Below the pieces are notes generated by a model. The model made no database searches. It had not been told where the DNA came from and was given only the letters and a program-made list of their open reading frames with translations. Both the position numbers and the translations under genes were made by a program. DNA of 32,912 bases from Nitrospirota bacterium (GTDB lineage: Bacteria > Nitrospirota > Nitrospiria > JACQBW01): assembly GCA_016178585.1 (NCBI GenBank), contig JACOTA010000013.1, positions 67,183-100,094 on the forward strand, in the 5' to 3' direction. This document shows positions 1 to 32,912 of the stretch, piece by piece. Positions within the stretch are counted from its first letter, which is position 1; each line of letters starts with the position of its first letter.

Positions 1-1299
1 TAAAATATCCGAAACAATGCGAATCGTGTAAGGGAATTTGCTCTTGTCAGGAAGGACCGCCCGTATCGCGCGCTCCGCCAGAGCGCCATGACCGATTTCC
101 CGCCTTCCCGGACCTCTCATTGCGCGTACTTCGCCAACGCTAAAACCAGGAAAATTATAATGAAGCATGAAGCTCTTCGTCGTCGGCCCTTCCAGGCCGT
201 CAATTCTCTGTTCATCGTCGGAAGTCCCAAGCGTCACAACCGCCAAACTTTGGGTTTCTCCGCGGGTGAAAAGGGCTGACCCATGGGTCCTTGGCAATAC
301 TCCCACTTCGACAGAAATTTTGCGAATGTCGGTTGTTCCACGGCCGTCGGAACGTATCCCTTTTTCAAGAATCCCTTTTCTCACAAGCGCTTTCTCGCAA
401 TCGTGAAAAATCACGTTAATATCCCGCACTCGATCTTCATTTTCCTTTTTGTCCTCAGTTTTAGAAGCTTCCTGAACTTTAGCCAGGATCGAATCCAGGG
501 CCTCCTGCCGGAGACTCTTTTCAGTAATTTGCACAGCTTCCCGAATCTGGTTTAAAACCGCTTTTTCAACTCCGGCTCTTAGTTCTGAATTAATTTCAAC
601 GGAAAGGACTTTCTCTTTTTTCTTCCCGGCTTTTGCCTGAAGCTCTTTTTGAATTTCCAAAATGCTTTGGATTTCCTGATGGGCGCGATTAATTGATTTT
701 AAAACCACCTCCTCAGAAAGTTCCAGGGCACCCCCTTCGACCATCATCACGGCCTCTTTCGTCGCCGCTACAATCATGTTTAATTCGCTTTTATCTGCTT
801 CCGAAGCATCCTGGTTGATGACGATGTCGTCATTCACTCTCCCCACCCGAACGGCCCCCACAGGTTCTGTAAAAGGAATATCTGAAATCAAAAGGGCCGC
901 TGAAGCGCCGATGATTCCGAGAAAATCGGTTGAGGCGCTCTGATCCGCGGATAAGACAGAAGCCACCACATGCACATCCTTATAAAAGAATTGCGGAAAC
1001 AACGGTCTGAGAGGTCTGTCAATCAGGCGGCTATTTAAGATTTCTTTTTCTGAAGCCCTTCCTTCTCTTTTAAAGAAACCTCCCGGGATTTTTCCGGCCG
1101 CGTAGGCTTTTTCCTGATAATCCACCGTGAGAGGAAGAAAATCAATTCCGGGTTTACTTTTTTTCGAAGCTACCACAGTGACCAAAACAACGGTATCTCC
1201 ATATTGGACTTTTACGGCTCCATCGGCAAGTCTTGCCCACACCCCTGTTTCAAGGATCAGCTTCTTGCCGGCCAGCATCATTTCAACTTTATGCACCAT
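1..1299 (-). CDS. pnp: Polynucleotide phosphorylase, N-terminal 433 residues (3' end outside window)
   Basis: PNPase degrades RNA 3' to 5' by phosphorolysis and is a trimeric core of the degradosome. The visible part opens MVHKVEMMLAGKKLILETG and covers the first RNase PH domain (for example RPLRPLFPQFF and NDDIVINQDASEADKSEL), then the all-helical linker. It continues into the second RNase PH domain, whose entry is marked by IRSDGRGTTDIR and GSALFTRGETQSLAVVTLG. The KH and S1 RNA-binding domains lie beyond the left edge; the family is usually about 700 residues. The ATG at 1299-1297 is preceded by a purine-rich AAAGGGAAAAGAG. It is the last visible gene of the rimP-to-pnp operon, downstream of rpsO as in many bacteria. 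The identification is secure; only completeness is unknown. Confidence 0.96.
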   Translation of the reverse strand, partial: MVHKVEMMLAGKKLILETGVWARLADGAVKVQYGDTVVLVTVVASKKSKPGIDFLPLTVDYQEKAYAAGKIPGGFFKREGRASEKEILNSRLIDRPLRPLFPQFFYKDVHVVASVLSADQSASTDFLGIIGASAALLISDIPFTEPVGAVRVGRVNDDIVINQDASEADKSELNMIVAATKEAVMMVEGGALELSEEVVLKSINRAHQEIQSILEIQKELQAKAGKKKEKVLSVEINSELRAGVEKAVLNQIREAVQITEKSLRQEALDSILAKVQEASKTEDKKENEDRVRDINVIFHDCEKALVRKGILEKGIRSDGRGTTDIRKISVEVGVLPRTHGSALFTRGETQSLAVVTLGTSDDEQRIDGLEGPTTKSFMLHYNFPGFSVGEVRAMRGPGRREIGHGALAERAIRAVLPDKSKFPYTIRIVSDIL

Positions 1300-1350
1300 T
1301 CTTTTTCTCTTTTCCCTTTAAAATTCTAAAAACCCTTTATATTCTTAAAG

Positions 1351-1377
1351 CCACCCTTCCGAAAGAGGAAGGTGTGG
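1351..1377 (-). other. Stem-loop in the rpsO-pnp intergenic gap
   Basis: The arms 1351-1360 and 1367-1377 pair over 10 bp with one bulged base around a 6-nt loop. No strong U-run follows on the minus strand, so it is a weak terminator at best. In E. coli the same gap carries a partial terminator and an RNase III site through which PNPase autoregulates. A similar processing role here is inference from position. Confidence 0.5.
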
Positions 1378-1380
1378 ACG

Positions 1381-1647
1381 TTACTTGCGGATTCCTAATT
1401 TCAAAATAATTTGTTGATAACCTTCAAGGTTTGACCGTTTTAAATAATCAAGCATTTTTCTTCTTTGACTCACTAATCGAATCAACCCGCGGCGGGAATG
1501 ATGATCTTTTTTGTGAATTTTAAAATGCTCGGTTAAATAAGTGATCCGGGTGCTTAAAATCGCGATCTGCACTTCCGCAGAACCCGTATCATCCTTGTGA
1601 GTTTGAAACTGGTGAATGACTTCCTGTTTTTGTTCTTTAGCTAACAT
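1381..1647 (-). CDS. rpsO: 30S ribosomal protein S15
   Basis: Primary 16S rRNA-binding protein of the small-subunit platform. The 88-residue product is the usual length. It carries the family signature from about residue 20 ([15 protein letters not shown]) through [15 protein letters not shown] to [13 protein letters not shown]. The helical rRNA-binding residues His, Asp and Ser in KDHHSRRG are intact. It begins 22 nt after truB and precedes pnp by 81 nt, the classic truB-rpsO-pnp order. The ATG has an upstream AGGGGAGTC-like purine stretch in the short gap. Nothing abnormal is seen. Confidence 0.97.
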
Positions 1648-1669
1648 AAGACTCCCCTAGACTCCTTTC

Positions 1670-2575
1670 TTAATGAATTAAAACCTTTTCTATTTTTACT
1701 TTTTTAAGTTTCTCCCCTTCCAATACTCCGAGGGCGATTAAACTGCCGTTCTGGTTCTTAAGCCTGACCAAACTACCGGACAGAAGAGTTGCACCCTGTT
1801 CAGCGTTTAAAAAAACAGGATTTCCATGGACAGTTTTTTTCTCCCTTTCCTCATCGAGAATAATCGAAGGAAAACCGGCCATGACTTCGTCCATTCCATA
1901 AAATTTCTTATCCAACCGGCCGGTCTCCATCAAACCGGATAAATATTCCAGAGACAAGGCATCCCCAATGAGAAAACTTCCCGAACGGGTTCGCCTTAAT
2001 GCGCGCAAATGCGCCCCAACGCCAATATCGCGCCCTATATCATGACATAGGGTTCTAATATAAGTCCCTTTTGAGCAATGAACTTTAAAGAATATGTCCG
2101 CACCTTCCCTTTTGAGGAATTCTATTTTGTAAATTTTGACCTTCCGCCGGGGGATCTCAACTTCCTCTCCCTTTCTGGCTAATTTGTAGGAAGGAACTCC
2201 CCGAACCTTAATGGCGGAATAGGCAGAAGGAATTTGGGTGATCTCTCCAGTAAACCTGCTAAAACAATTTAAAAGATCTTTGTCCGTCACATGCTCCCAG
2301 GCGGCTTTTTCCAAAACGACTCCTGAAGCATCCTGGGTATCCGTCGTCTCACCCAGCCTCATCACCGCCTCATACTCTTTATCCAGGCCTACTAAATATT
2401 CGACGATTTTTGTGGCCTTCCCGACACAAACCACTAAAACACCGGTCGCATCCGGATCAAGGGTGCCTGCATGTCCGATTTTTTTAACCTTGAGGATTTT
2501 CCGGAGCCTGGCGACCACATCATGGGAAGTCCATCCCGCGGGCTTGTCGATATTTAAAACACCCTCCACCATCAC
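1670..2575 (-). CDS. truB: tRNA pseudouridine(55) synthase
   Basis: Converts U55 in the T-loop of tRNAs to pseudouridine. The N-terminus has the family motifs GVLNIDKPAGWTSHDVV and GHAGTLDPDATGVLVV, where the Asp of TLDPDATG is the catalytic nucleophile (about residue 40). Further conserved blocks are PSAYSAIKVRG and CSKGTYIRTLCHDIG. A C-terminal PUA-like region (SLVRLKNQNGSLIALGVLEG) completes the 300-residue protein. Two starts are possible: GTG at 2575 or ATG at 2572. The stop of the upstream nrnA-like gene (TGA 2574-2572) overlaps both, and the ATG forms a TGATG coupling site. An AAGGAT ribosome-binding site lies 9-13 nt upstream, so either start is workable. Confidence 0.96.
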   Translation of the reverse strand: MMVEGVLNIDKPAGWTSHDVVARLRKILKVKKIGHAGTLDPDATGVLVVCVGKATKIVEYLVGLDKEYEAVMRLGETTDTQDASGVVLEKAAWEHVTDKDLLNCFSRFTGEITQIPSAYSAIKVRGVPSYKLARKGEEVEIPRRKVKIYKIEFLKREGADIFFKVHCSKGTYIRTLCHDIGRDIGVGAHLRALRRTRSGSFLIGDALSLEYLSGLMETGRLDKKFYGMDEVMAGFPSIILDEEREKKTVHGNPVFLNAEQGATLLSGSLVRLKNQNGSLIALGVLEGEKLKKVKIEKVLIH

Positions 2576-3549
2576 AAATGTTTTATCCTTTTTCCAACGG
2601 CTTGAAGAACTTTCTCCTTCACCTCAGACAGGGTTCCCTGAATGGTGCACCCTGCCGCCTTTTTGTGTCCCCCGCCTCCAAACGACTCGGCGATTTCGGA
2701 CACGTCCAGATCTTTCTGTGCCCGTAAACTCACCTTATATTCTTTTGGGTTATTTTCTCTAAAAAGGATCGCCACTTCAACCCCGTTAATAGACCTTGGA
2801 AAACTGATAAAGTTTTCCGTATCCTCTGCCGTCGTTTCTGTTTTCTTAAACATATCACCGGTGACAAAGACGGTTGCGACTTTACCCTCTTTGCTCACTT
2901 CCAGGGTTTCTAAAACCTTTGCCAGGAGGGTGAGACGTCCTTTTGAACTGGTATCAAAAATCCCGCACGCGATGAGATTCACGTCAATCCCTTTTTCCGC
3001 GCATTCAGAAGCTATTTTAAACATTTTGGGAGTCGTATTAGAATAATGAAATGAACCGGTTTCCGTAATAACCGTCGTATAAATCGCGGTTGCGATTTCC
3101 GGCGTGATCGTTCCGTTCATGGCATGGATTAAATCATAAATCATTTCACCCGTAGCGCTGGCTTCACCTTCAATCCAGTTGACGGTGCCAAAGTTCTTAT
3201 TCGTAACATGATGATCGATGTTAATGACCTCAGCGGCCGGATAGTTGATTTTCTCGCCGGGCGCCGGGTTTTTAAAATAACCTGTCCTTGCAATATCTCC
3301 GCAATCACATACGCAAATGACATCAAATCTTTCATCAATCGTCTCAGATTGAAAAATGATGTTTTTTTCGGGTAAAAACTCCAGAAAATAAGGGATGGGG
3401 TCATGGATGACAACCCTGGCATTTTTACCCAGTTGCTTTAAAAATAACGCTAAAGCCAGCGACGAACCGAGTGCGTCTCCTTCAGGATTGCAATGGGTGG
3501 TGACCATAAAATTTTGATATTTCTTAATAATCTGAATCGCCTTATCCAT
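2572..3549 (-). CDS. DHH/DHHA1 phosphoesterase, NrnA-like (nanoRNase / pAp phosphatase)
   Basis: Members degrade 2-5 nt RNA oligomers to mononucleotides, and several also dephosphorylate pAp. The metal-binding DHH domain shows TTHCNPEGDALGSS (with Glu where Asp is common), VCDCGDIARTG, and the name-giving INIDHHVTNKNFG. The C-terminal DHHA1 domain ends with FGGGGHKKAAG, the substrate-binding Gly-rich loop. The start chosen is ATG 3549 (MDKAIQIIKKYQNF), because GGAG lies 6-7 nt upstream and the 325-residue length fits the family. An open frame continues upstream to 3669, but that 40-residue stretch looks like intergenic repeat sequence and not protein. It sits between rbfA and truB as in many firmicute, deltaproteobacterial and Nitrospirota operons. 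Confidence 0.92.
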   Translation of the reverse strand: MDKAIQIIKKYQNFMVTTHCNPEGDALGSSLALALFLKQLGKNARVVIHDPIPYFLEFLPEKNIIFQSETIDERFDVICVCDCGDIARTGYFKNPAPGEKINYPAAEVINIDHHVTNKNFGTVNWIEGEASATGEMIYDLIHAMNGTITPEIATAIYTTVITETGSFHYSNTTPKMFKIASECAEKGIDVNLIACGIFDTSSKGRLTLLAKVLETLEVSKEGKVATVFVTGDMFKKTETTAEDTENFISFPRSINGVEVAILFRENNPKEYKVSLRAQKDLDVSEIAESFGGGGHKKAAGCTIQGTLSEVKEKVLQAVGKRIKHL

Positions 3550-3576
3550 GATTGTCTCCGGAATTTGATTCCTCCT

Positions 3577-3606
3577 ATTATACTCAGGGGCCTTCGAGAA
3601 AATCAC
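3577..3606 (-). promoter_or_regulatory. Candidate internal sigma-70 promoter before the nrnA-like gene
   Basis: A perfect TATAAT on the minus strand (3582-3577) has a weak -35 GTGATT 18 bp upstream (3606-3601). The predicted start would leave a leader of about 20 nt containing the GGAG ribosome-binding site. It could give nrnA-truB-rpsO-pnp a second promoter. Sequence match only. Confidence 0.35.
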
Positions 3607-3686
3607 TCTCATTGCCCCCGAACCCCGCGTTACGCTCGGTCTAACTACGACCATTCCCAAGTCCGTCACAGGCTAAGCCTGTTACT
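3591..3686. repeat. Possible dispersed intergenic element between rbfA and the nrnA-like gene
   Basis: An unusually GC-rich 96-bp stretch separates two tightly packed operon genes. It contains GCG-tta-CGC and a 6-bp inverted repeat ACAGGC/GCCTGT near 3667-3681, plus CCGA/TCGG arms around the first. It has no recognisable domain, though a frame stays open through it. This looks like an inserted small element, but no second copy is visible in this window, so the repeat status is inference. Confidence 0.3.
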
Positions 3687-4034
3687 TCACTTATTTTTAA
3701 TCTGTTCCAACAATTCCAATAAACGCGAAGACGAATCCGCCTCTAATTTAAACACCAACTCCGGTATAAAACGGAGTTGTAACCGGCTTCCCAACTCTTT
3801 CTTGATGAATCCAGCTGCACGAGAGAGACTTTTTAACGATTCTTTCCCCTCAACGCCCATAGAAGGAGAAATGAAAATTTTGGCGTTTTTTAAATCATCC
3901 GTTAAAACAACAGAAGTCACGGTCACAAGCCCGATCCGGGGATCCTTAACTTTTTTTGAGATAATGTCAGCAATTTCCGCCCGAATCTGATCCCCGACCC
4001 GCTCTGCTCTCTTATACGTGTTTCCCTTGTTCAT
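3687..4034 (-). CDS. rbfA: 30S ribosome-binding factor A
   Basis: RbfA binds pre-30S particles and assists 16S rRNA 5'-end maturation, notably in the cold. The 115-residue product carries the KH-like fold signature: RVGDQIRAEIADIISKKVKDPRI at the N-terminus, then VTVTSVVLTDDLKNAKIFIS, AAGFIKKELGSRLQLRFIPEL and the terminal FKLEADSSSRLLELLEQI. Length and motifs are typical. It starts 22 nt after the DUF503 gene and is downstream of infB, its usual neighbour. Confidence 0.95.
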   Translation of the reverse strand: MNKGNTYKRAERVGDQIRAEIADIISKKVKDPRIGLVTVTSVVLTDDLKNAKIFISPSMGVEGKESLKSLSRAAGFIKKELGSRLQLRFIPELVFKLEADSSSRLLELLEQIKNK

Positions 4035-4056
4035 TTTCTCAAAACTTCAAAATCAA

Positions 4057-4338
4057 TTATAAAAGTTCTATTTGAAAATCAATCAGAGAGAGAGAAGGAA
4101 AAGATCTTATGAAATTAAGAACGCTGTCAATGACCTGATTAATGAACTTTTTTTCATTCCCTATACAGACAATTCCAAGAACTGCTTTTTGCCACAAGTT
4201 ATTATCTCCGATTTCAGCTATAGCGACGTTAAATTTGTTTCTGGTCCGTTCCATCACGCTTTTTATAACCTGTCTTTTATCCTTTAAAGATTGACTCCCT
4301 GGTATATGAATGCTGACGCTTAAAATTCCTATAATCAT
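4057..4338 (-). CDS. DUF503 (YlxP-like) family protein
   Basis: This 93-residue protein begins MIIGILSVSIHIPGSQSLKDKR, the hallmark of DUF503. The family is found in nus-infB-rbfA operons (ylxP in Bacillus) and has a ferredoxin-like fold. Its function is not firmly established, though a role alongside RbfA in ribosome assembly has been suggested from context. Other conserved points are the RTRNKFNVAIAEIGDNNLWQ stretch and the central hydrophobic strand AVLGIVCIGN. It lies 9 nt after infB and 22 nt before rbfA, so it is certainly cotranscribed. Only the molecular role is uncertain. Confidence 0.88.
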   Translation of the reverse strand: MIIGILSVSIHIPGSQSLKDKRQVIKSVMERTRNKFNVAIAEIGDNNLWQKAVLGIVCIGNEKKFINQVIDSVLNFIRSFPSLSLIDFQIELL

Positions 4339-4347
4339 TTAATCCCA

Positions 4348-6846
4348 TTAATCAAGCTTTCCCGCAACCTTATCAATCGTATACGCTTCGATCACATCGC
4401 CGGGCTTAAGGTCATTATAATTTTCAATGCCGATTCCGCATTCATACCCCGTTTGCACATCCTTCACGTCGTCTTTGAACCTTCTTAAAGAACCGAGTTT
4501 GCCATCATAAATAACGATATTATCGCGGATCAAACGGACGCCCACGGCAGACCGGGTAATGACCCCTTCGACCACATAACACCCGGCAATGGTTCCCATT
4601 TTCGGCACCGAAAAGGTTTGCCTCACTTCGGCCCTTCCGAGAATCCTTTCCTTCAGGGTTGGTTCAAGCAGTCCTTCCATTGCGGCTTTAACATCTGCCA
4701 CGGCGTTATAGATGATATTATAAAAGCGAATATCGACCTTTTCTCTTTCAGCCAGCTGGGAGCCCTTTGATTCAGCCGTTACATTAAAACCAATAATGAT
4801 GGCATTACTCGCGGAAGCGAGCAAGACATCGCTTTCGTTAATTCCACCCACGCCGCTATGAATCACAACCACCTTAACCGCAGGTGTGATTAACTTATTT
4901 AAAGATTCCCTTAAAGCTTCTACAGAACCCTGCACATCCCCTTTGATCACGAGTTTTAATTCTTTAACTTCACCGTCTTTGATTTGAGCGAACAGCTCGT
5001 CCAGAGTCACTTTTTTTGTCAGGTTCATCTCTACCACCCGTTGCTTCAAAGCTCTTGAGGAAGCGATCTCTCTGGCGACTTTTTCTTCTTTAACGACGAA
5101 AAAAGAATCGCCGGCATGAGGAACCCCGTCAAGCCCGATCACCGCGACAGGACAGGATGGACCCGACTCTTTCACCTGCTGTCCCCGGTCGTTAATCAAT
5201 GCCCGAATTTTTCCTGAGTAAATTCCCGTTACAAAAAAGTCTCCGATCTGAATCTTCCCTTCAGAAATTAAAACCGTAGCGACAGGACCTCTGCCCTTGT
5301 CGAGTTTGGCCTCAACAATCGTGCCTTTTCCTAACTTATTCGGGTCAGTTTTTAACTCGAGGACTTCAGCCTGGAGAAGAATCATTTCAAGCAAGGTGTC
5401 TATCCCGATTTTCTTTTTAGCGGAAACCTCAACAAAAATCGTTTGACCTCCCCATGCTTCGGATATCAACTGATATTCTGAAAGGCTGTTCTTAATCTTA
5501 TCCACATTTGCTTCAGGCTTGTCAATTTTATTAATAGCCACAATAATGGGAACATTGGCGGCTTTTGCATGATTAATGGCTTCAATCGTCTGAGGCATTA
5601 CGCCATCATCGGCCGCGACCACCAAAATGACAATATCGGTGACCCTGGCGCCCCTTGCCCTCATGGCCGTAAAAGCTTCATGTCCCGGTGTGTCCAGGAA
5701 ACAAATTTTCTTCTCCCCGACGTTTACCACATACGCGCCAATATGCTGGGTAATTCCCCCGGCTTCCGAATCGGTCACCTTGGATTGCCTGATGGCATCT
5801 AATAAAGACGTTTTACCATGGTCCACATGACCCATGATCGTCACGACCGGGGGCCGCGGCTGTAAATTTTCCGCCTTATCCTCTTGAAAATCGATTATTT
5901 CTTCTTCTGTTTTATCAAGAACAACTTCAATCTTAATTCCAACCCCTTCGGCGATCAAAGAAGCCGCATCCAGGTTAATGGGTTGATTGAGAGTGGAAAT
6001 CGCCCCCATTTCCATTAATTTTGAAATAAGCGTTCCGCTCTTAATTCCTGTTAATTCCGCGAATTCTTTAACGGTTGTTCCCTCGATCAGTTTAATCACT
6101 TTTTTTCTCGGTTTTGTTATATCAATGACAGGGGCGGGCGAGTGAACTCTTCGTCCCGCTTTTCGATCATCCCTCTTGTGAATCGGTTTGAAATCTTGCC
6201 AGTCACGGGTCTCTGAAGGAACCTGGGTGAGGGTCGCGTCCTTTTCCTTCGATTTCTTGACCTTCTTGAATTTGTCTTTGAATTTAGCAAGGCTTTCTTT
6301 TTGGAGCAACAATTCTTCTTCGACCGTTTTCTTTTTCTGTTTTTCATCCGTTTTTTCAGCGGCGGGAGATAGAGGTTTTCCCGTCAACGCGTCGGCGGCC
6401 GGGGGAACCGCGCCTTTTTCCTGGTGTGAAATTTCATCGCTTTTCGGCCCGCGGAGAATTTCAGGGGGTCTTACATCGGAGGTTTCCTGCGGTAAAATCG
6501 ATGAGTTCAAATCTTCTAATGCCGGTAAAGGGGCTGAAACCGGGGGTTCAATTACTTCTTCAACTTTGGCCTTTTTCTTTAAGAGCATCCTCGGTTTCTT
6601 TTCAACCGGTTTCTCTTCAACGATTTTTTGGCCCGATGGTTTTTGTTTTTCTTTGCTTGGTTTTATCGCGGAACCTGATTTTTTGGCAGTCTCCTTTTTT
6701 CCGGTTACTTTTTTGGTAATGAGATCGATATCTCCAGCTTCAATCGAACTCATATGATTGGTTGCCTTGATCTCTAAATCGTGAAGCACCGTTAAAAGAT
6801 CTTTACTCCCTATGCCTAATTTTTTAGCTAACTCAAAAACTCTCAT
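4348..6846 (-). CDS. infB: Translation initiation factor IF-2
   Basis: GTPase that delivers initiator fMet-tRNA to the 30S subunit and promotes subunit joining. The 832-residue protein starts with the small IF2_N domain ([18 protein letters not shown]). A long charged, Lys/Glu/Pro-rich linker follows (about 60-250), and a second IF2_N-like motif is at [23 protein letters not shown]. The GTPase domain begins near residue 335: G1 GHVDHGKTS, switch [11 protein letters not shown]3 DTPGHEAF, G4 NKIDK and G5 SAKKKIGI. Domains II to IV end in [20 protein letters not shown], the C2 tRNA-binding domain. It starts 41 nt after nusA, with no ylxR or ylxQ between them. Confidence 0.97.
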
Positions 6847-6887
6847 GCCTGATTTTCCAAAAATCCCTTAAAAGCGAGGTTTCTCTC

Positions 6888-8222
6888 TTACGTCGTACTC
6901 TGCTTGATTCTTAAAATATCAATAGCCGACTCTATAATTTTTTTTGCGGTTTTTTCCCCAATTAACGGGATATCGCTTAATTGAGTTTCTGTGGCCCCGG
7001 CAATTTTTTCTAACGTATCGAAACCATGCTCTTTTAAAGCTTCTTCCAGTTTTTCACCCACGCCGGGCAGATCAGATATTCTGGGCAAAACATTCTGGGA
7101 AAGGGAGAGTTGTTCCTTGAGTTCCTGAGCCTTGTGTTCCTGTGCGAACGCAAGAGAAACCTCTTTTTCTCTCTCTTTCGAGCGCTCTTTTTCATATTCG
7201 CTCTCGTTAATGATATCAATCTTCCAATCCGTCAGCTTGGAAGCCAGCCTGACGTTCTGGCCTTTCTTCCCGATTGCCAGAGAAAGCTGCTGATCCGCTA
7301 CAACAACGATCGCGGACTTTTCCTTTTCGTTAATTCCGACTTTTTCGACAATTGCGGGACTCAAGGCTTCACCGATAAAAGTCCGCGGATCTTCCGTCCA
7401 GGTAATGATATCTATTTTCTCGCCTCTCAATTCTCTTACGACGGACTGCACACGGGACCCTTTTACCCCGACACAGGCGCCGACCGGATCAACGGCCGGG
7501 TCTTTTGAGGAAACCGCTATTTTAGTCCGATCTCCCGCTTCCCTTACCACAGCCTTAATTTCAACAATTCCTTCGGCGATCTCGGGAACCTCCGACCCAA
7601 ACATCTTTGCGACAAAAGCCGGGGTGCTTCTTGACAAAATAACCTGAGGGCCTTTTGAAGAGCTTCTCACTTCGAGCAGATAGGCCCGTATCCGATCTCC
7701 GCGATGAAAATTCTCACGGGGCATTTGTTCCTGTCTCGGCAAGGAAGCCTCCGTTTTTCCAATCTCCACGATATAGTTGCGCCGTTCCTGCCCTAAAATC
7801 GTCCCGGTAACGATTTCACCGACCCGGCCGCCATATTCCTTTTGAACCGCGTCCCATTCGGCCTCTCTGACTTTTTGAAAGATAACCTGCTTGGCGGCCT
7901 GAGCGGCAATACGTCCAAAATCTTCCATCTCGAGAAGAAACCCGATTTCATCTCCAAATTCAGCCCCTTCATCAACCTTTTTCGCTTCTTCGAGCGAGAT
8001 TTCAGTCTTGGGGTTTATGACGTCTTCAACAATTTTCTTAAGTGAGACCATTTCAATCTCACCCGTTTCCGGATCCAGTTTGACCTGCACGTTTTCGGAA
8101 GAACCGAATTTCTTTTTGGCGGCGGACATTAAAGCCAATTCCACGGCTTTTATAATCCTTTCTCCCGGTATACCTTTATCTCTTTCAATTTGTTGAATGA
8201 CTGAAAGTAATTCTCGATTCAT
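6888..8222 (-). CDS. nusA: Transcription termination/antitermination factor NusA
   Basis: NusA binds RNA polymerase and modulates pausing, intrinsic termination and antitermination. The 444-residue product has the N-terminal polymerase-binding domain (MNRELLSVIQQIERDKGI), an S1 domain (GEIVTGTILGQERRNYIVEIG) and two KH domains (DPVGACVGVKGSRVQSVVREL and VADQQLSLAIGKKGQNVRLA). It ends in a helix-hairpin-helix-type domain (ISDLPGVGEKLEEALKEHG and LSDIPLIGEKTAKKI). ATG 8222 is preceded by AAAAGGGG at good spacing. It is cotranscribed with rimP upstream and infB downstream, and NusA is a candidate regulator of the leader terminator before rimP. Confidence 0.97.
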   Translation of the reverse strand: MNRELLSVIQQIERDKGIPGERIIKAVELALMSAAKKKFGSSENVQVKLDPETGEIEMVSLKKIVEDVINPKTEISLEEAKKVDEGAEFGDEIGFLLEMEDFGRIAAQAAKQVIFQKVREAEWDAVQKEYGGRVGEIVTGTILGQERRNYIVEIGKTEASLPRQEQMPRENFHRGDRIRAYLLEVRSSSKGPQVILSRSTPAFVAKMFGSEVPEIAEGIVEIKAVVREAGDRTKIAVSSKDPAVDPVGACVGVKGSRVQSVVRELRGEKIDIITWTEDPRTFIGEALSPAIVEKVGINEKEKSAIVVVADQQLSLAIGKKGQNVRLASKLTDWKIDIINESEYEKERSKEREKEVSLAFAQEHKAQELKEQLSLSQNVLPRISDLPGVGEKLEEALKEHGFDTLEKIAGATETQLSDIPLIGEKTAKKIIESAIDILRIKQSTT

Positions 8223-8237
8223 TTTTTCCCCTTTTAC

Positions 8238-8261
8238 CCTGACCCGTTATCAACGGCCAGG
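8238..8261 (-). other. Hairpin in the rimP-nusA gap
   Basis: On the minus strand CCGTT and AACGG pair around a 3-nt loop, with an outer CCTG/CAGG stem separated by small bulges. No U-run follows. It could be a processing or stability element between rimP and nusA. Confidence 0.35.
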
Positions 8262-8287
8262 TCTTTCAGTACTCTATTGCTTCAGTC

Positions 8288-8758
8288 CTACCACTCGACT
8301 TCGAGGTTTGCTGCTGCAATATCTTTAAATAAAACCGTTATTTTTTCTTCCTTTTTGCCCTCGATTAAAACCTCAATTGTCCCATTTTCCTGCACTGAAA
8401 TCAACCGTCCCACAAAAACTGCCTGGGGATTGATTCGGGGAACGGTTCTTATTCGAACCAATTTTTCCACCGCCTTCTGAAAATCTTCCGGGTTTTTTAA
8501 CGGGCGGTCAAGACCAGGAGAAGATACTTCAAGAACATAAGAATGGTCAATGATATTGTAAACATCCAGCGCCGGCGCGATATTTCTGCTTGCCTTCTCA
8601 CACTCTTCCAGGGTCACCCCCCCCGGCTTATCTATCGTCACTCTCAATATCCCCTTTCGGGCATTCCCAAGGTATTCGAGATCAACCAATTCCAGATTGA
8701 GTGAGTTTAAGATCGAAATAATGGAGTTTTTTATCTGGGAAAGCTGATCCTGCATCAT
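8288..8758 (-). CDS. rimP: Ribosome maturation factor RimP
   Basis: RimP assists 30S assembly. Conserved blocks are LNLELVDLEYLGNARKGILR and the VTLEECEKASRNIAPALD segment. They are followed by YVLEVSSPGLDRPLKNPEDF, the strongest family signature, and by the C-terminal SH3-like barrel (VFVGRLISVQENGTIEVLI to ILFKDIAAANLEVEW-like end). I place the start at the paired ATG codons at 8758/8755 (MMQDQLSQIKN). The open frame extends to 8827, but that part reads through the terminator hairpin and resembles no RimP. The ribosome-binding site is weak (AAAGAA). It is the first gene of the nus operon, about 65 nt before nusA. Confidence 0.93.
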   Translation of the reverse strand: MMQDQLSQIKNSIISILNSLNLELVDLEYLGNARKGILRVTIDKPGGVTLEECEKASRNIAPALDVYNIIDHSYVLEVSSPGLDRPLKNPEDFQKAVEKLVRIRTVPRINPQAVFVGRLISVQENGTIEVLIEGKKEEKITVLFKDIAAANLEVEW

Positions 8759-8793
8759 AGAAAATTCTTTGTTGGAACCCCAGGATTTTAAAC

Positions 8794-8824
8794 AAAAAAA
8801 GTGGGCAGAAGACAAGCCCACTTT
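8794..8824 (-). terminator. Intrinsic terminator between dat and rimP, possible leader attenuator
   Basis: The arms 8798-8806 and 8816-8824 form a perfect 9-bp stem with a 9-nt loop. Read on the minus strand, it is followed at once by further Us (total run of about seven, then GUUU). It lies 80-110 nt after the dat stop and only about 35 nt before the rimP start, so a promoter downstream of it would have almost no room. It may terminate dat, regulate the nus operon, or both. Confidence 0.8.
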
Positions 8825-8856
8825 CAAAAAAACCCCCTACAACGAGTGATATTTGT

Positions 8857-8884
8857 ATCATAAAAATAATATCAATTGCAACAA
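8857..8884 (-). promoter_or_regulatory. Candidate promoter of the rimP-nusA-infB operon
   Basis: A -10-like TATGAT (8862-8857) has TTGTTG 16 bp upstream (8884-8879); an overlapping TTGCAA is an alternative -35. A transcript from here would begin just upstream of the 8794-8824 hairpin, the layout expected of a terminator-controlled leader. Sequence match only. Confidence 0.3.
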
Positions 8885-8903
8885 CAAATTTACCAATGAA
8901 AAA

Positions 8904-9746
8904 TCAAGCCAGAGTAAGGGCCTGAAATTCCTTTATCAGCGTTTGAGTCATGCCCGCCGGAATCCCATTGCCGATCTGTTTTCCGTCGACTTTGACGACC
9001 GGAACAATTTCGATGGTCGTTCCGCTGATAAAGGCTTCATCAGCCTGATAAAGCTCCTGAACGAAAATATCCCTTTCCAGCACTTTAAAGGTTAAAGAAC
9101 GGGCAAGACTTAAAACAAGGTCTCTGGTAACACCGGGTAGAATAAAATGACTGAGAGGAGCAGTGATTAAGGTGTCGTTCTTAATCATGAAAAAATTACT
9201 GATCGATCCCTCGGTCACTCGCTGATTCCGGATCATTAAAGCCTCGTACACCCCCGCTTTTTTAGCTTTTTGCTGGGCAAGAACGTTTGGAAGAAGATTC
9301 AGCGATTTAATATCGCAGCGTCCCCAGCGTAAATCTTCCGTGGTGATTATCTCAACTCCTCTTTGCGTCAAAACCGGCGAGAGGGGATGCAGTTCCAGTA
9401 CCGTAATTAAAAAAGTTGGCTGAATTTTAACCGGAAACGGGTGGCTCCTCTCCGCAAGTCCCCGGGTCATTTGAATATATATTTTGGCCATCGGGTATTG
9501 GGATCTTGAAAAAGCCTCCTGAATCCATCGCTGAATTTCATTTAAAGATACCGGAAGCGGAAGCTCAATTTCTGAAGCGCTCTTCTCAAACCGTTTTAAA
9601 TGTTCTTCAAGATGAAAAACCTTCCCGTTATAACTGCGAATAACCTCGTAAACACCGTCTCCGAACTGGAATCCCCGGTCGTTAATTGAGATCCTGGCGT
9701 CTTCGAGCTTAAGAAATTGACCGTTGATAAAATAAATATCGGACAA
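8904..9746 (-). CDS. dat: D-amino-acid transaminase (PLP fold type IV)
   Basis: Interconverts D-alanine, D-glutamate and their keto acids with PLP, supplying D-glutamate and D-alanine for peptidoglycan. The catalytic lysine is Lys147 within RWGRCDIKSLNLLPNVLA, a motif more like D-amino-acid transaminases than branched-chain or ADC-lyase relatives. Other family marks are NDRGFQFGDGVYEVIR, Glu179 in VTEGSISNFF (contacts the PLP ring nitrogen), LPGVTRD and the C-terminal EAFISGTTIEIVPVV. Its 280 residues match the family. The start is TTG at 9746, supported by AGGGGA 7 nt upstream. It lies downstream of rel and a methyltransferase gene and is followed by a strong terminator. Branched-chain specificity cannot be wholly excluded. 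Confidence 0.9.
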   Translation of the reverse strand: MSDIYFINGQFLKLEDARISINDRGFQFGDGVYEVIRSYNGKVFHLEEHLKRFEKSASEIELPLPVSLNEIQRWIQEAFSRSQYPMAKIYIQMTRGLAERSHPFPVKIQPTFLITVLELHPLSPVLTQRGVEIITTEDLRWGRCDIKSLNLLPNVLAQQKAKKAGVYEALMIRNQRVTEGSISNFFMIKNDTLITAPLSHFILPGVTRDLVLSLARSLTFKVLERDIFVQELYQADEAFISGTTIEIVPVVKVDGKQIGNGIPAGMTQTLIKEFQALTLA

Positions 9747-9768
9747 ACCGTTTCCCCTTTTTCATACA

Positions 9769-9790
9769 GGGCAGGCACAGGGGCCTGCCC
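9769..9790. repeat. REP-like GC-rich palindrome
   Basis: The 8-bp arms GGGCAGGC (9769-9776) and GCCTGCCC (9783-9790) flank a 6-nt loop, with CCTACA following. It resembles extragenic palindromes of the GTAGGGGC type that are scattered in many genomes and mobilised by RAYT transposases. Part of such a transposase gene is at the right edge of the window. The position just before the dat ribosome-binding site may affect readthrough from the methyltransferase gene. Confidence 0.65.
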
Positions 9791-9801
9791 CTACAATGAC
9801 G

Positions 9802-10449
9802 CTATTTTTTTCTCATCAGGACGTGGAAAAATTCATGAATTCCCTCTTTTTCCTCCAGGAGCCTCATCATATCAAAGTCCGCGCCAAAAAGAATCGGAAA
9901 TTCTGATTGGTTGAAAAATCGGTCATAATGCCCCTTATGCGTCAGCCAGTCCCGGGTCCGTTTTTCTCCTGGATAATGCTTATACCCGGTTGAAAAACAG
10001 GATAGAATATAAAATCCTCCCGGTTTCAGCATTTTTAAAAGAATGCCTAAATAAATTTTAAAGTCTCTTTTTCGAATATGATGGAGACAACCGTAATCGA
10101 GGATGACATCGAAGTTTTGGGGTGAAAAGGGGAGATTAAAGATATCCCCGGCGAGAAAATAAGGTCCGCCGGATTTCTCTCCACTGGCTTCGCGGATTCG
10201 GAGCAAGGCTTTTTTCAACGCCTGAGGTTGATAGTCGACACCAAACGAGATAAAACCGTTCTCTTGAAAGAGAGCGGAATGGCGCCCTTCTCCGCACCCC
10301 ATATCAAGCATTTTTCCAGACGGGAGATTTCTCTTGATAATAGATAAAAATTCATTAACCTGGGGAGTGGGGTTGGAATTCGGCCATGGGGTTTTCTCCT
10401 TCTCATAGGCCGTTTTAAAATAAGCCTTCTGACTCTGGTACAAATTCAT
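9802..10449 (-). CDS. Class I SAM-dependent methyltransferase, substrate unknown
   Basis: A 215-residue Rossmann-fold methyltransferase. Motif I is MLDMGCGEGRHS (about 47-58) and the acidic residue after strand 2 is Asp in FGVDYQ. Motif II/III regions are FLAGDIFNLPF and FDVILDYGCLHHI, and the post-motif strand is MLKPGGFYILSCFS. No substrate domain is recognisable. The C-terminus (GIHEFFHVLMRKK) resembles small Methyltransf_11/25-type enzymes that act on small molecules. Its ATG overlaps the rel stop by four bases (ATGA), so the two are translationally coupled. The link to rel or to dat downstream is positional only and no role should be inferred. Confidence 0.85.
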   Translation of the reverse strand: MNLYQSQKAYFKTAYEKEKTPWPNSNPTPQVNEFLSIIKRNLPSGKMLDMGCGEGRHSALFQENGFISFGVDYQPQALKKALLRIREASGEKSGGPYFLAGDIFNLPFSPQNFDVILDYGCLHHIRKRDFKIYLGILLKMLKPGGFYILSCFSTGYKHYPGEKRTRDWLTHKGHYDRFFNQSEFPILFGADFDMMRLLEEKEGIHEFFHVLMRKK

Positions 10450-12599
10450 GAGCCGCGGACCCGGCGAACCTGGACGACGCTATCCACTTTTTCGATATTT
10501 TTAAAAACCCTGTCCAAATGCTGGATATTCTTAATTTCAATAATAAAGATCAAACTGGCTTTTTTATTTTCGGCGGAGGTCGTAATTTCAGCATGGGTGA
10601 TATTAGCTTCCGAAGAGGCGATGGCCTGAGAAACGCTGGCCAGAATTCCAGGCTTATCCACCGTTAAGACCGAAATTTTAACCGGATAGGTTGAATCGGT
10701 TTTAGTTTCCCAATCGACGTCGACAATTCGTTCTTTGTCATAATCCAGTTCGTCAATATTCGGACATTCCACGGAATGAATCGACAATCCCCTTCCGCGG
10801 GTTATAAAACCGATGATCGGATCGCCCGGAACGGCATTACAACACTTGGAAATATGAATTAAAATATCATTCATCCCTGTGATCTTAACGCCTTGTTTCT
10901 CCATGCCGAGTTTCTGAACTAATTTATCTTTTAGCCCTTCTTTAAAAGAGGCCTCGGGAAGAAGTTTTTGGATGACCTGGTGAGGCGAAATTCTGCCGTA
11001 TCCTAACGAAACCCACAATTCTTCTAAAGATAAAACGCCCAGTTCTTTTAATATGGTTTGAAACATATCTGCTTTTAAGATTGAGGCAGGGCTTAAATGA
11101 TTTCTTCTTAACTCTTTTTCGAGGAGTTTTTTACCGATTTCCAGGCTTCGCTTGCGCTCTTCAACGGAAATCCAATGCTTGATTTTCGTTTTAGCTCTTG
11201 GTGTTTTAACCCACTTCAACCAATCCTTATTCGGAAGCTGGGTTGGAGAAGTGATAATCTGAACCATGTCGCCGTTCCTCAACTCATATCGAAGAGGCAC
11301 GATCTTGCCGTTTACTTTTGCACCGGCGCAGTGATCGCCGACTTCGGTATGAATGCTGTAGGCAAAATCGACCGGCGTTGACCCCTTGACTAACTCTTTG
11401 ACCGCGCCCTTGGGGGTAAACACATAAACCTCTTCCGTAAAGAGATCCATCTTTACGGAATTCATGAATTCCCGGTTATCGGAAAGATCCTGCTGCCATT
11501 CCACTAACTGCCTTAACCAGGCAAAAACAGCATCATTTTTCTCGTCAAAACTCCCTTTTTCTTTATACTTCCAATGAGCGGCGATCCCTTCTTCAGCGAG
11601 TTGATGCATTTCAGCAGTTCTAATCTGAAACTCCACCCGCTCGCCCCGCGGTCCAATCACCGTAGTATGAAGAGATTGGTAAAGGTTCGATTTTGGCACG
11701 CCGATATAGTCCTTAAACCGACCGGGCACCGGTCTCCATAGGGAATGGATTAAACCTAAAATGGCATAACAATTAAATTTGGTATCGGTAATAATCCGAA
11801 TTGCCGCAAGATCAAAAACCTCTTCAAAGGAAATACCATTTTTTTCCATTTTTTGGTAAATGCTGAAGATATGCTTGGACCGTCCGGTCACCTCGGCTGA
11901 AAAGTGATTTTCCTTTAAATTTTTATTAATGCTTTCAATGACTTCTTTGACAAAAGCGTCCCGGTCTTCCTTTTTCTTCGCAATTTTTTTCACCAGGCTG
12001 AAATAAATATCGGGCTTTAAATACCGGAGACACAGATCCTCAAATTCCCCTTTCATCCATCCGATACCCAACCGATTTGCAAGAGGAGCATAAATCTCTA
12101 ATGTTTCTCTGGCTATCCGGTTTTGTTTTTCTTCGGGAAGAAACTCCAGGGTTCGCATATTATGCAGTCGATCGGCGAGCTTGATTAAGATGACCCGAAT
12201 ATCCTTCGACATGGATAACAACATTTTTCTAAAGTTCTCAGCCTGCTTTTCCTCGTCGCTATAAAAATTAATTTTCCCAATCTTGGTCACCCCTTCTACC
12301 AGATAGGCCACTGCCGCCCCAAACTCCTGCGCCACCTCTTCCTGGGTCAGGGTCGTATCTTCTACCGTGTCATGTAACAGCCCGGCGACGATGGAGGGGA
12401 CGTCAAGCCGAAGCTGGGTCAGGATGAGGGCCACTTCAAGTGGATGCTCCACATAGGGTTTTCCCGATTTTCGGATCTGTCCCTGGTGAGCTCCCAACGA
12501 ACGTTCGTAGGCCTTTTTAATCAAAGCCACATCAGATTTCGGACTATATTCCAAAACTTTATCAACGATTTCTTGTACTTGAATGCCCGCTCTTAACAT
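10446..12599 (-). CDS. rel: Bifunctional (p)ppGpp synthetase/hydrolase, RelA/SpoT family
   Basis: Makes and degrades the stringent-response alarmone (p)ppGpp. The 717-residue protein has the full long-RSH layout. The hydrolase HD domain has His52 in YVEHPLEVA and His76-Asp77 with Glu80-Asp81 in LLHDTVEDT. The synthetase domain has RPVPGRFKDYIGVPKSN, LYQSLHTTV and VEFQIRTAEMH. A TGS domain follows (VYVFTPKGAVKELVKGSTPVDFAY), then a zinc-finger-like region (HISKCCNAVPGDPIIGFIT) and a C-terminal ACT domain. Conserved HD residues argue for active hydrolysis as well as synthesis. No convincing Shine-Dalgarno precedes the ATG; a TATAAT lies only 6 nt before it. It heads a group with the methyltransferase and dat genes. 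Confidence 0.96.
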   Translation of the reverse strand: MLRAGIQVQEIVDKVLEYSPKSDVALIKKAYERSLGAHQGQIRKSGKPYVEHPLEVALILTQLRLDVPSIVAGLLHDTVEDTTLTQEEVAQEFGAAVAYLVEGVTKIGKINFYSDEEKQAENFRKMLLSMSKDIRVILIKLADRLHNMRTLEFLPEEKQNRIARETLEIYAPLANRLGIGWMKGEFEDLCLRYLKPDIYFSLVKKIAKKKEDRDAFVKEVIESINKNLKENHFSAEVTGRSKHIFSIYQKMEKNGISFEEVFDLAAIRIITDTKFNCYAILGLIHSLWRPVPGRFKDYIGVPKSNLYQSLHTTVIGPRGERVEFQIRTAEMHQLAEEGIAAHWKYKEKGSFDEKNDAVFAWLRQLVEWQQDLSDNREFMNSVKMDLFTEEVYVFTPKGAVKELVKGSTPVDFAYSIHTEVGDHCAGAKVNGKIVPLRYELRNGDMVQIITSPTQLPNKDWLKWVKTPRAKTKIKHWISVEERKRSLEIGKKLLEKELRRNHLSPASILKADMFQTILKELGVLSLEELWVSLGYGRISPHQVIQKLLPEASFKEGLKDKLVQKLGMEKQGVKITGMNDILIHISKCCNAVPGDPIIGFITRGRGLSIHSVECPNIDELDYDKERIVDVDWETKTDSTYPVKISVLTVDKPGILASVSQAIASSEANITHAEITTSAENKKASLIFIIEIKNIQHLDRVFKNIEKVDSVVQVRRVRGS

Positions 12600-12605
12600 A
12601 TAAAA

Positions 12606-12611
12606 ATTATA
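12606..12611 (-). promoter_or_regulatory. TATAAT -10 element directly before rel
   Basis: A perfect TATAAT ends 6 nt before the rel ATG, with no clear -35 and no ribosome-binding site between. If used, transcription would begin at or next to the start codon, giving a leaderless message. Confidence 0.3.
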
Positions 12612-12685
12612 ACATCTTTAAAAAACAAAGGCCATGGATGAATTTTGACGGGCTCGCGAAAATCGGCGGGTTTTTTTAAGGGATT

Positions 12686-13843
12686 TTAACGGGGATTTTT
12701 GCGTCTTTCATGTTTTTCCGGGTCGACCGGAAGTTGAATGATAAAGGTTGTTCCTTTTGATAAAACAGATTTGACATTAATGAATCCCCGATGCTTGTCA
12801 ATGATGTCATGGCAGGTCATCAAGCCTAAACCGGTTCCGGCTTCTTTGGTGGTAAAAAATGGATTAAACAGTTTTTCCATATTTTCTTCGGAAATTCCAA
12901 TGCCCGTATCGGAAATGGAGAACTGGACGAAATTTTCATCCAGGTTTGCCGTTTTTATTGTGATAAACCCTTCAGAAGCAGCATGGATGGCATTTAAAAT
13001 TAAATTAATTATCACCTGTTTCATTTTTTCAATATCGAGGGAAATAAGGGGCAACGCTGAGATAAACTCTCCCTTGATCAACAACTTTTTCTTCGCCGCC
13101 TCTTTTTCCAAAAGAACAATCGTTTCTTTAATTAATTTGTTTAAATCTGTTTTTACAAGGAATAACCGGGTTTCTTTTTTATTTTTCGCATAAGTCAATA
13201 ATTTAGAAACGATTTTTCGAATCCTGATGACATCTTTGGTCGCAACCTTATGAAACGTGTCCCAAAAATCGGGATCGGCTTCCGTCCTTTTCTTAGGCGC
13301 CATTTCCAGAAAAGTTTGAATGGCGACAAGAGGGTTGTTGATTTCATGCGCCATTCCTGCCGCGAGAATCCCGATGGCCTCCAACCGGTTCATTCTGGCC
13401 ATTTTCTGCATCGTTCCAACTTTTTCAGAATAAAGACCGTCCCTCTCTTTAATCAGAAAATATCTCTCGATTCCGCTCTTTAAATATTGTTTAAGTTGAC
13501 TCGGTTCATACGGCTTTTCAACGTATTGATACACCTGGCCAAGATTAACGGCATTGATGAGGGTCTTCAAATCGGTAAAAGCCGTCATCAGCATTCTAAT
13601 GATATCCGGCCGTTTTTCCATGACCTTTCGCAAAAGTTCGATACCTGTCATTTTGGGCATTCTTTGATCTGTTAAAATCAAGACGATTTCCGGATGGCGG
13701 TCAATCAGGTCAAGGGCTTCGTCCCCTTGCGTGGCGGTAAAAACGGTAAACTCTTTTTCGAAATATTTTTTTAAACTGCTGACGGCCAGATCCTCATCAT
13801 CCACGAAAAGAATCGGATACTGTTTGAAATCGATTTCAGTCAT
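12686..13843 (-). CDS. Receiver-first histidine kinase (REC-HisKA-HATPase)
   Basis: A soluble 385-residue signalling protein. The receiver (about 8-125) has the acidic pair Asp15-Asp16 in LFVDDED, the phosphoacceptor Asp59 in ILTDQRMPKMTG, the switch Thr region LMTAFTD and Lys110 in YVEKPYEP. A coiled linker leads to a dimerisation/phosphoacceptor helix with His166 in AAGMAHEINNPL. The ATPase domain follows, with N box INLILNAIHAA, G1 box SDTGIGIS, F box NPFFTT and G2 box GTGLGL. No membrane segment or DNA-binding domain is present. ATG 13843 has AAGGG at 8-9 nt. It begins 47 nt after the hybrid kinase gene, so its receiver is a natural target of that kinase. Partner assignment is inference. 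Confidence 0.9.
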   Translation of the reverse strand: MTEIDFKQYPILFVDDEDLAVSSLKKYFEKEFTVFTATQGDEALDLIDRHPEIVLILTDQRMPKMTGIELLRKVMEKRPDIIRMLMTAFTDLKTLINAVNLGQVYQYVEKPYEPSQLKQYLKSGIERYFLIKERDGLYSEKVGTMQKMARMNRLEAIGILAAGMAHEINNPLVAIQTFLEMAPKKRTEADPDFWDTFHKVATKDVIRIRKIVSKLLTYAKNKKETRLFLVKTDLNKLIKETIVLLEKEAAKKKLLIKGEFISALPLISLDIEKMKQVIINLILNAIHAASEGFITIKTANLDENFVQFSISDTGIGISEENMEKLFNPFFTTKEAGTGLGLMTCHDIIDKHRGFINVKSVLSKGTTFIIQLPVDPEKHERRKNPR

Positions 13844-13890
13844 TTTTATAACCCTTGCAGGGTGTTAAAAAAGCAACCCGTCAAAGAAAA

Positions 13891-16800
13891 TTAAAGGCTA
13901 GATTGAACGGACTGCTCGTTTGGAAGAAAATCAGGCTTAGGCTGGCTGACCGGCAACTGAATGATCATTTCGGTGCCAACATTTTCCTGGCTTTTTACGG
14001 ATATAAAGCCATGGTGGGCTTGAACGACCTGATAAGCAAGGAAAAGGCCCAGACCCATCCCTTCTCCCACGTCTCTCATCGTGAAAAATGGTTCAAACAA
14101 ATGTTCGAGTTTCTCTTTTTTAATTCCTTTGCCACGATCTTTAATTGAGATAAATACTTTTTCTCCTGGTTCTTCCCAGGTCTTAATCGACACCGGGCCC
14201 GCCCCTTCTGTGGCTTTTAAAGCATTATCCATGATCACTTCCAAAGATTGGGTTAACAAAACAGGGATCGCTTCGATGAGAGTTTCAACATGAAAATCTT
14301 TTTTAAAAATCGTTTCTTTATCCGTTGATAACCCTCCGGTTCTATCTAAGACTAAGAGCTGTCCCGCCAGGCGGGTAATTAAATTATTGATATTGACCGG
14401 CTCAAAATCAAGAGAACGGTTCCCTTCAAAGATTCGCAGACGGCCCACGACATGTTGAATGCGATCCAGCCCCTTTTTGACAATTTCAAGGGCCAGATCG
14501 GCTGATCCCATTAATTCGGACACTTCTTCCCGATGGGCTTCTAAATTCGAATCGGCCGCGATGGTCTTTAATTGATCAAGGGCTTCGGAAATTGTCTGCC
14601 AGGAGGTCTTCGTAAAACTAATCGGATTATTAATTTCATGAATCACACCCGCTACCATTACCGCCATTGCCGCCATTTTTTTTGTTTGAGCGTTTTCTTT
14701 TTCCAGCGCCTTTAATTGAAGAAGCGACCTTACCCTGGCTTTTAACTCTTCGGCATTAAAAGGTTTTGAGAGATACTCATTCGCTCCCGCTTCAAGGCCT
14801 TCGATTTTGCATGAAACATCAGACTTCGCGGTCAAGAGGATAACGGGAATATGACGGGTTTCTTTATCTGTTTTAACCTCCCGGCAAAGCTGATACCCGT
14901 CCTTTAAAGGCATCATTAAATCAGAGATGATCATGTCCGGCTTAAAGAGTTTAATCTTTTCAATTCCCTCAACTCCATTTTTGGCGGTTAAAATGAGATG
15001 GTCATCCTTAAGAATAAAGCGAATATAGGCCTGCATTTCCAGGTTATCTTCGACAATTAAAATTTGATATTTTTTATTTCCATTCTCAACCGGCGTTTCC
15101 TGTATTTCCTCCGGTTTTGATAAATCAGGCGATTGGTACAAAGCGTTTATAGAGAGCGATTTGGTTAAATCGACGTTCCGGCGTTTTTCCGCGTTCTCAA
15201 AATCCTTGACCCTCCGGTCGATTGGGTACCCGCCCTCCTCAATATTCGCAACGACCGGCAGGAGACAAACAAAAGTCGACCCCTTTCCCTCTTCGCTTTC
15301 CACCCAAATTTTTCCTTCATGAAGCTCTACAAATTCCTTACAAAGAGCAAGCCCAAGGCCGGTTCCCTGGTATTTTCGAATTGAGGAGCTATTTACCTGT
15401 GTAAACCTTTCAAACACTTTTTCTCGAAAACTTTCAGGAATACCGATCCCCGTATCCTTCACTCTGATTTCAATTTTTCCTTCTTTTTGGGCTAAAGACA
15501 CTTCAACAAGGCCATCTGGATCTGTAAATTTCAAAGCATTTGAAATTAAATTAATTAAAACTCTTTCGATTTTTTCCCTGTCAAAATAAAATTCAGGAAG
15601 GGGGAATTTGGCCAAAAAGGTTAACTTAATATTTTTCTTATCAGCCATTAAGGCAAGAGAAGAGACAATGCCCTGGGTAATCAGGCTTAAATCATATTTG
15701 TTTTTAAATAACTCCATTTTACCTGCATCTGTTTTTGCCAGATCAAGGAGTCCATTAATGAGATTCAATAAACGGAACCCGTTCGTTTTTACCATCATCA
15801 GGTTTTTTTCAAGGGCGGGAGAAAGTTCGCCATAATCTTTATTCAAAGCCATCTCGACCGGCAGAAGGATCAACGTCAACGGCGTGCGGAGTTCATGGTT
15901 CACATTGGCAAAAAATTCGGTCTTAAATTGATCCAGTTCTTTTAATTTTTCATAAGACTCTTCTAGTTCCTTTTTACGTTCAGCTAATTCACTGGTCCGT
16001 TCATCGACTTTCTGTTCCAGTTCAATAGACCATTGTTTTAGCTCTTTAGACATTTTATTGACATTGTCATAAAGCAAAGAGTTACTGAGCGCAATTGAGG
16101 CTTCGGTCTTTAAATTGGATAAAAAGTCTATATCCACTTTCGAAAAAGACTTTAAGTTATCTTTTTCTCCCAAATTGATAGCACCTATTAATTTTCCATC
16201 ATGAATTAAAGGAAGGACAATTTTCGCGTCAAATTTTTGAAAATAAGATTTTGCCACTTGACGAATGGGTTCAAATTTTGGGTTTAACTCTATCTCTTCC
16301 CATTCAATCACCCCGTCCAGTTTTCTAATACAGGACAAACAAGGGTCATCCAATTGAAGTTTTTCTTCGGCTCCAATCACCTTAAAATTCTGATTCTTAT
16401 CATCCAAAACGATAATCGTTATTCTGGAAACATAAAGCGCTTCTTTTATTTTGGTAGCAATTTTTGCGATTAAAAGATCAAGGTTTTTTAATGCCGCAAG
16501 CTCCCGCACCAATCCTTGAATAATTGCCTGCATATCATATTTTCGCCGATGAAAAATATTATCAATGCGAGGCTGAATACCTTTTACATAAGGAATTAAT
16601 AAAATAGCAAGGACCCCAACCAGCAAGCCATGTTGAAGTGGGGACAAGGTTTGTATTACACCATGCCCGAAATAAAACCCGATTCCAACTGGAATTAAAA
16701 CCAATGAAGACATACCAAGCCACATCGCTGTTTTATGGACAACTGTCCGAATATCCATTAATTGATATCGGACAATCGCATAAGTAGTTGCTCCAACATA

Positions 16801-17436
16801 AATGGGAACAGCATAAGTACCGTATTCATTTAAAATAGGCACTTTTAGATCAAATACCAATAAAAAGTTAGAACTTCCCCCTATATAACCAAAAATAGAA
16901 CTCCAGAAAAGATATCCCATCTGTATTTTTTTCGACGGTGAATTTGATTTTTTATAAGCGTCAAAAAGTTTAAAATTCCCATAAATTACACAAAAAGCAA
17001 AAAAGAAAAGCATGGGAATATATAAAGGCCCGGGAATTATCATAAAATTAATATCGGTTCTTGGAACAACCTTGGAAATCAAAAGGGGAGTAAAACAAAG
17101 AAAACTAAAAAACATACTTAAACCATAAAAAGTAAGTATTTTCAAAAAGGAAAATCTCAGCTGTAAAAGAATGGTGACGAAATGAACAAAAAGAGTTGGA
17201 ATAAAGAAAGCGCCAAATTCCGCTAATCTCCCAAGTATTAATGCACTTTTTTGATCGGAACTTGACGTAATCGAAGCCTCAAGAAAACTCCACCAGGAGA
17301 GGGAAAAACAGTAGAAAAAGAAAATTAAACCCAGGGATCTGTTTTTTGTTTTAGATAAAACGAAAAGGCCTAGAAGGAATGTAGTAAAAGAGGTTAAATA
17401 CAACCCCCCCAATAAATGATAAAGAAAAGTATTCAT
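13891..17436 (-). CDS. Membrane hybrid histidine kinase with two kinase modules (7TM-GAF-HK-REC-HK)
   Basis: A 1181-residue sensor. Residues 1-285 hold about eight hydrophobic segments resembling the N-terminal 7TM module of kinases, ending YQLMDIRTVVHKT. A GAF-like domain (about 305-455) follows, then a coiled coil (KVDERTSELAERKKELEESYEKL written here as separate heptads from 476). The first kinase has His514 in NVNHELRTP, N box LISNALKFTD and G boxes DTGIGIP and GTGLGL. A receiver (789-905) has Asp839 in IISDLMMP and Lys891. A second kinase has His933 in GVIHEINNP, N box MDNALKA, DRGKGIKK and GEGMGLGL. All key residues are present. ATG 17436 overlaps the stop of the PilZ-synthase gene (TGATG); a TTG at 17439 is possible. 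The membrane part is AT-rich. The ligand is unknown. Confidence 0.9.
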   Translation of the reverse strand: MNTFLYHLLGGLYLTSFTTFLLGLFVLSKTKNRSLGLIFFFYCFSLSWWSFLEASITSSSDQKSALILGRLAEFGAFFIPTLFVHFVTILLQLRFSFLKILTFYGLSMFFSFLCFTPLLISKVVPRTDINFMIIPGPLYIPMLFFFAFCVIYGNFKLFDAYKKSNSPSKKIQMGYLFWSSIFGYIGGSSNFLLVFDLKVPILNEYGTYAVPIYVGATTYAIVRYQLMDIRTVVHKTAMWLGMSSLVLIPVGIGFYFGHGVIQTLSPLQHGLLVGVLAILLIPYVKGIQPRIDNIFHRRKYDMQAIIQGLVRELAALKNLDLLIAKIATKIKEALYVSRITIIVLDDKNQNFKVIGAEEKLQLDDPCLSCIRKLDGVIEWEEIELNPKFEPIRQVAKSYFQKFDAKIVLPLIHDGKLIGAINLGEKDNLKSFSKVDIDFLSNLKTEASIALSNSLLYDNVNKMSKELKQWSIELEQKVDERTSELAERKKELEESYEKLKELDQFKTEFFANVNHELRTPLTLILLPVEMALNKDYGELSPALEKNLMMVKTNGFRLLNLINGLLDLAKTDAGKMELFKNKYDLSLITQGIVSSLALMADKKNIKLTFLAKFPLPEFYFDREKIERVLINLISNALKFTDPDGLVEVSLAQKEGKIEIRVKDTGIGIPESFREKVFERFTQVNSSSIRKYQGTGLGLALCKEFVELHEGKIWVESEEGKGSTFVCLLPVVANIEEGGYPIDRRVKDFENAEKRRNVDLTKSLSINALYQSPDLSKPEEIQETPVENGNKKYQILIVEDNLEMQAYIRFILKDDHLILTAKNGVEGIEKIKLFKPDMIISDLMMPLKDGYQLCREVKTDKETRHIPVILLTAKSDVSCKIEGLEAGANEYLSKPFNAEELKARVRSLLQLKALEKENAQTKKMAAMAVMVAGVIHEINNPISFTKTSWQTISEALDQLKTIAADSNLEAHREEVSELMGSADLALEIVKKGLDRIQHVVGRLRIFEGNRSLDFEPVNINNLITRLAGQLLVLDRTGGLSTDKETIFKKDFHVETLIEAIPVLLTQSLEVIMDNALKATEGAGPVSIKTWEEPGEKVFISIKDRGKGIKKEKLEHLFEPFFTMRDVGEGMGLGLFLAYQVVQAHHGFISVKSQENVGTEMIIQLPVSQPKPDFLPNEQSVQSSL

Positions 17437-18977
17437 CAAAATCTTAGCCCTACAATTCCAATGCTAAAACCAGCGGCCACACCAAGAAATAATATTTTAT
17501 CTTCAGGTTTTACCCTATTGGCTTTAATTGCTTCACAAACAGCAACTGGCATACTTGCGGTGGCAAGATTTCCATATTTTGGGAATGTCCAAAAAAGTTT
17601 CTCGGGAGCAATCCCTAAGGTTTTATGATATAAATTTTCGGTTAATGTAACTGGAATTTGATGTGGGAAAACCATATCAATTGAGGAAACTGACCAACCA
17701 AGTTGATTTGTGATTTCCTCAATTCCCTGAGGAACACATTTTATTGCTGCTTTTTCCAGATCTAATCCTTCAGATCGAAAGAATTTATTATGGGAATTAA
17801 AACCCTCTAACGTCCCTGCTAAAGCTAATCTCCAATAAGAACTTTCCGTAGAAAACCATCGTCCTTGGATTCCCCTATTTTCTCCTGTTTTAGTCCGGCT
17901 CATTACGGCCGCTCCTCCGGCATCTCCAATCGTGTATGAAAAAATGTTTAATTTAAAATCCTTCTTAGTCTTAGGTGCCCAATCTATGGCTATTGAAATT
18001 TTTTCCCCGGACACCACTATGCCATTCTCACATCGGCCGGAAGATATCAAGCTATCCAACAAATCTATAGCAGAGACAAAACCATTACAAGCATTGGTTA
18101 AATCAAAAGAATAAGCATTTTTTGCCCCAATTTTATCTTGAACCACAACCGCTGTTGCCGGTTCATCGAAATCTTTTGAAATTCCGCAGAAAATAATAAC
18201 ATCTAGATCCATCGGGTCCATACCTGCATTCTTTAAAGCCTCTTCTGCCGCGAGCGCAGCTAAATCGGAGGGATAAACATCTGAATCTGCATACCGTCTG
18301 GATTTTATTCCCGTGAGAGCTTCAACTACTTCGCCTACGTTTTTATATCCCTTGGCATTAACCCTTAGGTTAATATCCTTTGCTAGAATTTCATTAGAAG
18401 GGAGAAAGGATCCCCATCCTATAAATTTAGAAGTGTGAGCGGAAGAACGGCGAGACTGTTTAGATTTTCCCTCTAGCTTTGAGGTATCATCCAATTTCTT
18501 TTGGGAAATGATAATATTTAAAACAGATTGATCTTTAGTGTATGGGTTTTGTTTTAGTTCTTTTACGGCAAAATCCAATATTTTTTGTTCCCATTCCCGA
18601 ATCTCAGAAAATTTAATCCCAATTGAATTTCCGCGACAAGAAACAATAAGCCCTGATATATTCAAATTACACACATTTCCAAATGAAAATTGAAGCGTTA
18701 TCGGAGTGTCTATCCTTAATTTCATGTCACAGATTACAAGAAGGCCTGTCGGACTGATATCATGTGTATATCCTCGTATCTCTTTTTCTTCTATCTGTAA
18801 ACTTACGGGAATTTTAAAAACTTCCCGCTCATGGCTACGAACTTGAGAAGATAACCGCCGCCGATCCTCAGAAACAACCATTTCCTGCCCTCTTTGCTCC
18901 GTTTTTCTACGATCATTGAACTCAACATTGGTATTCTGCTTTCGTCGCTCATAGTTTTTACCATTTTTAGATGCCAT
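17436..18977 (-). CDS. PilZ domain fused to a KASIII (FabH-like) condensing enzyme
   Basis: A 513-residue fusion. A basic N-terminus rich in DRR/ERR (1-46) precedes a PilZ-like domain (about 47-140). It shows both c-di-GMP-binding signatures, R47-xxx-R51 and D73-x-S75-xx-G78 in THDISPTGLLV. After a polar linker, residues 183-513 form a complete thiolase-fold KASIII domain. It has catalytic Cys297 in DLTNACNGF, His439 in VFPHQI and Asn470 in KYGNLATAS, plus the terminal Gly-rich FLGVAAGFSIG. This triad is that of decarboxylating condensation of acyl-CoA/ACP with malonyl-ACP. It lacks neighbours from fatty-acid synthesis and is coupled to the membrane kinase gene. AGAGGA lies about 10 nt before the ATG. 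The product is unknown; a lipid-like signal or a membrane-lipid precursor is inference. Confidence 0.88.
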   Translation of the reverse strand: MASKNGKNYERRKQNTNVEFNDRRKTEQRGQEMVVSEDRRRLSSQVRSHEREVFKIPVSLQIEEKEIRGYTHDISPTGLLVICDMKLRIDTPITLQFSFGNVCNLNISGLIVSCRGNSIGIKFSEIREWEQKILDFAVKELKQNPYTKDQSVLNIIISQKKLDDTSKLEGKSKQSRRSSAHTSKFIGWGSFLPSNEILAKDINLRVNAKGYKNVGEVVEALTGIKSRRYADSDVYPSDLAALAAEEALKNAGMDPMDLDVIIFCGISKDFDEPATAVVVQDKIGAKNAYSFDLTNACNGFVSAIDLLDSLISSGRCENGIVVSGEKISIAIDWAPKTKKDFKLNIFSYTIGDAGGAAVMSRTKTGENRGIQGRWFSTESSYWRLALAGTLEGFNSHNKFFRSEGLDLEKAAIKCVPQGIEEITNQLGWSVSSIDMVFPHQIPVTLTENLYHKTLGIAPEKLFWTFPKYGNLATASMPVAVCEAIKANRVKPEDKILFLGVAAGFSIGIVGLRF

Positions 18978-19342
18978 ATATTCTTTTTCCTCTTATCAGA
19001 TTACTAATACCAATCAGTTGACAAAAAAATTAAAATTGCAAAATAAAAAAATGTAATGATAAAAAAGGTGAGATAGGATTCTGCCGAGACTTCTTTTTTT
19101 TGATGAAAAAAGAACATAATTCCTTACTTCAAATAAGAACTTAAACCGGACTAACAAAAATGTAGGCTATTTAAATAAACTCCTTAAAGAATATCAAAAA
19201 CCTTTGATTTGTCAAACAAAATCAAGGCATTTTACTTTTAAAATTTTAAAAAATTAGAAAATTTTAGATGGAAGGTTAAATTTTTGTTTCTCAATTTGTA
19301 ACAAAAAAATACAAAATCCGTCAGCCGGTTTAAACAAAACAA
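18978..19342. other. AT-rich intergenic region before the PilZ-KASIII gene
   Basis: About 365 bp without a credible ORF, far more AT-rich than its surroundings. It should hold the promoter of the PilZ-KASIII/kinase operon; TTGTCA at about 19017-19022 is a possible -35, but no good -10 is spaced from it. A weak short CCG/CGG stem followed by T-rich sequence (about 19317-19333) may end ilvD. A poly-A/poly-T inverted repeat lies at about 19091-19113. I see no RNA gene. Confidence 0.5.
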
Positions 19343-21013
19343 TTACCCTGTGGTGGCGCCTGTTGCCGCAGATGAAACCAGCCTGGCATATTTCGCCATC
19401 ACACCGCTTTTATAGCGGGGCGGCGGAGGACTCCAGGATTTCAACCGGTTTTTGATCTCTTCTCCGGTCAAGTTTACACGCAGTTCTCTTTTTGCGATGT
19501 CAAACGTAACGATATCGCCATCCCGCAGGGCGGCAATCGGCCCGCCGCAAGCGGCCTCAGGAGCGACATGCCCGACCATAAGGCCGCGGGTGGCCCCGGA
19601 AAATCTCCCGTCGGTCAATAAAGCTACGGAATCTCCCAGGCCTGCTCCCATAAGAGCGCTGGTCACGCCTAACATTTCGCGCATTCCGGGTCCTCCGACC
19701 GGACCTTCGTATCGAATCGCTACCACGTCGCCAGCCTTGATCTCCCCTTTTTGAACCGCCTTAAACGCGTCTTCTTCGCGATCAAACACACGAACGGGTC
19801 CTTCGTGAAAAAGTCTTTCGTAGCCCACCAGTTTCACCACAGAACCTTCCGGGGAAAGATTTCCTTTTAAAATCACCAGTCCTCCGGTTTTTTTAATCGG
19901 GTCTGAAAGCGGATGAACCACCTTTTGTCCGGGCGTCTCTTTAGCCTGACGAACTTCATCCCCAATGGTTCGACCGGTAACCGTCATTTCATCAGGATGA
20001 AGAATTCCTCCATCCAATAACCTCTTGCCGACCAGGGTTATTCCACCGGCCTGGTAAAGATCGTTTGCGACAAACCGTCCTCCCGGCTTCAAATCAACAA
20101 GTAAAGGAGTTCTTGAACTAATATCCTCAAAGTCTTCAATTTTTAAGGGAATTCCGGCCTCTTTGGCAATCGCAAGAAGGTGAAGAACGCCGTTGGTCGA
20201 ACCTCCGGTTGTCGCGATAGAAGAGATCGCATTTTCAATCGAATGGCGTTTAATAATCTGGCTCGGCCGAATATTATTCTTAACCATTTCCATAACGGTG
20301 ATCCCGGCCTTAAAAGCCACTTCATCTTTTTTAGGATCCATCGCGGGAACGCTTCCACTTCCGGCCGGCGAGATTCCCATAATTTCCATCGCGGTAGCCA
20401 TCGTATTGGCCGTAAACTGGCCCCCGCAGGCGCCTGCACCAGGACAGGCGGTTTCTTCAATTTCTTTTAATTCCTGATCGCTTATTTTCCCTTTTCCATG
20501 CGCCCCTACTGCCTCAAAGACATCTTGAATGGTAATATCCTTATCGTGATAATGACCGGGCATAATCGACCCGCCATAAAGCATGAGCGAGGGCACATTC
20601 AGCCGAATCAAAGCCATCACGGTTCCGGGAATGGTTTTATCACAGCCGGAAAGGGCAACGACGCCGTCAAACATATTCCCCCGGCCTACCAATTCAATGG
20701 AATCGGCAATAACCTCCCGGCTGATAAGAGACGTTTTCATCCCTTCTGTTCCCATGGTAATTCCGTCGGAAATGGTAATGGTGTTAAATTCCATCGGGGT
20801 TCCCCCGGCGGCCCGGACACCTTCCTTTACTTTCTCTGCAAGACGTCTCAGGTGGTAGTTACAAGGTCCGACTTCTGTCCAGGTATTGGCAATTCCAATA
20901 ATCGGACGATCCAGGTCCTTATCGGTAAAACCAACGGACTTTAACATCGCCCGAGAAGGAGCTCTGTCCGTGCCTTCTAAAATCACCCGGCTGTTTTTAT
21001 TTTCTTTTGACAT
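19343..21013 (-). CDS. ilvD: Dihydroxy-acid dehydratase
   Basis: Fe-S lyase that dehydrates dihydroxyisovalerate and dihydroxymethylvalerate in valine, isoleucine and CoA biosynthesis. The 556-residue protein has the three cluster-ligand cysteines: Cys51 in [10 protein letters not shown], that of [11 protein letters not shown], and that of [17 protein letters not shown]. The C-terminal domain shows [14 protein letters not shown] and [11 protein letters not shown]. It ends a few residues after the family core, so it is full length. ATG 21013 has AAAGG about 8 nt upstream. It lies 42 nt after the glutaredoxin gene and downstream of bolA, both implicated elsewhere in Fe-S cluster handling. Paralogous sugar-acid dehydratases share the fold, but the start and ligand motifs fit IlvD best. 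Confidence 0.96.
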
Positions 21014-21054
21014 TGTTAAACCTTTACTTTAAGTAACACTTTAAATGTGACCGT

Positions 21055-21384
21055 TTAAGTTATTTTACCAAATGACTTATCTAAAAGAGGTTTAACCTCC
21101 CCCTTTTTTTCCATTTCATCCAATATATCTGTATCACCATAAAACTCCCCATTAATAAAAACCTTGGGAAGGGTGGGCCAATTGGTCATTTGTGAAAGCA
21201 AGGTCCTCTTTTCCGGACTTCTTAAAACATCAACCACTTCAAAAGGATAACCATATTTGCTGAAAAATTTAATCGTTTCCATGGTAAAACCACACTGGGG
21301 CATCCCCTTGGTTCCTTTTCCATAAATTAAAATTTTATTTTCAGCAATTTCTTTTTTAATTTCCTGTTCGATTGAATTTTCCAT
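21055..21384 (-). CDS. grxD: Monothiol glutaredoxin (Grx4/GrxD type) with a CGFT active site
   Basis: Monothiol glutaredoxins bind a [2Fe-2S] cluster as dimers with glutathione and pass it to partners such as BolA proteins. The 109-residue product has ILIYGKGTKGMPQCGFT, with active Cys31. The usual fourth residue of CGFS is Thr here. The glutathione-binding WPTLPKVFINGEFYGDTDIL is present, with GDTD replacing the common GGCD or GGSD. The start is placed at ATG 21384 (MENSIEQEIKKEIAEN), which has AAGGAG about 11 nt upstream. An open frame runs up to 21483 through a palindromic intergenic element and is not protein-like. It lies between bolA and ilvD on the same strand. Confidence 0.93.
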   Translation of the reverse strand: MENSIEQEIKKEIAENKILIYGKGTKGMPQCGFTMETIKFFSKYGYPFEVVDVLRSPEKRTLLSQMTNWPTLPKVFINGEFYGDTDILDEMEKKGEVKPLLDKSFGKIT

Positions 21385-21451
21385 TTTTAATTTTGCTCCT
21401 TTGTTTTTTTTATTGAGACTCACGCCTACCTGCGGCAGTGCATCCCATCCC

Positions 21452-21491
21452 ACATAGCTTGCTCGCGAGCAGTTCTGCAGCAAAGCTATGT
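21452..21491. repeat. Compound palindrome between bolA and grxD
   Basis: Perfect 9-bp outer arms ACATAGCTT (21452-21460) and AAGCTATGT (21483-21491) enclose a 12-bp palindrome TGCTCGCGAGCA (21460-21471) and a CTGCAG. The whole gap is GC-richer than its flanks. It may be a small mobile palindrome or an operator; no second copy is in this window. Confidence 0.5.
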
Positions 21492-21529
21492 TTTAAAAGC
21501 TTATGTCCGCTGTAAAAACGCTCCCAGAG

Positions 21530-21775
21530 CTAGCTCGGACGCTCCTCAGGCGTATAAGATTTAATTTCAAGTGCATGAATTCTGCCATCTTTCATTGGCT
21601 CATCTAAAGCTTGATACACAAACCGCTGCCGGTCTAACAGATTTTTTCCTTTAAAACCATTAGAAATAATGGACACTTTAAAATGATCCATGGTTCCTGT
21701 TCGATCCACGACCTCGACAACCGCATCAGGCATTATTTTGCGGATAAAAGAGGTTAATGTCTCTTGACTAATCAT
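21530..21775 (-). CDS. bolA: BolA family protein
   Basis: An 81-residue BolA/IbaG-type protein. These proteins pair with monothiol glutaredoxins to form [2Fe-2S]-bridged heterodimers that serve in Fe-S trafficking and iron sensing. The diagnostic core is MDHFKVSIISNGFKGKNLLDRQ followed in the helix by RFVYQAL. The C-terminal RIHALEIKSYTPEE contains His67, the invariant cluster-ligand position. His31 lies in the loop variable between subtypes. It is the first gene of the bolA-grxD-ilvD group, with a good sigma-70-like promoter 50-80 nt upstream. The ribosome-binding site is weak. The stop lies in a GAGCTAGCTC palindrome. Confidence 0.93.
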   Translation of the reverse strand: MISQETLTSFIRKIMPDAVVEVVDRTGTMDHFKVSIISNGFKGKNLLDRQRFVYQALDEPMKDGRIHALEIKSYTPEERPS

Positions 21776-21826
21776 GTTTGATACTCGTTATTTAAAGGAT
21801 TCCAGAAAGATGCTGTTATCTTGGTT

Positions 21827-21856
21827 ATTATACTTTAAACGGTCGGTTCAGTTCAA
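21827..21856 (-). promoter_or_regulatory. Candidate sigma-70 promoter of bolA-grxD-ilvD
   Basis: TTGAAC (21856-21851) and a perfect TATAAT (21832-21827) are spaced by 18 bp on the minus strand. The leader to the bolA ATG would be about 45-50 nt. This is the best promoter match in the window. Confidence 0.5.
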
Positions 21857-21957
21857 TTCCTAACTTAACTTTCGTCCATAAAACCGGGACCAAGGCCAGG
21901 GGAGGGGGTTGGAGGAATGGGGCGTACGCCAACAACCCTTTACTAGACAAACCACCT

Positions 21958-22063
21958 GCCTGAAACGCGTTTCATGAGCGCTTCAGGCCATTGCAATCAC
22001 GACAGAGGAGAAATAACGGGAGACGTTTTGACCCGTGACGGAAACTCCCTCCTCTGGCCTGAA
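21958..22063. other. Nested inverted-repeat element with two competing pairings
   Basis: TTCAGGCC (21982-21989) can pair with GGCCTGAA (22056-22063). That outer stem stacks on AGAGGA/TCCTCT (22004-22009 with 22050-22055) and GGGAG/CTCCC (22018-22022 with 22045-22049). The same TTCAGGC can instead pair with GCCTGAA at 21958-21964, around the perfect GAAACGCGTTTC palindrome. It could be a structured RNA, an operator array or a small palindromic mobile element. I do not recognise a known family. Confidence 0.5.
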
Positions 22064-22157
22064 AAGACGGCTATTTTAAAAAACTGGGGGTGGGTAAGGT
22101 TGATCTCAAGAAAATAAAAATTTAATAAAGACGTTACGGTAAACTTCGGTGGGTTGG

Positions 22158-22198
22158 AAAAACGTTCATTCCAGGAGACGAATCCCCTGAAATGAACG
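22158..22198 (-). terminator. Intrinsic terminator of the hsp20/HPF-cold-shock operon
   Basis: The arms 22163-22175 and 22186-22198 pair over 13 positions with a single mismatch around a 10-nt loop. On the minus strand they are followed by UUUUU. It lies about 45 nt after the HPF-cold-shock stop. Confidence 0.85.
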
Positions 22199-22242
22199 GG
22201 TTTTAGTGATGACATTTTTACTTGAAATGACACATTTGACGG

Positions 22243-22788
22243 TCAGTGGAGCCTTCCCAGAACCTGGACGGTGCTTGCCTGAGGCCCCTTTTCTCCCAGT
22301 TCTTCCACGAAACGGACATCAGATCCAACTTTCAAATGCTCAAAATTTCCATTTGAAACGCTGTTACGATGGAAATAAACTTCGCGTCCGTCATGGGTTT
22401 CAATAAACCCATATCCTTTTTCTGGAAAGAGGCGAATAACCTGGGCGACCGGCAACACCTCTCCGTGGGTCTTCACAACGCCCCGCTGACGCCGGTCAAA
22501 TTCTTCCAGTTGACGCCGCGCGGCGTCAAAGGCGTCCCGAATGGAAACATAGACATCCTCATGCGCTTCCCGCCTGATAATGAACTCCTTGCCTGGAACG
22601 GTCAAATCAATCCGGACGTTGTATAACACCCCCTTCTGCTGGTGTCGGTGAGGAGCATCTACCACCACCCGGCAACCGGTAATGTTAGGATAAAGAGAAT
22701 CAAGATTCGCCGCCTTTTCCCGAATATCTATCTCAGCCGCCTCGGAAAGCGAGAGATTGTGGACAGTGATCTGTAATGGTATTTTCAT
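22243..22788 (-). CDS. HPF/RaiA ribosome-hibernation domain fused to a cold-shock domain
   Basis: A 181-residue two-domain protein. Residues 1-105 form the HPF/YfiA fold: MKIPLQITVHNLSLSEAAEIDI, CRVVVDAPHRHQQKG, YNVRIDLTVPGKEFIIRRE and YVSIRDAFDAARRQLEEF. Such domains bind the 30S decoding centre and stop translation in stress. Residues 113-181 form a cold-shock OB domain with RNP1-like KGYGFI (124-129) and RNP2-like VYFHRNSV (137-144). It therefore has a nucleic-acid-binding tail in place of the dimerising long-HPF tail. A GGAGG lies 7-8 nt before the ATG. It follows hsp20 by 26 nt and ends at a strong terminator, so both are probably stress-induced together. Confidence 0.92.
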   Translation of the reverse strand: MKIPLQITVHNLSLSEAAEIDIREKAANLDSLYPNITGCRVVVDAPHRHQQKGVLYNVRIDLTVPGKEFIIRREAHEDVYVSIRDAFDAARRQLEEFDRRQRGVVKTHGEVLPVAQVIRLFPEKGYGFIETHDGREVYFHRNSVSNGNFEHLKVGSDVRFVEELGEKGPQASTVQVLGRLH

Positions 22789-22814
22789 TAATAACCTCCT
22801 CCCTAAAGGGTCGA

Positions 22815-23264
22815 TCAGGTTACCTTCACCTCCACCGTTTTTGGTTTCAATTTTTCCGATTTGGGGAGGTGAATATTCAATACGCCTTCTTTAAATTCGG
22901 CTGAAACCTGATTCTCGTCCGCATCACCGGGAATCGTAAAACTCCGTTCGAAACATCCATACGAACGTTCAATCCGATGAACCTTTTTCCCTTTTTCTTC
23001 TTTCTCCTGATGGCGCTCTCCCTGAAGGGTCAGCACACCATCCTGGACTGAAACCTTAACCTCCTCTTTCTTCAGCTCAGGCAACTCGGCCTGAATCAAA
23101 TACTCCTTCTCTGTTTCACTAATATCGACCACTGGCACCCAATCCACCAGTGTGAGAGCTTCTTTGTCCCCTACGCGCCGGGGCAACGTTCCGCTAAAAA
23201 TATTTTTTAGCCGATCGGAGACCTCGGCAATTTCCTTAAATGGATCCCATCGCACGAGATTCAT
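22815..23264 (-). CDS. Small heat-shock protein, Hsp20/alpha-crystallin family
   Basis: ATP-independent holdase chaperone. The N-terminus MNLVRWDPFKEIAEVSDRL is typical of bacterial class A sHSPs. The alpha-crystallin domain spans about 42-140 (VPVVDISETEKEYLIQAELP, VSVQDGVLTLQGER, YGCFERSFTIPGDAD), ending with the signature AEFKEGVLNIHLPK. No C-terminal I-x-I motif is evident in the short tail, which ends VEVKVT. It is preceded by AAGGAG at good spacing and by a long AT-rich leader with a possible sigma-32 promoter. It is cotranscribed with the HPF-cold-shock gene. Confidence 0.94.
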   Translation of the reverse strand: MNLVRWDPFKEIAEVSDRLKNIFSGTLPRRVGDKEALTLVDWVPVVDISETEKEYLIQAELPELKKEEVKVSVQDGVLTLQGERHQEKEEKGKKVHRIERSYGCFERSFTIPGDADENQVSAEFKEGVLNIHLPKSEKLKPKTVEVKVT

Positions 23265-23390
23265 ATGAATTTCTCCTTTGTCACGGAATAAGTTTGCCTT
23301 CAGGAGAAAGTCCGTTTCTTAACTCCCATGGCAAATTGAAATTAAGTGAAAAGATGATCATACTCTAAAAAACTGCAACCACCATGCCAT

Positions 23391-23417
23391 ACAACGGGAG
23401 GAATCAAAGACTTCAAA
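23391..23417 (-). promoter_or_regulatory. Candidate heat-shock (sigma-32-like) promoter for hsp20
   Basis: TTTGAAG (23417-23411) and CCCGTTGT (23398-23391) are 12 bp apart, an imperfect match to the CTTGAAA / CCCCATnT pattern. It would give a leader of about 120 nt. No CIRCE-type repeat is seen. Confidence 0.3.
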
Positions 23418-23517
23418 TAATTTAAAAAATATTATTAAATAATCATGAGTTATGAGACTTTTATCGTCCCTCTATACCCTATGTAAACGCTTCCACTGTC
23501 GATCTAAAAACCAAACA

Positions 23518-23603
23518 TGTCTAAAAAATTAGACAGGGAAAAGAAGAATAGGGGATTGCCTTTGATTTTAAAAGAGATTTTTACCTGTCTAATCCAATAG
23601 ACG
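23518..23603. promoter_or_regulatory. Paired TGTCTA dyads, possible operator or long-stem terminator
   Basis: An 18-bp palindrome TGTCTAA-AAAA-TTAGACA (23518-23535) and a second dyad TGTCTA-N6-TAGAC (23586-23602) share half-sites. In addition 23529-23542 and 23579-23592 are complementary at 13 of 14 positions. On the minus strand that stem is followed by TTTTTT, so it could also end the exporter transcript despite a 36-nt loop. Confidence 0.45.
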
Positions 23604-23627
23604 GCTGTTTTTCCTTTTTGCCGCCTT

Positions 23628-24746
23628 TTACACAGCCTTTTTTTTAAACCTCAGGGCCGAAAACCAGAGGGTCGCGACCCCCATGATTAAAAGAATCGTA
23701 TACTGCGGCCATAGCTCCAGCAGACCCGTCCCTTTCAGAAAAATTCCCCGAACGATTTCCAGGTAATGGCGCACCGGATTCAAAAGAGTCAGCCAGCGGA
23801 AAAAATCGGGCATGCTGGAAACAGGGAACATAAACCCGGAAAGAAGAACGGCTGGTTGAAAAAAGAGAAAACTCGTCATAAAAGCTTCTTGCTGGGTATT
23901 CGAAATGGTAGAGATAAACAATCCAATTCCCAGGGCTGGAAGAATATAAAGAATGCTCGCGAAAAACAGGTTAAAAAAATTTCCTTCAAACGGAATCCTG
24001 AACCAGAGGAGTGCGACTGCGGTCACAAGGGTCATATCGGCCAGGCTGATTATGGCGAAGGGAATGGTTTTGCCTGTGATCAGTTCACCCGCCGTCAAGG
24101 GGCTAACAAGAATCTGTTCCAGGGTTCCGATTTCCCGCTCGCGCACAATGGCGAGCGAAGTCAAGAGAAGGCAGACCAGCAGGATGATAATCCCCACAAC
24201 CGCCGGCACATAATAATTCCGGCTGACGAGAGAAGGATTATACCACGCCCGCTCCCGCAAATCGATCGTCAACGGCCTCTCTACGACCCCAAACCGGTTT
24301 CCATAGTTCTGCACAATCCGCTCGGCATACGAACGGGCAACCATCGCTGTGTTGGAGTTGGTTCCATCAAATAAAAGCTGGATCTCCGCTCCACTTCTCT
24401 CCTCCAGCCGCTTTGTAAAATCAACGGGGATTTCTACGCCCATCATCGCGTCTCCGTAGTCCAGCGCCTTAACGATATCAGAAGGTTTGTCGGATCGCCC
24501 AACCACCTTGAAAAAGCCTGAAACGGTCAAGGCCTCAACGACCTCTCTTGAAAACCGGCTCGGGTCGTGATCCACAACAAAAACCGGCGTATTTCGAATA
24601 TCGGTCGAAACCGCATAACCGAAAATAACCAGTTGAATGATCGGCGCTACGAAAATCAGCCGGGCTAAACGGGGATCCCTGAAAATCTGCCGGAACTCCT
24701 TCCAGACCAATTGCCATACCCGATCAAACTTATTTGAAATGCCCAT
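23628..24746 (-). CDS. ABC-2 type exporter permease (YbhR-like)
   Basis: A 372-residue inner-membrane subunit of the exporter. It has one N-terminal membrane helix (RLIFVAPIIQLVIFGYAVS) after a cytosolic WKEFRQIFRDP stretch. A large periplasmic domain follows (about 45-170, ADIRNTPVF-type start, LLFDGTNSNTAMV), then five C-terminal helices from about 175. The conserved segment before the second helix, IVREREIGTLEQILVSPL, is the coupling motif of this family (YbhS/YbhR/YhhJ). NPVRHYLEIVRGIFLKG is also diagnostic. Its ATG overlaps the stop of the preceding permease by one base (TAATG). It is the last gene of the operon. Substrates are unknown; relatives export drugs, dyes and cations. Confidence 0.93.
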   Translation of the reverse strand: MGISNKFDRVWQLVWKEFRQIFRDPRLARLIFVAPIIQLVIFGYAVSTDIRNTPVFVVDHDPSRFSREVVEALTVSGFFKVVGRSDKPSDIVKALDYGDAMMGVEIPVDFTKRLEERSGAEIQLLFDGTNSNTAMVARSYAERIVQNYGNRFGVVERPLTIDLRERAWYNPSLVSRNYYVPAVVGIIILLVCLLLTSLAIVREREIGTLEQILVSPLTAGELITGKTIPFAIISLADMTLVTAVALLWFRIPFEGNFFNLFFASILYILPALGIGLFISTISNTQQEAFMTSFLFFQPAVLLSGFMFPVSSMPDFFRWLTLLNPVRHYLEIVRGIFLKGTGLLELWPQYTILLIMGVATLWFSALRFKKKAV

Positions 24747-25861
24747 TAAAGTTCCTTCTTAAAAAATCGGATGGCCAGGAGAATCCCCAATAAAGCAAAA
24801 ACGACCATGAGAAATCCCTGGAGCCGGAGCACCTCCAGGCCAACCCCCTTGAGGAAAATTCCCCGGGTGACCACCAAAAAATAACGGGCTGGAATGAAGT
24901 AGGTAATCATCTGAAGCGCCTTCGGCATTACATTAATGGCATACATGAATCCGGAAAGAAGAAAAGCCGGGAGAAACGTGAGCACCATGGCTAATTGCGT
25001 CGCCAGCAGTTGGGACCGTGCCACGGCGGAAATAAACATTCCCAAACCCAGAGCCCCTGTCAAAAAACAAAGGGTTAAAACCATGAATAAAAGAGAATTT
25101 CCACGAAACGGGACCTCAAAGAGAAAGACACCCAAAACCGTACAGAGAAGGACATCGACCAAACCGATTAATAGATACGGAAGAAGTTTTCCCAGCACGA
25201 CCTCTGCCCGCGAGACAGGGGTAGCGGCCAGCTGTTCCATGGTTCCCCTTTCCCATTCCCGGGCAATGGTGAGCGAGGTCAACATCGCCGCGATAATCAT
25301 CATAATCACAGCAACCAGTCCGGGCACAATCATGTTCCTGCTAAGGAGCTCTTCGTTGTACCAGATCCGGCTTTCCGTTATGATGAGGGGTTGAAAGGTC
25401 GTTCCTTGCGCTTCGAAATTTGGAGAAAAGGCCCTTACAATCGCCTGGGTATAAGCGAGAACAACCGTCGCCGTATTGGCATCGCTTCCGTCGACCAGGG
25501 CCTGAAGTTTAGCGCCCTCTCCCGTCCCGAATTTTTCCTCAAAATCAGGAGGAATAATAAGGACGATCGCAACCTGGCCGCGGTCTAATAAAGAGGAGAC
25601 TTCAGATTCCCGGCTGAGAGTCCTGACAATTGAAAAATACCCGGAGGATTGAAAAGAATCCAAAAGCTCCCGGCTGAGCGCAGAATGGTCTTGATCCAGG
25701 ACCGCCGTCCGAACGTCTTTAATATCCCAGCTAATCGCATATCCAAATAAAATTAAAAGAAATACCGGTAGAAGAAAGGCAAGAATCAGGCTCCTTTTGT
25801 CTCTGCGAAGCTGGAGGATCTCTTTACGCGTAATGGCCAACAAACGGGTCATATTCAACAT
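24746..25861 (-). CDS. ABC-2 type exporter permease (YbhS-like)
   Basis: Partner of the following permease: 371 residues with the same layout. A cytosolic ITRKEILQLRRDKRSLIL precedes the first helix (FLLPVFLLILFGYAISW). Then comes a periplasmic domain with QALVDGSDANTATVV, and five C-terminal helices after AREWERGTMEQLAATPVSRAE. PARYFLVVTRGIFLKGVG is near the end. The two permeases are clear paralogues and presumably form a heterodimer. It begins 12 nt after the second ATPase gene. Confidence 0.93.
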   Translation of the reverse strand: MLNMTRLLAITRKEILQLRRDKRSLILAFLLPVFLLILFGYAISWDIKDVRTAVLDQDHSALSRELLDSFQSSGYFSIVRTLSRESEVSSLLDRGQVAIVLIIPPDFEEKFGTGEGAKLQALVDGSDANTATVVLAYTQAIVRAFSPNFEAQGTTFQPLIITESRIWYNEELLSRNMIVPGLVAVIMMIIAAMLTSLTIAREWERGTMEQLAATPVSRAEVVLGKLLPYLLIGLVDVLLCTVLGVFLFEVPFRGNSLLFMVLTLCFLTGALGLGMFISAVARSQLLATQLAMVLTFLPAFLLSGFMYAINVMPKALQMITYFIPARYFLVVTRGIFLKGVGLEVLRLQGFLMVVFALLGILLAIRFFKKEL

Positions 25862-25873
25862 TTCAAAGCTCCA

Positions 25874-26824
25874 TCAACCCAGACGGGCGCCCCCTTCTTT
25901 TTGAACGAGACAGACAAAAACATCTTCCAAAGAGGGGGTTATTTTCTCCATTTGATTCACCGTGATCCCATGGGCAGAAAGCTGAAGGGGGATTGAATCG
26001 ATCACCCGGGAGGGGTCTTCAACCGTCACATGAAGAGCTCGTCCAAAAAGAGCCGCCTCCTTAATCCCGGGGGACCCCTGGAGGAGTTTTACAGCCCCCA
26101 GGTCATCGCCCGTTCGTAATTCGAAAATCTGTCCGCTCATACCGGCCCGAAGTTGATCGGGCGATCCCAAGGCAATCAGTTTTCCCCGGTTCATCAGGGC
26201 AAGCCGGTGGCAATATTCAGCCTCTTCCAGGTAATGGGTGCTGACCAGGGTCGTGGTTCCCTCCCCGGCGAGGAGATCAATCAGGTCCCAGAACCGTCGT
26301 CGCGAAACGGGGTCTACGCCGGAGGTTGGCTCGTCAAGAAAAAGGATTTTCGGTTCGTGTAAGACGGCGCAACCGAGAGCCAAACGTTGTTTCCAGCCGA
26401 GGGGAAGGTCCCGGGTCATCCGATTCCGATGTTCGGTCAGACCGGCCATTTCCAGCACCCAATCGCGTCTTGCCGATCGGTTTTCTCTGGCCACTCCGTT
26501 TAATCCTGAGAAAAACGCGATATTTTCTTCTACCGTGAGGTCGCCATACAACGAAAAAAGCTGGGACATATAGCCGATGCTCCGTTTAATGGCTTCCGTT
26601 TCTTTACCCAGGGTAAATCCAGAAACGCTGCCGGTTCCACGGGTGGGATGCAGAAGACCTGTCAGCATCTTTATGATCGTGGTCTTCCCGGCGCCATTGG
26701 GACCCAGGAAACCGAAAATCTCCCCGGTTCGAACGTGAAAGGTCACGTTGTCGACAGCCGTGAAACTTCCAAAGAGTTTCGTTAATCCTTCAACCGACAC
26801 AGATTTATTTTCTAACTCAGGCAT
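25874..26824 (-). CDS. ABC exporter ATPase, YbhF C-terminal-half type (degenerate signature)
   Basis: A 316-residue ATP-binding subunit. It has Walker A FLGPNGAGKTT, a Q-loop region IGYMSQLFSLYGDLTVEEN, Walker B ILFLDEPTSGVDP and the switch His in LVSTHYLEEAE. The signature motif is LPLGWKQ where LSGGQ is normal, the form I associate with the second half of E. coli YbhF. A C-terminal tail of about 80 residues (ITPSLEDVFVCLV) is typical of ABC-2 ATPases. It overlaps the upstream ATPase gene by 8 bp. It probably pairs with that subunit to form one catalytic and one degenerate ATP site. Confidence 0.93.
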   Translation of the reverse strand: MPELENKSVSVEGLTKLFGSFTAVDNVTFHVRTGEIFGFLGPNGAGKTTIIKMLTGLLHPTRGTGSVSGFTLGKETEAIKRSIGYMSQLFSLYGDLTVEENIAFFSGLNGVARENRSARRDWVLEMAGLTEHRNRMTRDLPLGWKQRLALGCAVLHEPKILFLDEPTSGVDPVSRRRFWDLIDLLAGEGTTTLVSTHYLEEAEYCHRLALMNRGKLIALGSPDQLRAGMSGQIFELRTGDDLGAVKLLQGSPGIKEAALFGRALHVTVEDPSRVIDSIPLQLSAHGITVNQMEKITPSLEDVFVCLVQKEGGARLG

Positions 26825-27767
26825 TTTTCTTCTTCATTTTTTCAACATGATCGATAAAAACATCCTCCATGGTCGGAACCGAAACCCGTTGATCCAGAAT
26901 TGGAATGCCCGCCTGGCGGAGGACGGCTTCTATTTCCGGGCCGCTTTCCTCAAAAGATTTGACTGTGATATGGAGCCGTTCCCCAAAAATAGCCACACGC
27001 CTCGCCTGCGGGAGTTTTTCGATAATAGTCCGGGCCTCCCGCACATTTTCCACTTTCAACTTAATCACTTCCCCTTCCAAACCTTTCTGCATCGCCTCGG
27101 GCGAATCCATCGTCAGTATCCGCCCCTCCTGTAAAAGGACAACCCGGTCGAAACGTTCCGCTTCATCCATATAGGCGGTGCTGATAATGGCTGTTACCCC
27201 CCCGGCAACCATGTCATGAACGAACAGCCAGAGATCTCTTCTCGAAATCGGGTCTACGCCAAAGGTCGGCTCGTCCAGCAAAAGGAGTTTCGGCTGGTGA
27301 ATCAGCGCGCACGAGAGCCCCAGCTTTTGTTTCATTCCGCCAGAAAGTTGTCCCGCAAGACGGTCTTTAAACGGTTTCAGATTTGAAAAAGAAAAGAGCC
27401 TCTCCATCCGCGCGCCGCGCTCGGCCCTGGAAACCTGATAGAGGTCAGCATAAAAGATCAGGTTTTCCAAAACGGTCAGATCGTGATAAAGACCAAACCG
27501 TTGAGACATGTAGGCAATCTCGTGTTTGACCCTTTCGGAGTCATGGACGACGCTAAAACCACCGATCATGGCATCCCCCGAGGTGGGTCTTAAAACTCCC
27601 GCCAGCATCCTCAAAGTGGTTGTCTTTCCCGCTCCATCCGGTCCAACAAGGCCGAATAGCTCTCCCTGATTGACGTTAAAGGTCAGATGATCCACCGCGA
27701 CATTGCTTTCGAAGTTGCGCGAAAGCTGATCGATTTGGACGAAGGGTTTATCCTGCATCATGCCCAT
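26817..27767 (-). CDS. ABC exporter ATPase, YbhF N-terminal-half type (lacks switch His)
   Basis: A 316-residue ATP-binding subunit with Walker A LVGPDGAGKTT, Q-loop IAYMSQRFGLYHDLTV, canonical signature LSGGMKQKLGLSCA and Walker B LLLLDEPTFGVDP. The switch region reads IISTAYMDEAE, with Ala where the catalytic His is expected. The C-terminal VPTMEDVFIDHVEKMKKK matches ABC-2 drug-exporter ATPases. The frame starts MGMMQDKPF, and any of the three Met codons could serve, because the gene overlaps hlyD by about 20 bp and no clear ribosome-binding site decides between them. Together with the next gene it corresponds to YbhF split in two. Confidence 0.93.
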   Translation of the reverse strand: MGMMQDKPFVQIDQLSRNFESNVAVDHLTFNVNQGELFGLVGPDGAGKTTTLRMLAGVLRPTSGDAMIGGFSVVHDSERVKHEIAYMSQRFGLYHDLTVLENLIFYADLYQVSRAERGARMERLFSFSNLKPFKDRLAGQLSGGMKQKLGLSCALIHQPKLLLLDEPTFGVDPISRRDLWLFVHDMVAGGVTAIISTAYMDEAERFDRVVLLQEGRILTMDSPEAMQKGLEGEVIKLKVENVREARTIIEKLPQARRVAIFGERLHITVKSFEESGPEIEAVLRQAGIPILDQRVSVPTMEDVFIDHVEKMKKKNA

Positions 27768-28749
27768 TCAGGTGAACATCAACAGGCAAGCCCGGTTTCA
27801 GTTCAAAGGCAGGATCATTTTTAATGCGTACCTTTACGGCGTAAACCAATTTGACCCGCTCTTCAACGGTTTGAACCGTCTTGGGGGTAAACTCAGCTTC
27901 CGAGGAAATATAAGTCACCTCTCCCTGATACCTTTTCTTCGGGAAGGTGTCTGCGGAGAGGGTAACCGGCTGACCGATTTTAACGATTCCCATCCGATAT
28001 TCAGGAATATAAATTTTCGCCCAACGGTCGTCGGGATTCATTAAAGTGATAATGGGCGATCCAGCCGGAACGATTTCACCCGATTCATGGTGGCGAACGG
28101 TCACCAACCCGTCAAAGGGGGCAACAATCACCATATTGGCCAACACCGCCTCAGCCAGGCTTACCGCCGCTTCAGCCTGTTTTAACTGCGCCTTTTGAGC
28201 TTCAATTTTTTCCTTTCGAGGACCCGATTCCAACATTTTCAGCTGTTCCCCAGCCTGCGCATTCTGGCTCTTCGCCAAATCGAGCGCAAATTTTGCCTTA
28301 TCGAAAGCCTCCTGGCTAATTGCTCCCCCGTCGAAAAGCTGTTTGGCCCGGTCAAAATCTCTTTGAGCATCTTTGACTTTATCCAAAGAGGCTGAAAATC
28401 CCGACCTTCCCTGGGAAACTTCTTCCCGTCGAAAACCCCTTTCAAGCTCCCGAAGCATTGCGCGGGCGCCGGCAACCTGGGCAACGGCCTGTTGGCGGCG
28501 GGCTTCGGCCTCGGTCCGGTCGAGATACCCCAGCTCCATCCCTTTTTTTACCGTTTCCCCCTCTTTGACAGTAAGGGTTTCAATCCGGCCCGGCACCTGA
28601 AACCCGAGCTTTGCGTCAGTCGCTTCCACAACCCCTGATACCACCAGTTCATTGGGTCCCAGGCCTTGCCGCTTAATAAAATATCCAACCGCCAGCCCGA
28701 TAAGAAGAACACCCGGCACCAGGAGGATCATTCTCTTTTTTTTGTTCAT
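27748..28749 (-). CDS. Periplasmic adaptor (membrane fusion) protein, HlyD/YbhG family
   Basis: Links the inner-membrane ABC complex to the TolC-like channel. The 333-residue protein has an N-terminal membrane anchor (RMILLVPGVLLIGLAVGYF, 6-24). The lipoyl/barrel-sandwich first half is VSGVVEATDAKLGFQVPGRI. A long alpha-helical hairpin follows (about 75-200, with many Ala, Gln and Glu), including AISQEAFDKAKFALDLAKSQ. The second lipoyl half is IVAPFDGLVTVRHHESGEIV, and a beta-barrel ends GLPVDVHLNG. ATG 28749 overlaps the tolC-like stop (ATGA). Confidence 0.94.
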   Translation of the reverse strand: MNKKKRMILLVPGVLLIGLAVGYFIKRQGLGPNELVVSGVVEATDAKLGFQVPGRIETLTVKEGETVKKGMELGYLDRTEAEARRQQAVAQVAGARAMLRELERGFRREEVSQGRSGFSASLDKVKDAQRDFDRAKQLFDGGAISQEAFDKAKFALDLAKSQNAQAGEQLKMLESGPRKEKIEAQKAQLKQAEAAVSLAEAVLANMVIVAPFDGLVTVRHHESGEIVPAGSPIITLMNPDDRWAKIYIPEYRMGIVKIGQPVTLSADTFPKKRYQGEVTYISSEAEFTPKTVQTVEERVKLVYAVKVRIKNDPAFELKPGLPVDVHLNGHDAG

Positions 28750-30092
28750 GGCAAGTCCTTTACGGTTTCAGTCAACCAGCGAAGATTAAGATGTCCTGTC
28801 ACATGTCTCAATTCCACATAGGCTGAAATTTCACTATAACGTGTTTCGATCAGATTATTACGCGCGACCAGAAGATCAGTCTCTGCGTTGAGGTAATCTG
28901 TTTCTGTCACAGAACCCGTTTCCAACTGCAATTTTTCAATTCGAGCCACCTCTTCCAATCGCTCTACCGAAGTCTCCAGGCTTTCCACCCGGGCATGGGC
29001 TTCTTCGATGGCAGAAACGGCCCGGTCGATCTCCTGTTGGGTCTGAATTTCTGCCAGCCTGAGCCGCTCTAAGGCATTTTGTTTCACCGCTTCGGCCCTG
29101 GCCATTTCCAGCCGGATGGCTCCACCGTTAAAGAGAACATAAGACAATTGCGCTCCTGCCTGCCATTCCACCGCTTTTTCGCTTTGACTGCTCCCAAAAT
29201 ATAAATAGTTGCCGACGAGATTAAGGTCCGGCCAACGCCCTCCCCTCGCCGCTCCCAAACCAGCGTCAGCAATTTCTATTTTATGCCTCTGCTTTACCGA
29301 CAGACTCGACTGTCCCCCCTCTTTTTTTAAATTTTCTTGAGGATCAAGAAACGGGTTTGAAAGCCCGACCGGAACCAATTTTGAATATTTTATTTCTTCA
29401 AGTGAAACATTAAGAAGATGGCTTAACTCCTTATTAGATAGATTTAATTTCTCTATGTTTTTAACCTGATCGGCCTGAGCATTTGCTATGGAGGCCTGAA
29501 CTTTAAGGATATCCACCCGGGGCGAACGGCCAGCTTTGTAAAACTGCTGAACCCGGGAAAGTTCCGCTTTAAGTGCGTTTATCCGTTGGTTGTGGCCTTC
29601 AAGAATTTTCTGATTGGTCAGGATGGCCAGGTAGGTTGAAACCACCCGCGCGATGACGTCCTGGATTACGACGCTAAGATCGGTATCGGCAGAATCCAAC
29701 TGGGCGCGGGCCTGTTGAACCCTTGCATTGCGTACCCCGCCATCAAAGAGCAAATAGTTAACCATTAAACCTCCCTGATACAGCGTTTGATCAAACTGCG
29801 GAACCTGGGAAAGGCCAAAACTGTGCAGAGGGGTCACGATCATCGGCTTTTCAAACTGCGTGGCTGAAGCGTTTAACTTGACCAGAGGCAGATACGTTGC
29901 CGAGTTTATCCCCAGCGTTGCTTCTGCTTCTTGATGGCTGGCTCTCGACGCCCGGATAGCGGGATATTCTTCTAACGCCCGACTCACCGCCTTCGAAAGA
30001 GTCAGGGAGGAATCGGCGCCTTCGGGAAACGCCGTTTTAGAAACACTTAAAAAAAAGATCAGGATGATCAAGAGGGAACAAGAATACTTCAT
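28746..30092 (-). CDS. TolC-family outer-membrane efflux protein
   Basis: Outer-membrane exit channel of the tripartite exporter. The 448-residue protein has a signal peptide (MKYSCSLLIILIFFLSVSKTA, cleavage about residue 21-24). Two OEP repeats follow: LTLSKAVSRALEEYPAIRASRA to KAELSRVQQFYKAGRSPRVDIL, then RHKIEIADAGLGAARGGRWPDLNLVGNYLYF to LQLETGSVTETDYLNAETDLLVARN. The long helical stretches alternate with short strand segments as expected. It is the first gene of the six-gene exporter operon and lies 43 nt after the antiporter gene, leaving little room for a promoter, so readthrough from upstream is likely. Confidence 0.94.
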   Translation of the reverse strand: MKYSCSLLIILIFFLSVSKTAFPEGADSSLTLSKAVSRALEEYPAIRASRASHQEAEATLGINSATYLPLVKLNASATQFEKPMIVTPLHSFGLSQVPQFDQTLYQGGLMVNYLLFDGGVRNARVQQARAQLDSADTDLSVVIQDVIARVVSTYLAILTNQKILEGHNQRINALKAELSRVQQFYKAGRSPRVDILKVQASIANAQADQVKNIEKLNLSNKELSHLLNVSLEEIKYSKLVPVGLSNPFLDPQENLKKEGGQSSLSVKQRHKIEIADAGLGAARGGRWPDLNLVGNYLYFGSSQSEKAVEWQAGAQLSYVLFNGGAIRLEMARAEAVKQNALERLRLAEIQTQQEIDRAVSAIEEAHARVESLETSVERLEEVARIEKLQLETGSVTETDYLNAETDLLVARNNLIETRYSEISAYVELRHVTGHLNLRWLTETVKDLP

Positions 30093-30135
30093 TCGAACTC
30101 ACAGGTTGCTTTAGATGGGCTCTTCTATGAAACGC

Positions 30136-31611
30136 TCATTTCGGAAGCTCCCCTTTCCGCAATGCGGTATAACTGTCTTGCCGAATTTTATCGATCATAT
30201 CCTGAATAACTTTGTCCCCAAAATGATACTTTTTTAAAACCCGCGAAAAAATTTCAATCGAGGTTTCGAACTCCTCCGGAATAACTTCGTCGGCGCCCAG
30301 CACCTTCAGGTCATCAACCTCGGCAACATATTTTGTCCTGACGATAATATAAATCTCCCGGTTCTCAAGCCTCGCGGTTGAAACAATCCGCCGTGTAGAA
30401 GCAGGATCTGATATGGCCACGACAAGAAGCCTGGCTTTCTCGATCCCCAGCTTATGGAGAATCTCTTGACTCGTCCCATCGCCATAATAGATCGGCTCTC
30501 CCTTGTGTTTCTTTTCTCTCACAGTATCGCTGTTCATTTCAAGGATCACATAAGGAATCTCAGACTCTTTCAAAACCCGGGCAAGGTTCCTTCCATTAAG
30601 CCCGAATCCGATAATAATGACATGGCCCTCTTTTTTTCGCGGAAAACGGTCATCTTTAGGAATTTTCTTCAGCCGGGTAAGACCCCTCAAAACAGGCCGT
30701 GACGCGATCCAACCGGAGACGGAAGGTGCCACGGTCATGATAAAGGGGGTTGCGATCATAGTTACCACCGAAGAGGAGAGAAATAACTGGTAAAACTCCT
30801 CTGAGATGATGCCTAATTCCTTTCCGGCTATGGCAAGAACAAATGAAAATTCTCCAATTTGGAAAATGCCGAGGGCAGAGTGCATCGAAGTCCTCAAAGG
30901 GGTTCCAATCATTAACGCAGAGGCGGTACCGGTTACGAACTTAAGCAGAAAAATCGAAATAACCGTAATAATAATTTGCGAAAGATTGTGGGTCATGTAG
31001 CCGAAATCCATTAACATTCCGACCGATACAAAAAATAAACCGATAAAGCTGTTTTTAAACGGAAGGATATCTGCCGTAGCCTGATGGGCGTATTCTGACT
31101 CTGAAATGGCAAGCCCGGCCAGAAACGCTCCAAGCGAAAGCGAAAGTCCAAAACTTGAAGTCAAAAGAGGAATACCGAGACAGAGCAGGATAATCATCGT
31201 CATGAAGAGTTCCCGGCTTCCGGAAGAGACAACGTGATGGAGCAACTTTGGAACAACCCATTTGGCTGAAAAAAGGATGATCCCGATGATCATCATCGCC
31301 TTTCCCAATTTCAATAACAGGTTGGTATAATTGACTTCCTCTCCTGAGAGAACCGGCGTAAGGAGCATGAGAGGCACCACACAGAGATCTTGAAATATCA
31401 ATATCCCGGTCATGATACGGCCATGGGGAGAATCCATCGCTCCCTTTTCAGAAAGCATCTTCAGAACGATCGCGGTACTGCTTAAGGCGATGATAAAACC
31501 GAGAAAAATAGATTGATAAATGTTGCCGGTCGCCCAATAAGCAATGGCCGCAGATAAGGTAATGGTCAGAAAGACCTGAGCGCCGCCTCCGACAATCACC
31601 GCCTTCTTCAT
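30136..31611 (-). CDS. Kef-type cation:proton antiporter, N-terminally truncated
   Basis: CPA2-family membrane antiporter with a regulatory RCK domain, usually exchanging K+ or Na+ for H+. The surviving 491-residue frame has about ten membrane helices (for example SSTAIVLKMLSEKGAMDS, ILIFQDLCVVPLMLL, LGAFLAGLAISESEYAH and IGLFFVSVGMLMDFG). An RCK/TrkA-N domain follows from about residue 328 (VIIIGFGLNGRNLARVL, YYGDGTSQEIL). It ends GELPK soon after the RCK_N fold, with no TrkA-C domain. Its apparent start (MKKAVIVGGG) is not the family start: the codons before it in frame read FTIGIEFSVANLSK, a conserved Kef segment, so the open frame is the remnant of a longer gene. Whether any protein is made is unknown. 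Confidence 0.85.
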   Translation of the reverse strand: MKKAVIVGGGAQVFLTITLSAAIAYWATGNIYQSIFLGFIIALSSTAIVLKMLSEKGAMDSPHGRIMTGILIFQDLCVVPLMLLTPVLSGEEVNYTNLLLKLGKAMMIIGIILFSAKWVVPKLLHHVVSSGSRELFMTMIILLCLGIPLLTSSFGLSLSLGAFLAGLAISESEYAHQATADILPFKNSFIGLFFVSVGMLMDFGYMTHNLSQIIITVISIFLLKFVTGTASALMIGTPLRTSMHSALGIFQIGEFSFVLAIAGKELGIISEEFYQLFLSSSVVTMIATPFIMTVAPSVSGWIASRPVLRGLTRLKKIPKDDRFPRKKEGHVIIIGFGLNGRNLARVLKESEIPYVILEMNSDTVREKKHKGEPIYYGDGTSQEILHKLGIEKARLLVVAISDPASTRRIVSTARLENREIYIIVRTKYVAEVDDLKVLGADEVIPEEFETSIEIFSRVLKKYHFGDKVIQDMIDKIRQDSYTALRKGELPK

Positions 31612-31703
31612 TTTGGAAAGGTTTGCGACTGAAAACTCAATACCAATGGTGAAGCGGAAACACCAAAAATAATGACCAGCGAACTTAAAAACTCAAATTC
31701 CAT
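31608..31703 (-). pseudogene. Orphaned 5' end of the Kef antiporter gene, frameshifted by an internal deletion
   Basis: ATG 31703, with GAGG 6-7 nt upstream, opens MEFEFLSSLVIIFGVSA, a typical Kef N-terminus. It then switches to non-homologous residues and stops at TGA 31610-31608, overlapping the downstream ATG. The homologous sequence resumes in another frame as FTIGIEFS. About 50 residues normally found between VSA and FTIG are missing, so a deletion of roughly 150 bp whose length is not a multiple of three is implied. An assembly error is the alternative. Confidence 0.75.
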
Positions 31704-31772
31704 CAAGAGCCTCAAGACAGGTAGGAAAATTCTCCTTTTTCTGAGCCTGTGTGATATTGACCATTGTTCATT

Positions 31773-32744
31773 CTATTCAATTCCGCCATGTTGCTTAAGG
31801 AGATCAAACACTTCCGGATTTCCGCCTGTGACAGCCTCATCCATAGGGGTCTCCCCGTTATTATTCCTCGCATTGATATCTGCCTTAAAGGATAATAAAA
31901 GCTGGATGATTTTCTTGTCGGTCCACCCCGCGGCCTTATGAAGAGGGGTATCTCCATCATTATCTCTGGCATTGACATCCGCCTTGCGAGCCAAAAGGAG
32001 ACTTACCATCCTTTCATGTCCTCCTGCAGCCGCCCAATGCAGGGGAGTGGTTCCATCATGATCTCTGGCGTTAATATCCGCCTTGTGACTTAAAAGGAGC
32101 TCTGCAACCTCCTTCACGTTCCACCCTGCCGCCCGATGAAGCGCTGTTCCGCCATCTTTATCTCTGGTGTTGACATCCGCACCATGGGCTAATAATAGCG
32201 CAACGACTTCCTGGTGCCCTCCTCCGGCGGCCCAGTGCAATGGAGTGGTTCCGTCTTTATCCCGGGCATCTACTTCTGCATGATGTTTCAAAAGGAGTTC
32301 AACCACCCCTTTTTGAGCCCATCCCGCCGCCCGATGAAGCGGAGTCGTCCGATTTTTATCCCGGGCGTTGACTTCTGCCCGATGCGTTAACAAAAGTTCT
32401 ACAACTTCCTGGTGCCCTCCTCCGGCGGCCCAGTGAAGCGGCGTATCTTCCTCGTTATCTCTGACATTCACCTCCGCATGATGGGCCAAAAGAATTTTTA
32501 CAATCCTGGGATGACCGGCCCCGGCCGCCCGGTGGAGCGGAGTATTCCCTTCCTGATCCCCGGCATTAACGTCCGCCCCTTTGTTTAATAGCTCTATGAC
32601 ACGTTTTTCGTCCCCCACCGCTGCCGCCTTCTCCAGCGTAATTTCTCCTCCATCTTTTCCTAAATCCACGGAAAGAGCCCAGCTCGATCCCAATAGCAAT
32701 ATTCCCAGTATTAAAACAACAACCAGACAGAACGATCTTTTCAT
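31773..32744 (-). CDS. Secreted ankyrin-repeat protein
   Basis: A 323-residue protein with a Sec signal peptide (RSFCLVVVLILGILLLGSSWA, cleavage near 23), so it acts in the periplasm or outside the cell. From residue 33 it consists almost entirely of 33-residue ankyrin repeats: eight full and one partial C-terminal (297-323). Each shows the TPLHxAA and ADVNARD pattern. Repeats alternate between HWAAGGGHQEV and HRAAGWxxK forms, giving a 66-residue super-unit. The partner is unknown. It has AAGGAG just before the ATG. It lies 69 nt upstream of the Kef gene on the same strand. Bacterial periplasmic ankyrin proteins often bind other proteins; no catalytic domain is present. Confidence 0.92.
   Translation of the reverse strand: MKRSFCLVVVLILGILLLGSSWALSVDLGKDGGEITLEKAAAVGDEKRVIELLNKGADVNAGDQEGNTPLHRAAGAGHPRIVKILLAHHAEVNVRDNEEDTPLHWAAGGGHQEVVELLLTHRAEVNARDKNRTTPLHRAAGWAQKGVVELLLKHHAEVDARDKDGTTPLHWAAGGGHQEVVALLLAHGADVNTRDKDGGTALHRAAGWNVKEVAELLLSHKADINARDHDGTTPLHWAAAGGHERMVSLLLARKADVNARDNDGDTPLHKAAGWTDKKIIQLLLSFKADINARNNNGETPMDEAVTGGNPEVFDLLKQHGGIE
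32206..32435. repeat. 198-bp direct repeat inside the ankyrin gene
   Basis: Thirty-two identical bases occur at 32206-32237 and again at 32404-32435, exactly 198 bp (two ankyrin repeats) apart. Flanking sequence is similar but diverged. This points to duplication of a two-repeat unit in the past. Confidence 0.8.
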
Positions 32745-32781
32745 TTTTTCTCCTTGATTATTTTTCGCATGGGGTAGAGGG

Positions 32782-32912
32782 TCAGGTCTTTATTATTGAA
32801 TTTTCCATCTTATTCCCATTGACAATCCGGCTAACGGAAGAGTAATGCATCTCCAAATAATCTGCAACCTCCCTCTGACTGTATCCATACTCTTCCACCG
32901 CTTTCCGGATGA
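32782..32912 (-). CDS. C-terminal end of a REP-associated tyrosine transposase (RAYT / IS200-like), 5' part outside window
   Basis: The last 42 codons before TGA 32784-32782 encode AVEEYGYSQREVADYLEMHY followed by SSVSRIVNG. This is the DnaA-like helix-turn-helix tail found on many RAYT-type Y1 transposases. These single-strand transposases move or maintain REP palindromes. The catalytic HUH domain and the Tyr lie beyond the right edge, so activity cannot be judged. The gene is on the same strand as its neighbours and ends about 38 nt before the ankyrin start. Confidence 0.75.
   Translation of the reverse strand, partial: IRKAVEEYGYSQREVADYLEMHYSSVSRIVNGNKMENSIIKT

Follow-up and report, generated by a model that had tools for sequence, protein, structure and literature searches.

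A PilZ-fused KASIII synthase gene beside a 7TM hybrid histidine kinase gene in Nitrospirota: a probable small-molecule signalling cassette

In agr pherotypes, the synthesis genes and the receptor N-terminus vary together, with the kinase C-terminus and the regulator conserved, and in the Rpf/DSF system (RpfF-RpfC-RpfG) the synthase, RpfF, is of the crotonase type. The CqsA/LqsA-CqsS/LqsS systems have a PLP-dependent alpha-oxoamine synthase next to a multi-pass kinase. The PhcB-PhcS-PhcR system of Ralstonia consists of a synthase, a membrane kinase and a soluble protein that joins a REC domain to a histidine kinase and has no DNA-binding domain (PMC8578825). In ComQXPA, synthesis genes accompany a variable ComP sensor N-terminus that sits on a conserved cytoplasmic part and regulator (PMC4008528). 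For nitrifiers of the Nitrospira group, acyl-homoserine-lactone signalling was the only kind found in the literature searched (PMC8553950).

The window analysed here (the whole stretch of 32,912 nucleotides, from a Nitrospirota genome of 2.45 Mb) contains a minus-strand unit of three genes running from position 18977 to 12686 and encoding, as judged by open reading frames and domains, a PilZ-KASIII protein, a 7TM hybrid double kinase and a REC-kinase (Table 1), with ilvD upstream and relA/spoT downstream. A preliminary description made from the DNA letters alone had placed the three genes in one unit, with a TGATG overlap followed by a 47-nt gap between the hybrid kinase gene and the REC-kinase gene, and all of these reading frames were recovered at their positions. 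Because the stop codon of the synthase gene and the start codon of the kinase gene share the letters TGATG, the ATG at 17436 is most likely the start of the hybrid kinase rather than the TTG at 17439. The hybrid kinase is predicted to be ordered as HisKA_7TM, GAF-like, HisKA, HATPase, REC, second H-box and HATPase, and the third protein as REC, HisKA and HATPase without a DNA-binding domain. The membrane part had been singled out as AT-rich; the 7TM part does have a GC content of only 33%, but the observation was incomplete, as low GC (33-40%) extends over the entire cassette compared with 44-51% in neighbouring genes. This composition is compatible with, although no proof of, acquisition from outside. 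The absence of fatty-acid genes and of a DNA-binding output from the neighbourhood holds within the window, but relatives with the same synthase have NtrC-type and REC-HD-GYP regulators. No exporter or dedicated ACP was found within the window, and export of a product is inferred.

Table 1. Features of the three-gene unit (positions in the window; strand in brackets; aa numbering of the respective protein).
Feature	Position	Strand	Basis or remark
PilZ-KASIII synthase gene	17436..18977	(-)	513 aa; ORF; PilZ and ACP_syn_III/ACP_syn_III_C domains; full-length relatives at 45-63% identity
PilZ domain, aa 45-131	18585..18845	(-)	Pfam PF07238, E 1.2e-13, 51.7 bits against a cut-off of 22.5
c-di-GMP motif RxxxR, RSHER, aa 47-51	18825..18839	(-)	R47 and R51 invariant in 7/7 full-length PilZ-KASIII
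c-di-GMP motif (D/N)xSxxG, DISPTG, aa 73-78	18744..18761	(-)	S75 and G78 invariant in 7/7 full-length PilZ-KASIII
KASIII (thiolase-fold) domain, aa 182-513	17439..18434	(-)	Pfam and PDB sequence matches
Glu272	18162..18164	(-)	aligned with E. coli FabH Phe87; probably OleA Glu117 (inferred from residue spacing only)
Catalytic Cys297	18087..18089	(-)	aligned with E. coli FabH C112
Catalytic His439	17661..17663	(-)	aligned with E. coli FabH H244
Catalytic Asn470	17568..17570	(-)	aligned with E. coli FabH N274
TGATG overlap of synthase stop and kinase start	17434..17438	(-)	read from sequence
Membrane hybrid double histidine kinase gene	13891..17439	(-)	1182 aa from TTG, 1181 aa from ATG at 17436; ORF and domains
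7TM sensor region (HisKA_7TM)	16750..17400	(-)	Pfam PF16927, E 4.6e-8; KASIII-type, 370 bits to profile A5
GAF-like region	16081..16485	(-)	GAF_2/GAF_3 matches under cut-off
First kinase core, HisKA with H515 and HATPase	15253..15924	(-)	domain search; H-box read from sequence
Receiver domain of hybrid kinase	14728..15063	(-)	Pfam PF00072, E 1.5e-25
Second H-box (HEINNP) and second HATPase	13945..14640	(-)	domain search; H-box read from sequence
REC-HisKA-HATPase protein gene	12686..13843	(-)	385 aa; PhcR-like layout; orthologues in G181, G495, G496 and G499
Spacer to ilvD with 25% GC	18978..19342	(.)	likely promoter region of the unit (putative, from composition)

In kind, the cassette belongs with synthase/sensor-kinase quorum sensing. 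The preliminary description had likened it to Cqs/Lqs systems, and this resemblance stands as far as a small-molecule synthase lies beside a multi-pass membrane sensor; the nearest layout is that of PhcB-PhcS-PhcR, and of Rpf/DSF in those relatives whose unit has a REC-HD-GYP gene. Direct membership of the Cqs/Lqs group is ruled out for the window by the synthase itself, which the ACP_syn_III domains confirmed as a KASIII and not a CqsA-type enzyme, as had been proposed. With the Phc system the locus shares the gene order, in which the synthase directly precedes a membrane histidine kinase, and a PhcR-type protein of REC and histidine kinase next to that kinase. It differs in that PhcB is a methyltransferase whereas the window has a PilZ-fused KASIII, in that its kinase is a hybrid with 7TM and GAF regions, and in the lack of a phcA-like regulator at the locus; the likeness is judged from layout alone. 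The signal of the full PhcB-PhcS-PhcR-PhcQ system is a 3-hydroxy fatty acid methyl ester. With regard to Rpf/DSF, relatives with a simpler kinase end in REC-HD-GYP, an output of the c-di-GMP phosphodiesterase type, whereas the window has a KASIII instead of a crotonase and no HD-GYP gene at its locus.

The synthase-kinase pair was conserved among relatives. A phylum-wide search with the full protein gave full-length relatives in G181 (61%) and G141 (49%), and profile searches of the class added G400, G499, G412 and G402, together with G406 at a contig edge. PilZ-KASIII genes were thus found in eight of the 270 genomes of the same class, and each of the eight is immediately followed by a kinase gene whose 7TM sensor is of the matching type. 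For the seven full-length genes, the synthase-to-kinase gaps are -4, 7, 19, -1, 0, 16 and 269 nt. A profile of this sensor (A5), built from the same seven KASIII-linked sensors that it then finds, gave eight matches above 340 bits over the 270 genomes, seven of them at PilZ-KASIII genes and one an orphan, a G496 kinase whose sensor is of the KASIII type although its locus lacks a KASIII gene; the next match (184 bits) was a partial stretch at the eighth KASIII locus, in G406. The REC-kinase is also the third gene in G181 and G499, and the units of G141, G402 and G406 end with an NtrC-type regulator and a REC-HD-GYP protein. Since seven further genomes have the pair, with the catalytic residues intact, it is, on the sequence evidence, no chance arrangement. 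A plasmid search returned no record covering 80% of the PilZ-KASIII protein, and a profile of the PilZ module, run without a positive control on 241 genomes from the class to which a Desulfobacteraceae genome belongs, had no match.

The KASIII domain was then compared with housekeeping FabH and with OleA, which differ in that OleA hydrolyses p-nitrophenyl esters and FabH does not (PMC7064751). A canonical FabH is encoded in a plsX-fabH-fabD-fabG-fabF cluster on a separate contig of the genome (G000 contig 16), and the PilZ-KASIII gene is not in a fab gene cluster. In the tree, the eight PilZ-KASIII proteins grouped together with full support and were separate from 25 FabH proteins. Alignment with E. 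coli FabH showed that the Cys-His-Asn triad common to FabH and OleA ketosynthases is retained. FabH residues W32, R36 and R249, which contact CoA or the carrier protein, are present in 25/25 FabH; in 8/8 PilZ-KASIII they are replaced by V (W32), L (R36) and T, S, H or P (R249). The position of FabH F87 is occupied by Glu in all eight PilZ-KASIII and in none of the 25 FabH. In OleA, the catalytic Glu117 comes from the partner subunit, and the likeness of Glu272 to it rests on residue spacing, without a residue-by-residue alignment. Besides the PilZ fusion, the domain is set apart from both families by scoring below the cut-offs of both NCBIfam models (179.6 of 285 bits for PRK09258, OleA). The OleA family model had no matches but none in control genomes either and was hence uninformative, and a single-sequence pattern scan of the genome contigs found FabH-like proteins only. 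These comparisons identify the KASIII, at the level of sequence, as a specialised paralogue, and the lost carrier-protein contacts together with a Glu at the probable place of the catalytic OleA Glu117 make two acyl-CoAs, or a similar condensation, likelier substrates than acyl-CoA plus malonyl-ACP, a chemistry that is inferred.

The PilZ domain carries both c-di-GMP receptor motifs, RxxxR and (D/N)xSxxG. Because none of the seven full-length KASIII members has lost them, c-di-GMP probably tunes synthesis through this domain, an inference from the motifs for which there are no binding data. AlphaFold2, given the alignment of PilZ-KASIII proteins, returned a model of low quality (mean pLDDT 54), which did not serve for a fold search.

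With the PilZ module alone as query, the same or a similar module was found fused to other enzymes encoded before a membrane kinase. These included PilZ-PilZ-FabF with ACP-PilZ-thioesterase (G327), PilZ-TenA/PqqC-like proteins (G335, G404, G409 and G496), PilZ-HMG-CoA reductase (G307 and a second locus in each of G181, G495 and G496), a LuxD-like hydrolase-methyltransferase (LuxD-MT; G237, G410, G143, G055, G135 and others, with PilZ recognised in all but G135), PilZ-acyl-CoA dehydrogenase with an aldehyde dehydrogenase bearing a PilZ-like motif pair (G496), PilZ-methyltransferase (G495) and, at a second locus in G497, a PilZ-alpha-oxoamine synthase of the CqsA superfamily that scored 415 bits as BioF/Kbl versus 243 bits as autoinducer synthase. 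Canonical PilZ motifs were absent from six of 22 enzymes, none of the six a KASIII. The G495 relative is the only one among these loci with a PilZ-methyltransferase at the same locus, and its methyltransferase part shares 31% identity with a protein encoded on a Paraburkholderia plasmid in a methyltransferase-kinase-REC-REC operon (phc layout). An apparent enzyme-kinase fusion in G293 (L096, 1641 aa) was not used as evidence because its junction reads like a frameshift.

Closely related genomes with different enzymes showed that the 7TM sensor tracks enzyme type and the kinase core tracks taxonomy. Between G499 (KASIII) and G496 (acyl-CoA dehydrogenase and others), which are of the same genus, the kinases are 20-30% identical over the first 200 residues versus 90-100% over the last 900, so that the two differ almost only in some 220 N-terminal residues, and the REC-kinases are 94-100% identical. 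At the DNA level the flanks are 92-96% identical and homology is lost exactly across the enzyme and the 7TM region (L074 9505-11940); G495 shows an equivalent exchange, in which a third enzyme is accompanied by another membrane domain. Similarly, G402 (KASIII) and G404 (TenA) share a kinase core of 92% overall identity and sensors of 20-30%, with the G404 sensor 77% identical to that of G335, from another family with the same enzyme type, and G406 (KASIII) and G237 (LuxD-MT) again have unlike sensors on a similar core. Across these natural experiments in three genera, identity was 20-30% for the sensor and 84-100% for the core. Among 25 kinases, the nearest neighbour had the same enzyme in 21/22 cases for the sensor versus 5/22 for the core, and belonged to the same family in 13/21 versus 19/21. 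Sensor identity was 52% in same-enzyme and 31% in different-enzyme pairs (permutation p=5e-5, likewise with within-family shuffling; the tests treat related kinases as exchangeable). KASIII, LuxD-MT and TenA sensors each formed one clade (SH-aLRT 99-100), and six changes of enzyme type were needed on the sensor tree as against 13 on the core tree. Within the KASIII group, synthase and sensor identity were correlated (r 0.88; partial r 0.87 given the core, p=0.003). The class rule is imperfect, since the HMG-CoA reductases are 59-63% identical yet their sensors, which do not cluster, only 27-39%, and since the G307 reductase sensor is nearest to TenA-type sensors.

Enzyme and 7TM sensor are thus a matched, exchangeable pair on a nearly unchanged kinase/regulator chassis. 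At a single locus the synthase changes in step with the sensor part while kinase and regulator are conserved, which is one hallmark of pherotype polymorphism; the other, that cells respond only to the signal of their own type, would be a prediction here. The covariation is common to the present cassettes, ComQXPA and agr, with the difference that the exchange here concerns entire non-homologous enzymes and does not involve a peptide. Most simply, a sensor that changes only with the neighbouring enzyme is a receptor for the product of that enzyme, although binding itself is inferred. The idea of a synthase placed beside its own sensor, as first put forward for this locus, is strongly supported by the covariation and the DNA-level exchange, and the signal molecule is still an inference. 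Two outcomes that would have spoken against that idea, a gene pair not conserved in relatives and a KASIII devoted to ordinary fatty-acid initiation, were both looked for and not encountered, given the eight of eight syntenic pairs, the separate fabH cluster and the loss of W32, R36 and R249.

We therefore regard it as likely, well short of certain, that the unit is a c-di-GMP-tuned synthase-receptor cassette for small-molecule signalling, in a layout like that of PhcB-PhcS-PhcR and with a new synthase. Points that weigh against this view are the orphan sensor of G496, the unlike sensors of the HMG-CoA reductases, the missing exporter and ACP, and the six enzymes that lack canonical PilZ motifs. 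The PilZ-KASIII would condense acyl thioesters to a beta-keto-acyl-type lipid, at an output set by c-di-GMP through the PilZ domain, and this product, the identity of which is inferred, would be bound by the neighbouring hybrid kinase through its 7TM domain. The kinase would then pass phosphate via its own REC domain to the REC-kinase, as proposed for PhcS and PhcR, and the HD-GYP outputs of relatives would close a c-di-GMP loop. Phosphotransfer and action between cells are, like the c-di-GMP control, deductions.

The main competing explanation keeps the product inside the cell: the enzyme would make or modify a membrane lipid monitored by its own 7TM kinase, for lipid homeostasis without exchange between cells. 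It predicts the enzyme-sensor covariation equally well, most of the enzymes found use acyl, isoprenoid or other CoA-linked substrates, and a 7TM sensor could read membrane composition. We nevertheless consider it unlikely, as swaps of quite different chemistries on an unchanged chassis better fit the exchange of signals, and fixed-locus exchange of this kind is known from quorum-sensing pherotypes (PMC4008528). More doubtful still is a reading that makes every enzyme-sensor pair a metabolic module, with the kinase responding to a cue from the environment and the enzyme serving as the output of the kinase; co-transcription of enzyme and kinase, judged by layout, and PilZ as a second control input to the enzyme would suit this arrangement, but the fine-scale co-divergence of synthase and sensor within the KASIII group suggests contact via one molecule, and known autoinducer-synthase layouts recur. 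Least tenable is an ordinary KASIII of fatty-acid initiation lying beside two-component genes by accident. The nearest sequence match of the domain among solved structures is indeed FabH, but the canonical FabH sits with its cluster elsewhere in the genome, its contacts are missing in all eight proteins and the kinase neighbour is conserved; on the first two of these grounds we rule out that the enzyme is the housekeeping FabH.

Signalling by way of a synthase and its receptor thus remains the preferred reading for the window. We also lean, by a narrower measure, towards a general quorum-sensing chassis, on which at least eight kinds of non-homologous PilZ-fused enzymes (motifs mostly intact) would be block-swapped with their cognate 7TM receptor between related bacteria, amounting to pherotype switching; c-di-GMP would be built into the making of the signal and, where members have HD-GYP, into the output as well. 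No description of the cassette was found in the open-access literature searched, nor any paper there linking PilZ, ketosynthase, histidine kinase and quorum sensing, or a PilZ domain with HMG-CoA reductase. To our knowledge, three things are new: a KASIII in the role of synthase, its fusion to PilZ, and non-homologous enzymes exchanged together with a receptor domain.

If borne out, the cassettes would constitute a family of cell-cell signalling systems not described before, which brings its own catalogue of matched enzyme-receptor pairs and links c-di-GMP directly to signal synthesis. The class that has them resembles, as inferred from its gene content, the Nitrospira group of nitrifiers. The neighbouring enzyme would then indicate which class of ligand to expect for many orphan 7TM histidine kinases, and the loci would amount to a naturally occurring set of sensor modules that can be interchanged on one kinase. 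They would also provide a testable case of bacteria changing the chemistry of their signal without rebuilding the pathway, as if switching language.

Throughout genus g4 (loci L091 and L092 and about 25 more genomes), a 7TM kinase of about 1012 aa was conserved. Both loci that were read, L091 and L092, have a gene for PilZ-LuxD-methyltransferase ahead of this kinase, which suggests that the class is the commonest of the PilZ-enzyme/7TM-kinase family. In genome G293 a single frame of 1641 aa spans the PilZ-LuxD-methyltransferase into the 7TM kinase, with an enzyme/kinase junction that resembles a frameshift. At the second locus, the PilZ-HMG-CoA reductase, kinase and REC-kinase were intact in G181, G495 and G496, unlike in G499, where stops and frameshifts disrupt all three genes.

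A kinase of G496 carries a 7TM sensor of the KASIII type at a locus from which the KASIII gene is absent, and is possibly an eavesdropping or relic receptor. In G495, two 7TM sensor genes flank a free-standing 4HBT thioesterase gene, possibly another enzyme-sensor pair, here without PilZ. PilZ-KASIII lies immediately downstream of a REC-PAS-PilZ-(LuxD-)methyltransferase in L078 and L040, and the latter protein may be a second tailoring enzyme for the same signal as PilZ-KASIII.

Coordinates of the features, each in its own locus or in the window
Locus	Positions	Feature
L078	9037-12402	REC-PAS-PilZ fused to (LuxD-)methyltransferase
L040	11697-13913	REC-PAS-PilZ fused to (LuxD-)methyltransferase
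L098	8467-12300	REC-PAS-PilZ fused to (LuxD-)methyltransferase
L096 (G293)	6383-11308	1641-aa frame
L090 (G499)	9414-16039	Disrupted second locus
L075 (G496)	4558-8478	Kinase with KASIII-type sensor
L094 (G495)	5755-11803	4HBT thioesterase and flanking sensors
Window	22243-22788	Small protein, ribosome-hibernation (S30AE) domain joined to cold-shock domain
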